A DNA stretch of 64,000 nt, from assembly GCF_017114915.1 (NCBI RefSeq), contig NZ_JAAUOE010000006.1, positions 1-64,000 of the forward strand. Reading direction: 5' to 3'. A model generated the notes under the pieces. That model was given only the letters and a program-made list of their open reading frames with translations. It had not been told where the DNA came from and did no database searches. This document shows positions 1 through 64,000 of the stretch, in pieces. The position numbers and the translations under genes are program-made. How positions within the stretch are numbered: position 1 is the first letter of the stretch; every line of letters begins with the position of its first letter. Source of the DNA: Pseudomonas frederiksbergensis. Its GTDB lineage: Bacteria; Pseudomonadota; Gammaproteobacteria; Pseudomonadales; Pseudomonadaceae.

Positions 1-1048
1 CGCGCAACGACTGGTGGCCGAGCAGAATCAGGTGTTTGTCCTGGTCGTACAAGACGTCGATCAGGTTGATGAAACGTTGTTGGGCCGCGATTGAACAGTC
101 GGCGAGGCCGGGCAGTTTGTCGATGATCCAGCGGTCGAACCGTCGGCACAGTTCCAGATAGTCCATGACCGCGGTGGGGCGTTCGCACAGGTCGCTGAAG
201 GTGAAGCCGATGGTTCGCCCTTCGCAGTATCGGGCTTGAAGGTGCCGTGTCCCGACGGGCAGTGCAATGGCCGCAGCGTCGTGTTCGGGCAGGTGCAACG
301 CCTGACGCTGTGCCTGCGTGGCTGGCCAGACGTACTGACCCTGGGTGAACAACTGCTGCGCATGGCTTTGCGCCTGGCTGCGATAATCATGGGGGCCGCC
401 GACTTCCATCACCTGCATGCGCGTGTTGATCAGGTCGATCACCGGTTTGAAACGTGCGTGGTAGAGGGGATTGGGCAGTAAACCTTCCGGCGGGTAGTTG
501 GAGGTCACCAGCAGCACAATCCCCCGGCGGAACAGCGCCTTGAACAGCCGCGTGATGAGCATCGCGTCACCGATGTCATGCACATGGAATTCGTCGAAAC
601 ACAGCACCCGGCAGTCATGCAGCAGTTCGTCGAGGGTAGTTGCCAGTGGGTCAGGCTGATCGCGATGGCTGAACATGCCCTGGTGCAGATGCGCAAAAAA
701 CTCATGGAAGTGCAGGCGCTGTTTTTCCGCGACGGGGATGGCCTGGAAAAAACCGTCGAGCAACCAGCTCTTGCCGCGCCCGACGGCACCGTAAAGGTAA
801 AGACCGGGGCGTGTGGGCGCCGATCCGCCCAGCAGCGCCGACGCGTGCTGCGCCATGCAGTCGATCACGCGCTGCTGGCTGTGGCTGAGGGTATAGCCCT
901 GGGCATGGGACTTGTGGTGGAAATAGTCGTGGATCACCCGATCCTGCGCGCTGCCACTGGCCGGGGCCGAGAATGCCTTGCCGAAGAAACGGCGTAGCGC
1001 GGGCCAGCGTGGTTTGAGTCGCGCACGGTTGGGAGGTCGAATGGCCAC
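1..1048 (-). CDS. zapE: Cell division protein ZapE (AFG1-like ATPase), C-terminus cut by window edge
   Basis: ATPase of the AFG1/ZapE family, which in enterobacteria acts at the constricting Z-ring. The reading frame opens with a GTG at 1048 (V-A-I-R-P-P-N-R), the only start codon after an in-frame TGA upstream, and stays open to base 1, giving 349 codons. Family members are around 360-370 residues, so only a short C-terminus is missing. A Walker A motif is visible (YGAVGRGKSWLLDGFF, about base 770-800), followed by a Walker B-like region (VLCFDEFHVHDIGDA) and an arginine-rich sensor (LLVTSNYPPEGLLPNPLY). No partner gene is seen on this strand inside the window; the next gene upstream lies beyond a palindromic repeat. 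Confidence 0.9.
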   Translation of the reverse strand, partial: MAIRPPNRARLKPRWPALRRFFGKAFSAPASGSAQDRVIHDYFHHKSHAQGYTLSHSQQRVIDCMAQHASALLGGSAPTRPGLYLYGAVGRGKSWLLDGFFQAIPVAEKQRLHFHEFFAHLHQGMFSHRDQPDPLATTLDELLHDCRVLCFDEFHVHDIGDAMLITRLFKALFRRGIVLLVTSNYPPEGLLPNPLYHARFKPVIDLINTRMQVMEVGGPHDYRSQAQSHAQQLFTQGQYVWPATQAQRQALHLPEHDAAAIALPVGTRHLQARYCEGRTIGFTFSDLCERPTAVMDYLELCRRFDRWIIDKLPGLADCSIAAQQRFINLIDVLYDQDKHLILLGHQSLR

Positions 1049-1149
1049 TGTGATGTCACCCCGTAATCTTCAGGCCCGACTCCCCGAGCCGCGGCGGCGT
1101 AGTGTAACCAAAGGGCGAATTTTCCTTCCACCGGTGTCGAGGAAGCGGT

Positions 1150-1215
1150 TGTGGTGGGGGCGCTTTTGTGGCGAGGGAGCAAGGTCCCTCGCCACAGACA
1201 AGCCCCCTCACCACA
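1150..1215. repeat. Nested palindromic repeat (REP-like)
   Basis: A perfect inner hairpin, TGTGGCGAGGGA (1167-1178) with TCCCTCGCCACA (1185-1196), sits inside an outer imperfect pair (1150-1165 and 1200-1215). It lies between zapE and the ABC operon terminus and may serve as a transcription barrier. The GTGGCGAGGG core recurs at 29.6, 51.7 and 53.3 kb. Confidence 0.75.
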
Positions 1216-1237
1216 GGCGATCTTTTGATCTTCGAGG

Positions 1238-2284
1238 TTAGCGCTCGATACTGCGATTCCACCGGTCATTCCACGCCGGGCGCTGTTCGTTGACCTGATC
1301 CCAGTCGATGGCAATCGCGGTTTGCAGGTACTGTTTCATCGCCTCGACCTGGCCACGGGTCTTGTCGGTGGTCGGTGTATTCGGGTTGGACGGAATCTGA
1401 TCGCCATCTTCAAGCGCGGCGGCTTGCGCTTCGGGCGTCAGCAGGAAGGCGGCGAGTTTCTGCGCCAGTTCCGGTTGGGTGTTGTTGGCGATGGCGCATT
1501 CGGCCACGTTGAGCACCACCGAGCCTTCCTTGGGCTGTGCATATTCCACCGGCATGCCCTTGAGTTTCAGCGCGGTGACCTGGGTCGGGGTCAACGGGAA
1601 CAGCGCCGCTTCGTCGGTCTGGAGCATTTCGGAAATCTTTGCCGAACTCGGAATGTACTCCAGCACATTGCGCCCGACGGTGTTCGGCCAGGCCTTGAAC
1701 CCCGGTTCGACGTCGGTTTCGCTGCCGCCCTGGATCCGGTTGAACATCAGGAAACCATGCAGGCCGAAGGTCGACGAGGCCACCGACTGGAACACCAGTC
1801 TGTCCTTGAAGCGCGGGTCGGCCATGTCCATCCAGGAGGTCGGCGCGTTCCAGCCTTTTTCCTTGAACAGCCGCGTGTTGTACGCCAATCCGGTAACGCC
1901 GAGGCTGACCGCTACAGCCTGATCCTTGATGCGGCCCTTGGCCGGAATCTGCGCCAGGGTCGGGCTGTCTTCGAGTTTGTCGCACAAACCCATGGCGATG
2001 GCGCGGTACATGATGCCGTCGTCGAGGAACATCACGTGCAGCTGCGGGTTGCCTTTGCTGGCCTGGACCTTGGCCAGAATATCGGCGGAGGTTCCCGGCA
2101 CGATCACCACCTTGACGTTATTGGCCTTCTCGAAAGCCGGCAGCACCTTGTCGGCGTAGAGCCGCTCCATGGTTCCGCCGTTCATGCCCAGGTACAGCGT
2201 CGGTTCGGCGTGGGCCTGGGTGACCGTGAGCAGAGCGCTCAGGCATGAAAATCCGAGCAGTGCAGTGCGTTTGAAGTTATTCAT
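1238..2284 (-). CDS. ABC transporter periplasmic substrate-binding protein (polyamine/opine type)
   Basis: Extracellular solute-binding protein of the spermidine/putrescine-like class, 348 residues. The N-terminus is a clear Sec signal peptide (MNNFKRTALLGFSCLSALLT, cleavage expected after AHA near residue 26), followed by the mature start EPTLYLGMNGG. It is the last gene of the minus-strand operon that also encodes two permeases, an ATPase and a three-subunit dehydrogenase, 18 bases after the FAD oxidoreductase. The substrate cannot be read from the sequence. The dehydrogenase neighbours suggest an opine, D-amino acid or N-substituted amino acid; that is inference. Confidence 0.85.
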   Translation of the reverse strand: MNNFKRTALLGFSCLSALLTVTQAHAEPTLYLGMNGGTMERLYADKVLPAFEKANNVKVVIVPGTSADILAKVQASKGNPQLHVMFLDDGIMYRAIAMGLCDKLEDSPTLAQIPAKGRIKDQAVAVSLGVTGLAYNTRLFKEKGWNAPTSWMDMADPRFKDRLVFQSVASSTFGLHGFLMFNRIQGGSETDVEPGFKAWPNTVGRNVLEYIPSSAKISEMLQTDEAALFPLTPTQVTALKLKGMPVEYAQPKEGSVVLNVAECAIANNTQPELAQKLAAFLLTPEAQAAALEDGDQIPSNPNTPTTDKTRGQVEAMKQYLQTAIAIDWDQVNEQRPAWNDRWNRSIER

Positions 2285-2302
2285 TGGCGCGACCTTCCTC
2301 TA

Positions 2303-3418
2303 TCAAGCTACGGAGATGGAATGAAACCGGGTGATGGAAAATGCATCCAGCGGCGTCTTTGACGCGCCGCTACAGATGATCTCGGTGAGCGCCTGACCCA
2401 CCGCAGGCCCGATCTGGAAGCCCGCGCCGGCAAAGCCGAACGCGTGCAACAGACCGGGTTGGGTGCTGCTATGGCCGATCACCGGTTGGCGATCGGGCAG
2501 ATACCCTTCGGTGCCGCTCCAGGTGCGAATCGCCTGGGCGCCCTCAAGAAACGGATAGAGCTCGACGGCCTGACGCAGGATCTCGATCACCGCGTGCTGG
2601 CCGGGCCGGGCGCGGGCACCGTCGAGGGCAAAGCCCTGGCCGCCACCCAACACACAATTGCCGCGCGCGACCTGACGGGCATAGATGCCGCCGCCCTCGA
2701 CGCCAGTACTGGCATTCATCACCAGCGGCAACGGTTCGGTGACCAGCATGGCCGGGTGCCCGGCGTGCATGGGCACCGCTTCGCCGAATTGCGCAGCGAG
2801 GCTGCCGGCCCAGGCGCCGGCGCAGTTGAGCAGCCAGGGCGCGTACAGTTCGAGACCGTTTTGGGTGCTGATGCGAAAGCGCTGACCGTCATGCTCCACC
2901 ACAGTCACTGCACACTGTTCATGGATTTGTGCGCCATGCCGACGCGCCGCTTGGGCAAACGCCGGAGACACCAGACGCGGGTTGGCGTGGCCGTCGTCCG
3001 GGCACAACGAGGCACCGACCGCGACGTCTCCGACCCACGGAAAACGTGCGCGCAACTCACTACGGTCCAACAGCTGCAAGTCGAGGCCGAACCCCTGGCT
3101 GCTGGCGGCATAGTCCTGCAAGGCGTGCAGGTCGTTGGGGCTGCGGGCGAGTTTCAGGTGACCGCTGCGCTGGTATTCGCCGTCGATGCCGATCAATTGC
3201 GGCAGCTGTCCCCAGATATCGTGGGCCCGTTGCGACAGCGGCAATTGCGACAGCGGCCGGCCCTGACGGCGCACGCCGCCATAATTCACGCCACTGGAAT
3301 GCGAACCGCAAAAATCCCGTTCCAGCAGCGCCACGCGACGGCCGGCCTTGCTCAGAAACAGGGCGGCGGAAGCGCCGACAATGCCGCCGCCAATGATGAT
3401 TGCCTCGACTTCGATCAT
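2303..3418 (-). CDS. FAD-dependent oxidoreductase, DAO family (beta-type subunit, HcnC/OoxB-like)
   Basis: Flavoprotein of the glycine/D-amino-acid oxidase (DAO) superfamily, 371 residues from ATG 3418. The Rossmann motif IIIGGGIVGASAALFL lies at the extreme N-terminus, followed by the acidic ribose-binding residue in VALLERD. The C-terminus has the DAO-type flavin segment GFAGAGFQIGPAVGQAL. The ATG overlaps the preceding gene's stop in an ATGA, so the two are translationally coupled, and an upstream in-frame extension is unlikely. Next to an HcnB/OoxA-like subunit and a small [2Fe-2S] protein it looks like the substrate-oxidising subunit of a heterotrimeric dehydrogenase (hydrogen cyanide synthase, opine oxidase, D-hydroxyproline dehydrogenase family). 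Exact substrate unknown. Confidence 0.85.
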   Translation of the reverse strand: MIEVEAIIIGGGIVGASAALFLSKAGRRVALLERDFCGSHSSGVNYGGVRRQGRPLSQLPLSQRAHDIWGQLPQLIGIDGEYQRSGHLKLARSPNDLHALQDYAASSQGFGLDLQLLDRSELRARFPWVGDVAVGASLCPDDGHANPRLVSPAFAQAARRHGAQIHEQCAVTVVEHDGQRFRISTQNGLELYAPWLLNCAGAWAGSLAAQFGEAVPMHAGHPAMLVTEPLPLVMNASTGVEGGGIYARQVARGNCVLGGGQGFALDGARARPGQHAVIEILRQAVELYPFLEGAQAIRTWSGTEGYLPDRQPVIGHSSTQPGLLHAFGFAGAGFQIGPAVGQALTEIICSGASKTPLDAFSITRFHSISVA

Positions 3419-4770
3419 GGCTCGACCTCCAGACCGAACGGCAAGGGTTTGATCGGTGCCTGAGCCCGCAACCGACCGATGTCGGATACGCAGCGCTGGC
3501 TTTCGCAGGCAACGATTTCCGCGGCGGCGGCCCCGCACATCCGGCCCTGACAGCGACCCATGCCGACCCGACAATGGGCCTTGACCCGGTTGATCTCCCA
3601 ATGACCTTCGCGCACCACCTGGCGGATTTCGCCGGCGCGTACTTCTTCGCAGCGACAGATCATCAGGTCATCTACGGCGTCGGCGGCCCAGTTTTCGGGA
3701 AAGGCAAAGGCGCGCTCCAGGCCCTGGCGGAATCTGCCGACGTTATTCAGCGACTGTTCCAGTTGAGTGGCTCGTTGCGATGGGATCAGGTAGCCGATGT
3801 CTTCGAGCAGCGCCAAGGCTGCCCGTTCACCGGCCATTTCCGCTGCGTCGGCGCCCATGATGCCGGCGCCGTCACCGGCCAGGTACACCTCGGCGACACT
3901 GCTGCGTCCGGCGCTGTCGCGTTGGGGCAGCCAGGCGCGGTTGAGCGGGTTCCAGGTGAATTCGCAGCCCAGCAGGTCGGCGAGTTGGGTTTCGCTGCGC
4001 AGGCCATGGGCGAAGGCCACGGCGTCGCATTCCAGCTGATGTTCGCCTCTGGCGTTGGACCAATTGAGCGATTGCACACGGTGGTTGCCAGCGATGCTTT
4101 TCAAGGTTGCGCCCTGATGCACCGGGATGCCGTGGGCGGTCAGCCAGGTGCGGTAATAAATGCCTTTGGCCAGCGTGGCGGGTTGTGACAGCAGGCCGGG
4201 CAAGGCGCGGGCCTGAGCGCTGAACGGCGAGCTGTCGAGCACCGCGATCACGTTCGCACCAGCCTTGGCGTATTGATAGGCCACCAGGTACAGCAACGGC
4301 CCGCTGCCGGCGAACACCACGCGTTCACCAATGGCGCAGCCCTGAAACTTCAAGGCGATCTGCGCCGCGCCGAGGCTGTACACCCCCGGCAACGTCCAGC
4401 CCGGCACCGGCAGAATCCGGTCGGTGGCCCCCGTGGCGACGATTACCCGGGAGAACGCCACACGTAGGGCGCGGCCCTTGTGCAAGGTGTCGAGCGCGTT
4501 CGCTTCGGCGTTCCACACCAGCGTGTTGGGGCGGTAGTCGAGTTGTTCGCACAAATTGTCGAGAGTCTGATGCAGCGCGTTGGCCTTGGGGGCTTCGAAG
4601 CCATATAGCTTGACCGCCGAACGCTTGAAGTTCTCCGGCTGGCGCCGATAAATCTGTCCGCCACCGCGTGCGGCTTCATCCAGCAGAACCGGGCGCACGC
4701 CGTGGGCCACCAGTGTCTGAGCAGCACGAATGCCCGCCGGTCCAGCGCCGATGATGATCACAGATTTCAT
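3415..4770 (-). CDS. FAD/NAD(P)-binding oxidoreductase with C-terminal BFD-type [2Fe-2S] site (HcnB/OoxA-like)
   Basis: Pyridine-nucleotide-disulfide-type flavoprotein of about 451 residues. It has two dinucleotide-binding motifs: IIIGAGPAGIRAA at the N-terminus and VVFAGSGPLLYLVA around residue 150. The C-terminus carries a BFD-like iron-sulfur ligand set, ICRCEEV, then CRVGMGRCQGRMCG. This architecture is that of HcnB, octopine/nopaline oxidase subunit A and D-hydroxyproline dehydrogenase subunits. A GTG six bases upstream (4776) is an alternative start; ATG 4770 is preferred for spacing to AGGGG. A REP pair separates it from the [2Fe-2S] gene upstream. It overlaps the DAO gene downstream by 4 bases. 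Confidence 0.87.
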   Translation of the reverse strand: MKSVIIIGAGPAGIRAAQTLVAHGVRPVLLDEAARGGGQIYRRQPENFKRSAVKLYGFEAPKANALHQTLDNLCEQLDYRPNTLVWNAEANALDTLHKGRALRVAFSRVIVATGATDRILPVPGWTLPGVYSLGAAQIALKFQGCAIGERVVFAGSGPLLYLVAYQYAKAGANVIAVLDSSPFSAQARALPGLLSQPATLAKGIYYRTWLTAHGIPVHQGATLKSIAGNHRVQSLNWSNARGEHQLECDAVAFAHGLRSETQLADLLGCEFTWNPLNRAWLPQRDSAGRSSVAEVYLAGDGAGIMGADAAEMAGERAALALLEDIGYLIPSQRATQLEQSLNNVGRFRQGLERAFAFPENWAADAVDDLMICRCEEVRAGEIRQVVREGHWEINRVKAHCRVGMGRCQGRMCGAAAAEIVACESQRCVSDIGRLRAQAPIKPLPFGLEVEP

Positions 4771-4782
4771 AGTCACAGATCC

Positions 4783-4870
4783 CCTGTAGGAGCTGGCTTG
4801 CCAGCGAAGGCGGCCTCAAGCCCTGCAGCGCCAATGAAGAAGCCTTCGCCGGCAAGCCGGCTCCTACAGG
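4783..4870. repeat. REP doublet (REPIN-like)
   Basis: Two inverted copies of a REP core: CCTGTAGGAGCTGGCTTGCC (4783-4802, arm continuing to 4811) and its near-complement at 4842-4870. It lies inside an operon, between the [2Fe-2S] and HcnB-like genes, so it would be transcribed as a long hairpin and could uncouple expression of the two subunits. Confidence 0.85.
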
Positions 4871-4900
4871 AGACCGGGTTTCTGCTGCTGGAAAATGTGT

Positions 4901-5191
4901 TCATAGGGATCGCCCCGGTTCACGGCTGATGTGCTGTCCGGCCTCAAGCAGGGTCGAACAGGCCCGCACCCGGCGACCATCGCCCAGGCGTACCCAGCAG
5001 TCCTGGCAGGCGCCCATCAGGCAGAAGCCGGCGCGGGGTTCGGCGCTGAAGTCGCTGCCGCGCAGGTGTTCGCTGCAGGTCAGTACGGCGGTCAGCAGGG
5101 TGTCGCCGAGCAAGCCACGGGCAGGCACGCCGTCGAGGGTAAAGTCCAGGGCCGGGCGGTCGCCTTCGGCCAGTCGTTTCAGCAGCGCCAT
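4901..5191 (-). CDS. Small [2Fe-2S] ferredoxin-like subunit (HcnA/OoxC/LhpF-like)
   Basis: Short ferredoxin-like protein of 96 residues, homologous in form to the gamma subunit of HcnABC/opine-oxidase/D-hydroxyproline dehydrogenase complexes. Cysteines are arranged as CLMGACQDCWVRLGDGRRVR followed by a fourth Cys, the plant-type ferredoxin spacing C-x4-C-x2-C. ATG 5191 is preferred because GAGGA lies just upstream and the permease gene ends at 5199, seven bases before. A longer in-frame form would overlap the permease. It probably passes electrons between the two flavoprotein subunits and the respiratory chain; that role is inferred from the family. Confidence 0.83.
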   Translation of the reverse strand: MALLKRLAEGDRPALDFTLDGVPARGLLGDTLLTAVLTCSEHLRGSDFSAEPRAGFCLMGACQDCWVRLGDGRRVRACSTLLEAGQHISREPGRSL

Positions 5192-5198
5192 GGCGTCC

Positions 5199-5993
5199 TC
5201 ATTGTTTACCCACCAGCACCCGATCCAGGCCATAGACCCGATCGAGCAGAATCATCGTCAGCGCGGTCAGCGCAATCACCAGGGCCGACACCGCCGCCAT
5301 CATCGGATCGATGGATTCGGTGGCGTACACGTACATGCGCACCGGCAACGTCTGAGTAGCCGGCGAGGTGACAAAGATCGACAACGTGACCTCATCGAAG
5401 CTGTTGATGAACGCCAGCAGCCAGCCACCGGCGACCCCCGGCAGAATCATCGGCAAGGTGATTTGCCGGAACAGCGTGAAGCGCCCGGCGCCCAACGATT
5501 GCGCCGCGTGTTCGGCGCTGCGGTCCAGGCCGATGGCCGACGCCAATACCAGGCGCAGCACATACGGCGTGATCACCAGCACATGCGCGAAGATCAGCCA
5601 GGCGAAGCTGCCATTCACGCCCATCAGCGCGAACAGCCGCAGCAACGCCACCCCCAGCACCAGGTGCGGAATGATGATGGGCGACAGGAACAGGCCGTTG
5701 AAAAAGTCCCGTCCGGGGAACTCGAAACGGGTGATCGCCAGCGCCGCCGGCACCGCAATCAGCGTCGCCAGACTGGCCGCGCTGAACGCCAGGATCAGGC
5801 TGTTGTAGAACGCATCGACAAAGTCCGCGCGTTCGAACACGGCGCGAAACCAGCGCAGGGAAAACTCGGTGGTCGGCAGGCTCAGGGTGTTTTCCGGGGT
5901 GAAGGCGACGAGGCACACCACCACCAGCGGCGCGAGCATGAACAGCACCACCAGGGCATGGAACAGCAAGGCGAAAGGACCGTTTCTGGACAT
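5199..5993 (-). CDS. ABC transporter inner-membrane permease (PotC-like)
   Basis: Integral membrane permease of 264 residues, of the spermidine/putrescine (PotC) type. The first membrane helix is FALLFHALVVLFMLAPLVVV. The cytoplasmic EAA-like loop is seen near residue 165 (DRSAEHAAQSLGAGRFTLF), the site that docks the ATPase. It lies six bases after the upstream permease gene and seven before the [2Fe-2S] gene, so it is within one operon. Substrate unassigned. Confidence 0.9.
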   Translation of the reverse strand: MSRNGPFALLFHALVVLFMLAPLVVVCLVAFTPENTLSLPTTEFSLRWFRAVFERADFVDAFYNSLILAFSAASLATLIAVPAALAITRFEFPGRDFFNGLFLSPIIIPHLVLGVALLRLFALMGVNGSFAWLIFAHVLVITPYVLRLVLASAIGLDRSAEHAAQSLGAGRFTLFRQITLPMILPGVAGGWLLAFINSFDEVTLSIFVTSPATQTLPVRMYVYATESIDPMMAAVSALVIALTALTMILLDRVYGLDRVLVGKQ

Positions 5994-5999
5994 GACGAA

Positions 6000-6869
6000 T
6001 TATCCCAATGACTTCTTGTAGCGGCCTTCGATCATCCGGTTCCACGACAGCATGATCAGCAGGTTGAGCAACAGCAGGGCCACGGCGATGGTGGCGCCCA
6101 TGGGCCAGTTGAGTTCCGACAGGTATTGGTCGTAGATCAGCGTGGCGACCATCTTCAGCCGGCGTCCGCCGAGCAATCCGGGGATGGCGAATGAGCTGGC
6201 CGCCAGGCCGAACACGATCAAGGTGCCGGAAAGCACGCCGGGCATGATTTGCGGCAACACCACTTTGCGCATCACCGTGAGGTGGCTCGCACCCAGCGAC
6301 AGCGCGGCTTGCTCGGCGGCCGGGTCGAGTTTTTGCAGCGAGGTCCAGACCGGAATGATCATGAACGGCAGCATCACGTGAACCAGCGCGATCACCACCG
6401 CGAACGGCGTGTAGAGCAGCTTCATCGGCGAGCCACCGAAGGCTTGCAAGGTCTGGTTGATCAGCCCGTCGGCGCCCAGCAACAGACTCCAGCCGAACGC
6501 CCGCACCACCACTGAAATCAGCAGCGGCGTGAGGATCAGAATCAGGAAAATCGAACGCCACGGCGCGCCCATGCGACTGAGGATGTAGGCCTCGGGCACG
6601 CCGATCAGCACGCAGAGCAGGGTGGTCAGGGCGCTGATCCAAAACGTCCTCAGAAAGATCTCGTAGAAGTACGGATCGCCCAGCAGGCTGCTGTAATGAT
6701 CGAGGGTGTAGGCGTCGCTGTTGATCCCCGAGCTGTAGTCGAAGACGTTGAACGACAAGATCAGCGTCAGCAGCAGCGGGATCACCAGCAGGCCGAAGTA
6801 CAACGCCAGGGCCGGTGCGGATAACCAATAGCCCTGACGTCCTTGGCGGATGACGGCAAGCGTACTCAT
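6000..6869 (-). CDS. ABC transporter inner-membrane permease (PotB-like)
   Basis: Permease of 289 residues, PotB type, partner of the adjacent PotC-like protein. Helices include WLSAPALALYFGLLVIPLLL near the N-terminus, and an EAA loop is visible (LDPAAEQAALSLGASHLTVM). The start was placed at ATG 6869 (M-S-T-L-A-V). It overlaps the stop of the upstream ATPase gene by 4 bases (ATGA), which argues against the longer in-frame start at 6917. Confidence 0.9.
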   Translation of the reverse strand: MSTLAVIRQGRQGYWLSAPALALYFGLLVIPLLLTLILSFNVFDYSSGINSDAYTLDHYSSLLGDPYFYEIFLRTFWISALTTLLCVLIGVPEAYILSRMGAPWRSIFLILILTPLLISVVVRAFGWSLLLGADGLINQTLQAFGGSPMKLLYTPFAVVIALVHVMLPFMIIPVWTSLQKLDPAAEQAALSLGASHLTVMRKVVLPQIMPGVLSGTLIVFGLAASSFAIPGLLGGRRLKMVATLIYDQYLSELNWPMGATIAVALLLLNLLIMLSWNRMIEGRYKKSLG

Positions 6870-7891
6870 GCCGACACCTCGTCGACACTCAGCACCCGCA
6901 GCAATGTTGCATCCCAATCGAGGCCGACCGCCGTGTCTTCGATCAAGGGGGCCGAACCGTCATTGCGGCGCACCACGCTGAGTTCGCCCAACGATGTCGA
7001 TACGCCGTACAGCCATTGGCTGCCAAGGAAAAAGCGGCTGACGATCTTGCCTTGCAGACGGCCCAGGCCTTTATCCAGCAAGTCGATCTTTTCCGGACGC
7101 AGGCTCAGGGTCAGTTCGCCGTTGCCACGGTTGCAGACCTGCACGACGCCAGCGCTGTCCCGTTCGCCGGGCAGCAAGTTGGCCTTGCCGACGAAGCCGG
7201 AAATGAACTCGGTGCGCGGGTGTTCGTAGAGGGTGTAGGGCGCGTCGATCTGGGTAATGCGCCCGGCCTGCATCACCACCACCCGGTCGCTGATCGACAG
7301 GGCTTCGGATTGGTCGTGGGTGACCATCAGCGTGGTGATGCCGACCTCACGCTGGATGCGGCGGATTTCGAACTGCATCTCTTCACGCAGATTGGCGTCG
7401 AGGTTGGACAGCGGTTCGTCGAGCAGCAACACCGGCGGCTCGATGACCAACGCTCGGGCCAGCGCGACACGCTGGCGCTGACCGCCGGAAAGCTCCCGAG
7501 GGTAACGCTCGGCGTGCTGGTGCAGACGTACCAGTTTCAGCACCCGGTCGACCCGTTGCTGCAATTCGCCGTTGGGCACTTTGCGCATGCGCAGGCCGAA
7601 GGCGACGTTGTCTTGCACGCTCATGTGCGGGAACAGCGCATAACTCTGGAACACCACCCCCAGACCACGGCTGGCGGGTTTGGCGTGGGTGATGTCACGA
7701 CCGTCCAGCACAATGCGCCCGCTGCTGACTTCGACGAAGCCGGCGATCATTTGCAAGGTGGTGGTTTTGCCGCAGCCGGAGGGGCCGAGCAAGGAGACGA
7801 ACTCGCCTTTTTCCACCGACAGGTTGGTGGCGACGACCGCGTCGATCTCGCCGTAACGTTTGCCGAGGTTTTCAAGTTGCACAAAGGCCAT
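6866..7891 (-). CDS. ABC transporter ATP-binding protein (PotA-like)
   Basis: ATPase of the PotA/MalK class, about 341 residues. Walker A is LLGPSGCGKTTTLQM, the Q-loop is GVVFQSYALFPHMSV, the signature is LSGGQRQRVALARAL, Walker B is VLLLDEPLSNLD, and the H-loop is MVTHDQSEAL. A C-terminal TOBE-like segment follows (LSLRPEKIDLL). ATG 7891 (M-A-F-V-Q-L-E-N) is preferred over an in-frame start at 7927 because an AGGTGGAG ribosome site precedes it. First gene of the operon, divergent from the IclR gene, so the 7892-8135 gap probably carries its promoter and operator. Confidence 0.9.
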   Translation of the reverse strand: MAFVQLENLGKRYGEIDAVVATNLSVEKGEFVSLLGPSGCGKTTTLQMIAGFVEVSSGRIVLDGRDITHAKPASRGLGVVFQSYALFPHMSVQDNVAFGLRMRKVPNGELQQRVDRVLKLVRLHQHAERYPRELSGGQRQRVALARALVIEPPVLLLDEPLSNLDANLREEMQFEIRRIQREVGITTLMVTHDQSEALSISDRVVVMQAGRITQIDAPYTLYEHPRTEFISGFVGKANLLPGERDSAGVVQVCNRGNGELTLSLRPEKIDLLDKGLGRLQGKIVSRFFLGSQWLYGVSTSLGELSVVRRNDGSAPLIEDTAVGLDWDATLLRVLSVDEVSA

Positions 7892-8135
7892 GACTGCGCT
7901 CCACCTGAGATTGTTATGCGTCGCCAAAGGCGCGCTTTTTTGTATGGGCAGATACGAAAAGATGTTGCCGGGGTGCGTTGGCGCTCGACTGTTGTCGGCT
8001 GCCGCTGTTGTTCGAATCGCCCCTGTATGGACGCAGAGTAGGACGAAGAATAGGATGGGCTCAATGGCCTATTTCACTGAAGCGATGACTATTTTCAGTT
8101 TCATTCGGTGAGTAAATTTATTGTCGAGAAATATC

Positions 8136-8972
8136 ATGTCTGATTCCACTCAATGGAATGAAAACAAGAATGAAGTCGGTGTCGGTGCGGTCTCAAGATT
8201 GTTTGCCGTGCTGCGCAGCCTGGGTGACACCGTCGAAGGCGGGGAGCGGGTGACGCAACTGGCGCAGCGCATCGGTTTGTCGCAACCGACCACCCACCGC
8301 TTGCTGCGCAGCCTGATGGACGAGGGCATGGTCGAGCAGGACGCCCGCAGCAAACGCTATCGCCTGAGCCTGGAATTTTTTGCCTTGGCGGCCCGCGCCG
8401 GCAACACCGGCAACTTGCGCGAACTGGCGCGGCCGGCGTTGCTGCGGTTGTCGGCATCGTTGGGGGATTCGTTGTTTTTACTGGCGCGCAGCGGCTTCGA
8501 CGCGATTTGTCTGGATCGCAGTGAAGGACCGTTTCCGATTCGCACCTTTACCGGTGACATCGGTGGGCGGGTGGCGCTCGGCGTGGGCCAGGGCAGCCTG
8601 GCGATTCTGGCGTTTCTACCGCAAGAGGAACGCGACACGGTGATTCATTACAACTTGCCGCGACTCAAGGACTTTCACCTGTATGACGAGGTGTTCCTGC
8701 GCTCGGAAGTCGAGAATGTGCGATCCCTCGGTTACGCCGGGCGCAACACCGGCGTGTTGCCGGGCATGGCCGGGGTGGCGGTGCCGATTCTCGACCGCGA
8801 AGGCCGGGCGGTGGCGGCGCTGAGTGTGGCCACGGTCAGTGATCGCCTGGGGCCGGATCGCCTGCCGACGGTGGTGGAAATGCTCAAGCGTGAAGCGGCG
8901 TTGATCGGGCCGCGGATCAATCCGTTCGATCCGCTGTTGCGCAGGCCTTCGCAGGTGTTCGGGCAGGGTTGA
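8136..8972 (+). CDS. IclR-family transcriptional regulator
   Basis: Regulator of 278 residues with an N-terminal winged helix-turn-helix (VTQLAQRIGLSQPTTHRLLR) and a C-terminal IclR effector-binding domain (for example RTFTGDIGGRVALGVGQGSL, and GMAGVAVPILDREGRAVAAL). It is divergent from the ABC/dehydrogenase operon and separated from it by 244 bases, so it is the likely local regulator of that operon. ATG 8136 was chosen over a TTG at 8121. The effector is unknown and is presumably the transported compound or a breakdown product. Confidence 0.88.
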   Translation: MSDSTQWNENKNEVGVGAVSRLFAVLRSLGDTVEGGERVTQLAQRIGLSQPTTHRLLRSLMDEGMVEQDARSKRYRLSLEFFALAARAGNTGNLRELARPALLRLSASLGDSLFLLARSGFDAICLDRSEGPFPIRTFTGDIGGRVALGVGQGSLAILAFLPQEERDTVIHYNLPRLKDFHLYDEVFLRSEVENVRSLGYAGRNTGVLPGMAGVAVPILDREGRAVAALSVATVSDRLGPDRLPTVVEMLKREAALIGPRINPFDPLLRRPSQVFGQG

Positions 8973-9194
8973 CCATAATCTCCAAATGATCACGGCCCCA
9001 TCGATTGGTGTTGTCCTTGTCAGGGTATTTCTCATTTTTGTAGGGCATTTCTGAGGGATTTGTAAGCCATGTAATGGCATCGAACTTCGTGGCTCAACCC
9101 ATACCGCAAGCTCGGGCAATCAGCTCGGCCCCTCACCAGGCTGCGCAGAGCCACCCGTGCTGAACGTAAACATTGAGCCTGAAGAGATTTTGAG

Positions 9195-10796
9195 ATGCGA
9201 GAGTGCGAAATTACCCTTGAACCGGCAGCGAGCCGTTTGCCGCTTCCGACCGATGCTCAAGACGTGTGGCAGCGATTCGGTCGTGGGCCAACGGATCAGC
9301 CAGCATTTCTCCTGATTCATCACGCCATCGAAGCACACGCTGCGGTCAGACCCCAGGGCATCGCCGCCCATTGTCTGGGAGAAACCATCAGCTACGGCGA
9401 ATTGAACCGGCAGGCCAATCGCCTGGCCACGCTGTTGCGTCAGCAGGGCGTCGCCCCGGGCGATCACGTGGCCTTGTTTGTGGAACGCTCGATCCCGATG
9501 TTGGTGGGAATGTTGGCAGCATTGAAAGTGGGGGCTGCCTATATTCCCCAGCATGTAGGGATCACCCCCAGCGCACAATTGCGCCACATCATGGACGTGG
9601 CTTCGACGCGGGTGGTGCTGACGCTGTCGAGCCTCAAGTCGCAAATTCCCCTGACCTCACAGCAGCACTGCATTTGCCTCGATGAGTTCATGAAGGTTGC
9701 GTCAACACCCGCTGATGACCTGAATGTGGCCTGTTCGCCGTCATCGACCCCGGACCGATTGTGTTTCGTTCTGTTTACCTCCGGCACCACCGGCCTGCCC
9801 AATGGGGTTCGGGTGACCCAACGTAATGTGTGCAATATTTTGCTGACAGCCCCTGGCAATCTCGGCATGCGGCCTGGGCTCAAGGTCGGACAGATACTTA
9901 ACATTGCCTTTGACATGGCGGCTTGGGAAATACTCGGTTGTCTGGCTCACGGCGCGACCTTGATGATCCGTGGAAAGGACATCGGCCAGACTGCCGAACA
10001 ATGCGATGTGCTGATCGCCACGCCCTCGATTCTCGGCACCCTCGATCCATTGCGTTGCCGGCAAGTCAAGGTCGTGGCCCTTGCAGGGGAGCCGTGCCCG
10101 CGCGCCCTGGCTGATCGCTGGTCGTCGTTCTGCACTTTTTACAATGCCTGCGGCCCGACCGAAACCACCATTGTCAACACCATGCAGCATTACCGGGGCG
10201 AAGGGCCGTTGACGATCGGCAAACCCACTCCCAACAACACGGTGTATGTGCTGGACGAGGCGGGCCGGCTTTGTAAGGTGGGTGAGCAAGGCGAGATGTG
10301 GGCCGGTGGCGACTGTGTGACGGCGGGTTATTTGGGTAACCCTGCGTTGACGGCTGAACGCTATCGACCTGACCCGTTTCTGGGGCAGGGCCGGATGATG
10401 TTCCGCACACGCGATCTGGGGCGCTGGACAGTGAACGGCGAACTTGAACACCTGGGACGCGTCGATGATCAGGTCAAGGTCAGAGGGTTTCGGGTGGAGC
10501 TCGATTCTGTTTCTGCGGCTCTGGAGTCATCCGATAGTTGCGAGCGGGCGGTCACCTTGAAACTCGACAGTCGCCATCTGGCGGCCTTCGTCTATCCCGT
10601 GACCACGGACATCGATGATGCCAGACGGCGTTGTGAAGAGCGGCTTGCCTACTATTGCGTCCCTTCGCTGATTCTCGCCGTGGAGCAGATTCCGCTGACC
10701 TCACGCGGCAAGGTCGACAAACGCTTGCTGCTGGAGTGGGCGATGGCGCATCAGGCCGACCTTGGCGCGGCGACCCGGTCAGTGGTGAACGCATGA
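9195..10796 (+). CDS. Free-standing amino-acid adenylation enzyme (NRPS A-domain type)
   Basis: AMP-forming enzyme of 533 residues with NRPS adenylation core motifs: A3 LFTSGTTGLPNG (193-204), A4 FDMAAWEIL (239-247, Asp240 matching the Asp that holds an alpha-amino group), A5 NACGPTETTI (317-326), A7/A8 RTRDLGRW then GRVDDQVKVRGFRVE, and A10 SRGKVDK (Lys506). The A3 lysine (PKG) is Asn203 here. No carrier-protein domain follows; the protein ends 24 residues after A10. It overlaps the next gene by ATGA, so it is translationally coupled to a membrane reductase-like protein. It probably activates an amino acid as its adenylate. The substrate is not determined, and the acceptor is not encoded in the window as far as I can see. 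Confidence 0.82.
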   Translation: MRECEITLEPAASRLPLPTDAQDVWQRFGRGPTDQPAFLLIHHAIEAHAAVRPQGIAAHCLGETISYGELNRQANRLATLLRQQGVAPGDHVALFVERSIPMLVGMLAALKVGAAYIPQHVGITPSAQLRHIMDVASTRVVLTLSSLKSQIPLTSQQHCICLDEFMKVASTPADDLNVACSPSSTPDRLCFVLFTSGTTGLPNGVRVTQRNVCNILLTAPGNLGMRPGLKVGQILNIAFDMAAWEILGCLAHGATLMIRGKDIGQTAEQCDVLIATPSILGTLDPLRCRQVKVVALAGEPCPRALADRWSSFCTFYNACGPTETTIVNTMQHYRGEGPLTIGKPTPNNTVYVLDEAGRLCKVGEQGEMWAGGDCVTAGYLGNPALTAERYRPDPFLGQGRMMFRTRDLGRWTVNGELEHLGRVDDQVKVRGFRVELDSVSAALESSDSCERAVTLKLDSRHLAAFVYPVTTDIDDARRRCEERLAYYCVPSLILAVEQIPLTSRGKVDKRLLLEWAMAHQADLGAATRSVVNA

Positions 10797-12127
10797 AGGG
10801 GGGGAATCCGGATATCGCGCTACCCGCCAAACATGCGCTATGGCGACGATTGGGAACGTTGCCGATATTTTCTCATTACAACCGCCTGGTGGCGTTGGTG
10901 CTTGCACTCAATATCGCGGCGCTGGCGCATGGGTTGACCGCCGGGCAGTGGTGGACATCTTCGGGGGTTGTCCTTGAGGCGCTGTCGGCGTTGGTGGTGG
11001 CGAATCTGTCGATGGCGATTTTGATTCGCCAGCAATACCTCATCAATCTGCTGTTCTGGCTGGCAACCAGGGCACCCACTGGTTGGCCGCTTGCGATTCG
11101 CCGCTCACTGGCCAAGGTTTACCACTTCGGCGGCCTGCACAGCGGCGGGGCGCTGGCGGCGATTGGCTGGTTCGCGGTGTTGAGTGGCTCCCTGGTCTGG
11201 CATTGGATCAAGGGCCTGGGTGGGGTTTCTCTGGCGCTGCTCGGGGTGAGCGCCGGGTTGCTGGGGATCTTGCTGCTGGTGGCAATCATGGCTCACCCAC
11301 GGATTCGCGCACGTTTTCACAACGGCTTCGAGCGAATGCACCGCTTTGGTGGATGGACCGCGCTCGCGCTGTTCTGGGTATGGACCGTTCTGTTTGCCCG
11401 GGACCAGAACCCGCAGGTCCCCGTGAACGAGGTGCTGTCGACGTCGGTGCCATTCTGGGTGCTGATTGTGCTGACGTTCAGTATTGCCTTGCCATGGTTT
11501 CGTCTGCGCAAAGTGCCGGTGCAACTGATCAGGCCTTCTTCTCATGCGGTGATCGCGCATTTCGGCCATACCACGCCGTTTGCCGGCTCCTCCAACGCCA
11601 TCAGCCTCAACCCGCTGATGGAGTGGCACTCCTTTGCCAATATTCCCGCACCGGGTGAAGCGGGTTTTCGCCTGATCATTTCCCGCGCAGGTGACTGGAC
11701 CGGCGAGTTCATCGAGCAAATGCCGACGCATGTCTGGGTCAAAGGCATTACCACCGCCGGCGTGGCGCATATCGAAACCCTGTTCAAATCGGTGGTGTAC
11801 ATCGCCACGGGCAGCGGCATCGGGCCGGTGTTGCCCCATTTGCTGGCCAGGCAGGTGCCGATACGGCTGGTCTGGTCGACCCGCAGTCCCCGAATCACCT
11901 ACGGTGACGCGTTGGTGGAAGAGATCCTGCGGGCCAATCCCGATGCCCTGATCTGGGACACCGACGTACTCGGCAAGCCAGACCTCGTGCAATTGGCCTA
12001 TAACGCGGTTCGAACGTTCGGTGCCGAGGCGGTGATCTGCATTTCGAACCAGACGCTCACTCAGCGAGTGGTCGAGGAAATGGAGGGGCGGGGCATTCCG
12101 GCATATGGCGCCATCTGGGATTCCTGA
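10793..12127 (+). CDS. Integral membrane protein with C-terminal ferredoxin-reductase-like nucleotide-binding region
   Basis: Protein of 444 residues. The N-terminal half has about six hydrophobic helices (for example [54 protein letters not shown]) and histidine-bearing segments ([25 protein letters not shown]). The C-terminal half looks like a ferredoxin-NAD reductase fold: a flavin-side strand region, then a glycine-rich [19 protein letters not shown]. From memory, this resembles the C-terminal membrane part of fungal NRPS-like A-domain proteins; here it is a separate gene. The start at ATG 10793 overlaps the adenylation gene's stop. An in-frame extension upstream lies entirely inside that gene and was rejected. 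Function unknown; a redox step on the activated amino acid is conceivable. Confidence 0.72.
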
Positions 12128-12182
12128 TGCTCGCCAGGCGCTGTTTCATTCAAACATTTCACCCGTATTCAATGAGGTCACC

Positions 12183-12947
12183 ATGCACACACTGATCGAA
12201 CGTCATGATCGAGTCGTATTGATTCGTCTTAATCGCCCGCAGGCCAGGAATGCGTTGAGCTCGGCCCTGATGCGCGAACTGCTGGATACGTTGCAGCGGC
12301 TGGACCGTGACCCCGGGGTCGGCTGTTTCGTGATCACCGGAACGGCAGATTTTTTTGCGGCGGGCGCGGACATCAAGGAGATGTACGAAAAATCTTATCT
12401 GGACATGGTCCATGAGGATTATTTTGCCGAGTGGGAGGCCTTTGCCGCGTTGCGTACGCCCAAGCTGGCCGCTGTTGCGGGTTATGCATACGGTGGTGGC
12501 TGTGAGCTGGCCATGATGTGCGATCTGATCTTTGCCGCGGATACGGCACGTTTTGGCCAACCGGAAATCAGATTGGGGGTGATGCCTGGAATGGGCGGGA
12601 CCCAACGTCTTACACGCCTGATAGGCAAGTCGAAGGCCATGGACATGATTTTGACCGGACGTTCGATGTCGGCCGAAGAGGCTGAGCGGGCAGGGTTGGT
12701 GTCGCGCGTAATCGCTGCCTGCGATCTGCTGGAACACTCCTTGGCCGCGGCGCAGATCATGGCCGGTTTCGCCAAAACCGCCACACTTGCTGCGCGTGAA
12801 GCAGTTGACCGGGCACTGGAGTCGGGATTGCGCGATGGCCTTCTGTACGAGCGAAGGGTGTTTCATGGTTTGTTTGCCACGGGAGGGCAAAAGGAAGGTA
12901 TGCAGGCCTTTTTGGAGAAGCGTGAGCCGTGTTTCAACCCGGTTTGA
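12183..12947 (+). CDS. Enoyl-CoA hydratase (crotonase family)
   Basis: Crotonase of 254 residues that looks fully active. The oxyanion-hole/catalytic segment [15 protein letters not shown] and the second glutamate in [18 protein letters not shown] both match mitochondrial short-chain enoyl-CoA hydratase, as does [18 protein letters not shown]. Start at ATG 12183 follows GAGGTCACC. It is 55 bases after the membrane reductase gene and has the same orientation, so it is probably cotranscribed with the adenylation unit. Its substrate there is unknown. Confidence 0.85.
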
Positions 12948-13069
12948 GCAGCCTTGAGGATTCGTTGCTCGCGGTGCTTTGAAAGAAACTACAGTTCAGG
13001 GGGATTAATCCTACGTGACGTTCGTCTCATAGCTCTTTTCCCCTATGGCCCATGGCCCTGGAGACTTTC

Positions 13070-14161
13070 ATGGTTGATCGCTCATCTGCAACTGGGCCGT
13101 CTCGGCCACCCCTGAGTACCGCGAGCCGGACGCTGCGCCTGACCGGCATTGCCTTGGTGGTTGCCGGGTTGGCCGGGGCTTTTGCCTACGTCAACGGCAC
13201 ACTCGACCCACAGCGTCTGACGCCGAACGTGTTGATCAATGTGCTGGAGAAAAATAACGGCGTGCATCCGGGGTTCCGTCGTAACCACGCCAAAGGGGTT
13301 TGCGTGATCGGGCATTTCGAGAGCAGCGGCCAGGCGCGCGAGTATTCCAGTGCCCAAGTGTTCAGCCAGGCGCGGACTCCGGTGGTCGGGCGCTTTGCGC
13401 TGCCTGCCGGCAACCCTTATGCGCCAGACAACAGCGTGTCGATCCGCAGCCTGGCGTTGCGTTTCACCCAGGCCAACGGTCAGCAGTGGCGCACCGGGAT
13501 GAACAGCATGCCGGTGTTCCCGGTGGGCACGCCCGAGGCGTTCTATCAGCTGCAACAAGCGCAGTCGCCGGATCCGGCGACCGGTAAACCGAATCCCGCG
13601 GCTGTTCCGGCGTTCTTCGGTTCTCACCCGGAAGCAGCACCGTTTCTGGCCTGGATCAAAACCGCCAAGCCGTCGGCCAGTTATGCGACGGAAACCTATA
13701 ACAGTGTCAACGCGTTTTACCTGGTGAACGCAGCCGGGCAACGGCAGGCGGTGCGTTGGAGCATGGCGCCGGTCGCTCAGGACGCAGCGGGTGCGACGGC
13801 CCCGGAGGGCGCTGACTTCCTGGAGAAAGATCTGGCTCAGCGCTTGTCCGCCGGATCGTTGCGTTGGCAGTTGAACATCACCCTGGCGAACCCCGGGGAC
13901 CCGGTCAATGACGCCAGCAAGGCGTGGCCCAATGACCGAAAAGTGCTGAACGCCGGCATGCTGGTGCTCGAAAGCACTCAGCCGCAACTCAATGGCGAAT
14001 GCCGTGATATCAACTATGACCCACTGGTATTGCCCAGCGGTATCGAAGGCTCCGACGACCCGCTGCTCGCCGCTCGCTCAGCAGGTTACGCCCGTTCCTA
14101 CCTGCGCCGCACCAGCGAAGTCAGTCAATTGCCCGCTGCCAGACAGGAGGCTCGTCAATGA
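13070..14161 (+). CDS. Catalase-related peroxidase, SrpA-like, membrane-anchored
   Basis: Heme protein of the catalase superfamily, short SrpA-like branch, 363 residues. An N-terminal hydrophobic helix (LTGIALVVAGLAGAFAYV, residues about 24-41) suggests export or anchoring facing the periplasm. The distal histidine segment RRNHAKGVCVIGHFE and the proximal tyrosine region DPLLAARSAGYARSYLRR are both seen. ATG 13070 is preceded by GGAG at a 6-base spacing; an ATG at 13052 is an alternative. It overlaps the cytochrome b561 gene by 4 bases, a pairing known for this family, and suggests electrons delivered from the membrane for peroxide reduction. Confidence 0.85.
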   Translation: MVDRSSATGPSRPPLSTASRTLRLTGIALVVAGLAGAFAYVNGTLDPQRLTPNVLINVLEKNNGVHPGFRRNHAKGVCVIGHFESSGQAREYSSAQVFSQARTPVVGRFALPAGNPYAPDNSVSIRSLALRFTQANGQQWRTGMNSMPVFPVGTPEAFYQLQQAQSPDPATGKPNPAAVPAFFGSHPEAAPFLAWIKTAKPSASYATETYNSVNAFYLVNAAGQRQAVRWSMAPVAQDAAGATAPEGADFLEKDLAQRLSAGSLRWQLNITLANPGDPVNDASKAWPNDRKVLNAGMLVLESTQPQLNGECRDINYDPLVLPSGIEGSDDPLLAARSAGYARSYLRRTSEVSQLPAARQEARQ

Positions 14162-14703
14162 GCGCTCAACCGAACCATTTCGCGCCGTTGGCGCGACTGC
14201 TGCACTGGCTGATGGCGTTGATGATTATCGCCATGCTGTTTATCGGCGCGGGCATGGTGGCCTCGGTGTCGGAGCGTCATGAGTGGCTGATCCATCTGCA
14301 CAAACCCTTGGGTATCGCGATTTTGCTGTTGGTGATCGTGCGTCTGGCCGTGCGTTTTTCGACCCGGCAACCGCCGCTGCCGGCGGACCTGCCGGGTTGG
14401 CAAGTGCTCGCGGCGAAGGCCTCGCATGTCTTGCTGTACGCCTTGATGCTGATTTTGCCGCTGCTGGGCTGGGCGATGATTTCGGCGGCTGGCGATCCGG
14501 TGATGCTTAGTCGTTCGCTGCTGTTGCCATCGATCCTGCCGGCGAATGCGCAGGTGTTTGCGTTTCTGCGCAAGGCCCATGGGTATCTGGCGTATCTGCT
14601 GTTCCTGACCGTGCTGCTGCACTTGGCGGCGGCGTTGTTTCACGGTTGGGTGCGCCGCGATGAGGTGCTCGACAGCATGTTGCGGGGCAGGGATCGGGGC
14701 TAA
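14158..14703 (+). CDS. Cytochrome b561
   Basis: Four-helix membrane cytochrome of 181 residues. Histidines suited to binding two b hemes sit in RLLHWLMALMI (helix 1), WLIHLHKPLGIAILL (helix 2), ASHVLLYALMLILPLLGW (helix 3) and KAHGYLAYLLF with LLHLAAALFHG (helix 4). It is coupled by ATGA to the catalase-like gene and probably acts as its electron donor from the quinone pool; that is inference from the pairing. Confidence 0.88.
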   Translation: MSAQPNHFAPLARLLHWLMALMIIAMLFIGAGMVASVSERHEWLIHLHKPLGIAILLLVIVRLAVRFSTRQPPLPADLPGWQVLAAKASHVLLYALMLILPLLGWAMISAAGDPVMLSRSLLLPSILPANAQVFAFLRKAHGYLAYLLFLTVLLHLAAALFHGWVRRDEVLDSMLRGRDRG

Positions 14704-14704
14704 A

Positions 14705-14770
14705 AACCTGCGGCAACGCCTACAAGGATTCGTGCGGTTCACACAGTCGGCGTAGGCGCTGGCGCAGGTT
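14705..14770. terminator. Inverted repeat between convergent genes, likely bidirectional terminator
   Basis: Arms AACCTGCG (14705-14712) with CGCAGGTT (14763-14770), and CGCCTAC (14717-14723) with GTAGGCG (14752-14758). It lies between the convergent cytochrome b561 and carboxypeptidase genes. There is no strong U-tract, so termination is inferred. Confidence 0.5.
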
Positions 14771-14782
14771 GCGATATTTTGA

Positions 14783-15937
14783 TCAGCGCAGGATGTCGAC
14801 CATATCGGCAATGGTCGTCAGCACATCCTTGCCCAATTGCTTGGAGCGCTTGCCGGACCAGCCGGTGAGTGCATTCGGCGCGTCATCGTGATCTTTGAAG
14901 GGCATTTCCAGGGTCTGGGACAGGCAGTCGAATTTCTGACCGACACTGTTGCAGGCCAGGGTCATGTTGGCTTTACCCGGCTCGTCGCGGGTGTAGCCGT
15001 ATTTGGTCTGGAAATCTTTGGTCAGGTGCTTCAGATGGCTGCGCAAGTGCTCTTCGAGTTTTGCGATCCGCGGCGTATAGCCCGGATTGCCTTCGCAACC
15101 GGCGGTGAACACGTGGGGGATTTCTTCATCGCCATGGATGTCGAGGAACAGGTCGACGCCATACTTTTCCATTTGCTGTTGAACAAACAGCACTTCCGGG
15201 CTGAGCTCCTGGCTGGCGTTCTGCCAGGCGCGATTCAGGTCCTGCCCCATGGCGTTGGTGCGCAAATGACCGTGGAAGGCGCCGTCCGGGTTCATGTTTG
15301 GCACCAGGTACAGGTCGGCGCTGGCCAGGAGTTTTTTCAGCACCGGGTCGTCGTGTTTTTCCAGGCGCTCGATCACGCCCTCCATGAACCATTCGGCCAT
15401 GTGTTCGCCGGGGTGTTGCTGAGCGATGATCCAGACCTTGCGCTGACCTTCTGCACCCGTCCCTTTGCGCAATAACTGGATGTCGCGACCTTCAATGCTC
15501 TTGCCGGTGGCCAGCAGTTCGGTACCGGTTTTGGTCAGTGCCTGTTCGATCAGCCAGTCGTGCCGCCCTCGGCTGTAGGGTTCGAAGTAGGCGAACCAGG
15601 CATGAGTGGCAGTGGCTTCGAGGCTGAAACGCAGGCAGTCGCCTTCGAAGATGGTCGGCACCCGGAACCAGTTGACGTGGTCATAGGACGCCACCGCCTG
15701 ATAGCCATCCCAAGCTTTGTTGTACGAGGATTTACTGGCGTTGTTCAGACGAAACCAATGCTCTTGACCGACGTGCAGACCGCTGACCTTGAAGTGGAAC
15801 CACTGGAAATGCGGGCTGCGGGTGTCTGGCCTGATGGCCAGCAGCGCTTGCAGAGGATTGCTGATGTCCAGCACTTCAATATTGCCGCTGTCGAAGTTTG
15901 CGCTGATATCGAAAGAAGATTTAGCCACGGCCATCAT
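14783..15937 (-). CDS. M14-family zinc carboxypeptidase, cytosolic (CCP-like) type
   Basis: Metallocarboxypeptidase of 384 residues without a signal peptide. An N-terminal beta-rich region (residues 1-115, containing WFHFKVSGLHVGQEHWFRLN) is typical of the cytosolic carboxypeptidase subgroup. The catalytic domain shows the zinc motif QHPGEHMAEW, the substrate-binding segment NPDGAFHGHLRTNAMGQDLN, the third zinc histidine in FLDIHGDE, and the catalytic glutamate in QTLEMPFKD. Two adjacent ATGs (15937, 15934) both fit the AGGA upstream. Substrate not determinable; eukaryotic relatives trim glutamates from protein tails. It is convergent with cytochrome b561. Confidence 0.88.
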   Translation of the reverse strand: MMAVAKSSFDISANFDSGNIEVLDISNPLQALLAIRPDTRSPHFQWFHFKVSGLHVGQEHWFRLNNASKSSYNKAWDGYQAVASYDHVNWFRVPTIFEGDCLRFSLEATATHAWFAYFEPYSRGRHDWLIEQALTKTGTELLATGKSIEGRDIQLLRKGTGAEGQRKVWIIAQQHPGEHMAEWFMEGVIERLEKHDDPVLKKLLASADLYLVPNMNPDGAFHGHLRTNAMGQDLNRAWQNASQELSPEVLFVQQQMEKYGVDLFLDIHGDEEIPHVFTAGCEGNPGYTPRIAKLEEHLRSHLKHLTKDFQTKYGYTRDEPGKANMTLACNSVGQKFDCLSQTLEMPFKDHDDAPNALTGWSGKRSKQLGKDVLTTIADMVDILR

Positions 15938-16118
15938 CGGTTCCTGGATATGATTTTTATGGCTGTTACTTTACACGCAAGGGGGGGATGAACCGGGGGA
16001 AATTACGGGGGTGAAAAAGGGGGGGCGTCCTCCTTGACGCCGATGCAGCTTAGAGACTGCGCGAGTGATTCTCAAGTGCTATTTTGCGCTAGTTTGGCCC
16101 AATGCTGCCGGGCTTCTC

Positions 16119-16146
16119 TTGCCAACAGATGTTCTTTTGATATCAT
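16119..16146 (+). promoter_or_regulatory. Possible sigma-70 promoter with no assigned gene
   Basis: TTGCCA (16119-16124) and TATCAT (16141-16146), spaced 16 bases, on the plus strand. It points toward the PrrF gene from the opposite side, and no coding region follows before PrrF. Chance match is possible. Confidence 0.3.
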
Positions 16147-16214
16147 CCGCGCCAATCGAATTTTGCAGCACCCACAGACTTCATTAGCCTGAAGCCAAAG
16201 CCAGAATAACTGGC

Positions 16215-16242
16215 AAAAAAAGACCCGGCAAAAAGCCGGGTC
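16215..16242 (-). terminator. Rho-independent terminator of PrrF
   Basis: Perfect 8-bp stem GACCCGGC (16222-16229) with GCCGGGTC (16235-16242), a 5-base loop, then a run of U on the minus strand (16215-16221). Confidence 0.88.
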
Positions 16243-16327
16243 AAAAACCGTGATTAGCCTGATGAGGAGATAGTCCAGGAGACCGACCTAAGGTCTCTTG
16301 GTCTATCGACTGATCTCGCGATCAGAT
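16215..16327 (-). ncRNA. prrF: PrrF iron-responsive small RNA
   Basis: Fur-repressed small RNA that lowers expression of iron-rich proteins when iron is scarce. On the minus strand the conserved PrrF core (complement of 16249-16277) contains TATCTCCTCATCAGGCTAAT followed by CACGG, the part that pairs with target mRNAs. A 5' hairpin CTGATCGCGAGATCAG (16310-16325) and a strong 3' terminator bracket it. The 5' end is placed about 7 bases after the -10 element, so the end is approximate. Pseudomonads usually have two PrrF copies, and only one is in this window. Confidence 0.88.
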
Positions 16328-16332
16328 GACGC

Positions 16333-16361
16333 AATAATAATCATTATCATTTGCAAGTCAA
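16333..16361 (-). promoter_or_regulatory. PrrF promoter with overlapping Fur box
   Basis: On the minus strand, -35 TTGACT (16356-16361) and -10 TATTAT (16334-16339), spaced 16 (17 if read as ATTATT). The spacer and -10 form an A/T-rich Fur-type repeat, TGATAATGATTATTATT. Bound Fur would block the promoter when iron is plentiful. Confidence 0.8.
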
Positions 16362-16419
16362 ATGATTTTATCTGCGCGCTTGGAAAATTTTTCCTGTCTT
16401 CCTCCAGTGCGCTCCTTCC

Positions 16420-16761
16420 TCAATCGTTCTGATTGCCCTCCAGAGACCGGTCGACCATCGCCTTGGCCATGTCGATCATGTGCACCGTCGAAAACGCCAG
16501 ATCCCGGCTTGTGCCCTGCAGCTGGTTGGCTGACTCATGCGCGGTGGCGGCGGCACACCGCAGCAGATCCGAAGCATGGACCAGCGCCTCTTCGCAGCTG
16601 ATGCTACGGTTCACATCGAAGAAACGTTCTTCGCTGGTCACTTCTGACACAGCTGGTTTCAAGTAATAGTCCAGCGCTCGCTGCGCGGCGGCAGAGCCTT
16701 TTGGCGAGGTGAGGGTAGTGTCGAATTGCATATCGGGCAGGGTATTGCTGGGGATGGTCAT
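16420..16761 (-). CDS. DUF6124/DUF3077-like small hypothetical protein
   Basis: Hydrophilic 113-residue protein. The central segment RALDYYLKPAVS, then CEEALVHASDLLRCAAATAH and a C-terminal helix, recall a family abundant in P. fluorescens relatives (DUF6124 or DUF3077 by memory). No enzymatic motif. The ORF can be extended upstream to 16995, but that part crosses the divergent repressor gene and lacks the family pattern, so ATG 16761 was chosen. It is divergent from the S24-type repressor gene, which may regulate it. Confidence 0.65.
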   Translation of the reverse strand: MTIPSNTLPDMQFDTTLTSPKGSAAAQRALDYYLKPAVSEVTSEERFFDVNRSISCEEALVHASDLLRCAAATAHESANQLQGTSRDLAFSTVHMIDMAKAMVDRSLEGNQND

Positions 16762-16890
16762 GACGATGGCAAACTCCGTGAGAGATTCAAGTCCGTGAGC
16801 CCAGCTTAGTACGTACTGTATTTGTGTCATGGATTTAAATACTACAATTTGTGTTTTGTTGGTCGGAGTACCCCACGTATCGTGCCGCAC

Positions 16891-17556
16891 ATGGATAAAT
16901 GGATTGAATTGGTCAAGGCCAAAATGAGTGAACTCAAAGTCACTCAAGAAATACTCGCCGAGCGCATCGGAATGTCCCAAGGCGGCGTCGGCCACTGGCT
17001 GAATAAACGTCGCCAGCCCGGCATCGCGGAGATGAATCGTGTCTTGCAGGCGCTGGGGATGGACTATCTCGAAGTGGCGATGGTGATCAGGGAGCCGCAG
17101 GTCTCACAGGATGAGGGGATTTCTCTGACGCAAAAGTACAACCCGTACTTTCGCTACCCGGTCAGTGACTGGCGCAAAACCGGGGAAGTGCGCGACGGGG
17201 AGCTATCGCCTTACGGGGCTTCATCGGCTGCCGGCAAGCCACGCTTCGAGCTGTCCGATTACCACGCTCAGGGCGCGGCATTCTGGCTGGTGGTGGTCGG
17301 CGATGCGATGACGGCGCCTTCGGGGGTGAGCATTGCCGAGGACATGCTGATTCTGGTCGACCCGGCCATCGTGCCGGAGCCTGGCAAACTGGTGATCGCC
17401 CAATGGCCCGGCAGCGCCGAGGCGGTCTTTCGCAAACTGATCGAAGAGGGCGGGCAGCGTTATCTGGTCCCGCTCAATCCGACCTATCCGAAAGCCCTTT
17501 ACACCGAAGAATGCCGAATCATCGGCGTGGTGGTTCAGGCAACTGCCAAATTCTAA
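16891..17556 (+). CDS. CI/PrtR-like XRE-S24 repressor with lost catalytic dyad
   Basis: Repressor of 221 residues. N-terminal helix-turn-helix (VTQEILAERIGMSQGGVGHW, residues 18-37) and a C-terminal S24 peptidase-like domain (residues about 125-215), as in the pyocin repressor PrtR and lambda CI. The nucleophile position GDSM of CI/PrtR is GDAM here (Ala139, codon GCG), and the general-base lysine of the FKKL motif is Arg181 in FRKL (codon CGC). An Ala-Gly pair (114-115) still lies in the hinge. It should bind DNA and dimerise but not self-cleave. No prophage or tailocin genes are adjacent. ATG 16891 was chosen by alignment with PrtR; no strong ribosome site is seen. Confidence 0.85.
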   Translation: MDKWIELVKAKMSELKVTQEILAERIGMSQGGVGHWLNKRRQPGIAEMNRVLQALGMDYLEVAMVIREPQVSQDEGISLTQKYNPYFRYPVSDWRKTGEVRDGELSPYGASSAAGKPRFELSDYHAQGAAFWLVVVGDAMTAPSGVSIAEDMLILVDPAIVPEPGKLVIAQWPGSAEAVFRKLIEEGGQRYLVPLNPTYPKALYTEECRIIGVVVQATAKF

Positions 17557-17558
17557 TC

Positions 17559-17596
17559 AGATCGGTCCTCGCACTGCGTAGGACCGATCTTTATTT
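17559..17596. terminator. Terminator between S24 repressor and liuD
   Basis: Perfect 11-bp stem AGATCGGTCCT (17559-17569) with AGGACCGATCT (17580-17590), followed by TTATTT on the plus strand. It serves the repressor gene and may also end the convergent liu operon. Confidence 0.85.
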
Positions 17597-19551
17597 CAGG
17601 CCTGTTCCAACTCCACCAAGGCACTGCCTTCGCTGACCATTTCGCCTTCCTGGCAATACAACCCCTTGATCACCCCGGCGTGGGGCGCGCGAATGCTGTG
17701 CTCCATCTTCATTGCTTCCAGTACCACCAGCTGCGCCCCGGCTTCGACCGTTTGCCCGGCCTCCACCAACACCCGCACAATGCTGCCGTTCATGGGGGCG
17801 GTGAGCCCGCCCTGATGGCTGTGACTGGCTTCGACGGCGCTGATCGGGTCATACGATGCGATGCGGCGCAACTCGCCGTCCCATTGCAGATACAGCGTAT
17901 CGCCACGACGGATGGCCCGGTGCTGGCGGCGCAAACCGTTGTGTTCGGTCAGCAGGTATTCACCCTTGAGCCGCGCGGTATGAGCGTCGGCATCCCCCAG
18001 GGTCAGCGCCCGGTCCTGCCCTTCGCAAGTCAAGTGCAGGGTGATTTCTGTCGGCAACCCGGCACGCAAACCATTGTTAATGGCCCAAGGCGAACTCGGG
18101 TCATCGGCGCGCAAAACAGGCGGCTGACTTTGCGCAAACGCCTGGGCGGCCGCTTGCCAGAATTCATCATTGAGCGGCGATGGTTCTGGCAGCAGTTGCT
18201 CCTGATAACGCGGAATGAACCCGGTATCCAGTTCGGCCGCGGCAAACGCCGGGTGGCCGATAATCCGGTGCAGGAAGTTGATGTTGGTCTTCAGTCCACC
18301 AATGGCAAACTCATCGAGCATGCTCAGCAACCGCAGCCGCGCCTGTTCACGGTCTTCGCCCCAGGCGATCAGCTTGCCGAGCATCGGGTCGTAGAACGGC
18401 GATATCTCGTCGCCTTCTTCGACGCCACTGTCCACGCGACGTCCCGGCCCATTGGCGGATTCGCGGTACAACGCCAGCCGCCCGGTAGCCGGCAGAAAAT
18501 CATGCCCCGGGTCTTCGGCATACAGCCGCACTTCGATCGCATGGCCGATCAGCGGCACCTGATCTTGAGTGATTGGCAGCGCTTCACCGCGAGCTACGCG
18601 AATCTGCCAGGCCACCAGATCAAGGCCGGTGATCGCTTCGGTAACCGGGTGTTCGACTTGCAGGCGCGTGTTCATCTCCATGAAGAAGAACTCACCGCGC
18701 GCATCCAGCAAAAACTCCACAGTGCCGGCACCGACGTAGCCGATAGCCTGAGCCGAACGCACGGCGGCTTCGCCCATGGCCCGACGCAACTCCGGGGTCA
18801 GGCCTGGAGCGGGCGCTTCTTCGACGACTTTCTGATGCCGACGTTGAATCGAGCAATCACGTTCATTGAGGTACAGACAGTGGCCATGCTGGTCGGCGAA
18901 CACCTGGATTTCCACGTGACGCGGCTTGAGCAGGTACTTCTCCACCAGCATCCGCGAATCACCGAACGATGATTGCGCTTCACGCTGCGCCGAGGCCAGG
19001 GCTTCGGCCAGTTGGCTGACGTCCTCGACCACTTTCATGCCTTTGCCGCCACCACCGGCGGTGGCCTTGAGCAGCACCGGATAACCGATGCGCTCGCAGG
19101 CATCGCGGAAAGTGTCGAGGTCCTGGGCTTCGCCGTGATAGCCGGGCACCAGTGGCACACCGGCGGTTTCCATCAGGGCTTTGGCTGCGGATTTGCTGCC
19201 CATCGCGTCGATGGCCGAGGCGGGCGGGCCGAGGAAGATCAGACCGGCCGCTTCGATAGCGCGGGCGAACCCGGCGTTTTCCGAAAGAAAACCATAACCG
19301 GGATGAATCGCCTGAGCACCGCTGGCCTTCGCCGCAGCGATCAACTTGTCGATCTGCAGATAACTGTCGGCGGCTTTGCTGCCGCCCAGGTCGACGCGGA
19401 TATCCGCTTCACGGCTGTGCCGGGCGTCACGGTCGGTGGCGCTGTGCACGGCCACGGTGGTCAGGCCCAGCGCCTTGGCGGTGCGCATCACCCGGCAAGC
19501 GATTTCGCCACGGTTGGCCACCAGCAGGGTGGTGAGAACAGGTGCGCTCAT
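17596..19551 (-). CDS. liuD: Methylcrotonyl-CoA carboxylase biotin-containing alpha subunit
   Basis: Biotin carboxylase plus biotin carrier, 651 residues, carrying CO2 onto 3-methylcrotonyl-CoA together with LiuB in leucine/isovalerate breakdown. N-terminal VANRGEIACRVMRTAKALG, the ATP-grasp glycine loop ATAGGGGKGMKVVE, the catalytic EMNTRLQVEHPVTE, and a C-terminal biotinyl motif VLEAMKMEHSIRAP, all in the expected order. ATG 19551 shares one base with the liuC stop (TGATG), so it is coupled. Assignment to methylcrotonyl rather than acetyl/propionyl substrate comes from the cluster. Confidence 0.95.
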   Translation of the reverse strand: MSAPVLTTLLVANRGEIACRVMRTAKALGLTTVAVHSATDRDARHSREADIRVDLGGSKAADSYLQIDKLIAAAKASGAQAIHPGYGFLSENAGFARAIEAAGLIFLGPPASAIDAMGSKSAAKALMETAGVPLVPGYHGEAQDLDTFRDACERIGYPVLLKATAGGGGKGMKVVEDVSQLAEALASAQREAQSSFGDSRMLVEKYLLKPRHVEIQVFADQHGHCLYLNERDCSIQRRHQKVVEEAPAPGLTPELRRAMGEAAVRSAQAIGYVGAGTVEFLLDARGEFFFMEMNTRLQVEHPVTEAITGLDLVAWQIRVARGEALPITQDQVPLIGHAIEVRLYAEDPGHDFLPATGRLALYRESANGPGRRVDSGVEEGDEISPFYDPMLGKLIAWGEDREQARLRLLSMLDEFAIGGLKTNINFLHRIIGHPAFAAAELDTGFIPRYQEQLLPEPSPLNDEFWQAAAQAFAQSQPPVLRADDPSSPWAINNGLRAGLPTEITLHLTCEGQDRALTLGDADAHTARLKGEYLLTEHNGLRRQHRAIRRGDTLYLQWDGELRRIASYDPISAVEASHSHQGGLTAPMNGSIVRVLVEAGQTVEAGAQLVVLEAMKMEHSIRAPHAGVIKGLYCQEGEMVSEGSALVELEQA

Positions 19552-20366
19552 CAACGCGGCTCCTTGAGGGTGATTTCAGCTTGCCAGGTGGGCGAGCGTT
19601 TTTGCAGGAAGGCGCGCAGGCCTTCCTGGCCTTCGGGGCTGACGCGGATGCGGGCGATGGCGTTCTCGGTGTAGCGGCGCAGCGCCGGGGTCAGCGCGCC
19701 GTGGCCGACTTCGCGCAGCAAATCTTTGCTGGCGCGCATGGCCGCCGGACTGTTGAGCAGCAAGTTGTCGATCCACTGATCGACTTTGTGCTCCAGCTCT
19801 GCCATCGGGTAGCTCTCCGACAATAGGCCGATTTCCCGAGCCCGTTGCCCGCCGAAACGTTCGGCGGTCAAGGCGTAGCGCCGTGCCGCGCGCTCGCCGA
19901 TGGCTTGCACCACGAACGGGCTGATGACCGCCGGCGCCAGGCCAATGCGTACCTCCGACAGACAGAACTGCGCGTCGTCGGCGCCGATGGCCATGTCGCA
20001 GCAACTGATCAGGCCCAGCGCGCCGCCATAGGCCGCGCCTTGCACCACCGCCACGGTCGGTATTTTCAGTTTGGCGAGGTTGTACATCAATTCCGCCAGT
20101 TCCCGGGCGTCATCAAGGTTGGTGTGGTAATCGAGTTCGGCCGATTGCTGCATCCAGGCCAGATCGGCACCGGCGCTGAAATGTTTGCCGCGCCCACGGA
20201 TCACCAGGAAACGCAGGCTGGCATCACCCGACACTTTGTCCAGCGCGAGGATCAGTTCGCGGATCATTTCGGCGTTGAAGGCGTTGTTCTTTTCTTCTCG
20301 GCTGAGCCACAGGGTGGCGAAGCCACGCGGGTCGGTCAGCAGCTCGAGGGTGTTGAAGTCGCTCAT
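19551..20366 (-). CDS. liuC: 3-methylglutaconyl-CoA hydratase (crotonase family)
   Basis: Crotonase of 271 residues, hydrating 3-methylglutaconyl-CoA to HMG-CoA. The oxyanion segment QGAAYGGALGLISCCDMAI has no glutamate at the first catalytic position, and the second glutamate is present in LSEVRIGLAPAVISP, as usual for this subgroup. It sits between liuB (13 bases upstream) and liuD (overlap), matching the liuABCD order. Confidence 0.93.
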   Translation of the reverse strand: MSDFNTLELLTDPRGFATLWLSREEKNNAFNAEMIRELILALDKVSGDASLRFLVIRGRGKHFSAGADLAWMQQSAELDYHTNLDDARELAELMYNLAKLKIPTVAVVQGAAYGGALGLISCCDMAIGADDAQFCLSEVRIGLAPAVISPFVVQAIGERAARRYALTAERFGGQRAREIGLLSESYPMAELEHKVDQWIDNLLLNSPAAMRASKDLLREVGHGALTPALRRYTENAIARIRVSPEGQEGLRAFLQKRSPTWQAEITLKEPR

Positions 20367-20379
20367 GGTTTTCTCCAGA

Positions 20380-21984
20380 TCACATCCGGAACACGCCGAA
20401 GCGGCTCGGTTCGATGGGTGCGTTCAGCGACGCCGACAAGGCCAGGGCCAACACGTCGCGGGTCTGCGCCGGGTCGATGACGCCGTCGTCCCACAACCGG
20501 GCGCTGGAGTAATAGGGGTGACCCTGTTCTTCGTACTGATCGAGAATCGGTTGCTTGATCTCGGCTTCCTGCTCGGCGCTGAAACGATGCCCGCTGCGCT
20601 CGGTTTGCTCGCGCTTGACCTGCACCAGCACGCCCGCCGCTTGTTCGGCGCCCATCACGCCGATCCGCGCGTTCGGCCACATCCACAGGAAGCGTGGATC
20701 GTAAGCCCGCCCACACATGCCGTAATTCCCTGCGCCGAAGCTGCCGCCGATGATCACCGTGAATTTCGGCACCTTGGCGCAGGCCACGGCCGTCACCAGT
20801 TTCGCGCCGTGCTTGGCGATGCCGCCGGCCTCGTATTTCTGGCCGACCATGAAGCCGGTGATGTTTTGCAGGAACAGCAATGGAATGCCGCGCTGGCAAG
20901 CCAGTTCGATGAAGTGCGCGCCTTTCTGTGCGGCTTCGGCGAAGAGGATGCCGTTGTTGGCGAGGATCGCGATCGGGTAACCGTGCAGGTGGGCGAAACC
21001 GCACACCAATGTCGTCCCGAACAGCGCCTTGAACTCATCGAACACCGAGCCGTCCACCAGGCGCGCAATCACTTCGCGCACGTCGAACGGTTGCTTGGCG
21101 TCGGCCGAGACCACGCCGTACAACTCGTCGCTGCTGTACAGCGGTGCGATCGGCGTACGTTGTTGCAGTTCGCCCAGTTTGCGCCAGTTGAGGTTGGCCA
21201 CGCTGCGCCGGGCCAATGCGAGGGCGTGTTCATCGCTCTCGGCGTAATGGTCGGCGACCCCGGAAATCTTGCAGTGCACATCGGCCCCGCCGAGGTCTTC
21301 GGCGCTGACCACTTCACCGGTCGCGGCTTTCACCAGCGGTGGGCCGGCGAGGAAAATCGTTGCTTGCTGACGGACCATGATCGCTTCGTCGGCCATCGCT
21401 GGCACGTAAGCGCCCCCGGCGGTGCAAGAGCCCATGACCACCGCAATTTGCGGGATGCCCATGGCGCTCATGTTGGCCTGGTTGAAGAAGATCCGTCCGA
21501 AGTGTTCGCGGTCCGGGAACACTTCATCCTGACGCGGCAAGTTGGCGCCACCGGAGTCCACCAGATAGATGCAGGGCAGGCGATTCTGTTGGGCGATGGT
21601 CTGCGCACGCAGGTGTTTTTTCACCGTCAGCGGGTAATACGAGCCGCCTTTCACGGTGGCATCGTTGGCGACGATCATGCATTCGACGCCTTCCACCCGG
21701 CCGATCCCGGCAATCACGCCCGCGGCGGGAACGTCTTCGCCATAGACCGCGTAGGCCGCCAGTTGGCTGATCTCAAGAAACGGCGAGCCCGGATCGAGCA
21801 GGCGATTGATCCGCTCACGGGGCAGCAACTTACCCCGCGAGGTGTGGCGTTCTTGCGCCTTCGGGCCGCCACCTTGTTGCACTTGCGCGAGCAGGGTGTG
21901 CAGGGCGTCGACCTGTTTGAGCATCGCCGCGCTGTTGGCCACGAACTCCGCCGAACGGGGGTTGAGCTGGGTATGCAAAATCAT
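20380..21984 (-). CDS. liuB: Methylcrotonyl-CoA carboxylase carboxyltransferase beta subunit
   Basis: Carboxyltransferase of 534 residues. It has acyl-CoA carboxylase beta features: [20 protein letters not shown] near the N-terminus, [39 protein letters not shown], and the C-terminal crotonase-like half with [20 protein letters not shown]. Partner of LiuD. A 100-base gap with a palindromic repeat separates it from liuA upstream. Confidence 0.95.
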
Positions 21985-21999
21985 GGCTTACTCCGTAAG

Positions 22000-22077
22000 C
22001 AGCTGTTAGCGGCAAGCTTCAAGCGGCAAGTAAAAGCGGTTCTCTTGCAGCTTGAAGCTTGTGGCTCCTCGTAGCTG
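22000..22077. repeat. Imperfect inverted repeat between liuA and liuB
   Basis: Arms at 22000-22030 and 22044-22077 centred on GCAAGCTTCAAGC and GCTTGAAGCTTG. A palindromic intergenic repeat within the operon; it may adjust relative expression of liuA and liuB. Confidence 0.6.
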
Positions 22078-22084
22078 ACGAAAT

Positions 22085-23248
22085 TCATTTCGTCTCGTTG
22101 AACAGTTCGCGACCGATGAGCATGCGACGGATCTCACTGGTACCGGCGCCGATTTCATACAGCTTGGCGTCACGCAGCAGACGACCGGCCGGGAATTCGT
22201 TGATGTAGCCGTTGCCGCCGAGAATCTGGATCGCGTCGAGGGCCATTTGCGTGGCGCGTTCGGCGCTGTAGAGGATCACCCCGGCGGCGTCCTTGCGGGT
22301 GGTTTCGCCGCGTTCGCACGCCTGGGCCACCGCATACAGGTAGGCGCGGCTGGCGTTGAGCTGGGTGTACATGTCGGCGACTTTGCCCTGGATCAGCTGG
22401 AATTCGCCGATGCTCTGGCCGAACTGTTTGCGGTCGTGGATGTACGGCACGATCAGGTCCATGCAGGCCTGCATGATCCCGGTCGGACCACCGGAAAGCA
22501 CCACGCGTTCGTAGTCGAGGCCGCTCATCAGCACTTTCACGCCGCCATTGAGCACGCCGAGGATGTTTTCTTCCGGCACTTCAACGTCATCGAAAAACAG
22601 CTCGCAGGTGTTCGAGCCGCGCATGCCGAGCTTGTCGAATTTGTTACTGCGGCTGAAGCCTTTCCAGTCCCGTTCGACGATGAAGGCGGTGATGCCGTGG
22701 GGGCCTTTTTCCAGATCGGTCTTGGCGTAGATCACGTAGGTATTGGCGTCGGGGCCGTTGGTGATCCAGGTTTTGCTGCCGTTGAGTACGTAGTGGTCGC
22801 CGCGTTTGTCGGCGCGAAGCTTCATCGACACCACGTCGGAGCCGGCGTTCGGCTCGCTCATGGCCAGTGCACCGATGTGCTCGCCGCTGATCAGTTTCGG
22901 CAGGTATTTGCTTTTCTGTTCGTGAGTGCCGTTGCGGTTGATCTGGTTGACGCAGAGGTTGGAGTGGGCGCCGTAGGACAGGGCGACCGAGGCCGAACCG
23001 CGGCTGATTTCTTCCATGGCGACCACGTGCGCCAGGTAACCCAGGCCCGCGCCGCCGTACTCTTCCGGCACGGTGATGCCCAGCAGACCCATGTCGCCGA
23101 ATTTTCGCCACAGGTCGGCGGGGAACAGGTTGTCGATGTCGATCTGAGCAGCGCGCGGAGCGATCTCTTTGGCGACGAAGGACTGAACCTGATCGCGCAG
23201 CATGTCGATGGTTTCACCGAGGGCAAAGTTCAGGGATGGGTAGCTCAT
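22085..23248 (-). CDS. liuA: Isovaleryl-CoA dehydrogenase
   Basis: Acyl-CoA dehydrogenase of 387 residues that oxidises isovaleryl-CoA and passes electrons to ETF. Flavin/substrate motifs: [30 protein letters not shown], and [18 protein letters not shown], whose glutamate is the position used as catalytic base in isovaleryl-CoA dehydrogenases. The C-terminus is [23 protein letters not shown] 23248 (M-S-Y-P-S-L-N-F) was chosen; the in-frame extension to 23344 would run through the LiuR operators. First gene of liuABCD. Confidence 0.95.
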
Positions 23249-23304
23249 GGGGCACCTTTTGGCTTTTTTGTAGGGTGGGGAGGGCAGTGATTCGGCTCTC
23301 ACCT

Positions 23305-23318
23305 TTACGTTAACGTAA
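23305..23318. promoter_or_regulatory. LiuR operator 1 (liuA side)
   Basis: Perfect 14-bp palindrome TTACGTTAACGTAA in the divergent liuA/acyl-CoA synthetase gap. It matches the LiuR motif known in proteobacteria (TTTACGTTAACGTAAA type). Confidence 0.85.
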
Positions 23319-23346
23319 GCCTGTGACGAATGGCTGTCAATCACCC

Positions 23347-23362
23347 TTTACGTTAACGTCAA
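23347..23362. promoter_or_regulatory. LiuR operator 2 (synthetase side)
   Basis: TTTACGTTAACGTCAA, a near-perfect copy of operator 1, with centres 43 bases apart. It sits about 100 bases before the acyl-CoA synthetase start, suggesting that LiuR controls both directions. Confidence 0.85.
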
Positions 23363-23459
23363 CTTGAGCGAGAGTAGAGCCAGTTCTGAAAGACCAGCGT
23401 CGCCTTCTGTGGCTTGCCACACACGCCACGCTCCTACAATAAAGACAATAGGGGTCGTC

Positions 23460-25154
23460 ATGGATCAACCCAGTGCAAGCCCGCAGCGCAGCTATACCCG
23501 TGGTTCCCAGGACAAAGCCTTGCTGGCGATGACCATCGGCCAGGCGTTTGACAACACCGTCGGGCAATATCCGGATGGGGAGGCGCTGGTCGTTCGCCAT
23601 CAACAGTTGCGTTACACCTGGCAGCAGCTGTCGGATGCTGTTGATCTGCATGCCAGAGCATTCCTGGCGTTGGGTTTGCAAACCGGTGACCGGCTCGGCA
23701 TCTGGGCGCCGAATTGTGCCCAGTGGTGCATCAGCCAGTTCGCCAGCGCGAAAATCGGCGTGATCCTGGTCAATATCAACCCGGCTTATCGCAGTTCCGA
23801 ACTCGAATACGTGTTGAAGCAATCCGGCTGCCAATGGCTGGTCTGCGCCGGGGCCTTCAAGACCTCCGACTACCACGGCATGCTGCAAGGGCTGGTGCCG
23901 GAATTGGCGGAGCAATCCATCGGCCGCTTGCAAAGCGAGCGCCTGCCGGATTTGCGTGGGGTGATCAGCCTGGATGCGCAGCCGCCGTCGGGTTTCCTGC
24001 CGTGGTCGCAACTGGCCGATCTGGCGGCCAGCGTGTCGGTCGAACAATTGCACGAACGCCAGGACAGCCTGCATTTCGATCAGGCGGTGAACATCCAGTA
24101 CACCTCCGGCACCACCGGCTTCCCCAAGGGCGCGACCCTCAGCCACTACAACATTCTCAACAACGGTTACATGGTCGGCGAAAGCCTTGGGCTGACCGCC
24201 CGTGATCGGCTGGTGATTCCGGTGCCGCTGTATCACTGCTTCGGCATGGTCATGGGCAATCTTGGTTGCGTCACCCATGGCTGCACCATGATTTACCCCA
24301 ACGATGCTTTCGATCCGCTGCTGACCCTTATCACCGTCGCCGAAGAAAAAGCCACTGCGCTCTACGGTGTACCGACCATGTTCATCGCCATGCTCGATCA
24401 GCCCAAGCGCACCGAATTTGATTTGTCGAGCCTGCGCACCGGGATCATGGCCGGGGCGACGTGCCCAATCGAGGTGATGCGTCGGGTTATCAGCGAAATG
24501 CACATGAGTGAAGTGCAGATTGCCTACGGCATGACGGAAACCAGCCCTGTGTCTTTGCAGACCGGTCCGTCAGACGACTTGGAATTGCGTGTCACCACGG
24601 TCGGCCGCACCCAGCCGCAACTGGAAAGCAAGATCATCGACGAGGCGGGCAATCCGGTGCCACGCGGCACCATTGGCGAACTGTGTACTCGGGGTTACAG
24701 CGTGATGCTCGGCTACTGGAACAACCCGCAAGGCACCGCCGAGGCTATCGACCAGGCAGGCTGGATGCACACCGGCGATCTGGCGAGCATGAACGACGAA
24801 GGCTACGTGTGCATCGCCGGGCGCAACAAGGACATGATCATCCGCGGCGGTGAGAATATTTACCCAAGGGAGCTGGAAGAGTTCTTCTTCACCCACCCGG
24901 CAGTTGCCGATGTGCAGGTGATCGGCATCCCTTGTCCCCGGTACGGCGAAGAGATCGTCGCCTGGATCAAGTTTCACCCCGGCCACAGCGCCACCGAACA
25001 GGAACTGCAAGCCTGGTGCAAGGAACGCATCGCGCACTTCAAGACGCCGCGTTATTTCAAGTTCGTCGAGGAGTTTCCAATGACCGTTACCGGTAAGATC
25101 CAGAAATTCCGAATGCGCGAGATCAGCATCGAGGAGCTCAAAACGATGCCGTAG
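23460..25154 (+). CDS. Medium/short-chain acyl-CoA synthetase of the liu regulon
   Basis: AMP-forming acyl-CoA ligase of 564 residues. Core motifs: [16 protein letters not shown], the substrate-side [30 protein letters not shown], and the C-terminal lysine loop [13 protein letters not shown]. It is divergent from liuA with two LiuR boxes between them, so it probably activates isovalerate or a related branched acid to feed the liu pathway; substrate choice is inference. ATG 23460 follows AGGGGTC. Confidence 0.9.
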
Positions 25155-25178
25155 GATTTGGGGAAACGCAGAAAGCAC

Positions 25179-25208
25179 AAAGGGGAGCCGAAGCTCCCCT
25201 TTAATTTT
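25179..25208 (+). terminator. Rho-independent terminator of the acyl-CoA synthetase gene
   Basis: Perfect 10-bp stem AAAGGGGAGC (25179-25188) with GCTCCCCTTT (25193-25202), a 4-base loop, then AATTTT. Confidence 0.9.
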
Positions 25209-25716
25209 GTCGTACGTGCTCTTTTTTTATTATTGAGGGGCGGTCTGTTGTTGTTTTTGGCAACCGTGGCCCTTTACCGCTGTTTTTGTCGATCCCCATC
25301 CGGGATCAAGAGCAAACGTATTTTTTTGAGCGCTGATCTACTTTTTCGCCAAGCGATCCAACCAGTTCGGGAGCTACCTGAAGGTAGTTTTATTGTTCTC
25401 TGCCCGGTTGCGGGTTGCTCCGAAAAGCACCCTGAAAAGCACACCTTCTCCAAAAAAATCTGTTAGCTGCGTCTCTGCCGTGTTGTTCTTGTTATGTCAG
25501 AGTCGTTACGTCTTATTTTTATTGGTTTGCAGTTTTTATTTTTGTTATGCCATAGAGATAGCAGAAGCCGTGCCAACTTTTAAAAGTTCTTTAAAATCAA
25601 TGATTTGTATTTTTTTGAGCTTTTTGACCCAGCCCAAACCTGACAATTTGTTTCCGTGTTACTCGTTTCCGCCCACGCACCGGAACACACGGTAACACCT
25701 GGACACATCCACTCTG
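25209..25716. other. AT-rich stretch without a recognisable gene
   Basis: About 500 bases clearly richer in A and T than the flanks, with several runs of T. Short open frames exist (25158-25466 and 25393-25695, plus strand), but they lack ribosome sites, GC-rich third positions and recognisable domains, and the first overlaps the terminator. I see no convincing gene, tRNA or known small RNA here. Confidence 0.6.
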
Positions 25717-26616
25717 TCACTGTGCGCTGCGGGCCTTGGCCACGCGAGAACCGGTTGGGCGTCCCAGCACCGCGCAAATCTGCTGACCGGCGCGAATCAA
25801 GGCGTCCAGGTCGATGCCGGTCTCGATGCCCAAGCCATTGAGCAGGTAAACCACGTCTTCGGTCGCGACATTACCGCTGGCGCCCTTGGCGTACGGGCAG
25901 CCGCCAAGGCCGGCGATGGAGCTGTCGAACACCGCAATGCCTTCCAGCAGGCTGGCGTAAATATTGGCCATGGCCTGGCCATAGGTGTCATGGAAGTGCC
26001 CGGCCAGTTTTTCACGTGGCACGTCGGCCGACACCACTTCGAACATCTTGCGGGTCGCGCCGGCGGTGCCGGTGCCGATGGTGTCTCCCAGCGAAACCTC
26101 GTAGCAGCCCATGGCATAGAGCTCGCGAGCGACTCGGGCGACTTGCTCGGGTTTGACGTCACCCTCGTAAGGGCAGCCCAGCACGCAGGATACGTAACCG
26201 CGCACGCTGACGCCGTGTTGTCTGGCGGCATCCATGATCGGCACGAAACGCTCCAGGCTTTCGCTGATCGAGCAATTGATGTTGCGCTGGGAAAACGCTT
26301 CGGACGCTGCGGCGAACACCGCCACCTCCTTGACCCCGGCGGCGATGGCATCTTCGAAGCCCCGCAGGTTGGGAGCGAGGGCGCCATAGGTCACGCCCGG
26401 CTTGCGCTGGATCTGCGCGAAGACCTCGGCGGAGCCGGCCATTTGCGGCACCCATTTGGGCGAAACGAAACTGCCGACTTCTATATAGCCGAGGCCAGCG
26501 GCGGTCAGCGCGTCAACCAGTTGCACCTTGTCAGCAACGCTGATGGGCTGGGCTTCGTTCTGCAAACCGTCGCGGGGGCCGACTTCGACCAGGCGTACGT
26601 GGGTGGGGAGGGACAT
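25717..26616 (-). CDS. liuE: Hydroxymethylglutaryl-CoA lyase
   Basis: HMG-CoA lyase of 299 residues, splitting HMG-CoA to acetoacetate and acetyl-CoA, the last liu step. HMGL-type motifs: VRLVEVGPRDGLQNE near the N-terminus, the cysteine region YVSCVLGCPYEG, the metal-binding LAGHFHDTYGQAMANI, and the C-terminal loop GLGGCPYAKGASGNVATED with the catalytic cysteine. ATG 26616 (M-S-L-P-T-H-V) is preceded by AGGTCG; a longer in-frame form would run into the REP pair. Separate from liuABCD but next to liuR. Confidence 0.95.
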   Translation of the reverse strand: MSLPTHVRLVEVGPRDGLQNEAQPISVADKVQLVDALTAAGLGYIEVGSFVSPKWVPQMAGSAEVFAQIQRKPGVTYGALAPNLRGFEDAIAAGVKEVAVFAAASEAFSQRNINCSISESLERFVPIMDAARQHGVSVRGYVSCVLGCPYEGDVKPEQVARVARELYAMGCYEVSLGDTIGTGTAGATRKMFEVVSADVPREKLAGHFHDTYGQAMANIYASLLEGIAVFDSSIAGLGGCPYAKGASGNVATEDVVYLLNGLGIETGIDLDALIRAGQQICAVLGRPTGSRVAKARSAQ

Positions 26617-26658
26617 GGGAATCGACCTGTTGAGATTGTATGAATGTTCACAGAGCCC

Positions 26659-26750
26659 TGTAGGAGCTGAGCTTGCTCGCGAAAGCGTCAGGTCAGTCGA
26701 CATCCATGTTGAAGGACATACCGCTTTCGCGAGCAAGCTCAGCTCCTACA
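26659..26750. repeat. REP doublet between liuE and liuR
   Basis: Inverted 29-bp arms: TGTAGGAGCTGAGCTTGCTC (26659 onward, arm to 26687) and its complement at 26722-26750. It lies in the liuR-liuE gap and overlaps the last codons of liuR. Confidence 0.88.
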
Positions 26751-27144
26751 CGAGCTGCTGGCTCTTGATGGTTTGCTCCAGCGCCTGAGTGCAGCGCTCT
26801 TCGGCCGTGTCGAGTTCCAGTTTCATCTGTTCGATGTCCAGCAGTTGCTGTTCGAGTTGTTCCCGACGCTCGGCGATTTTCGCCAGCATGCTGTGCAATT
26901 GCTTGGTATTCCCGCTGGAGGGGTCATAGAGCTCGATCAGCTCGCGGCATTCGGCCAGAGAAAAACCAATGCGCTTGCCCCGCAGGATCAGCTTCAGGCT
27001 GACCTTGTCACGGGGCGAATAAATGCGTTCCTGGCCACGGCGCTCGGGGCTGAGCAAGCCTTGCTCTTCATAAAAGCGAATGGCCCGTGTGGTGATGTCG
27101 AGCTCGCGGGCGAGGTCGGAAATGCTATAGGTCTGGCTGCTCAT
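26746..27144 (-). CDS. liuR: MerR-family regulator of leucine/isovalerate degradation
   Basis: Regulator of 132 residues. N-terminal MerR helix-turn-helix (YSISDLARELDITTRAIRFY, then EEQGLLSPERRG), followed by a dimerisation coiled coil (MLAKIAERREQLEQQLLDIE) and no metal-binding cysteines in the effector region. A perfect LiuR palindrome precedes it, consistent with autoregulation. It is upstream of liuE in the same orientation. Confidence 0.93.
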   Translation of the reverse strand: MSSQTYSISDLARELDITTRAIRFYEEQGLLSPERRGQERIYSPRDKVSLKLILRGKRIGFSLAECRELIELYDPSSGNTKQLHSMLAKIAERREQLEQQLLDIEQMKLELDTAEERCTQALEQTIKSQQLV

Positions 27145-27186
27145 GGAAGCGCTCGAAAAAGGTCATGGCGCTAAGCTAATGGCAGG

Positions 27187-27202
27187 TTGACGTTTACGTC
27201 AA
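27187..27202. promoter_or_regulatory. LiuR operator 3 (liuR promoter)
   Basis: Palindrome TTGACGTTTACGTCAA, 43 bases before the liuR start. Arms TTGACGT and ACGTCAA are exact complements. Its TTGAC could also overlap a -35 element, in the manner of MerR sites. Confidence 0.85.
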
Positions 27203-27208
27203 GGGGCG

Positions 27209-27272
27209 AAAAGATCGCAGCCTGCGACAGCGCCCACAGGCGTGTAGGGGCTGCCACAGGCTGCGATCTTTT
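27209..27272. repeat. Inverted repeat with AAAAGATCGCAGCCTG arms
   Basis: Perfect 16-bp arms (27209-27224 and 27257-27272) in the gap between liuR and the LysR gene. The same core recurs at 52.0-52.1 kb. It could act as a terminator for the LysR gene, which ends just beyond. Confidence 0.85.
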
Positions 27273-27281
27273 GATCTTTCC

Positions 27282-28217
27282 TCAAACCACCTGTTTATCC
27301 AGTTTCCTCTCATGCGCCGTCACCTGCTGGCACAACTCGATCATCTGCTCGCGCATCCAGCGGTTGGCCGGGTCCTGGTCGGTGCTTTCGTGCCAGTAGA
27401 GGTGGGTTTCCACCGGTGGAACATCGTTGACCGGCAAGTTCACCGAATACAAATCATGGCGACGGGCGAAACGTTCCGGCACGGTCATGACCATGTCGGT
27501 CTGCTGCAACACTTGGGATGCCATCAGGTAATGCTGGGAGCGCAGGGCGATCTTGCGCTGGATGCCCATTTTGCCCAGGGCCAGGTCGACGTAGCCCAGC
27601 CCGCTGCGGCGGCTGGAAATATGGATGTGGGTCAGCGACAGATAATCGTCGAGGGTGAATTTCTCTTTGGTCGCCAGCGGATGGCCCTTGCGCATGGCGC
27701 ACACATAACGGTCTTCCATCAACTTGACGTGACGCACCTGCGGGTCGGTGTTGAGCGGCGCATCCACCGCGAAATCGAGACGTCCGGCCGCCAGTTCCTT
27801 GGTGGTCTCGCGGCGTTTGGACAGAAAGCTTTCGATGATCACTGTCGGCGCCAGGCGGCGCAGGCGTTGGAACAATGGCGGCAGGATCACCGCTTCGGTG
27901 AGGTCGGTCATGCTGATGCGGTAGGTCTTGACCGCCTGCAACGGGTTGAAGATGCGGCTTTCCTGTACCGATACCCGCAGCAGGGAGAGGGCGTTGCGCA
28001 CGGGGCCGATGATGTTCTGCGCCATCGGCGTGGGCACCATGCCCTGGGCGGTGCGCACGAACAGCGGGTCGTTGAAGGTTTCGCGCAGGCGGGCCAGAGC
28101 GTTCGACACCGCCGGTTGAGTAATGCCGACAATCTGCCCGGCGCGGGTCAGGTTGGCTTCGGTGTAGATCGCGTCGAAGACGATGAAAAGGTTGAGGTCG
28201 ACCTTGCTCAGATTCAT
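27282..28217 (-). CDS. LysR-family transcriptional regulator
   Basis: Regulator of 311 residues. N-terminal helix-turn-helix in NLTRAGQIVGITQPAVSNAL (residues about 22-41) and a LysR substrate-binding C-terminal domain. ATG 28217 (M-N-L-S-K-V-D-L-N) is the family-typical start; the in-frame extension to 28271 is not. It is divergent from an acyl-CoA dehydrogenase gene 188 bases away, its likely target. Effector unknown. Confidence 0.9.
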   Translation of the reverse strand: MNLSKVDLNLFIVFDAIYTEANLTRAGQIVGITQPAVSNALARLRETFNDPLFVRTAQGMVPTPMAQNIIGPVRNALSLLRVSVQESRIFNPLQAVKTYRISMTDLTEAVILPPLFQRLRRLAPTVIIESFLSKRRETTKELAAGRLDFAVDAPLNTDPQVRHVKLMEDRYVCAMRKGHPLATKEKFTLDDYLSLTHIHISSRRSGLGYVDLALGKMGIQRKIALRSQHYLMASQVLQQTDMVMTVPERFARRHDLYSVNLPVNDVPPVETHLYWHESTDQDPANRWMREQMIELCQQVTAHERKLDKQVV

Positions 28218-28405
28218 GCGCTGCACTCTTGTTATCAGGGGCGTCTTGATCGGACCCGAGGGCCTTGGCAATCAGCCGATCATATATCGGTGATGAATGT
28301 TAATACACGCCGAGAATAGGTTAGGTAAATTTTCGTAGCTGTTCTAGCATCGATTGCATGACCTGAACAACGCCTCTGAACCCCTGTTAAAAAGGTAGAG
28401 CTGCC

Positions 28406-29635
28406 ATGGATTTCGCTTATTCGCCCAAGGTCCAGGAACTGCGTGAGCGCGTGACTGCGTTCATGGACACCTACGTTTATCCCGCCGAAGCGGTATTCGA
28501 ACGCCAGGTCGCCGAGGGCGATCGCTGGCAGCCGACGGCAATCATGGAAGAACTCAAACTCAAGGCCAAGGCTGAAGGCCTGTGGAATTTGTTTCTGCCT
28601 GAGTCCGAACTCGGTGCCGGCCTGACCAATCTCGAATACGCGCCATTGGCGGAAATCATGGGCCGTTCCTTGCTGGGCCCTGAACCATTCAACTGCTCGG
28701 CGCCCGACACCGGCAATATGGAAGTGCTGGTGCGTTACGCCAACGAAGAACAGAAGCAACGCTGGCTCGAGCCGCTGTTGCGCGGCGAAATCCGCTCGGC
28801 GTTCGCCATGACCGAACCGGACGTGGCCTCGTCCGACGCCACCAACATGGCCGCCCGTGCCGTGCGCGACGGCGATGAGTGGGTGATCAATGGCAAGAAA
28901 TGGTGGACTTCAGGGGCCTGCGATCCGCGCTGCAAGATCCTGATCTTCATGGGCCTGAGCAACCCGGATGCGCCGCGCCATGCGCAGCACTCGATGATTC
29001 TGGTGCCGGTGGATACCCCGGGCGTGAAGATTGTGCGGCCGCTGCCGGTGTTCGGTTACGACGACGCGCCTCACGGCCACGCCGAAGTGCTGTTCGAAAA
29101 CGTTCGGGTGCCGTACGAAAACGTCCTGTTGGGCGAAGGACGCGGCTTCGAAATCGCCCAGGGGCGCCTCGGCCCGGGACGGATTCACCACTGCATGCGT
29201 TCGATCGGCATGGCTGAGCGTGCGCTGGAGCTGATGTGCAAACGGGCGGTCAACCGCACCGCGTTCGGTAAACCCTTGGCGCGCCTGGGCGGTAACATCG
29301 ATAAAATCGCCGATTCGCGGATGGAGATCGACATGGCGCGCCTGCTGACATTGAAAGCGGCGTACATGATGGACACCGTCGGCAACAAAGTGGCGAAGAG
29401 CGAGATCGCGCAGATCAAAGTCGTCGCGCCGAACGTGGCGTTGCGGGTGATCGACCGGGCGATCCAGATCCATGGTGGGGCAGGGGTGTCCAACGATTTT
29501 CCGCTGGCCTACATGTATGCCATGCAACGCACCCTGCGCCTGGCCGATGGCCCGGACGAAGTGCACCGCGCGGCGATCGGCAAGTTCGAGATCGGCAAAT
29601 ATGTGCCTAAAGAAATGATGCGTAGCGGGCACTGA
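28406..29635 (+). CDS. Acyl-CoA dehydrogenase (ACAD10/11-like)
   Basis: FAD acyl-CoA dehydrogenase of 409 residues. Motifs: [58 protein letters not shown], and the C-terminal [19 protein letters not shown]. The overall pattern fits the large group resembling ACAD10/11 rather than the liu enzyme. AGGTAGAGCTGCC precedes the ATG. Probably controlled by the divergent LysR gene. Chain-length preference not determinable. Confidence 0.9.
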
Positions 29636-29639
29636 GACC

Positions 29640-29771
29640 TGTGGCGAGGGGGCTTGCCCCCGTTGGACCGCGAAGCGGGCCTAAAACCGGCCACCGCATT
29701 TTTCCTGGAAAGACGCGGTGTACAATTTACGACTGCTTCGCAGCCGAACGGGGGCAAGCCCCCTCGCCACA
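29640..29771. repeat. REP doublet (GTGGCGAGGGGGCTTGCC type)
   Basis: Inverted 25-bp arms at 29640-29664 and 29747-29771, separated by about 80 bases. It lies between the convergent acyl-CoA dehydrogenase and the OmpA-fusion gene. This core differs from the GTAGGAGC family elsewhere in the window. Confidence 0.88.
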
Positions 29772-29806
29772 GTAAGCCCCCCAAGCCACATTGTTCGGTG
29801 TTCACT

Positions 29807-31147
29807 TCAATACACCCAAACCTCAACCCGCCGATTCTTGATCCGCCCCTCATCCCCGCTGTTGGCTGCCACCGGCATCTCGGCGCCGAAACCGCGAATC
29901 TCGCGAAACACCACGCCGCTTTTCACCAGTTCTCGCCGCACCGCCATGGCCCGCAGTTTCGACAGCAGGTCGGCCCGCGCCGGGTCGCTCTTGGCATCGC
30001 CAAACCCCACCAGCGTTACCTGCCGATTGGTTTTGTCGTGCTGCTTTATATAGTCGAGCACCCGTGACAAGTCCTGCCGGGCCTTGTTGTCCAGCGTTGC
30101 GCTGCCTTCTTCGAAACGGAAATTCACCGTCAGCCGCTGGGCATGCCGACTGAGTGCCTGATAACCCTCGGGCATCAGCGCATTCGGCGTGACAGCCATG
30201 GCCTGAACGGTCTGCGCGATAAAACCATTGGCCGCGACAATCGCCTGGCCTTTGCTGCTTTGGGCAAACTTCACCAAGGCCTTGGCCCAGGGGTTTTTCC
30301 CATTCGGCGGCAGGTAAAAGAACAACCGACGGGACAGCGGGTAATCTTCCGTCGCGATCAGGCTATTAAGTGGCAGCATGGCCTGGGAGTCGCCATCGAC
30401 AATGGCCACGGCTTTGGCCCGGCGCACATAAGGCAAGCCGATGACGCCGATGGCTTGCGGGTCCAGACTGACCGCATCAGACAATTGCTCGCTGGATTCG
30501 AAGCGTTTCGCATTGCCACTCAGACTTTTCCCACGCGGGCTGAGGACCAGTTCCTTGAACGTGTCGTAGGTGCCCGATTGATCATCCCGCGCATAGAGAT
30601 GAATCGTCCCACCGGTGCCGCCGAGTTCTTCCCAGGTTTTCGTTTCGCCGCTGAAAATTCGCGCCAGTTGTTCGGTGTCGAGTTGCTTCAGCGAGTTGCG
30701 CGGATGAAGGATGATGGCCAGCCCATCGATGGCGATGACTTGCTCGGCAATCGGGCTTTTCAGATTGCCCAGCGGTTCCAGATCCAGCCGTTCGCTGTCC
30801 TTGATTGGTCGTGATGAGGCCGCGAGATCGGCAGCGGTGTTTTTCAGGGCTTTGAACCCGGTGCTGGAACCGTGGGCGGCGACCTCCACTTCCACCCGGC
30901 GGCCTTGGGCAGTTTCGCCAACGATGCGTTGTTCGTTGGCTTTGTCCGGAGCTTCGCGGTGAACCTTGAGCAGGCCCTGTTCATGCATCAACCCCTCGAC
31001 CAGCGCCGGGCCCAATGCCGCGCCAATGGTGTTGGAACCCTGGATGCGCAGCACCGGGCCACGTTCGGGCGTCGGCAACTCGACGGCCGACACCGTCAAC
31101 GGCAGCACGGCGCCGAGCAGCCACAGAAACAACACGCGCAGGGTCAT
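29807..31147 (-). CDS. Phosphate-binding-protein-like domain fused to OmpA peptidoglycan-binding domain
   Basis: Envelope protein of 446 residues. Signal peptide MTLRVLFLWLLGAVLPLTVS, then a PstS-like domain with IQGSNTIGAALGPALVEG, TAADLAASSRPI and ARDDQSGTYDTFKELVLSP (residues about 30-310). An OmpA-like C-terminus follows from about residue 330, with NFRFEEGSATLDNKARQDL, VTLVGFGDAKSD and NRRVEVWVY. The binding-domain residues that contact phosphate in PstS (SGT, SR) are present, but no transport genes are nearby. It would be tethered to peptidoglycan; the ligand is not established. Confidence 0.85.
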   Translation of the reverse strand: MTLRVLFLWLLGAVLPLTVSAVELPTPERGPVLRIQGSNTIGAALGPALVEGLMHEQGLLKVHREAPDKANEQRIVGETAQGRRVEVEVAAHGSSTGFKALKNTAADLAASSRPIKDSERLDLEPLGNLKSPIAEQVIAIDGLAIILHPRNSLKQLDTEQLARIFSGETKTWEELGGTGGTIHLYARDDQSGTYDTFKELVLSPRGKSLSGNAKRFESSEQLSDAVSLDPQAIGVIGLPYVRRAKAVAIVDGDSQAMLPLNSLIATEDYPLSRRLFFYLPPNGKNPWAKALVKFAQSSKGQAIVAANGFIAQTVQAMAVTPNALMPEGYQALSRHAQRLTVNFRFEEGSATLDNKARQDLSRVLDYIKQHDKTNRQVTLVGFGDAKSDPARADLLSKLRAMAVRRELVKSGVVFREIRGFGAEMPVAANSGDEGRIKNRRVEVWVY

Positions 31148-31215
31148 GCCGGCACCTTATAAGCCAAAGAAAGTGCCGGGAGAATAAGTCAGTAAGGTTT
31201 CTGAACGATGACAGT

Positions 31216-31374
31216 GATCGTTCCCACGCGCAGCAAAGGAACGCCGCCGGGGACGCTCCGCGTTCTGCAGTTGAATGTGACGCAGAGCGTCACGGGATGC
31301 ATTCCCACGCGGAGCGTGGGAACGATCAGCGAGCGTCACGGGATGCGTTCCGTTGCTGCGCGTGGGAACGATCA
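31216..31374. repeat. Palindromic repeat cluster (GATCGTTCCCACGC family, copy C)
   Basis: Several inverted units with ends GATCGTTCCCACGC and GCGTGGGAACGATC and internal ACGCAGAGCGTCACGGGATG. It fills the gap between the OmpA-fusion and xthA genes and is related to the 111-bp copies at 38.6 and 43.3 kb. Confidence 0.85.
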
Positions 31375-31376
31375 GA

Positions 31377-32189
31377 TCAGCTCAATTCAAGCCAGATCGG
31401 CGCATGGTCGGAGGGCTTTTCCATCCCGCGCAGTTCGTAATCCACGCCGGCATCCTTCACTCGCGGCAACAACCCCTGGGATGCCAGGATCAGGTCAATC
31501 CGCAGCCCGCGCTTGGGCTCATCTTCAAAACCGCGGCTGCGGTAGTCGAACCAGCTGAAACGGTCGGCAACGTCCGGGTTCAGGTGGCGGAAGCTGTCCA
31601 CCAGGCCCCAGTTTTTCAGGCGGGCCATCCATTCGCGTTCTTCGGGCAGGAAGCTGCATTTGCCGGTTTTCAGCCAGCGTTTCATGTTGTCCGGGCCTAT
31701 GCCGATGTCACAGTCTTCCGGGGAAATGTTCACATCGCCCATCACCACAATCGGCTGGTCGTTGCTGAACTGGCCTTCCAGCAACTGCTGCAAATCGCTG
31801 TAGAAACGTTCTTTGGCGGGGAACTTGGTGGGGTGATCGCGGCTTTCGCCTTGTGGGAAATAGCCGTTCATGATGGTCACCGGTACGCCATTGGCGTCGG
31901 CGAATGTGCCCCAGATGAAGCGCCGCTGAGCGTCTTCTTCGTCAGTGGCGAAACCTTTGTGCAGCACAATCGGCTCCTGACGCGAGAGCAGGGCCACGCC
32001 GTAGTGACTCTTTTGCCCGTGGAAATACACGTGATAACCCAGCGCCTGAACCTCGGCCAGGGGAAACTGGTCGTCGTGGACCTTGGTTTCCTGCAACCCG
32101 ATCACGTCCGGTTGATGCTTTTCGATCAGCGCCGCCAGCTGATGCGGGCGAGCGCGCAGCCCGTTGATGTTGAAGGAGACGATCTTCAT
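31377..32189 (-). CDS. xthA: Exodeoxyribonuclease III
   Basis: Apurinic endonuclease and 3'-5' exonuclease of 270 residues, used in base-excision repair. Family motifs in order: [95 protein letters not shown] and [10 protein letters not shown], which hold the metal and catalytic residues. ATG 32189 begins the conserved N-terminus; the in-frame extension to 32279 is not conserved. Confidence 0.96.
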
Positions 32190-32261
32190 GGTCGGCAGTC
32201 CTGGCAAAAATGCGATGCTAGCTGACATGTAGGAATGGGGCCAGAGATGTGTTGGCAGATA

Positions 32262-32294
32262 GGGCCTCTTCGCGGGCAAGCCCGCTCCTACAGT
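32262..32294. repeat. Single REP unit
   Basis: GCCTCTTCGCGGGCAAGCCC followed by GCTCCTACAG, one unpaired GTAGGAGC-family unit in the xthA/GNAT divergent gap. Confidence 0.6.
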
Positions 32295-32409
32295 CGATGA
32301 AGATCCTGGCTTGGTCTATACCTGTCTGGGGAACTGTGAAGCCACCCAAAGGCTCGTACCCAATAAGAGCACAGCACATCTGAGCTGTGCCCCAGGGAGA
32401 TCTGCCGTT

Positions 32410-33060
32410 ATGCCCGAAACCTCGACCTCCAACGCCGATATTCACATGCTCGACAGCGGCTATTCCAGCGAAGCACGTTCCCTGTTGTACCAGGCGTACC
32501 GCCACGAGCCGACGTTCGGCTACTTGTTCGAAGCCGAACGCCCCGGTTACGAACAGCGAGTCCGGGCAACGGTGCGCGAACTGGTCAAGCAGCACTTTTT
32601 GCAGGATTTGCCAGCCATCGGCCTGCTGGTGAATGACCGCTTGATCGGCATCGCCCTGATCGCACCGCCGCAGCGCCGTCTGGGCATCACCGAAAGCTGG
32701 GCCTGGCGCCTGCGGATGGTGCTCAGCACCGGGTTTCGCTGTACCCGGCGCTACCTCGACTACCACGCCGCCGTGATGGCCTGCGTGCCGTCCGATTCGG
32801 TGCACATCCTGCCGTTGCTGGGAGTTCACCCGCAATTTCAGGGCAAGCACTTTGGCGAACAATTGCTGCAAGCGGTGCACAATTGGTGCGCGGTCGATGA
32901 GCACTCTCAGGGCGTGATCCTCGACACGGGGAATCCTCGCTATCTGGAGTTCTATAAACGTCAGGGCTATGAGGAAATCGGCGAAGTGGCTGTAGGACCG
33001 ATTCGAGAGCACGTGTTTTTTCACGCCAACCCGCAGGTGTTACAAACCGCAACGGCATAA
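32410..33060 (+). CDS. GNAT-family N-acetyltransferase
   Basis: Acetyltransferase-fold protein of 216 residues. The acetyl-CoA loop is seen at PLLGVHPQFQGKHFGEQLL, and a C-terminal GNAT strand/helix at DTGNPRYLEFYKRQGYEE. Substrate unknown. ATG 32410 begins a hydrophilic N-terminus; an in-frame extension upstream to 32311 is less likely. It is divergent from xthA and 65 bases before tamA. Confidence 0.8.
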   Translation: MPETSTSNADIHMLDSGYSSEARSLLYQAYRHEPTFGYLFEAERPGYEQRVRATVRELVKQHFLQDLPAIGLLVNDRLIGIALIAPPQRRLGITESWAWRLRMVLSTGFRCTRRYLDYHAAVMACVPSDSVHILPLLGVHPQFQGKHFGEQLLQAVHNWCAVDEHSQGVILDTGNPRYLEFYKRQGYEEIGEVAVGPIREHVFFHANPQVLQTATA

Positions 33061-33125
33061 CCCTAGAACTTTCGCGGCAGGTCAGGCTCTATCAGGCTCC
33101 CAAGCTCGTGATAGCATCCGCGCCT

Positions 33126-34853
33126 ATGAATGTTCCAGGAAGAATGACCAGCGGCCTGCTGATACTGTTATCCAGCTGCACGGCGCTGGCGCAAAGTGAA
33201 TTGGATGTGCGGATCAAACCGTCCAACGATGAACTGAAAGCCAATATAGAAGGCTATATCGGTAGCCTCGGCGATCGCGATGAAGAAGCCCTGCTGCGCT
33301 TCAGTCGCGGTGCCGAAGAACAGGCGCGCAAGGCCGCCCAGGCCTTGGGTTATTACCAGCCGCTAATCGACAGCGATGTGAAGGGCGGCAAGACGCCGCG
33401 CCTGGTGCTGAACATCGATCCCGGCGAGCCGATTCATTTGCGCAACGTCACGGTACGCGTCGACGGTCCTGCGGCCTCGCTCAAATCCTTTCGTGTGCCC
33501 AAAGGCGACCTGCTCAAACCCGGTGCGGTGCTTAATCATGGTCATTATGAAGACGCCAAGCGGGTGATTCAGAACCAGGCCTCGCGCTTCGGCTTTTTCA
33601 GTGGGCGCTTCACCCGTCAGAAGCTGTTGGTGGACCCGCGAGCGGGCGTCGCCGACATCGAATTGATCTACGACAGTGGCCCGCGCTATGCGCTGGGCAA
33701 AGTCAGTTTCGAAGGCGACACGCCGTTCGACGAAGACCTGCTGCAACGCATGGTGCCGTTCAAGGCCGGTACGCCCTATGACTCCGAACTGATCGCCGAA
33801 CTCAATCAGGCGCTGCAATCGAGCGGCTATTTCGAAGGCGTGCGCGTCGACGCGGCGCCGACCGCGTCCAAGGACGACGTGATTCCGGTGGCGGTCAAAC
33901 TCGATACCCGAAAGCCACGAACCATGGGCCTTGGTCTGGGGTTTTCCACCGACGTCGGTCCTCGGGCCAAAGCCAACTGGACCCGCCATTGGGTCAATCC
34001 CCAAGGGCACAGCTATGGCTGGGAGGCCGAGGTTTCGGCGCCCCGGCAGAACGTCGGGCTGTTTTACGACATTCCGCTGGACCCACCGCTCACCGACAAG
34101 CTGCGTTTTGCCGGTGGTTATCAGAATGAAGAAATCGCCGGCACTGACACCCTCAGCAAGCTGCTGACCCTCGGCCCCGAGTGGCACAGCAAGTTGCCCA
34201 GCGGCTGGCAGCGGGTGGTGTCGCTCAAGTGGCAACACGAGGAATACACACTCGGCGACGACTCGGGGCTCAGCACCTTGCTGATGCCCGGCGTGAGCTA
34301 CTCGTACCTCAAAAGCGACAACCGCATCGACCCGCACAATGGCTATCGCCTGCAATTCGATACCAAAGTCGCCAAGGAAGGATTGGGTTCGGACACCAAT
34401 CTGGTCTATGGCACGGCACTGGTCAAAGGCCTGACCACGGTCTTCGACAAACACCGCTTGCTTGGTCGGGTGCAGGTCGGCGGCAGCGCCACCAATGGCT
34501 ACAAATCGGTTCCGCCGTCCTTGCGCTTTTTCGCCGGTGGCGATCAGAGCGTGCGCGGTTACGACTACCAGAGCCTGTCCCCGGAGAACTCCGATGGCGA
34601 CCGTATCGGTGGCCGCTACATGGTGGCCGGCAGCGTCGAGTATCAATACTCCGTCGCCGAAAAATGGCGGGTCGCAACCTTCATCGACCAGGGCAACTCC
34701 TTCAACACACTCGAATTGCCGAACCTGAAGACCGGTGTCGGTATCGGCGTACGCTGGGTCTCGCCCGTGGGGCCGATTCGTCTCGACCTGGCTCACGCGA
34801 TGGACGACGACGGCGGCATTCGACTGCACTTTTCCATGGGGCCTGAGCTGTGA
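33126..34853 (+). CDS. tamA: Translocation and assembly module outer-membrane protein TamA
   Basis: Omp85-family outer-membrane protein of 575 residues, partner of TamB in placing certain outer-membrane proteins. Signal peptide (SGLLILLSSCTALA, cleaved near SELDV), three POTRA-type repeats over residues about 25-260 (for example GKVSFEGDTPFDEDLLQRM), then a beta-barrel containing the conserved RFFAGGDQSVRGYDYQSL loop and ending with GPIRLDLAHAMDD and FSMGPEL. ATG 33126 was chosen over an in-frame start at 33108. tamB overlaps by 4 bases. Confidence 0.94.
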   Translation: MNVPGRMTSGLLILLSSCTALAQSELDVRIKPSNDELKANIEGYIGSLGDRDEEALLRFSRGAEEQARKAAQALGYYQPLIDSDVKGGKTPRLVLNIDPGEPIHLRNVTVRVDGPAASLKSFRVPKGDLLKPGAVLNHGHYEDAKRVIQNQASRFGFFSGRFTRQKLLVDPRAGVADIELIYDSGPRYALGKVSFEGDTPFDEDLLQRMVPFKAGTPYDSELIAELNQALQSSGYFEGVRVDAAPTASKDDVIPVAVKLDTRKPRTMGLGLGFSTDVGPRAKANWTRHWVNPQGHSYGWEAEVSAPRQNVGLFYDIPLDPPLTDKLRFAGGYQNEEIAGTDTLSKLLTLGPEWHSKLPSGWQRVVSLKWQHEEYTLGDDSGLSTLLMPGVSYSYLKSDNRIDPHNGYRLQFDTKVAKEGLGSDTNLVYGTALVKGLTTVFDKHRLLGRVQVGGSATNGYKSVPPSLRFFAGGDQSVRGYDYQSLSPENSDGDRIGGRYMVAGSVEYQYSVAEKWRVATFIDQGNSFNTLELPNLKTGVGIGVRWVSPVGPIRLDLAHAMDDDGGIRLHFSMGPEL

Positions 34854-37800
34854 AGCGTGGTTTGAAAATAACGCTGCCGGCGATTGCGGCGCTGCTGATG
34901 CTGGCCGTTTTGACGCTGGCCACCTTGCTGGGCACTTCGCCGGGCAGTCGCTGGGCGCTCGGGTTGGTGCCGGGTTTGACCGTGGAGAATTTCCAGGGAC
35001 GCTTGGGGGGGCGATGGAGCGCCGATCATCTGCTGTGGCAGCAGGACAACAGCCGGGTTGAGCTGAACCAGGCGATTTTCGCCTGGTCGCCGCTGTGCCT
35101 GACGCGCTTGACGCTGTGCATCGGGCAGTTGCAAGCCGAGCAGGTCAGCCTGCAATTCCCGCCGGGCGCGCAAGAGGCGAGCAGCGGCCCGATCAGTCTC
35201 CCGGACTTGAAATTGCCGTTGGCCATCGAATTGGGCGACGTCAAAATCGGCCGCCTGCTGTTCAACGGCAGTGAAGAACTCAGAGGGCTGCAACTGGCAG
35301 CGCACTGGACCGAAAAGGGTTTGCAGATCGACTCGGTGCACTTGCAGCGTGATGAACTGAGTCTGAATTTGTCCGGCGTGTTGCAACCGAGCGGCAACTG
35401 GCCGCTGACCGCCGAAGGCAAACTGACTTTGCCGGCGCCGGGCACCGAACCCTGGGCACTGGCTTTGAAGGTCGACGGCGATCTGCTGAAAACCCTGAAG
35501 CTGAAAGCCGACAGCAGCGGTTACCTGAACGGGCAGCTCACCGGAGAACTGCAACCGCTGGTGGAAAACCTGCCAGCCAACGTACGGATCACCGCTGACG
35601 CCTTCAAACCTAGCGCCGATCTGCCGGACACCCTGCAACTCAATCAACTGGAACTTACCGGTGACGGCGACCTGAAAAACGGCTACCAGTTGCTCGGCAA
35701 AGCCACGTTGCCCGCCGAACAAGGCCCGGTCGCGCTGTTGCTGCAAGGCAAGGTCGACGCCAAGGGCGCGCAAATCGTGGGTCTCGACCTGACTGCCAAT
35801 GACAAACAAAGCCTCAAACTCACCGGGCAACTGGACTGGAGCAAAGGCCTAAGCGCTGATGCAAAAATCGACTGGCTGGACTTCCCCTGGCACCGCCTCT
35901 ATCCGCTGATCGACGAGCCGCAAGTGGCGCTGCGCAGCTTCAACGGTGAAGTCTCCTACACCGACGGCAATTACATCGGTAACTTCAAGGCTGCTCTGGA
36001 CGGCCCGGCCGGGGCGTTCAGCCTGAGCAGCCCGTTCAGCGGCGATCTGAGCCAAATCCATCTGCCGCAATTCAAGCTCGAAGCCGGGCAGGGCAAGGCC
36101 GAGGGGCATCTTAACCTGCAATTTGCCGACGGCATCGCCTGGGATACCGCGCTGGACCTCTCGGCGATCAACCCGGCGTACTGGCTCGCGGAGTTGCCGG
36201 GTACCTTGGCCGGCCCGTTGCGCAGCAAGGGTGAGATGAAAAACGAAAGGCTCAGCCTGACCGCCGACCTGGACTTGAAAGGTAAACTGCGCGGGCAACC
36301 GGCGGTGCTGCAAGCCAAGGCCGATGGCGGCGGCGAGCAATGGAACCTCAGCGCATTGCAGATACGCCTCGGTGACAACAGCATCAATGGTCAAGGCAGC
36401 CTGCAACAGAAACTCGCCGGCCAGCTCGACATCAAGATGCCGCGCCTGGCCCAGCTCTGGCCGCAGCTGCGCGGTCAGCTCAATGGCCGGGTCGATGTCG
36501 CCGGCACGCTCAAGGCACCGCAAGGCAAGCTCGGTTTGCAGGGCACGCAACTGGCGTTCGAAGACCATCGCCTGCAAAGCCTCAATCTGGACGCCACCCT
36601 CGACAGCGCCCAGCGGGCGAAGATCGATTTCAAGAGCAGCGGCATCCGGACCGGCGACACGTTACTGGGCACCTTGACCGCCAGCGGCCAGGGCGACATC
36701 AAAAACCAGAAACTGGCCCTCGACCTGCAAGGACCGAAGTTGAAACTGGCGCTCGGTCTCGATGGCTCGCTGGATCAGGGCAACTGGCGCGGGCGTCTGG
36801 CCAGCGGCGACATCCAGGTGGGCGGTCAGGACTGGAAGCTGCAAAATCCGGCAAAGCTTGAACGACTGGCGAATGGCCAAATCAACTTCGGCGCCCATTG
36901 CTGGATGTCCGGTCCGGCCAGCCTGTGCGGCGAAGGCCAGCGCTTGATGCCTGAGCCGAAGCTGCGTTACCACCTCAAGCAGTTCCCTATCGACAGTTTG
37001 GCGCAATGGCTGCCGAAGGATTTCGCCTGGCAGGGCCGGCTCAACGCCGACCTGCAACTGGACTTGCCGGCCAGCGGCCCGAACGGCCAGATCAGCGTCG
37101 ATGCCAGCGGCGGCACGTTGCGCATGAAGGAAAAGGATCAGTGGCTGGATTTCCCATACCAGACCCTGAAACTCACCAGCAAACTCACGCCGAAACGCAT
37201 CGACACCGACCTCAATTTCGTCGGTGGCAAGCTCGGTGAGCTGATGCTCCAGGCGCAGATCAACCCGTTGCCGAAGAACAAACCGCTGACCGGCTCGTTC
37301 CGTCTCAGTGGTCTGGACTTGTCGGTGGCGCGGCCGTTTGTGCCGATGGTCGAGAAAGTCACCGGGCATTTGAGCGGAAGCGGCACGCTGTCCGGCGGGT
37401 TGCTGGCACCGCTGGTCAACGGCAATCTTGAGCTGCGCGACGGGGAAATTTCCGGCCCGCAACTGCCGATGGCGCTTGAGGCCTTGCATCTTCAAGCGGT
37501 GATTGCCGGCGAAACCGTGCAACTGAACGGCGGCTGGAAAAGCGGCAAGACCGGGCAGGGCAGCCTCAATGGCAACATCGCCTGGGGCCAGGCGCTGGTG
37601 GTGGATCTGACACTCAAGGGCTCGCAGTTGCCGGTCACCGTGGAGCCCTACGCCGCGCTGGAAGTGGCGCCGGACCTGAAGATCTCCATGAAGGACGACA
37701 AACTGGCGATCGTCGGCAAGGTGCTGGTGCCCAAGGGTGACATCACCGTGCGCGAGCTGCCGCCGTCGACGGTCAAGGTCTCCGATGACACGGTGATCGT

Positions 37801-38524
37801 CGGTCAGCAGACCGAAGAGGGCAAACCGCCGATGGCCATGGCGATGGACGTCGATGTGGTGGTCGGTCAGGACAAACTCAGCTTTGCCGGGTTCGGCCTG
37901 ACCGCCAACCTGCAAGGCCAGGTGCATATCGGCGATAACATGGACACTCGCGGCGAGCTGTGGCTCAACGACGGGCGTTATCGCGCCTATGGCCAGCGGC
38001 TGACGGTGCGCCGGGCGCGCCTGTTGTTTGCCGGTCCCATCGATCAGCCGTACCTGGACATCGAAGCGATTCGCCAGACCGACGACGTGATCGCCGGCAT
38101 TCGCCTGAGTGGCAGCGCCGAGCAGCCGGCCACGCAGATCTTTTCCGAACCGGCGATGAGTCAGGAGCAGGCATTATCTTATCTGGTGCTGGGACGTCCG
38201 CTGAGTACCACCGGTGAAGACAACAACATGCTCGCCCAGGCCGCCCTCGGCTTGGGCTTGATGGGCAGCTCCGGCGTGACCAGCGGGTTGGCCAAGGACT
38301 TGGGCATTCAGGACTTCCAACTCGATACCCAAGGCAGCGGCAGTACCACCAGCGTGGTGGCCAGCGGCAACATCTCCGAGAAGCTCAGCCTGCGTTATGG
38401 CGTAGGCGTGTTCGAACCGGCCAACACCATTGCCTTGCGTTACAAGTTGAGCAAAAAAGTCTACCTCGAAGCCGCCAGCGGCGTGGCCAGTTCGCTGGAC
38501 ATCTTCTATAAGCGGGATTTCTAA
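34850..38524 (+). CDS. tamB: Translocation and assembly module inner-membrane protein TamB
   Basis: Very large periplasm-spanning protein of 1224 residues. One N-terminal membrane helix (ITLPAIAALLMLAVLTLATL) is followed by a long beta-rich repetitive region (AsmA/TamB-type) and the DUF490 domain at the C-terminus (about 900-1224) with GELWLNDGRYRAYGQRLTVR and a terminal LDIFYKRDF. It pairs with TamA and may also take part in lipid transport between membranes. GTG at 34850 overlaps the tamA stop in GTGA. Confidence 0.94.
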   Translation: MKRGLKITLPAIAALLMLAVLTLATLLGTSPGSRWALGLVPGLTVENFQGRLGGRWSADHLLWQQDNSRVELNQAIFAWSPLCLTRLTLCIGQLQAEQVSLQFPPGAQEASSGPISLPDLKLPLAIELGDVKIGRLLFNGSEELRGLQLAAHWTEKGLQIDSVHLQRDELSLNLSGVLQPSGNWPLTAEGKLTLPAPGTEPWALALKVDGDLLKTLKLKADSSGYLNGQLTGELQPLVENLPANVRITADAFKPSADLPDTLQLNQLELTGDGDLKNGYQLLGKATLPAEQGPVALLLQGKVDAKGAQIVGLDLTANDKQSLKLTGQLDWSKGLSADAKIDWLDFPWHRLYPLIDEPQVALRSFNGEVSYTDGNYIGNFKAALDGPAGAFSLSSPFSGDLSQIHLPQFKLEAGQGKAEGHLNLQFADGIAWDTALDLSAINPAYWLAELPGTLAGPLRSKGEMKNERLSLTADLDLKGKLRGQPAVLQAKADGGGEQWNLSALQIRLGDNSINGQGSLQQKLAGQLDIKMPRLAQLWPQLRGQLNGRVDVAGTLKAPQGKLGLQGTQLAFEDHRLQSLNLDATLDSAQRAKIDFKSSGIRTGDTLLGTLTASGQGDIKNQKLALDLQGPKLKLALGLDGSLDQGNWRGRLASGDIQVGGQDWKLQNPAKLERLANGQINFGAHCWMSGPASLCGEGQRLMPEPKLRYHLKQFPIDSLAQWLPKDFAWQGRLNADLQLDLPASGPNGQISVDASGGTLRMKEKDQWLDFPYQTLKLTSKLTPKRIDTDLNFVGGKLGELMLQAQINPLPKNKPLTGSFRLSGLDLSVARPFVPMVEKVTGHLSGSGTLSGGLLAPLVNGNLELRDGEISGPQLPMALEALHLQAVIAGETVQLNGGWKSGKTGQGSLNGNIAWGQALVVDLTLKGSQLPVTVEPYAALEVAPDLKISMKDDKLAIVGKVLVPKGDITVRELPPSTVKVSDDTVIVGQQTEEGKPPMAMAMDVDVVVGQDKLSFAGFGLTANLQGQVHIGDNMDTRGELWLNDGRYRAYGQRLTVRRARLLFAGPIDQPYLDIEAIRQTDDVIAGIRLSGSAEQPATQIFSEPAMSQEQALSYLVLGRPLSTTGEDNNMLAQAALGLGLMGSSGVTSGLAKDLGIQDFQLDTQGSGSTTSVVASGNISEKLSLRYGVGVFEPANTIALRYKLSKKVYLEAASGVASSLDIFYKRDF

Positions 38525-38564
38525 CTCCCTGTACGCCCCCTCACCACAGGCTTTTGTGTTTAAA

Positions 38565-38675
38565 GATCGTTCCCACGCTCCGCGTGGGAATGCAGCCCGG
38601 GACGCTCCGCGTCCCTTCCAGAGCCGAACGCAGAGCGTCCGTTGAAGCATTCCCCCGCAGAGCGTGGGAACGATC
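38565..38675. repeat. 111-bp palindromic element, copy A
   Basis: Begins GATCGTTCCCACGCTCCGCG and ends with the complement (CGTGGGAACGATC). Its central 58 bases, starting GGAATGCAGCCCGGGACGCT, recur exactly in reverse orientation in copy B at 43290. It lies in the tamB/lpxH convergent gap and overlaps the last codons of lpxH only marginally. Confidence 0.9.
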
Positions 38676-39426
38676 AGGCTGAAGGTGCCGCCAGTTGCGG
38701 CGGCGGGGTGAAGTCAAACGGCGCCAACGCAAACCCTTGCTCATCCACCTGCAACGCCCAGCCCTGACGGTCCCAATCCCCCAACACAATGCGCTTGGCC
38801 GCTTGCTCGCCAATCTGCAACTTGTGGATGGCGGGACGATGGGTATGACCGTGGATCAGGGTTTTCACCCCGTATTGCTGCATGATCCGCGGCACTTCTT
38901 CCGGTGTGACATCGACAATGTCATTGGCCTTCATCCGCGTCTGCGCACGGCTTTCGCTGCGCAGTTTGCGCGCCAGTTTATGCCGGGTGCCCAAGGGCAG
39001 ATGCCGCAGGATGAACAGGGTGATCGGGTTACGCAGATAGCGACGCAGCTTCATATACGCTTCGTCGCGGGTGCAGAGGCTGTCGCCGTGCATCAACAGC
39101 ACGGGCTCGCCGTAGAACTGCACGACACTCGGGTCCTTCAGCAATGTGCAGCCGGCCTGTTTGCAGAAAGCCTTGCCGAGCATGAAGTCGCGATTGCCGT
39201 GCATCAGAAAAATGGCCGTGCCGCTGTCGCTCAAGTTGCGCAGGGCCTGGCAGATGGAACGCTGGAACGGCGTCATGGCATCGTCGCCAATCCACGCCTC
39301 GAAAAAGTCGCCCAGAATGTACAACGCACTCGCCGAGCGGGCGCGTCCGGCGAGCAAATCCAGAAACGCCCGGGTAATGTCCGGGCGCTCCTCTTCCAGA
39401 TGCAAGTCTGAAATCAGCAGTATCAC
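38674..39426 (-). CDS. lpxH: UDP-2,3-diacylglucosamine diphosphatase
   Basis: Metallophosphoesterase of 250 residues, making lipid X from UDP-diacylglucosamine in lipid A synthesis at the inner membrane. Metal-binding motifs: [48 protein letters not shown] and [15 protein letters not shown] start at 39426 overlaps the ppiB stop in GTGA, so the two are coupled. Usual length is about 240. Confidence 0.95.
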
Positions 39427-39926
39427 TCAATGATCTCGGCTTTCTCGATGATCACGTCGTCTGCAGGTACGTCTTGGTGACCGGCCTTGGAGGTGGTGGC
39501 CACGCCTTTGATCTTGTCGACCACGTCGGTGCCTTCAACCACTTCTCCGAATACCGCGTAGCCCCAGCCCTGAACGGTCTTGGCGCTGTGGTTCAGGAAG
39601 CTGTTGTCCGCCACGTTGATGAAGAATTGCGCGGAAGCCGAATGCGGCTCCATGGTGCGGGCCATGGCCACGCTGTACTTCTTGTTCGGCAGGCCGTTGT
39701 CGGCTTCGTTCTGGATGCTTGGGCGCTTGTCTTTCTTTTCTTTCATGCCAGGCTCGAAACCGCCGCCCTGGATCATGAAGTTGCCGATGACGCGGTGGAA
39801 AACGGTGTTTTCGTAGTGACCGGCTTTGACGTACTCGATGAAGTTGGCAACGGTCAGCGGTGCCTTTTCAGCGTTCAGTTGCAGAACGATGTCGCCGAAG
39901 TTGGTAGACAGTTTGACTTGAGTCAT
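39423..39926 (-). CDS. ppiB: Peptidyl-prolyl cis-trans isomerase B (cyclophilin)
   Basis: Cytoplasmic cyclophilin of 167 residues that speeds proline isomerisation in folding proteins. Active-site segments [20 protein letters not shown] and [15 protein letters not shown] are present, and there is no signal peptide. It overlaps lpxH by 4 bases. It is divergent from glnS, an arrangement familiar from other pseudomonads. Confidence 0.95.
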
Positions 39927-40187
39927 GATCAGTACTCTTTATAGAAATTCGTGGGTTCGGGGCGCTTTGGCCCTCAACCGGTCCGGCCAGTGTCGGCCAA
40001 GGTGCGCAGTTTAGCGTGCCGGGCGCGAATTTCGAGGCTGTTTTTCATCGGCGGCCGATTAAATGCAACCGATTGCCGGCCCGCTCTGTCAGCCACTTGA
40101 CAGCATCGGCTATGATAAGCCCCTTTGATTTATAACAGCCGCTTTGATTTGGCCAACTGGCCGCGCACTTGTACGTTCAAGGATCCT

Positions 40188-41885
40188 ATGAGCAAGCCCA
40201 CTGTCGACCCTACCTCGAATTCCAAGACCGGCCCCGCCGTGCCGGTCAACTTCCTGCGCCCGATCATCCAGGCGGACCTGGACTCGGGTAAGCACACGCA
40301 GATCGTCACCCGTTTCCCGCCTGAGCCCAACGGCTACCTGCACATCGGTCACGCCAAGTCGATCTGTGTGAACTTCGGCCTGGCCCAGGAATTCGGCGGC
40401 GTCACGCACCTGCGTTTCGACGACACCAACCCGGCCAAGGAAGACCAGGAATACATCGACGCGATCGAAAGCGACGTCAAATGGCTGGGCTTCGAATGGT
40501 CCGGTGAAGTGCGCTATGCCTCGCAGTATTTCGACCAGTTGCACGACTGGGCGGTAGAGCTGATCAAGGCCGGCAAGGCCTACGTCGACGACCTGACCCC
40601 GGAACAGGCCAAGGAATATCGCGGCACTCTGACCGAGCCGGGCAAGAACAGCCCGTTCCGCGACCGTTCGGTTGAAGAAAACCTCGACCTGTTCGCCCGC
40701 ATGAAGGCCGGCGAGTTCAAGGACGGCGCACGCGTGCTGCGGGCCAAGATCGACATGGCCTCGCCGAACATGAACCTGCGCGACCCGATCATGTATCGCA
40801 TCCGTCACGCTCACCACCACCAGACCGGTGACAAGTGGTGCATCTACCCCAACTACGACTTCACCCACGGTCAGTCGGACGCCATCGAAGGCATCACCCA
40901 CTCGATCTGCACCCTGGAGTTCGAAAGCCACCGTCCGTTGTACGAATGGTTCCTCGAGAATCTGCCAGTACCGGCGAAGCCGCGTCAGTACGAGTTCAGC
41001 CGTCTGAACCTGAACTACACCATCACCAGCAAGCGCAAGCTCAAGCAACTGGTGGACGAGAAGCACGTCAATGGCTGGGACGATCCGCGCATGTCCACGC
41101 TGTCGGGTTTCCGTCGCCGTGGCTACACGCCGAAATCGATCCGCAACTTCTGCGAAATGATCGGCACCAACCGTTCCGACGGCGTGGTGGATTTCGGCAT
41201 GCTCGAATTCAGCATCCGTGACGACCTCGACCACAGCGCCCCACGGGCCATGTGCGTGCTGCGTCCGTTGAAAGTCGTGATCACCAACTACCCGGAAGGT
41301 CAGGTCGAAAACCTCGAACTGGCGTGCCACCCGAAAGAAGACATGGGCGTGCGCGTTCTGCCGTTCGCCCGTGAGCTCTACATCGACCGTGAAGACTTCA
41401 TGGAAGAGCCGCCAAAAGGCTACAAGCGCCTGGAGCCGAACGGCGAAGTGCGTCTGCGCGGCAGCTACGTGATCCGTGCCGACGAAGCGATCAAGGACGC
41501 CGACGGCAACATCGTCGAACTGCGCTGCTCGTACGACCCGCAAACCCTGGGCAAGAACCCTGAAGGCCGCAAGGTCAAAGGCGTGATCCACTGGGTGCCG
41601 GCCGCGGCCAGCGTCGAGTGCGAAGTGCGTCTGTACGATCGTCTGTTCCGTTCTCCGAACCCGGAGAAGGCCGAAGACAGCGCCAGTTTCCTGGACAACA
41701 TCAACCCTGACTCACTGCAAGTCCTCACCGGTTGTCGTGCTGAACCCTCGTTGGGCAACGCACAGCCGGAAGACCGTTTCCAGTTCGAGCGCGAAGGTTA
41801 CTTCGTCGCGGATATCAAGGACTCGAAACCGGGCGCTCCGGTATTCAACCGTACCGTGACCCTGCGTGATTCGTGGGGCCAGTGA
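40188..41885 (+). CDS. glnS: Glutaminyl-tRNA synthetase
   Basis: Class I aminoacyl-tRNA synthetase of 565 residues charging tRNA-Gln. HIGH-type motif [15 protein letters not shown], the KMSKS-equivalent [13 protein letters not shown], and the tRNA-binding C-terminal barrels. ATG 40188 (M-S-K-P-T-V-D) follows AAGGATCCT; an in-frame upstream start (40125) is unlikely. It is 20 bases upstream of cysS. Confidence 0.97.
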
Positions 41886-41905
41886 TCAAGTCTTAAGGAA
41901 CCGTC

Positions 41906-43288
41906 GTGCTTACGATCTACAACACGCTCACCAAGAGCAAAGAAGTCTTCAAGCCGCTGGATGGCAACAAGGTGCGCATGTACGTCTGCGGGATGACCGT
42001 GTACGACTACTGCCACCTGGGCCACGGCCGCAGCATGGTCGCGTTCGACCTGGTGACCCGCTGGTTGCGGTTCAGCGGTTACGACCTGACCTACGTGCGC
42101 AACATCACCGACATCGAAGACAAGATCATCAATCGGGCCAGGGAGAACGGTGAGCCGTTCAACGTGCTGACCGAGCGCATGATCGCCGCGATGCATGAGG
42201 ACGAGGCCCGCCTCAATATCCTCAAACCGGACATGGAACCGCGGGCCACCGATTACATCGCTGGCATGCAGACCATGATCCAGACCCTGATCGACAAGGG
42301 CTACGCCTACGCACCGGGCAATGGCGACGTGTACTACCGCGTCGCCAAGTTCATGGGCTACGGCAAGCTGTCGCGCAAGAAAATCGAAGACCTGCGCATC
42401 GGCGCACGGATCGAAGTCGACGAGTCGAAACAGGACCCGCTGGACTTCGTGCTGTGGAAAGGCGCCAAGCCGGGCGAGCCGAGCTGGCCATCGCCGTGGG
42501 GCGACGGTCGTCCGGGCTGGCACATCGAGTGCTCGGTGATGTCCACCTGCTGCCTGGGCGAGACCTTCGACATTCACGGCGGCGGCAGCGACCTCGAGTT
42601 CCCGCACCACGAAAACGAAATCGCCCAGAGCGAAGCGGCCACCGGCAAGACCTACGCCAACGCGTGGATGCATTGCGGCATGATTCGCATCAATGGCGAG
42701 AAGATGTCCAAGTCCTTGAACAACTTCTTCACCATTCGCGATGTGCTCGACAAGTACCACCCGGAAGTCGTGCGTTACCTGCTGGTGTCGAGCCACTACC
42801 GCAGCGCGATCAACTATTCGGAAGACAACCTCAAGGACGCCAAGGGTGCCCTCGAGCGTTTCTACCATGCGTTGAAAGGCCTGCCGAGCGTGGCGCCGGC
42901 TGGCGGCGAAGCCTTCGTCGAGCGTTTCACCCAGGTGATGAACGACGACTTCGGCACGCCGGAAGCCTGCGCGGTGCTGTTCGAGATGGTCCGCGAGATC
43001 AACCGTCTGCGCGAGAGCGATCTGGACGCGGCGGCTGGTCTGGCGGCGCGCTTGAAGGAACTGGCCAGTGTGCTGGGTGTGTTGCAGCTTGAAGCCGATG
43101 ACTTCCTGCAGGCTGGCGCCGAAGGGCGGGTCGATGCGGCTGAGGTTGATACGCTGATTCAGGCGCGCCTGACCGCTCGTGCCAACAAGGACTGGGCCGA
43201 ATCCGACCGCATTCGCGACCAGCTCACCGCCATGGGCGTGGTGCTGGAAGACGGCAAGGGTGGCACGACCTGGCGTCTGGCTGACTGA
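41906..43288 (+). CDS. cysS: Cysteinyl-tRNA synthetase
   Basis: Class I synthetase of 460 residues charging tRNA-Cys. Zinc ligands and active-site motifs: [19 protein letters not shown] (first zinc cysteine and HIGH motif), [36 protein letters not shown] and [15 protein letters not shown] start at 41906 with AAGGAA ten bases upstream; the third residues match the family N-terminus M-L-T-I-Y-N-T-L. Confidence 0.97.
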
Positions 43289-43289
43289 T

Positions 43290-43400
43290 GATCGTTCCCA
43301 CGCTTCGCGTGGGAATGCCTCAACGGACGCTCTGCGTTCGGCTCTGGAAGGGACGCGGAGCGTCCCGGGCTGCATTCCTTTGCTGCGCGTGGGAACGATC
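43290..43400. repeat. 111-bp palindromic element, copy B (reverse of copy A)
   Basis: Same length and outer ends as copy A at 38565 but inverted, with the 58-base core identical. It lies between the convergent cysS and sigma-54 activator genes, so transcripts from both sides meet it. Confidence 0.9.
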
Positions 43401-45249
43401 AATCCCCCAATTGTCGCAACCGCTTGTACAGGGTATTGCGACTAACCCCCAACCGCCGCGCCAGGTGCGAAATATTCCCCCCAGCCGCCTGCAACTGCCG
43501 ATTCAATGCCTCGGCATCATTCAAATCAACGGCTACCGGCTCCGGCGCATCCACCGGTTCCATCTCCAGATCGACAAAAAAATCATCCGGCAAATGCTCC
43601 GGCCGCACCGGTTGTTCCTCGGCCATGGCCAGCGCCACCTGCATCACGCTGCTGACCTGGCGCAGATTTCCCGGCCATGGATGGCGGCTGAACAACGCCA
43701 TCACCTCGGGGCTCAGCCCGGCCCACTGCGACGGTTCACGGTGTTGCTCCCACAAGCGCTTGAACAGCGCCTGCTTGTCGCTGCGTTCTCTGAGTGGCGG
43801 TAACTCCAGGGTCAAACCGCCAATCCGGTAATAGAGGTCTTCGCGAAATCGTCCCAACTGAACCTGCTCGCGCAACGAGCGGTTAGTCGCTGAAATGATC
43901 CGAATATCTACCGGGAACAACTCGCTGCTGCCCACCGGTTGCACGCAACGCTCCTGCAACACCCGCAGCAGCCGGGCTTGGGTCGGTAGCGGCATGTCGC
44001 CGATTTCATCGAGGAACAGGGTGCCTTTATCAGCCTTGCGGATTAGCCCGATGCTGCCTTTCTGGTTGGCCCCGGTGAACGCGCCTTTCTCGTAGCCAAA
44101 CAACTCGGATTCCACCAGTTCGGCGGGGATTGCTGCGCAGTTGACGGCAATGAACGGCTGTTTGTTGCGTGAGCTGGCGTGGTGCAGGGCTTTGACGAAG
44201 ACTTCCTTGCCGACCCCGGTTTCGCCGTGGATCAGTAACGGAATGTCCTTTTCCAGCAAGCGCTCGGCCTGGCGCACGGCTTTTTCCACGCGGCTGTCGC
44301 CGAAGTGCAGAGTGTTGAGGCTGATCGCGGCGGGCGCTGGCGCCGTGGCTTCAGCGCTCTTTGTTTCAGAAAACAGCCGCGCTTGAATCGGCGCTTGTTT
44401 TGGCCGTTTCAGCAGGCATTGAAAGCGGTTGCGCCCCGAGGCTTGCAGGGCGAACGGCAGGCCGTCCGGCTGGTTCAGCAGTTCCAGCAACGAGACTTTG
44501 AACAGGCTCTCGACGCTGACCCGCGACAGGCTGATGCCCAGCAAATTGTCGGCCCGGCGATTGGCCGACAGCACCTGACCGGTTTCATCGAAGATCAGCA
44601 ACCCGGCCCATTGGCTGTCGAGGTTGTTCAGCCCGGTGTTGAAGGTCAGCTGGAAATGCTGGCCGTGGAACAGGTTGAGGATCAGCCGATTTTCCACGGT
44701 CTGGCTCATCATCTTGACCATGCCCAAAGTGTGAGAGGGCGGCAGGTAGCTGTCGCTGGACACATCCAGCACCGCGATCACCTTGCGCTCGGCATCGAAA
44801 ATCGGCGCGGCGGAACCGGTCATGAAGCGGTTGGCCTTGAGGAAGTGTTCATCGTGCTCGATGTGTACCGCCTGTTCGCAGGCCAACGCGGTGCCGATCG
44901 CATTGGTACCGCTGCAGCGCTCCATCCAGCTGGCGCCGGCGCTGAAGCCGCGAGTCAGGCTCGGCTCGATGAAACGCTGGGTGCCCCAGGACGTCAGCAC
45001 TTGGCCCTGATTGTCGGCGAGCATGATCAGGCAATTGGAGTTGCTGAGGATGTTCTCGTAATACGGCAGAACTTCCTGATGGGTGGTCTGCACCAGTGAA
45101 TGCTGGCTCTCCAGCAACCGGGCGATGCCCTCTGCCGGCAGTTGGTCGAACGCCGGAGCACTTTGATGATCAAGCCCGAATGCGCGGCAGCGCGACCAGG
45201 AGTCCTGGATGATGGCGTCGTGGGAGAGCTTTGATGCAGGTGCGGCCAT
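43399..45249 (-). CDS. Sigma-54-dependent activator, AcoR/DhaR type
   Basis: Enhancer-binding protein of 616 residues. N-terminal GAF-like sensor (about 60-200, with RCSGTNAIGTALACEQAVHI), a PAS-like segment (about 215-290), then an AAA+ domain with Walker A HGETGVGKEVF, the sigma-54 contact motif KGAFTGANQKG, Walker B TLFLDEIGDM and an arginine-finger region RFREDLYYRI. It ends with a Fis-type helix-turn-helix (HLARRLGVSRNTLYKRLRQL). It is divergent from the glycerol ABC operon, whose promoter has -24/-12 elements, so it very probably activates that operon. Effector likely glycerol or a related polyol; that is inference. Confidence 0.9.
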   Translation of the reverse strand: MAAPASKLSHDAIIQDSWSRCRAFGLDHQSAPAFDQLPAEGIARLLESQHSLVQTTHQEVLPYYENILSNSNCLIMLADNQGQVLTSWGTQRFIEPSLTRGFSAGASWMERCSGTNAIGTALACEQAVHIEHDEHFLKANRFMTGSAAPIFDAERKVIAVLDVSSDSYLPPSHTLGMVKMMSQTVENRLILNLFHGQHFQLTFNTGLNNLDSQWAGLLIFDETGQVLSANRRADNLLGISLSRVSVESLFKVSLLELLNQPDGLPFALQASGRNRFQCLLKRPKQAPIQARLFSETKSAEATAPAPAAISLNTLHFGDSRVEKAVRQAERLLEKDIPLLIHGETGVGKEVFVKALHHASSRNKQPFIAVNCAAIPAELVESELFGYEKGAFTGANQKGSIGLIRKADKGTLFLDEIGDMPLPTQARLLRVLQERCVQPVGSSELFPVDIRIISATNRSLREQVQLGRFREDLYYRIGGLTLELPPLRERSDKQALFKRLWEQHREPSQWAGLSPEVMALFSRHPWPGNLRQVSSVMQVALAMAEEQPVRPEHLPDDFFVDLEMEPVDAPEPVAVDLNDAEALNRQLQAAGGNISHLARRLGVSRNTLYKRLRQLGD

Positions 45250-45301
45250 GGCGGTCGATCTCTGAGCAAGCTTTTATTGTTTTTATTGTGGGTGCGATCC
45301 A

Positions 45302-45434
45302 TGTAGCAGCTGGCGAAGCCTGCGTTCGGCGGCGTAGCCGTCGTAAAACCTGTATACGCGGTCATCCTGACACACTGCGACATCTGATTTCACGAAGGCT
45401 TTGCCTTCGAACGCAGCCTTCGGCAGCTGCTACA
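45302..45434. repeat. REP doublet (TGTAGCAGCTG family)
   Basis: Inverted 27-bp arms, 45302-45328 (TGTAGCAGCTGGCGAAGCCT onward) and 45408-45434, with two mismatches. It lies just upstream of the activator gene, in the regulatory gap. Confidence 0.85.
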
Positions 45435-45461
45435 GGAACTGTAAAACGGTCCGTAGAGTGT

Positions 45462-45531
45462 TGTTCACATTTGTTCATTGTCAATCGTTGAACTGTTCAA
45501 TTGTTCATTGGTGGTTGTTCATTTCTGTTCA
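45462..45531 (+). promoter_or_regulatory. Six TGTTCA repeats, probable upstream activating sequences
   Basis: TGTTCA occurs at 45462, 45472, 45494, 45502, 45516 and 45526. The third lies within a perfect palindrome TTGAACTGTTCAA (45488-45500). The cluster begins 134 bases upstream of the -24/-12 promoter and ends 65 upstream, the usual enhancer distance for a sigma-54 activator. Confidence 0.65.
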
Positions 45532-45595
45532 GCAACGAATGCGATTCTTGTCTTGTTTGAGGGGATTTCAAGCCAAATCAAGCGCTTGGAATTTC

Positions 45596-45610
45596 TGGCA
45601 CGAATGTCGC
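45596..45610 (+). promoter_or_regulatory. Sigma-54 promoter (-24/-12) of the glycerol transporter operon
   Basis: TGGCACGAATGTCGC; GG and GC are spaced 10 bases as required, and only one base differs from TGGCACG-N4-TTGC (TCGC for TTGC). It lies 48 bases before the first ATG of the operon. Confidence 0.8.
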
Positions 45611-45657
45611 TGTAGTGCTCCGGTCGCTTGACTCAAAAAATAAAAAAAGGCCGAGCC

Positions 45658-46752
45658 ATGTCACTCATCCTGGAGCACGTCAGCCGCACCGTCGAGGGTC
45701 AGACCTGGATCGACGATGCGTGCCTCAACTTCGAACCCGGATCGTTCAACGTTTTGCTCGGTCGCACCCTGTCCGGCAAAACCAGCCTCATGCGTCTGAT
45801 GGCCGGTCTGGACAAGCCCGATAGCGGCCGCATCCTGATGAACGGCGTCGACGTCACCCAGCGTCCGGTGCGGTTGCGCAACGTGTCGATGGTCTATCAG
45901 CAGTTCATCAATTACCCGACCATGACGGTGTTCGAGAACATCGCCTCGCCGCTGCGTCAGTCCGGCGTTTCCAATGAGCTGATCCAGAGCAAAGTGCTGG
46001 AAACCGCGAAGATGCTGCGCATCGAGAAATTCCTCCAGCGCTATCCCCTGGAACTCTCCGGCGGCCAGCAACAGCGCACGGCCATGGCCCGGGCGCTGGT
46101 CAAGGACGCCGAGCTGATTCTGTTCGACGAGCCGTTGGTCAACCTCGACTACAAGCTGCGCGAAGAGCTGCGCCAGGAAATGCGCGAGCTGTTCAAGGCC
46201 CGGCACACCATCGCGATTTACGCCACCACCGAACCCAACGAAGCCCTGGCACTGGCTGGCACCACCACGATTCTTCACGAAGGCCGGGTGATCCAGAGCG
46301 GCAAGTCCTCCGAGGTGTATCACCAGCCGCAAACCGTGCTGGCGGCGGAGTTGTTTTCCGAGCCACCGATCAATCTGATGCCGGGGCGCATTGCCGGCAA
46401 CGAAGTCAGTTTCGCCAATTTCGTGCACTTTCCGTTGAACGTCGATCTGCGGCCGGTGGGCGAAGGCGAGTTCCGTTTCGGCGTGCGTCCCAGCCATATC
46501 TCGCTGGTGCCGAGCAATGACGATGACCTGGAACTGGCGGTGACCGTCGAGGTGGCCGAGATCAGCGGTTCGGAGACGTTCCTGCACGTACGCAACGAGT
46601 ATTTCCTGCTGGTGCTGCATTTGCCCGGTGTTCACGAATACGACGTCGATGCGCCGATTCGCATCTATATCCCGACCCATAAACTGTTTGTGTTCGATAC
46701 GCAGGGGCGGCTGGTCCAGGCGCCCGGTCGTCGCATTGCGAGGGTTGCCTGA
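45658..46752 (+). CDS. glpS: Glycerol ABC transporter ATP-binding protein 1
   Basis: ATPase of 364 residues. Walker A LGRTLSGKTSLMRLMAG, Q-loop MVYQQFINYPTMTV, signature LSGGQQQRTAMARAL and Walker B LILFDEPLVNLD, with a C-terminal TOBE/OB region (RFGVRPSHISLV). In Rhizobium the glpSTPQUV set imports glycerol; the same gene order is seen here. ATG 45658 (M-S-L-I-L-E-H-V) was chosen over an in-frame start at 45628. Shares one base with the next gene. Confidence 0.9.
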   Translation: MSLILEHVSRTVEGQTWIDDACLNFEPGSFNVLLGRTLSGKTSLMRLMAGLDKPDSGRILMNGVDVTQRPVRLRNVSMVYQQFINYPTMTVFENIASPLRQSGVSNELIQSKVLETAKMLRIEKFLQRYPLELSGGQQQRTAMARALVKDAELILFDEPLVNLDYKLREELRQEMRELFKARHTIAIYATTEPNEALALAGTTTILHEGRVIQSGKSSEVYHQPQTVLAAELFSEPPINLMPGRIAGNEVSFANFVHFPLNVDLRPVGEGEFRFGVRPSHISLVPSNDDDLELAVTVEVAEISGSETFLHVRNEYFLLVLHLPGVHEYDVDAPIRIYIPTHKLFVFDTQGRLVQAPGRRIARVA

Positions 46753-47845
46753 TGGCCGAAATCCGTTTGCAGAACCTTGCCCACAGCTACACCCACACGC
46801 CGACCGGCCCCGAGGATTACGCGATCCGCGAGATGGACCACGTCTGGGAGCAGGGCGGTGCTTACGCGCTGCTCGGGCCTTCGGGGTGCGGCAAGTCGAC
46901 CTTGCTCAACATTATTTCCGGGTTGCTCAGCCCGTCCCAGGGGCAGGTGCTGTTCGACAGCAAAGTGGTCAACGAGCTGACCCCGGAAAAGCGCAACATC
47001 GCCCAGGTTTTCCAGTTTCCGGTGGTCTACGACACCATGACGGTGTTCGATAACCTGGCCTTTCCGTTGCGTAATCAGGGCATGGCGGAAGCGAAGATTT
47101 ACAGCAAGGTGCATGAAATCGCCGAAGTCCTCGACCTTCAGGCGTTGCTGCACAAGAAGGCGCGCAACCTCACCGCCGATGAAAAACAGAAAGTCTCCAT
47201 GGGCCGTGGGCTGGTGCGTGATGACGTGTCGGCGATCCTTTTCGATGAACCGCTGACGGTGATCGACCCGCACCTGAAGTGGAAGCTGCGGCGCAAGCTC
47301 AAGCAGATCCACGAGCAGTTCAACATCACCATGGTCTATGTCACCCACGATCAGCTCGAAGCCTCGACCTTCGCCGACAAGATCGCGGTGATGTACGGCG
47401 GTCAGATCGTGCAGTTCGGTACGCCCCGGGAATTGTTCGAGCGGCCGAGCCACACCTTTGTCGGCTATTTCATCGGCAGCCCGGGGATGAACCTGATTGA
47501 AGTCCAGCCTCAGGCCGGCGGGGTCGGTTTCGCCGGGACCCACTTGCCGTTGTCCGACGCGATGCAAAGACGCATCGCCGAGTCCGAATGGAAAACCCTG
47601 AAGGTCGGCATCCGCCCGGAGTTCGTCCATGTGTGGGAAGAACCCTTTGATGACGCGCTGCGGGCACAGGTCGTACACGTCGAAGACCTGGGCACGTACA
47701 AGATCTTGACCCTGAACCTTGACGGCGCGCCGCTGAAAGTCCGCCTGGCCGAAGACAAACCGGTGCCCGACGGCACGGCCTACATCAGTTTCCCCGCGCA
47801 ATGGCTGATGGTCTATGCCGATGATTATTTGCTGGAGGTGCTGCC

Positions 47846-47849
<4 letters not shown>
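46752..47849 (+). CDS. glpT: Glycerol ABC transporter ATP-binding protein 2
   Basis: Second ATPase, 365 residues, probably paired with GlpS. Walker A LGPSGCGKSTLLNIISG, Q-loop AQVFQFPVVYDTMTV, Walker B AILFDEPLTVID and H-loop YVTHDQLEASTF are intact. The ABC signature is unusual: LTADEKQKVSMGRGL in place of LSGGQ, a change that I recall as typical of this subfamily and that suggests one degenerate ATP site in the heterodimer. It overlaps the permease gene by 4 bases. Confidence 0.9.
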
Positions 47850-48712
<863 letters not shown>

Positions 48713-48720
48713 GGCCCGCC

Positions 48721-49521
<801 letters not shown>

Positions 49522-49531
49522 GGAGCTGATG

Positions 49532-49804
49532 ATGGAATGGATGAGTTGGACCGTCCCCACGGCGGCGTTCTTCAGCGTCATTGCCTTGATCCTGATGGGC
49601 ATGACGACCTGGGAGTTACGTTCGCCGAGTGTCCCTCGGCGTGGTTTTTTGCCGATTGCCACCACCCGTGGCGATCGGCTGTTTATCGGGCTTCTCGGCA
49701 GCGCCTACCTGCATTTGCTGGTCATCGGCGCCACCGACTGGAGCATCTGGGTGGCGTTCGCGTTGTCCCTGGTGTGGCTGTTGGCTGTGATGCGCTGGGG
49801 CTAG
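49532..49804 (+). CDS. glpU: Small membrane protein of the glycerol transporter (DUF2160 type)
   Basis: Protein of 90 residues with about three hydrophobic segments (AAFFSVIALILMGM, LFIGLLGSAYLHLLVIGA, IWVAFALSLVWLLAVM). This short conserved membrane protein lies between permease and binding-protein genes in known glpSTPQUV operons. ATG 49532 fits AGGAG, which overlaps the glpQ stop, at 6-base spacing; ATG 49529 is possible. Role in transport unknown. Confidence 0.78.
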   Translation: MEWMSWTVPTAAFFSVIALILMGMTTWELRSPSVPRRGFLPIATTRGDRLFIGLLGSAYLHLLVIGATDWSIWVAFALSLVWLLAVMRWG

Positions 49805-49852
49805 TCGACATCGATCGGCAATGTTGCTCCCAAACTCAAACAGGAGGTCTCT

Positions 49853-51595
49853 ATGTTCGACAAAAACAATAAGCTGCGACATAGCGTTTCATTGGCAGCC
49901 ATGCTGGCACTCAGCGGGTTGAGCGCTGCGGCCTGGGCCGATGCCTATGAAGACGCCGCCAAAAAATGGATTGGCAGCGAATTCAAACCGTCTACCCTGA
50001 CGGCCGATCAACAACTCGAAGAGCTGAAGTGGTTTATCAAGGCGTCCGAGCCGTTTCGCGGGATGAACATTAAGGTGGTCTCCGAAACCATTGCCACCCA
50101 CGAATATGAATCCAAGGTGCTGGCCAAAGCGTTTACCGAGATCACCGGGATCAAGCTGACCCACGACCTGCTGCAGGAAGGCGACGTGGTGGAAAAGCTG
50201 CAGACCCAGATGCAATCGGACAAGAACATCTATGACGGTTGGGTCAACGACTCGGACCTGATCGGTACGCACTTTCGCTACGGCAAGACCGAATCGATCA
50301 CCGATCTGATGGCCAACGAAGGCAAGGCCTACACCTCGCCGACGCTGGACATCAAAGACTTCATCGGCATCTCGTTCACCACCGCGCCGGACGGCAAGGT
50401 CTATCAACTGCCCGACCAGCAATTCGCCAACCTCTACTGGTTCCGCGCCGACTGGTTCGAGCGGGCGGACCTGAAAGCCAAATTCAAAGAAAAATACGGT
50501 TATGAATTGGGCGTGCCGGTGAACTGGTCGGCCTATGAAGACATCGCCAAATTCTTCAGCGAAGACGTCAAGGAAATCGACGGCAAACGCGTCTACGGCC
50601 ACATGGACTACGGCAAGAAAGACCCGTCCCTGGGCTGGCGCTTCACCGATGCCTGGTTCTCCATGGCCGGTGCCGGCGACAAAGGCATCCCCAACGGCTT
50701 GCCGGTGGATGAGTGGGGCATCCGCGTCGAGGACTGCCATCCGGTCGGTTCCAGCGTGACCCGTGGCGGCGACACCAACGGCCCGGCGGCGGTCTATGCC
50801 ACCACCAAGTACGTGGACTGGATGAAAAAATACGCGCCACCGGAAGCAGCGGGCATGACCTTCTCCGAATCGGGTCCGGTGCCGTCCCAGGGCAACATCG
50901 CCCAGCAGATTTTCTGGTACACCGCGTTTACCGCCGACATGACCAAGCCGGGCCTGCCGGTGATGAACGCCGATGGCACGCCGAAATGGCGCATGGCGCC
51001 GTCGCCGAAAGGTCCGTATTGGGAGGAGGGCATGAAGCTCGGTTATCAGGACGCCGGTTCCTGGACCTTCCTCAAGTCCACGCCTGAAAAGCAAAAACTC
51101 GCGGCGTGGCTGTACGCACAGTTCGTGACCTCGAAAACCGTATCGCTGAAGAAAACCATTGTCGGCCTGACGCCGATCCGCGAGTCGGACATCAACTCGC
51201 AAGCCATGACCGACCTGGCACCGAAACTCGGTGGCCTGGTGGAGTTCTATCGCAGCCCGGCCCGCGTGCAATGGACCCCGACCGGGACCAACGTGCCGGA
51301 CTATCCGCGCCTGGCGCAACTGTGGTGGAGCCATATCGCCGAAGCGGCCAGTGGCGAGAAAACGCCGCAACAGGCACTGGACGGTCTGGCCAAGGATCAG
51401 GACGCAATCATGACCCGTCTGGAACGCTCGAAGGCCCAAGCCACCTGCGCACCGAAAATGAACCCAGAGCGGGATGCGCAGTACTGGCTCGATCAGCCGG
51501 GTGCGCCGAAACCGAAACTGGCGAACGAGAAGCCTAAAGGTGAAACCGTGAGCTATGCCGAACTGCTGAAATCGTGGGAGGCGGCGCGTAAGTAA
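49853..51595 (+). CDS. glpV: Glycerol ABC transporter substrate-binding protein
   Basis: Periplasmic binding protein of 580 residues, long for the class but normal for GlpV. Signal peptide with hydrophobic HSVSLAAMLALSGLSAAAWA, cleaved near residue 30. Strong AGGAGG ribosome site at 49841-49846. Mature part is tryptophan/tyrosine-rich, as in sugar/polyol-binding proteins. Last gene of the operon, followed by a terminator hairpin. Confidence 0.9.
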   Translation: MFDKNNKLRHSVSLAAMLALSGLSAAAWADAYEDAAKKWIGSEFKPSTLTADQQLEELKWFIKASEPFRGMNIKVVSETIATHEYESKVLAKAFTEITGIKLTHDLLQEGDVVEKLQTQMQSDKNIYDGWVNDSDLIGTHFRYGKTESITDLMANEGKAYTSPTLDIKDFIGISFTTAPDGKVYQLPDQQFANLYWFRADWFERADLKAKFKEKYGYELGVPVNWSAYEDIAKFFSEDVKEIDGKRVYGHMDYGKKDPSLGWRFTDAWFSMAGAGDKGIPNGLPVDEWGIRVEDCHPVGSSVTRGGDTNGPAAVYATTKYVDWMKKYAPPEAAGMTFSESGPVPSQGNIAQQIFWYTAFTADMTKPGLPVMNADGTPKWRMAPSPKGPYWEEGMKLGYQDAGSWTFLKSTPEKQKLAAWLYAQFVTSKTVSLKKTIVGLTPIRESDINSQAMTDLAPKLGGLVEFYRSPARVQWTPTGTNVPDYPRLAQLWWSHIAEAASGEKTPQQALDGLAKDQDAIMTRLERSKAQATCAPKMNPERDAQYWLDQPGAPKPKLANEKPKGETVSYAELLKSWEAARK

Positions 51596-51616
51596 TCGTT
51601 TGTGATGTGAAACGCT

Positions 51617-51645
51617 AACGGCACCGAAAGGTGCCGTTCTCATTT
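51617..51645 (+). terminator. Terminator after glpV
   Basis: Perfect 9-bp stem AACGGCACC with GGTGCCGTT (51617-51638) and a GAAA loop, then TCTCATTT. The same stem recurs after vapC and nuoN. Confidence 0.85.
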
Positions 51646-51659
51646 GTGCCCGATGGACC

Positions 51660-51706
51660 GCTTTCGCGAGCAAGCGACCCAGCGGGAGCAAGCGCTCTCG
51701 CCACAG
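51660..51706. repeat. Degenerate REP unit
   Basis: CTTTCGCGAGCAAGCGACCC followed by GGGAGCAAGCGCTCTCGCCACAG in reduced form; a partial copy of the REP families seen elsewhere. Confidence 0.4.
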
Positions 51707-51810
51707 ATACCTTTCAGGCTACATAACGGATATGTAATTTGCGCGCCACCGTCATGAAAGGTTCGGATTGTTACCTTGACCTCGTTAGTTAATTAAACGA
51801 GGAATCAAAC

Positions 51811-52011
51811 ATGAAACTTGCAGAACTGAGTGCGTTTGCAGCAGCGTTGGTGATGTCTTCTGTTGTTTTGGCTGAAGGTGGCGGCGACAGAGCCTTTGAA
51901 AAAATGATGGCGGCCAATGACCGTTCGGTGGAGACGTTTGTTGCCAAAGAAAAGGCGCGTGATCCCGTCGTCGCGAATGAAAAGAAGGACGACAAGACCA
52001 AAGACTTGTAA
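51811..52011 (+). CDS. Small secreted or periplasmic protein of unknown function
   Basis: Protein of 66 residues. Signal peptide (KLAELSAFAAALVMSSVVLA, cleaved before EGGGDRAFEK) and a charged, lysine-rich remainder (KARDPVVANEKKDDKTKDL) with no cysteine. CGAGGAATC precedes the ATG at good spacing, and a palindrome-like GTTAGTTAATTAAAC lies upstream, so it is probably expressed. I do not recognise the family. Confidence 0.65.
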   Translation: MKLAELSAFAAALVMSSVVLAEGGGDRAFEKMMAANDRSVETFVAKEKARDPVVANEKKDDKTKDL

Positions 52012-52038
52012 GCGGGCAACTGACATCGGATCCCCCTG

Positions 52039-52119
52039 GAGCTGCCGAAGGCTGCGATCTTTTGATCTTGATCTTGATCTTGAAAAGCAAAATCAAAAGA
52101 TCGCAGCCTTCGGCAGCTC
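52039..52119. repeat. Perfect 28-bp inverted repeat with TTGATC tandem loop
   Basis: Arms 52039-52066 and 52092-52119 are exact complements (core GCTGCCGAAGGCTGCGATCT). The 25-base loop contains part of a (TTGATC)3 tandem run. Longest perfect inverted repeat noticed in the window; it shares a core with the repeat at 27.2 kb. Confidence 0.92.
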
Positions 52120-52301
52120 AGATTCTCAATCTACAGGTATAAAAAAGGCGCCCCGAAGGACGCCAAAAGATTCACCTCTTACCAACGGAGCAAGGAGCTT
52201 CTGCACCACGTATTTGACTTCGATGTCGCGCTCCCAGCGCTTCTACTGGGCCTGAGTAGCACTGCATATATTTGTCGCCTGAAAGCTACGATCTCAAAAC
52301 G
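52120..52301. other. Gap without an assigned gene
   Basis: Between the large inverted repeat and the toxin terminator. On the minus strand a frame reading ERDIEVKYVVQKLLAPLVRG is open for about 38 codons but begins after a TAG without a start. Another short minus-strand frame opens with ATG at about 52269 (31 codons). Neither could be tied to a family. Confidence 0.4.
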
Positions 52302-52327
52302 CAAAAACGGCACCCGAAACGTGCCGT
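52302..52327 (-). terminator. Terminator after the PIN toxin gene
   Basis: Stem ACGGCAC (52307-52313) with GTGCCGT (52321-52327); on the minus strand it is followed by a U run (complement of 52303-52307). Related to the terminators after glpV and nuoN. Confidence 0.75.
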
Positions 52328-52352
52328 CCTCATTTGTGCCTGTTCCAGCCGA

Positions 52353-52730
52353 TCAGACCAAAACAGCCAAATCCGTGTACCGGGCAACCAATGGATCGGC
52401 GGTGAGAAGTTTCATGGGTTCTGCCATGGCCGTTGCAACAATGAGACGGTCAAACGGGTCACGATGGTGATGTTCGAGGTCCTTCACGGCAATGGCGTGT
52501 TCCGAGGTCACAGGCAGCTCGATGAACCCGCTGTCGAGGCAGCACTGGCGGATTTCTTCCAGGTCAACGTTCAGCTTTCCCAGCCCGACCTTGATCGCCA
52601 TCTCCCAGAATGTCGCTGCGCTGATGTAAATGTCGGCAGCGCTCTCAATGAGCTTCCTGGCTCTGCCGGATAGCCTGGGGTCATCGCTGAGCGTCCAGAG
52701 CAAAATATGCGTGTCGAGCAGGAGCCTCAT
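52353..52730 (-). CDS. PIN-domain ribonuclease toxin (VapC-like)
   Basis: Toxin of 125 residues, type II toxin-antitoxin system. PIN acidic residues are present: LLLDTHILLW (Asp6), ATFWEMAIKVG (Glu), HRDPFDRLIVATAM (Asp) and LLTADP (Asp). It probably cleaves a specific RNA. Its ATG overlaps the antitoxin stop by 4 bases. Target unknown. Confidence 0.88.
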   Translation of the reverse strand: MRLLLDTHILLWTLSDDPRLSGRARKLIESAADIYISAATFWEMAIKVGLGKLNVDLEEIRQCCLDSGFIELPVTSEHAIAVKDLEHHHRDPFDRLIVATAMAEPMKLLTADPLVARYTDLAVLV

Positions 52731-52966
52731 TCTTGAGTGCCTTCAAAAGCATCGAGCATGTCGTCTGGCAGTGGGGCGTCAAAGTCTTCGGGGAGCACCA
52801 GTTTGCCTTTCATCGCTCCGATACGCTGGCCACGGGGTTTTCCCATCGGAACCAGACGCGCAAGGGCCCGACCATGTTTGGCAATCGTGATGATCTGTCC
52901 GGCGGCCGCGTCATCGACGAGTTTGGACAGATTGTTTTTTGCTTCGGCCAACGGGACGACGATCAT
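52727..52966 (-). CDS. Phd/YefM-family antitoxin
   Basis: Antitoxin of 79 residues. Phd DNA-binding N-terminus (VVPLAEAKNNLSKLVDDAAA, then IITIAKHGRALARLVP) and a disordered acidic C-terminus (PEDFDAPLPDDMLDAFEG) expected to wrap the toxin. First gene of the pair, with a strong palindromic operator upstream, as is usual for autoregulation. Confidence 0.88.
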   Translation of the reverse strand: MIVVPLAEAKNNLSKLVDDAAAGQIITIAKHGRALARLVPMGKPRGQRIGAMKGKLVLPEDFDAPLPDDMLDAFEGTQE

Positions 52967-53157
52967 GGTTTCTCTCCAATATTCTGGACAAATATAGCCA
53001 GAATATTGGGAGACGGTAAAGATGCGCGATTCTTCAAGTGGGACGGGGGCGATTTGGAGCGTTTCACTCGATGGGTCAGCAGCGTGACATTACCCTGGCG
53101 CTCAGCGGCCAAGGCGTCTAGGCCGTCTACCAGTTCGGAAAAGATGTCACGGTTCAT
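52963..53157 (-). pseudogene. Probable truncated HTH-antitoxin remnant
   Basis: Frame of 64 codons from ATG 53157. The first 30 residues (MNRDIFSELVDGLDALAAER, then QGNVTLLTHRV) resemble the N-terminus shared by HigA-like XRE antitoxins, but the helix-turn-helix that should follow is absent; the frame runs instead into the Phd operator region and stops four bases inside the phd gene. I read it as the left-over end of an older antitoxin gene. It could also be expressed as a leader peptide. Family resemblance is from memory. Confidence 0.5.
52976..53009. promoter_or_regulatory. Operator palindrome of the Phd/PIN pair
   Basis: Perfect 12-bp inverted repeat CCAATATTCTGG (52976-52987) with CCAGAATATTGG (52998-53009), 10-base spacer. 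The half-site centres are 22 bases apart, about two helical turns, on the upstream side of the antitoxin start. Confidence 0.85.
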
Positions 53158-53328
53158 TGTTCTTTCTCGTGTTGATTTATCGATCCAGCCAGTCATTCAA
53201 GATAGAGCCAAGTGCGCAGTGCTGGATGTAGGACGAAACGGACAATCCGGCGAGAGCTTTCGGGGATTGCAGGAGGAGGGGAGTGCGGCGTTGGATAACG
53301 TCGAACCAGCGGAGTAGCTGCCGGATCC

Positions 53329-53358
53329 TGTGGCGAGTGCGCGTGTCCCTCGCCACAG
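53329..53358. repeat. Single REP unit (GTGGCGAG family)
   Basis: TGTGGCGAGTGCGCGTGTCC followed by CTCGCCACAG; one hairpin downstream of the Tai4 gene and probably helping to end its transcript. Confidence 0.6.
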
Positions 53359-53375
53359 TGTTGGCTCATGCAGGG

Positions 53376-53834
53376 TCAATCGTTTTTGGATCGTGGCGGG
53401 TTGTCCTGACGATAGGTATGTTGGGGATTGATGACCAATTGCCTGACCTGACTGTCCAACTCTTTGCTGTGATACAGGTCCAGGCATTTGAGCAGCTCAA
53501 ATCGAACGCCTTGACGCTCTGATTCGACCAGCGGATTGTGATAATCACGAGCCAGAAACTGGTCAACCAGTGGTTTACCGGCTTGAGGTGCTTGCTCCAG
53601 ATCGAAAGAGGTCCAGTCCATAAGCGCACTGGCACTGCTTCCGGCGTCCTGGGCGGCTTCAGGTTCGTTCTTGTAGGCTGTAGCGATGCAGTCTGCCAGC
53701 ACCATATCCTTGTAATTTTGCGCGTAGGTGCGCCCGCCTGCCTGTGGGGAGTGGGTCGGATCATCCTTGGACCAACTGTTGGAAGGTGCGGCAGCCCAAG
53801 CCAGTATCAAGACCGTAGTCAAATACTTCATCAA
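53376..53834 (-). CDS. Type VI secretion amidase immunity protein (Tai4-like)
   Basis: Protein of 152 residues with a signal peptide (MMKYLTTVLILAWAAAPSNS), so periplasmic, where Tai immunity proteins bind and block the incoming or self Tae amidase. The segment YAQNYKDMVLADCIATAYKN and CLDLYHSKELDSQVRQLV fit the Tai4 helical family. Cysteines occur in ADCIA and KCLDL. It starts within the stop of the effector gene (ATGA overlap), the standard effector-immunity arrangement. Confidence 0.8.
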   Translation of the reverse strand: MMKYLTTVLILAWAAAPSNSWSKDDPTHSPQAGGRTYAQNYKDMVLADCIATAYKNEPEAAQDAGSSASALMDWTSFDLEQAPQAGKPLVDQFLARDYHNPLVESERQGVRFELLKCLDLYHSKELDSQVRQLVINPQHTYRQDNPPRSKND

Positions 53835-54331
53835 GACAAACTCCAGAAGTTTGCGCGGTCGGTTTGATAGTTCACACCCGGCTCATTGAAATAGCAGTGG
53901 TCATAACACATTCTGCCGTCAAACAATGTGGCATGCCCCTGAGCGTCCGACCAGCCAGAAACCTCAAACAAAATAAGTCCCTTCCTGCCCGCCAGGGTGC
54001 CGCCATCTGCGGCCGGGTATCTGACCGTCTCGGCACTTCCCCATTGCTGTTCCAGATAGGCAATCAGGCTTTTGACGCGATAAAAGTACCAGCGCTTATC
54101 AACGCCAGACACGGTTTCACCCACTATTCGCGGTATGAGTGAGCCGGAGTAATTGAGGATATAGCTCATGCGCACTGCGCACGTGTTGACCCACCTTAGG
54201 GCCGGATCACGGCTGTTAATGTTCATTGCAACATTGCCGCCGATGACTGTCGCAACTTTTTCAGATGGATTGAGGGGATCGTATATCCGTTGAGAAGCCG
54301 CCCACGCGCTAGAAAATGAGGGTCGAATCAT
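53831..54331 (-). CDS. Type VI secretion peptidoglycan amidase effector (Tae4-like)
   Basis: Effector of 166 residues of the Tae4 family (NlpC/P60-like), which cuts the D-glutamyl/mDAP bond in peptidoglycan. Catalytic cysteine in NTCAVRMSYILNYSG (Cys51), catalytic histidine in AQGHATLFDGR (His133), and a downstream CYDHCYF pair. There is no signal peptide, as expected for a type VI substrate. No type VI apparatus genes (hcp, vgrG, tss) are in this window, so the pair is an orphan here. Base composition is a little lower in GC than the flanking operons. Confidence 0.87.
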   Translation of the reverse strand: MIRPSFSSAWAASQRIYDPLNPSEKVATVIGGNVAMNINSRDPALRWVNTCAVRMSYILNYSGSLIPRIVGETVSGVDKRWYFYRVKSLIAYLEQQWGSAETVRYPAADGGTLAGRKGLILFEVSGWSDAQGHATLFDGRMCYDHCYFNEPGVNYQTDRANFWSLS

Positions 54332-54510
54332 GTTTCATCCTTGATTTTAGGAAGCAGAAAATCTTCAGCAGTTTAATCCTTCATGCTTGAGGTGACGATG
54401 GTGGTACTCGCTGCTCAACAGGACCTCATACCTCGGGCCGCAAGGTTACATTTCGTCATGTGTGGCCCGATGCGAAAAGGGGAGGGCAACAGTAACAAAT
54501 CCCACAAACG

Positions 54511-54537
54511 CAAAAACGGCACCCGAAGGTGCCGTTT
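54511..54537 (-). terminator. Terminator after nuoN
   Basis: Perfect stem AAACGGCACC with GGTGCCGTTT (54514-54537) and a 4-base loop; the complement gives a U run on the minus strand. It ends the nuo operon. The rest of the 54332-54566 gap holds no recognised gene. Confidence 0.85.
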
Positions 54538-54566
54538 CTGTTTGTTACCGAGTATCGCCTAAACGA

Positions 54567-56030
54567 TCAACCCGCCAACCCAGACTGTTGAACCAGGTTC
54601 AGCAGCGGTTGTGGGTACAGACCGAGGAAGAACGCCAGTACGGCAATCGCCAGCAGCATCACGCCGCCTGCACGTTGTTCCCAGTGCATTTGCGCATCGT
54701 GGCGACGCAGGTTCGGTTCCATCAGGTACAGGGTGACCATCACGCGCAGGTAGTAGAACACGCCGATGGCGCTGCCCAGTACCAGGGAGCCGACCAGCCA
54801 CCATTGATGCGACTCGACGCCGGTGGCGATGATGTAGAACTTGCCGATGAAGCCCGCGGTCAGCGGGATACCGGCCAGGGACAGCATCATCACGGTCAGC
54901 ACGGCGGTCAGGTACGGACGGCGCCAGAACAGGCCGCGGTATTCGTACAGGGCATCCGCGTCACGGCCGCTGTACGGCGAGGACATCAGGGTAATCACAC
55001 CGAACGCGCCGAGGCTGGTGATCACGTAGGTGACCAGGTACACGCCGATGGCTTCCACGGCCAGGCCCTTGCTCGCCACCAGGGCGATCAGCAGGTAGCC
55101 GAAGTGCGCGATGGACGAGTAACCCAGCAGACGCTTGAGGTTGCTCTGGGTCAGTGCCAGCAGGTTACCGAACAGGATCGACGCGATGGCGATGATGGTC
55201 AGTACGTTGCTCAGCACGCCACTGCTCGCCGCCGGCGAGATCTGGAACAGCCGCACCATCACCGCGAACACCGCCACTTTCGATGCGGTGGCCAGGAACG
55301 CCGCCACCGGTGCCGGAGCCCCTTCGTAAACGTCCGGGGTCCAGAGGTGGAACGGTACCAGCGACAGTTTGAACGCCAGGCCGATCAGCATCATGCCCAG
55401 GCCCAGTTGCGCGATCGGGCTCGGCAGGCCGGTGGCCGCCAGGGCCTGGCCGATGCCGTTGAAGCTCAGGCTGCCGGCTTCGGCGTAGAGCAGGGCCATG
55501 CCGAACAACAGGAACGCGGAACCGGCGGCCGACAGCACCATGTACTTGATGCCGGCTTCCAGCGAACGCTTGTTGAAGAAGGCGTAAGCCACCAGACCGT
55601 AGACCGGTACCGAGAGCAGTTCCAGACCGACGAACAACCCGGCCAGGTGCTGCGCGCTGACCAGCACCAGGCCACCGGCGGCGGACATCAGGATCAGCAG
55701 GTAAAGTTCTTCACGGTTGCCCGGGTAGCCCGTACCGCCGTCGCCCAGGTAGGCGTGGGCGAGGGTCACACAGGCGAGGGTGGCGACCAGGATCAGCGCC
55801 ATGTACAGGCAGGCGAAGGTGTCGATCTGCAGCAATGGCGTCACGGCCAGTGGCGCGACTTTCAGGGCTGGCAGGATCGACAGCAAGGCCAGGTTAAGAC
55901 CTGCCACCGACACCAGGAAGGTCTGTGAGTGGTTGCGGCGCCAGGCGATAGCCAGCATCACCACGATGATCGTGGCGCTGGTGATCAACAACGGCGCAAG
56001 CGCGATAAAGTGTTGAGTCGTGAATTCCAT
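54567..56030 (-). CDS. nuoN: NADH-quinone oxidoreductase subunit N
   Basis: Proton-pumping membrane subunit of complex I, 487 residues, with about 14 hydrophobic helices. The antiporter-like helix set includes [20 protein letters not shown] and [20 protein letters not shown], with the conserved lysines and the broken discontinuous helix region. ATG 56030 (M-E-F-T-T-Q-H-F) was chosen; a longer in-frame form reaches into nuoM. Last gene of the operon. Confidence 0.96.
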
Positions 56031-56037
56031 AGCGCTC

Positions 56038-57570
56038 TTACCGGGCCGAAGCGAGTTGAGTGAAGGCGGTGCCGAGCCACTGCTGCACGCCATGCATCGT
56101 CGCGGCAGAGGTATCGAGGAACGGTTGCGGGTACACGCCGATGTAGATCAGCAGCGCCGCAAGCCCAACCACCATGATCAGTTCGCGACCGTCCATGCCA
56201 CGCAACACCGCGTCCGACTTGGACGGGCCGAAGTAGGCACGGTGGACCATGATCAGCGAGTAGACCGAACCGAACACCAGGCCGGACGTCGCGAGTACGG
56301 TGACCCATGGGGCACTGGCGAAGGTGCCGATCAGGATCAGGAACTCACCGACAAAGTTACCGGTCGCCGGCAAGCCCAGCGACGCGGCCGCGAAGAACAG
56401 GCTGAGGGCTGGCAGGTAGGCAATCTTCGACCACAGGCCACCCATCTCGCGCATATCGCGGGTGTGGGTGCGCTCGTACAGCTGACCGGCGAGGATAAAG
56501 AGTGCCGCGGCCGACAGACCGTGAGCCAGCATCTGCATCACCGCGCCCTGCAGCGCCAGTTGGCTGCCGGAGTAGATGCCGATCAGCACGAAGCCCATGT
56601 GGGACACACTGGAGAAGGCAACCAGACGCTTGATGTCGGTTTGCGCGAAGGCCAGGAACGCACCGTAGAAGATCCCGATCAGACCCAGGGTCATGGCGAA
56701 CGGCGCGAACTCGGCCGAGGCATTCGGGAACAGCGGCAGGGCGAAACGCAGCAGGCCGTACGCTGCAGTCTTCAGCAAGATACCCGCCAGGTCGACGGAA
56801 CCTGCGGTCGGTGCCTGGGCGTGAGCGTCAGGCAACCAAGAGTGGAACGGTACCACTGGCAGCTTGACCGCGAAGGCGATGAAGAAGCCGAGCATCAGGA
56901 TGTACTCGGTGGTCTGCGACATCTTGGTTTTCAACAGGTCGGCGTAGTTGAAGGTAATCACGCCGGTGTCGTTGAAGTTGACCAGTACCAGCCCCAGGAT
57001 CGCCACCAACATGATCAGGCCGGAAGCCTGCGTGAAGATGAAGAACTTGGTCGCCGCGTAGATCCGGGTTTTCTTGCCGTCCGAAGAACTGTGACCCCAG
57101 AGCGCGATGAGGAAGTACATCGGCACCAGCATCATTTCCCAGAAGAAGAAGAACATGAACAGGTCGAGGGCGAGGAACACGCCGACGACACCGCCCAGGA
57201 TCCACATCAGGTTCAGGTGGAAGAAGCCCACGTGACGCTGAATCTCTTTCCAGGAGCAGAGTACCGAGAGGACACCCAGCAGGCCGGTCAGCAGGATCAT
57301 CAACAGCGACAGGCCGTCGAGGGCCAGGTGCACGTTGATGCCGAAGCGCTGGATCCAGACGTGTTTGAACTCAATCACCCAGGTCGGATCGGCACCCGGT
57401 GCCGGAGCAAATGAATAGTCACCGTTGGCCCACAGCCAGAGGCCGAGGGAGAGCAGCAGGGACATGGTGATCAGCGCAATCCAGCGGGGGAGGGTGGCGC
57501 CGAAGCGCTCACCCATCCAGCACAGCAGGCCGCCGATGAAGGGGATCAGGATTAGCCAGGGCAGAATCAT
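56038..57570 (-). CDS. nuoM: NADH-quinone oxidoreductase subunit M
   Basis: Antiporter-like complex I subunit of 510 residues. Characteristic segments: [20 protein letters not shown] (with the conserved glutamate), [20 protein letters not shown] and [17 protein letters not shown]. It follows nuoL after a 40-base gap. Confidence 0.96.
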
Positions 57571-57610
57571 GACGGGCTCGTTTCCTTTCGCAAGTTCGCA
57601 AGGTTCATAG

Positions 57611-59464
57611 TCAGACCGCTACCAGCACGACGGCGCCGATTACCAGCACGGCACCAGCAGCCATCGAGGCGGCATACCAACGCAGTTGACCGGTCTCGGT
57701 ACGGCTCAGGGCGGTGTGACCGCCTTTGGCCATACGCGGGATCAGACCGATGGTCTGGTCGAGCGGGTCTTTGCGCAGAATGTGGCTGATCGCAAGGTAT
57801 GGCTTGACGAACAGTTTGTCGTAGATCCAGTCGAAGCCCCAGGCAGCGAACCACCAGGCCGAAAGGATACGGCCGATGCCGCTGTTGGCGATGGCCGTGA
57901 CGAAGCGGCGCTTGCCCAGGAACAGCAGCGCGGCCAGCAGGATACCGGACAGGGCGATGGCGCCCGAGGCGATTTCCAGGCTGTGCTTGGCTTCGCCGCC
58001 GGCATGGCCGACGCTTTGCGGCAGCACACCGTGCAGCGGCGGAACGATCATTGCGCCGACGAACGTCGACAACACGATCAGCACCGACAGCGGCAGCCAG
58101 TGAGCGATGCCGTGACCGGCATGGGCTTCGGTCTTCGCTTCACCGTGGAACGCGATGAAGATCAGGCGGAAGGTGTACAGCGAGGTCATGAAGGCACCGA
58201 CCAGACCGGCATAAAGCAGGCCTTCGTTACCGCTGGCGAACGCTTCCCAGAGGATTTCATCCTTGGAGTAGAAGCCCGCGGTCACCAGAGGCAAGGCCGC
58301 CAGGGCCGCGCCGCCAACGATGAAGCTGGCGTAGGCCAGTGGCAGTTTCTTCCACAGGCCGCCCATCTTGAAGATGTTCTGCTCGTGGTGGCAGGCAACG
58401 ATCACCGAACCGGATGCAAGGAACAGCAGCGCCTTGAAGAAGGCGTGGGTCATCAGGTGGAAGATCGCGCCATCCCACGCACCGACGCCCAAGGCCAGGA
58501 ACATGTAGCCGATCTGGCTCATGGTCGAGTAGGCGAGGATACGTTTGATGTCGGTCTGAACCAGTGCGGCAAAACCTGCCAGCACCAGCGTCACGCCACC
58601 CACAACACCTACCAGGTGCAGGATGTCCGGCGCCAGGGCGAACAGGCCGTGGGTACGGGCAATCAGGTAGACACCGGCGGTTACCATGGTCGCGGCGTGG
58701 ATCAGTGCCGAAACCGGAGTCGGGCCGGCCATCGCATCCGCCAGCCAGGTTTGCAGCGGCAGTTGCGCGGATTTACCGACCGCCCCGCCCAGCAGCATCA
58801 GGGTCGCCAGAACGATCCAGAAGTCGCCGGCCTTGAAGTGCTCAGGCGCCTTGACCAGCAGTTCCTGGATGTTCAGCGTGCCCAACTGTTGGAACAGGAT
58901 GAACAGGCCGATGGCCATGAACACGTCGCCGACCCGGGTCACGATGAAGGCTTTGAGTGCCGCGTTACCGTTGTTGCGGTTGCTGTAGTAGAAACCGATC
59001 AACAGGTACGAGCACAGGCCCACGCCTTCCCAGCCGAAGTACACGAACAACAGGTTATCGGCCAGGACCAGGAACAGCATGCTGGCGATAAACAGGTTGG
59101 TGTAGGCGAAGAAGCGCGAGTAACCGGCTTCACCGCGCATGTACCAGGACGCGAACAGGTGGATCAGGAAGCCCACGCCCACCACCACGCCGAGCATGGT
59201 CACGGACAGACCATCCAGGTACAGGGTGAAGGTCGGCGTAAAGCCTTCCACCGCCATCCATTGCCACAGCACCTGGGTGTAATGACCACCCTCCGGTGGC
59301 GCGACGTTGAACTGCCAGATCACATAAGTGGCGACGATCGCCGACAGGCCAATGGAACCGACGCCGATCAGCGCCGAGAGGTTTTCCGAGAGGCGTCCCC
59401 GGGAGAACGCCAGCAGCACAAAACCGATCAGGGGGAACAGGAAAGTCAGATAGAGAAGGTTCAT
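57611..59464 (-). CDS. nuoL: NADH-quinone oxidoreductase subunit L
   Basis: Largest antiporter-like complex I subunit, 617 residues. [20 protein letters not shown] holds the conserved glutamate; [20 protein letters not shown] and [17 protein letters not shown] follow; the C-terminus bears the long lateral helix. It overlaps nuoK by 4 bases (ATGA). Confidence 0.97.
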
Positions 59465-59769
59465 CCGCGCATCTCGCTGGCAGCGTCGATATCGAGAGTG
59501 TGGAAGCGGCGATACAGCTGCAACAGAATCGCCAGGCCAATACTGGCCTCGGCGGCTGCCAGGCTGATCACCAGAATGAACATGATCTGTCCATCCGGCT
59601 GCGCCCAGCGGCTACCGGCAACGATGAACGCCAACGCGGAGGCATTCATCATGACCTCCAGGCTCATCAGCACGAAGAGAATGTTGCGCCGGACCATCAG
59701 GCCGACCAGACCGAGGCAGAACAGGATGCCGGCGACCGCCAGACCATGCTCCAGAGGGATAGCAGGCAT
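59461..59769 (-). CDS. nuoK: NADH-quinone oxidoreductase subunit K
   Basis: Three-helix subunit of 102 residues with the conserved glutamates in [15 protein letters not shown] and [17 protein letters not shown] 59769 (M-P-A-I-P-L-E-H) begins the family N-terminus, with AGGAGCAATG upstream; an in-frame M two codons earlier (59775) is less likely. Follows nuoJ with a 2-base gap. Confidence 0.96.
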
Positions 59770-59771
59770 CG

Positions 59772-60275
59772 TCATTGCTCCTTGGCTTCGTTGCGGCCCA
59801 AGTGGAACGCCGTGACGGCTGCGGCGAGCAGCAGCATCGAGGCGAGTTCGACCACCAGCAGATAAGGACCGAACAGGCTGATGCCCACGGCCTTGGCGTC
59901 TACGGTGGTGTGGCCGATGGCCTGACCGCTGGTTTCGCCGAACAGCACATACAGCAGTTCAGCCAGCAGCAGGGCGCCGAGCGCGACCGGGCCCAGCCAG
60001 ATACCGGGCTTGAGCCAGACGCGCTCTTGCTGAACCGAGGCCGGGCCCAGGTTCAGCATCATCACCACGAACACGAACAGCACCATGATGGCGCCGGCGT
60101 AGGCGATCACTTCCAGCACACCGGCGAACGGCGCGCCGAGGGCGAAGAACGTCATGGCCACGGCGATCAGCGAAATGATCAGGTAGAGCAGGGCGTGCAC
60201 GGGGTTGGTGTTGGTGATCACGCGAAGCGTGGACACAACCGCGATACCCGATGCGAAATAGAAAGCGAATTCCAT
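59772..60275 (-). CDS. nuoJ: NADH-quinone oxidoreductase subunit J
   Basis: Membrane subunit of 167 residues with five predicted helices. The helix with the pi-bulge glycine/glutamate region reads [20 protein letters not shown]. It sits two bases before nuoK. Confidence 0.95.
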
Positions 60276-60284
60276 CGTTCTTCC

Positions 60285-60830
60285 TTAAGGCAGCAAGCTC
60301 TTCACGTTGATCGGCTCGGCTTCATTTTGCGCGGCGCCTTTCGGCTTACCGGCAATGGCCATACCTGCAACACGATAGAAGTTGTAATCAGGGTTTTTGC
60401 CGGGGCCGGAGATCAGCAGATCTTCTTTCTCGTAAACCAGGTCCTGACGTTTGAACTCGGCCATTTCGAAATCCGGTGTCAGCTGGATCGCGGTGGTCGG
60501 GCAGGCTTCCTCGCAGAGGCCACAGAAAATGCAGCGCGAGAAGTTGATACGGAAAAACTCCGGGTACCAGCGACCGTCGTCGGTTTCAGCTTTCTGCAGC
60601 GAGATGCAACCCACCGGGCACGCCACGGCGCACAGGTTGCAGGCTACACAACGCTCTTCGCCGTCGGGGTCGCGGGTCAGGACGATACGACCACGGAAAC
60701 GCGGCGGCAGGTACACGGCTTCTTCCGGGTACTGCAGCGTGTCGCGCTTGCGGAAGGCATGGCCGAAGATCATCACCAGGCTGCGAAGCTGGGTGAAGAA
60801 GCCATGCACGATGTCAAAAATGTACTTCAT
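60285..60830 (-). CDS. nuoI: NADH-quinone oxidoreductase subunit I
   Basis: Peripheral subunit of 181 residues with two [4Fe-4S] motifs: [15 protein letters not shown] and [15 protein letters not shown] (clusters N6a/N6b). It lies 12 bases after nuoH. The N-terminus M-K-Y-I-F-D-I is a conserved membrane-surface helix. Confidence 0.96.
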
Positions 60831-60842
60831 GATTCTCTATCC

Positions 60843-61850
60843 TCACTGAGCCGCGACGGCGGGCGTGTTGAGCAACACGATCGCAGCGGTCACCAGCATG
60901 TTGACGAGGGTCAGCGGCAGGCAGAACTTCCAGCTGAAGTCCATCACTTGGTCATACCGTGGGCGCGGAATCGAGGCGCGCAGCAGGATGAAGAACATGA
61001 TGAAGAACGCGGTTTTCAGTGCGAACCAGATGAACGGGATCTGCGGCAGCAGGCCGAACGGGCCGTGCCAGCCACCGAAGAACAGCGTGACCAGCAGCGC
61101 CGAAATCAACACGATACCGATGTACTCACCGACGAAGAACATGCCCCATTTCATGCCGGCGTATTCAATGTGGTAACCGTCGGCCAGTTCCTGTTCCGCT
61201 TCCGGCTGGTCGAACGGGTGACGGTGAGTCACGGCGACGCCAGCGATGAAGAAGGTCAGGAAACCGAAGATTTGCGGAATGATGAACCACATGTTCTGCG
61301 CTTGGTATTCAACGATGTCGCGCATGTTGAACGAGCCGACCTGGATCACGATGCCCATCAGCGACAGGCCCATGAACACTTCGTACGACACGGTTTGTGC
61401 CGAGGCCCGCAAGCTGCCCAGCAGGGCGAACTTGTTGTTACTCGACCAGCCGGCGAACAGCACCGCGTAGACCGACAGACCCGCCATGGCGAAGAAGAAC
61501 AGGATGCCGATGTTGATATCCGCCACGCCCCAGGTCGGGGTGATCGGGATGATCGCGAAGGCAATCAGCAAGGCGCTCATGGCCACGACCGGCGCCAGGG
61601 TGAAGATCACTTTGTCGGCGAACGGCGGGGTCCAGTCTTCCTTGAAGAACATCTTGATCATGTCGGCCGCAATCTGGAACGCGCCGAACGGGCCGACGCG
61701 GTTCGGACCGTAACGGTCCTGCCAGAGGGCGAGCAGACGACGCTCGACCCAGCTCAGCAGCGCGCCGCAGACCACTACGGCGAGCAGAATCACGATGGCC
61801 TTGAGGACCGCGATGATTACGTCGATCACTTCAGGAGTGAACCAGGTCAT
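60843..61850 (-). CDS. nuoH: NADH-quinone oxidoreductase subunit H
   Basis: Membrane subunit of 335 residues near the quinone site. Conserved [40 protein letters not shown] and the acidic loop [20 protein letters not shown]. It overlaps nuoG by 4 bases. Confidence 0.97.
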
Positions 61851-64000
61851 AGCGCTGCCTCCTGCAGACCGTCAACGGATTTGCCAAAGATCGCGGGCGG
61901 AATACCGGCGATACCGGCCGGCAATGCGACCAGACCGGCGCCCAGTTCTTCGTTGATGCGCAGTGGCAGACGCAGGGTCTGGCCAGCCACGTTCAGGCTC
62001 AGCAGGGCACCGTCATTGACGCCCAGGCGATCGGCTTCGGACTTGGCCAGCGACACGTAGGCGGCTGGAATGCGTTCCTGCACCGGCGCGGCTTTGGCAG
62101 AGTTCTCTTCGCTGCCGAACAGGTGGAAGAACGGCACGACCTGCCAGGTGCCCGGCGCCGGGTTGAACGCGCGCGGAACACTGGCGAACCAGTTCAGCGA
62201 ATCACCGGTGCTTTCGATCAGGCGCGTGCCCGGGTCGCCAGCGCGCAGGTGACCACCGACTTCGTCCTGGAACTTGTTCCAGGCTTGCGGCGAGTTCCAG
62301 CCCGGAGACCAGGCGAATGGCACTTGCTGACGCGGTTCGGCAGAGCCCGAGTAACCTTCCATGGAGAAGGCAAACGCGGTGTCCTTGTCCTGGGAGGTGC
62401 GCGGTTCGTGCACGCTGATGTCAGCGCGCATGGCGGTACGACCGGAGTAACGCAGCGGTTCGCGCGCCAGTTTCAGGCCTTTGATCCGGAACGCGGCGGA
62501 CGGTGCGGCGTCGACGATACGCGCCAGTTGCGGCGTGCTTGCAGCAACGGCAGCCGTGACGTGGTCCAGTTGGGTCCAATCGATCGGCTGGTTCAGCAGG
62601 GTCGAGCGCAGGGCATGCAGCCAGCGCCAGCCTTCGTGGACCAGAATGCTCGCGTCGAGGTAAGTCGGGTCGAAGACCTGGAAGAAGCGCTGGGCGCGGC
62701 CTTCCTGGCTGACCAGCGTACCGTCGCCTTCAGCGAAGCTGGCCGCTGGCAGCACCAGGTGGGCGCGATCGCTGGTGGCAGTCTTCTGATGGTCCGCCAC
62801 GATCACCACTTTCGCGGCGTTCAGGGCCGCATCGACCTTGGCTTTGTCGGTACGGGTGTACAGATCGTTTTCCAGCACCACGATGGCGTCGGCTTTGCCG
62901 TCGATCACCGCTTGCAGCGCTTCGTCGACCGAGTTGCCGCCAAGCATGGCCAGGCCGAGGCTGTTGGCCTCTGGCACGATCAGGCTGATGGAACCATTCT
63001 TCTCGCGCAGCTTCAGGGCTTTGGCGATGTTCGCCGCTGCTTCGATCAGCGCCTTGGAACCCAGCGAGGTACCGGCAATGATCAGTGGACGCTTGGCCGC
63101 GAGCAGGGCGTTGGCGATGCGCTGAGCCAGTTCGAGGGCTTCAGCATCCAGGCCTTCAACGGCCGGCGCGCTGGCGTCGAGGGCATGAGCCACGGCGAAA
63201 CCGAGGCGGGCCAGGTCGTCTGGTGCGGCGTGAACGCATTCTTCAGCGATGTCGTCGAGCTTGGTTTCAGCCAGGCTGGCGATGAACAGCGGGTTCAGTT
63301 CGTGTTGGCCGATGTTTTTCACGGCGGCGTCGAGCCATGGCTGAACGCGCATCGCGTCGGCCATGTCTTCGGCCTTGCCCTTGACCGATTGACGCAGGGC
63401 CAGGGCCATGCGCGCAGCGGTTTGGGTCAGGTCTTCGCCGAGGACGAAAATTGCATCGTGGTCTTCGATGTCGCGCATGTTCGGGATTGGCAGCGGGCTG
63501 TTTTTCAACACCTGCACCACCAGACGAATGCGTTCCAGCTCCGAGGCTTCGATACCGGAGTAGAAGTGCTCGGCGCCGACCAGTTCAAGCAACGCGTAGT
63601 TGCTTTCCAGGCTGGCACGCGGCGAACCGATACCGACGATGTTGCGACCGCGCAGCAGGTCGGCGGCTTTGTCCAGTGCTTCGTCCAGGCTCAGTTTCGC
63701 GCCGTTGGCCAGCAGTGGCTGACGCGGGCGATCCTTGCGGTTGACGTAGCCATAGCCAAAACGGCCACGGTCGCACAGGAAGTATTGGTTTACCGAACCG
63801 TTGAAACGGTTTTCGATGCGACGCAGTTCGCCGTAACGTTCGCCCGGAGAGATGTTGCAACCGCTGGAGCAGCCATGGCAGATGCTCGGCGAGAACTGCA
63901 TGTCCCACTTGCGGTTGTAGCGCTCGGAGTGAGTCTTGTCGGTGAACACACCGGTCGGGCAAACCTCGGTGAGGTTGCCGGAGAACTCGCTTTCCAGGGT
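61847..64000 (-). CDS. nuoG: NADH-quinone oxidoreductase subunit G, N-terminus beyond window edge
   Basis: Large iron-sulfur subunit of complex I, open to the right edge: 717 residues visible of a family length around 900, so about 190 N-terminal residues (with the first clusters) are missing. The visible part begins within the region of the N-terminal clusters ([11 protein letters not shown]), then shows the N7-type cluster ligands [10 protein letters not shown] with a fourth cysteine 27 residues after the third (FLCDRGRFG). The rest is a molybdopterin-oxidoreductase-like fold ([17 protein letters not shown]). The operon runs G to N in the usual order. Confidence 0.96.

Follow-up and report, generated by a model that had tools for sequence, protein, structure and literature searches.

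Three adjoining genes in the window, the 64,000-nucleotide stretch of Pseudomonas frederiksbergensis DNA that was analysed, probably constitute the bacterial counterpart, split into separate proteins, of TmpB and TmpL of fungi (ChNPS12 type), joined by an enoyl-CoA hydratase. In this reading, to which we give a probability of about 0.6, the operon, controlled by stress or sensory regulators, would turn a hydrophobic amino acid into one conserved small metabolite at the inner membrane; the production of a metabolite as such is rather likely. The window sequence bore out the three genes and coordinates of the preliminary description (Table 1), as well as the ATGA at 10793-10796, in which the ATG of gene 2 overlaps the TGA of gene 1, and the 55-base gap between genes 2 and 3. 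A search for tandem repeats near the operon found none.

Table 1. Features of the three-gene operon and its flanks in the window
Feature	Position	Strand	Remarks
Junction at which the window is without about 1.36 kb	8991..9027	.	compared with nearest relative L011 (4871-6230)
Gene 1, adenylation enzyme	9195..10796	+	533 aa
FTSGTTGLPNG, residues 194-204, taken to be the A3 motif	9774..9806	+	sequence; conserved in family
Asp240, equivalent of PheA Asp235 (alpha-amino group)	9912..9914	+	D in 76/77 rows
Lys506, equivalent of PheA Lys517	10710..10712	+	77/77 rows
Gene 2, membrane flavoprotein	10793..12127	+	444 aa
TM3 motif KVYHFGGLH, residues 108-116	11114..11140	+	His111 and His116 invariant, 33 rows
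TM5 motif HNGFERMH, residues 176-183	11318..11341	+	His176 and His183 invariant, 33 rows
RLIIS, residues 293-297, FAD phosphate motif of the RxYS/T kind	11669..11683	+	sequence
GSGIGP, residues 340-345, NAD(P) motif	11810..11827	+	sequence
Gene 3, enoyl-CoA hydratase	12183..12947	+	254 aa; ATG at 12183
Glu108 of gene 3	12504-12506	+	present in 68/68 operon copies
Glu128 of gene 3	12564-12566	+	present in 68/68 operon copies
Catalase-family protein (PF00199), flank, not core	13052..14161	+	homologue in all 29 Pseudomonas loci
Cytochrome b561 (PF01292), after the catalase-family gene; flank, not core	14158..14703	+	

Analysis of 80 related loci from three phyla showed that the adenylation gene adjoined the reductase gene in 78 of them, counting as present the L084 copy with its broken frames, and that a dedicated enoyl-CoA hydratase followed in 67. 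Gene order was kept across Pseudomonadota, Actinomycetota and Bacteroidota; since the same order recurs in three phyla, the arrangement goes beyond chance, and co-occurrence together with this order ruled out chance neighbours. The variable member was the hydratase, which was accepted at >45% identity over >200 aa with its end within 1.6 kb of the reductase. By this rule it was missing at 12 of the 79 judgeable loci, including L017, where only a fragment (residues 1-43) was found; L064, whose sequence ends 154 bases past the reductase match, was left out of this judgement.

Within Pseudomonas, the reductase was present in 24 of 298 genomes, a count that leaves out one weak match, G127 (a fragment at E 5e-4 with one stop); the sixth match of a separate search, G014 (E 8e-4), was set aside in the same way. 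All 24 carriers also had the adenylation type, although one copy is truncated at a contig end and another carries a frameshift; the operon-type hydratase was present in 18. Neither reductase nor adenylation type was found in the remaining 274 genomes. Scoring in these searches was limited to the 4 to 8 top-ranked preliminary candidates of each genome, and a diverged extra copy could escape them. Co-occurrence across genomes, which the preliminary description had named as one of its tests, was thus observed in both surveys. Furthermore, the three proteins diverge together: with the kinship of species ignored in both cases, their distance correlations were 0.89-0.92 over 65 loci and 0.73-0.79 when one locus per genus was retained (21 loci).

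PF00501 (AMP-binding) was matched by the product of gene 1 at E 7e-65, and TIGR01733, which models amino-acid adenylation domains, at 327.9 bits (cut-off 317.4). No carrier (T) or condensation domain was detected in it by Pfam, and with an A domain to which neither Pfam nor NCBIfam joined a carrier domain it does not constitute an NRPS module. Together with Asp240, this agrees with the free-standing amino-acid adenylation enzyme proposed from the sequence. The protein resembles A domains of the PheA (GrsA) type in fold, A motifs, the amino-acid Asp and Lys and the Trp239 equivalent. Unlike PheA it has no carrier domain, its distance from the Asp235 equivalent to position 322 is 78 residues instead of 87, and residues 236, 278 and 299 of its pocket are different. 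Among 77 aligned rows from three phyla, the pocket code was near-invariant and read D-M-W-(I/V)-A-A-(A/G/S/C)-I-(V/I)-K, Asp240 being first and positions 236, 278, 299, 301 and 331 (PheA numbering) being presumed assignments. Because the pocket varies so little across phyla, its sequence suggests a single, common substrate. An ordinary NRPS A domain was rejected for Pseudomonas: with the family's own model its members reached 625-890 bits and no other A domain found exceeded 388, those others being encoded in frames of some 1,300 codons and upward.

The structural neighbours of gene 1 can also be read in terms of nonribosomal peptide synthesis, with the A enzyme loading an amino acid on the carrier protein of another NRPS, or on a stand-alone carrier encoded at a distance, where reductase and hydratase would tailor the bound residue. 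When the AlphaFold2 model (pLDDT 89) was compared with the PDB by Foldseek, the best E-value was obtained with PheA (1amu), and EntF structures, including holo-EntF in a thioester-forming state, headed the list by TM-score (0.83-0.84). One report suggests such a role for standalone bacterial A domains (PMC2823734). However, the published fungal fusion is likewise without a carrier, and the hydratase is nearest to CoA-type hydratases. The flanks of 18 non-Pseudomonas loci, inspected by eye and in part by Pfam, contained no recognised carrier or condensation gene, which argues weakly in the same direction. A trans-acting NRPS piece is therefore considered unlikely.

No domain match was obtained for gene 2 in Pfam (E<=0.1) or in NCBIfam (E<=0.01). 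Its AlphaFold2 model (mean pLDDT 88) displayed six long helices followed by an FAD/NAD(P) module, and five of these helices were marked by a hydropathy scan, which missed the fifth. The preliminary description had seen six helices coupled to a ferredoxin-reductase-like domain; it was right as to a membrane flavoprotein, but the prediction is that of a whole NADPH-oxidase fold. The best structural matches were SpNOX (Z 22.2 over 364 residues), NOX2, NOX5 and DUOX1. Six helices and a dehydrogenase module are thus common to the predicted model and the NADPH oxidase/ferric reductase superfamily, at identities of 12-18% to the full-length structural matches. Weak PDB sequence matches to versicolorin reductase and to a 33-residue stretch of NOX2 (E 0.054) were not significant, and a relationship with MsrQ-type proteins (profile match at E 0.28) was unsupported.

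Predicted heme ligation sets gene 2 apart from this superfamily. Ligand histidines of NOX and ferric reductases, as read off ferric reductase sequences, are spaced by about 13-14 residues and form two pairs on TM3 and TM5. The conserved histidines of gene 2 are limited to 111/116 and 176/183: none occurs at residues 117-136 or 184-250, and His137 is not conserved. The TM3 motif is a candidate for the inner-heme ligand side. A profile comparison with ferric reductases, weak (E 0.0017, probability 16) and not extending to TM3, placed His183 against their first TM5 His. Near the expected second ligand positions, Trp126 and Trp195 are invariant (33 rows). With a single possible ligand pair, the histidines are predicted to suffice for an inner heme at most. 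The FAD motif also differs, with EWHSFAN in gene 2 and HPFT in ferric reductases.

These features bear on the possibility that gene 2 is a NOX or ferric reductase making or removing reactive oxygen, the other two enzymes modifying its substrate or a siderophore precursor. Its structural matches, the weak hits of 3 of 33 family members to PF01794 and the catalase-family neighbour would fit this role. Nevertheless, it appears quite unlikely in view of the second His pair, which has no counterpart, and of the Pseudomonas genomes, where the reductase was found only alongside the A enzyme.

Gene 3 encodes a full-length enoyl-CoA hydratase (PF00378, E 9e-73, 245 bits against a cut-off of 27). Glu108 and Glu128, which we take to be the catalytic pair, were retained in every operon copy, and the crotonase is probably active, as had been supposed. 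The nearest models were true short-chain enoyl-CoA hydratases (PRK05862/EchA8), with which it shares family and both glutamates, although its score with NF004517 (381.8 bits) was under the cut-off of 396. The operon hydratases formed one clade apart from seven paralogues (SH-aLRT 99), with seven family-typical residues, e.g. Trp84, each present in at most one of the seven. As the operon copies form a single clade, a housekeeping hydratase located there by accident was ruled out. Genomes with an incomplete-hydratase locus were searched for other copies, the L017 and L086 genomes being left out: nine of 11 had a match (E<=1e-60) at 52-59% identity and two had none. The match in the L064 genome starts at contig base 1 and could be the copy that belongs to the operon itself. 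Because six of the 24 Pseudomonas carriers do without the hydratase, it is dispensable and may have an ancillary role.

A hydratase of this type could also belong to a catabolic unit. An amino acid would then be converted to a CoA ester and processed much as in beta-oxidation, the reductase serving to carry electrons. Upstream in the window lie an IclR regulator and genes resembling ABC transporters, which would suit such a unit. Against this, NADPH-oxidase-type proteins move electrons outward from NAD(P)H and not from a substrate to quinone. The distribution is sparse and, among the part of the clusters that is annotated, the multi-genus neighbours are regulators and one DUF pair; the other clusters could include a thiolase or dehydrogenase. 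We regard this explanation as very unlikely.

The favoured reading, a split TmpB/TmpL system, rests on comparison with published fungal proteins. The A-domain/membrane-reductase fusion to which the preliminary description pointed does exist, as TmpL, TmpB and ChNPS12 (PMC2766074, PMC4804170, PMC2823734). Like gene 1, TmpL and TmpB (ChNPS12 group 1) have an A domain of the NRPS type that is joined to neither a carrier nor a condensation domain (PMC2766074, PMC4804170). TmpL has six putative helices and an FAD/NAD(P) domain (PMC2766074), as predicted for gene 2, with an identical GSGIGP; its FAD motif, printed as RLHFD in the same report, has RLIIS as counterpart. The combined length of genes 1 and 2 (533+444 = 977 aa) is close to the 989 aa of TmpB (PMC4804170). 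Five of the six published TmpB pocket residues (D238, W242, C307, G309, I315, K495; PMC4804170) are identical here (D240, W244, G320, I326, K506). The sixth, C307, corresponds to Ala318, a position occupied by Cys in 8 of 77 bacterial rows and separated from the Lys by 188 residues both here and in TmpB. Considering these published features, and not an alignment, the operon is very probably a true relative of TmpB/TmpL.

An enoyl-CoA hydratase/isomerase gene has also been reported as neighbour of tmpB in Aspergilli (PMC4804170). This is an association and not a strict criterion, with 67 of 80 loci on the bacterial side; a hydratase neighbour common to both kingdoms nevertheless suggests a CoA-thioester step in the pathway, to which the relevant passages of the fungal literature refer only in passing.

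Differences from the fungal systems were also observed. At every one of the 78 bacterial loci that have the pair, A enzyme and reductase are encoded as distinct proteins, and since they are unfused the operon was not filed as TmpL proper; a long A frame at L062 was discarded as a fusion, as it runs past the gene in another reading frame. Regulators alongside the operon are a further bacterial difference. As a stand-alone membrane oxidoreductase, gene 2 resembles TmpA, whose similarity to the oxidoreductase domain of TmpB is 55% (PMC4804170) but which acts with the 4-coumarate-ligase-like AfeA, whereas gene 2 is partnered by an A enzyme of the NRPS type. At L078 and L086, in Pantoea and in cyanobacteria, bacterial reductases were seen with no A gene, and these may be closer to TmpA. 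Fungal adenylate-forming reductases (A-T-R) differ from the operon, in which Pfam found neither carrier nor thioester reductase domain and the partner has a membrane flavoprotein fold. As to novelty in bacteria, the preliminary description has to be qualified: a 2010 report had already found standalone A domains of bacteria to nest within the ChNPS12 proteins (PMC2823734), in passages that make no mention of an adjoining reductase or hydratase. Literature searches by architecture brought up nothing or papers on unrelated matters.

Under the split TmpB/TmpL reading, the cytosolic A enzyme would adenylate one particular amino acid, as its conserved residues indicate. Being carrier-less, it would transfer the aminoacyl moiety onto CoA or its membrane partner, CoA being favoured because a hydratase is present. 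The NADPH-oxidase-fold flavoprotein, with a single inner heme at most, would then perform redox chemistry on the activated amino acid or a derivative. The hydratase, judging from its family and intact active site, would add or remove water at an alpha,beta-unsaturated CoA thioester. This exact order is doubtful. The product may signal or protect against oxidative stress, given the catalase and ECF or two-component neighbours and the published fungal mutants. A putative redox or signalling role is likewise deduced from the neighbouring genes and the fungal phenotypes. What is known of TmpL and TmpB in fungi is their phenotype, namely conidiation defects, and the fungal redox role varies between species, Aspergillus nidulans tmpB mutants being reportedly insensitive to peroxide or menadione (PMC4804170). 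More tentatively, three bacterial phyla and filamentous fungi could share an unrecognised route, in which one specific amino acid is activated by an adenylation enzyme lacking a carrier, oxidised or desaturated by a single-heme membrane enzyme of NADPH-oxidase fold and hydrated as CoA ester; its end product would be one conserved small molecule that signals oxidative stress or protects against it. The bacterial version could open TmpL/TmpB chemistry to study in ordinary bacteria. With one activity per protein and natural operon-free relatives, the version in easily handled Pseudomonas makes the question of the TmpL product directly testable.

Many bacterial loci adjoin stress or sensory regulators. 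In raw counts without a background rate, an ECF sigma homologue was present at 28 of 29 Pseudomonas loci, and homologues of an OmpR-type regulator and a histidine kinase at 21 of 51 non-Pseudomonas loci; at 27 of these 51, neither kind was found in the fetched stretch. The segment of about 1.36 kb present in L011 and missing at the junction (Table 1) consists of an ECF sigma gene and its partner gene: the window strain itself has lost this pair.

In the preliminary description, three genes had been read as one unit, and the table gives the limits at which this was confirmed. The ATG of the membrane protein and the stop of the preceding gene overlap (ATGA, 10793-10796), and 55 bases separate its own gene from the hydratase start. 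The adenylation (A) enzyme, P0001, matched PF00501 and TIGR01733 (amino-acid adenylation) above cut-off, and neither a carrier nor a condensation domain was found in it by Pfam search. Its structural model (pLDDT 89) had PheA of gramicidin synthetase as top Foldseek match by E-value, while EntF structures gave the highest TM-scores among the matches listed. Both catalytic Glu are present in the hydratase, P0003, a crotonase that scored just below the cut-off of its nearest model, short-chain enoyl-CoA hydratase NF004517 (381.8 vs 396). The membrane reductase, P0002, shares 93% identity with the nearest named loci, from Pseudomonas. It yielded no matches in Pfam at E<=0.1 or in NCBIfam at E<=0.01; among 33 relatives searched at E<=1, Ferric_reduct was matched in three (best E 0.007) and NAD_binding_1 in four (best E 0.019).

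Features of the window and of related loci
Stretch	Coordinates	Strand	Feature
Window	9195-12947	+	Three-gene unit
Window	9195-10796		A enzyme (P0001), 533 aa
Window	10793-12127		Membrane protein (P0002), 444 aa
Window	12183-12947		Enoyl-CoA hydratase (P0003), 254 aa
Window	8991-9027		Place of the missing ECF pair (~1.36 kb)
L011	4871-6230		Corresponding stretch with the ECF pair
Window	9040-9079		Stretch around TGTAATGG, upstream of A gene
Window	13002-13027		GGATTAA...CGTCT, before catalase-family gene
L065	4260-6046		DUF6502 + DUF5666 gene pair (Pfam)
L080	4298-6108		Similar gene pair
L089	9209-10672		Flavin-monooxygenase-like gene after reductase
L137	6475-9078		Cyanobacterial plasmid reductase relative
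L138	6572-9287		Cyanobacterial plasmid reductase relative

An AlphaFold2 model of P0002 built with the 33 relatives (pLDDT 88, pTM 0.85) resembled NADPH oxidases across its entire length in Foldseek and VIA-align comparisons, including SpNOX (Z 22.2, 364 residues, 13% identity) and NOX2 (Z 21.8 over 404). His111, His116, His176, His183, Trp126 and Trp195 were invariant across these relatives. A profile alignment to four ferric reductases, itself weak (E 0.0017, probability 16), paired His183 with their first TM5 His and set a Trp opposite their second. His is absent from segments 117-136 and 184-250, and His137 is not conserved. We infer one heme at most, close to FAD. A role of His111 or His116 is our reading of the sequence, since the ferric reductase alignment did not extend to TM3, where they lie.

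The fungal relative mentioned in the preliminary description, an A domain fused to a membrane reductase, matches TmpL, TmpB and ChNPS12 (PMC2766074, PMC4804170 and PMC2823734). According to the accessible part of PMC2823734, bacterial standalone A domains sit inside the ChNPS12 clade, and no adjacent bacterial reductase is mentioned there; 'enoyl' is absent as a word from this paper. Five of the six published residues of the TmpB pocket are identical in P0001, and in both proteins the Lys lies 188 residues from position 322. An A-reductase fusion was checked for and was absent, and the operon was therefore not classed as TmpL proper. It would work like a split TmpB plus its neighbour gene. Among the titles listed in a literature search covering few subscription papers, none was recognised as dealing with the bacterial operon or with a TmpL product. 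The earlier interpretation, a possible small-molecule or redox-signalling system not yet described in bacteria, was supported in part, its fungal counterpart now being named; the class is known yet unsolved, and the bacterial operon renders it testable.

A reductase scan with one genome per species returned 108 related stretches, and the best 80, a selection biased to close relatives, covered 24 genus-level labels from Pseudomonadota, Actinomycetota and Bacteroidota. An A gene lay directly upstream of the reductase in 77 of the 80 by rule (78 with L062 recovered), leaving two loci, L078 and L086, without one. A hydratase (>45% identity) followed the reductase in 67/80, and both partners were present in 66 by rule; among the 13 loci lacking the hydratase by rule, one (L064) stops at a contig end and another (L017) retains a fragment. 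In L089, the flavin-monooxygenase-like gene stands at the usual hydratase place. Reductases with no neighbouring A gene were found in L078 (uncultured Pseudomonadales), L086 (Erwinia) and L136 (Pantoea plasmid), and are possibly TmpA-like. The two cyanobacterial plasmid relatives showed 34-35% identity over residues 167-444, each with an HlyD-like gene next after it.

Within Pseudomonas, the reductase was present in 24 of 298 genomes, with a weak fragment as 25th match. With the best 4 to 8 candidates scored per genome, the A type (at least 625 bits; next best 388) occurred in 23 of these 24 and in no others. In the 24th (G227), the reductase lies on a contig of 4,120 bases, where the final portion of the A gene is also preserved, and the A gene copy of genome G073 is frameshifted. 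The operon-type hydratase, scored in the same manner (at least 430 bits; next best 393), was detected in 18/298, all within the 24 and all adjoining the reductase. Because six Pseudomonas carriers are without it, this distribution suggests that the hydratase is an ancillary or replaceable member. More widely, the reductase was rare (4/398 Pseudomonadota genomes, the window's genome counted, and 3/296 in the phylum of a Micromonospora, that genome counted).

Operon hydratases formed a single clade relative to seven paralogues of six genomes (SH-aLRT 99, quick tree). Pairwise distances of the three proteins correlated at 0.89-0.92 (65 loci) and at 0.73-0.79 with one locus per genus, both uncorrected for species history. 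In a quick reductase tree, in which several long branches make details unsure, Actinomycetota and Bacteroidota each fell to one side of a branch and Pseudomonadota required two changes.

At PheA positions, the pocket code of 77 A enzymes from three phyla was D-M-W-(I/V)-A-A-(A/G/S/C)-I-(V/I)-K. At seven of these ten positions, 76 or more of the 77 rows had the same residue. Since the code is nearly identical across these phyla, it argues for a single shared substrate. Against the PheA code, the pocket is Phe-like at 239, 301 and 330 and differs at 236, 278 and 299; 'hydrophobic' is as far as we would go. The parts would fit a route in which one amino acid is converted to an aminoacyl adenylate and then, probably, to a CoA ester, with a redox step at the membrane plus a hydration or dehydration.

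Catalase-family and cytochrome b561 homologues were found in the fetched stretch of all 29 Pseudomonas loci, and an ECF sigma gene with a partner in 28 (the remaining locus, L031, is a 4-kb contig). The partner gave no Pfam match and, from its position, is likely an anti-sigma factor. Thirteen operon-free Pseudomonas genomes had a catalase-family match at E<=1e-60, and in all four of those inspected (L139-L142) this gene and the ECF gene are adjacent and divergent; the operon therefore occupies the gap between them. Loci L007, L008 and L011 provide a clean filled site against these empty ones. The ECF-catalase gap contains GGAATAA...CGTCT-like elements pointing in both directions, which resemble ECF promoters. 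The window strain lacks the ECF pair, and only distant sigma factors (23-31% identity) occur in its genome. The element before its catalase-family gene reads GGATTAA, against GGAATAA in the relatives compared (L008 included), perhaps a decay following sigma factor loss. The stretch around TGTAATGG, which has a similar counterpart in L011 and weaker ones in L007 and L008, is possibly a promoter of some type.

Among the 51 loci from other genera than Pseudomonas, a raw count gave 21 with homologues of an OmpR-type regulator and a histidine kinase near the operon, immediately upstream of it in Micromonospora (L038); 27/51 had neither these nor the ECF type within the fetched stretch. Endozoicomonas, too, carries a catalase gene, here running divergent to the operon. 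The gene pairs of L065 and L080 are situated upstream of the operon, in bins assigned to Kiloniellales and Rhodobacteraceae.
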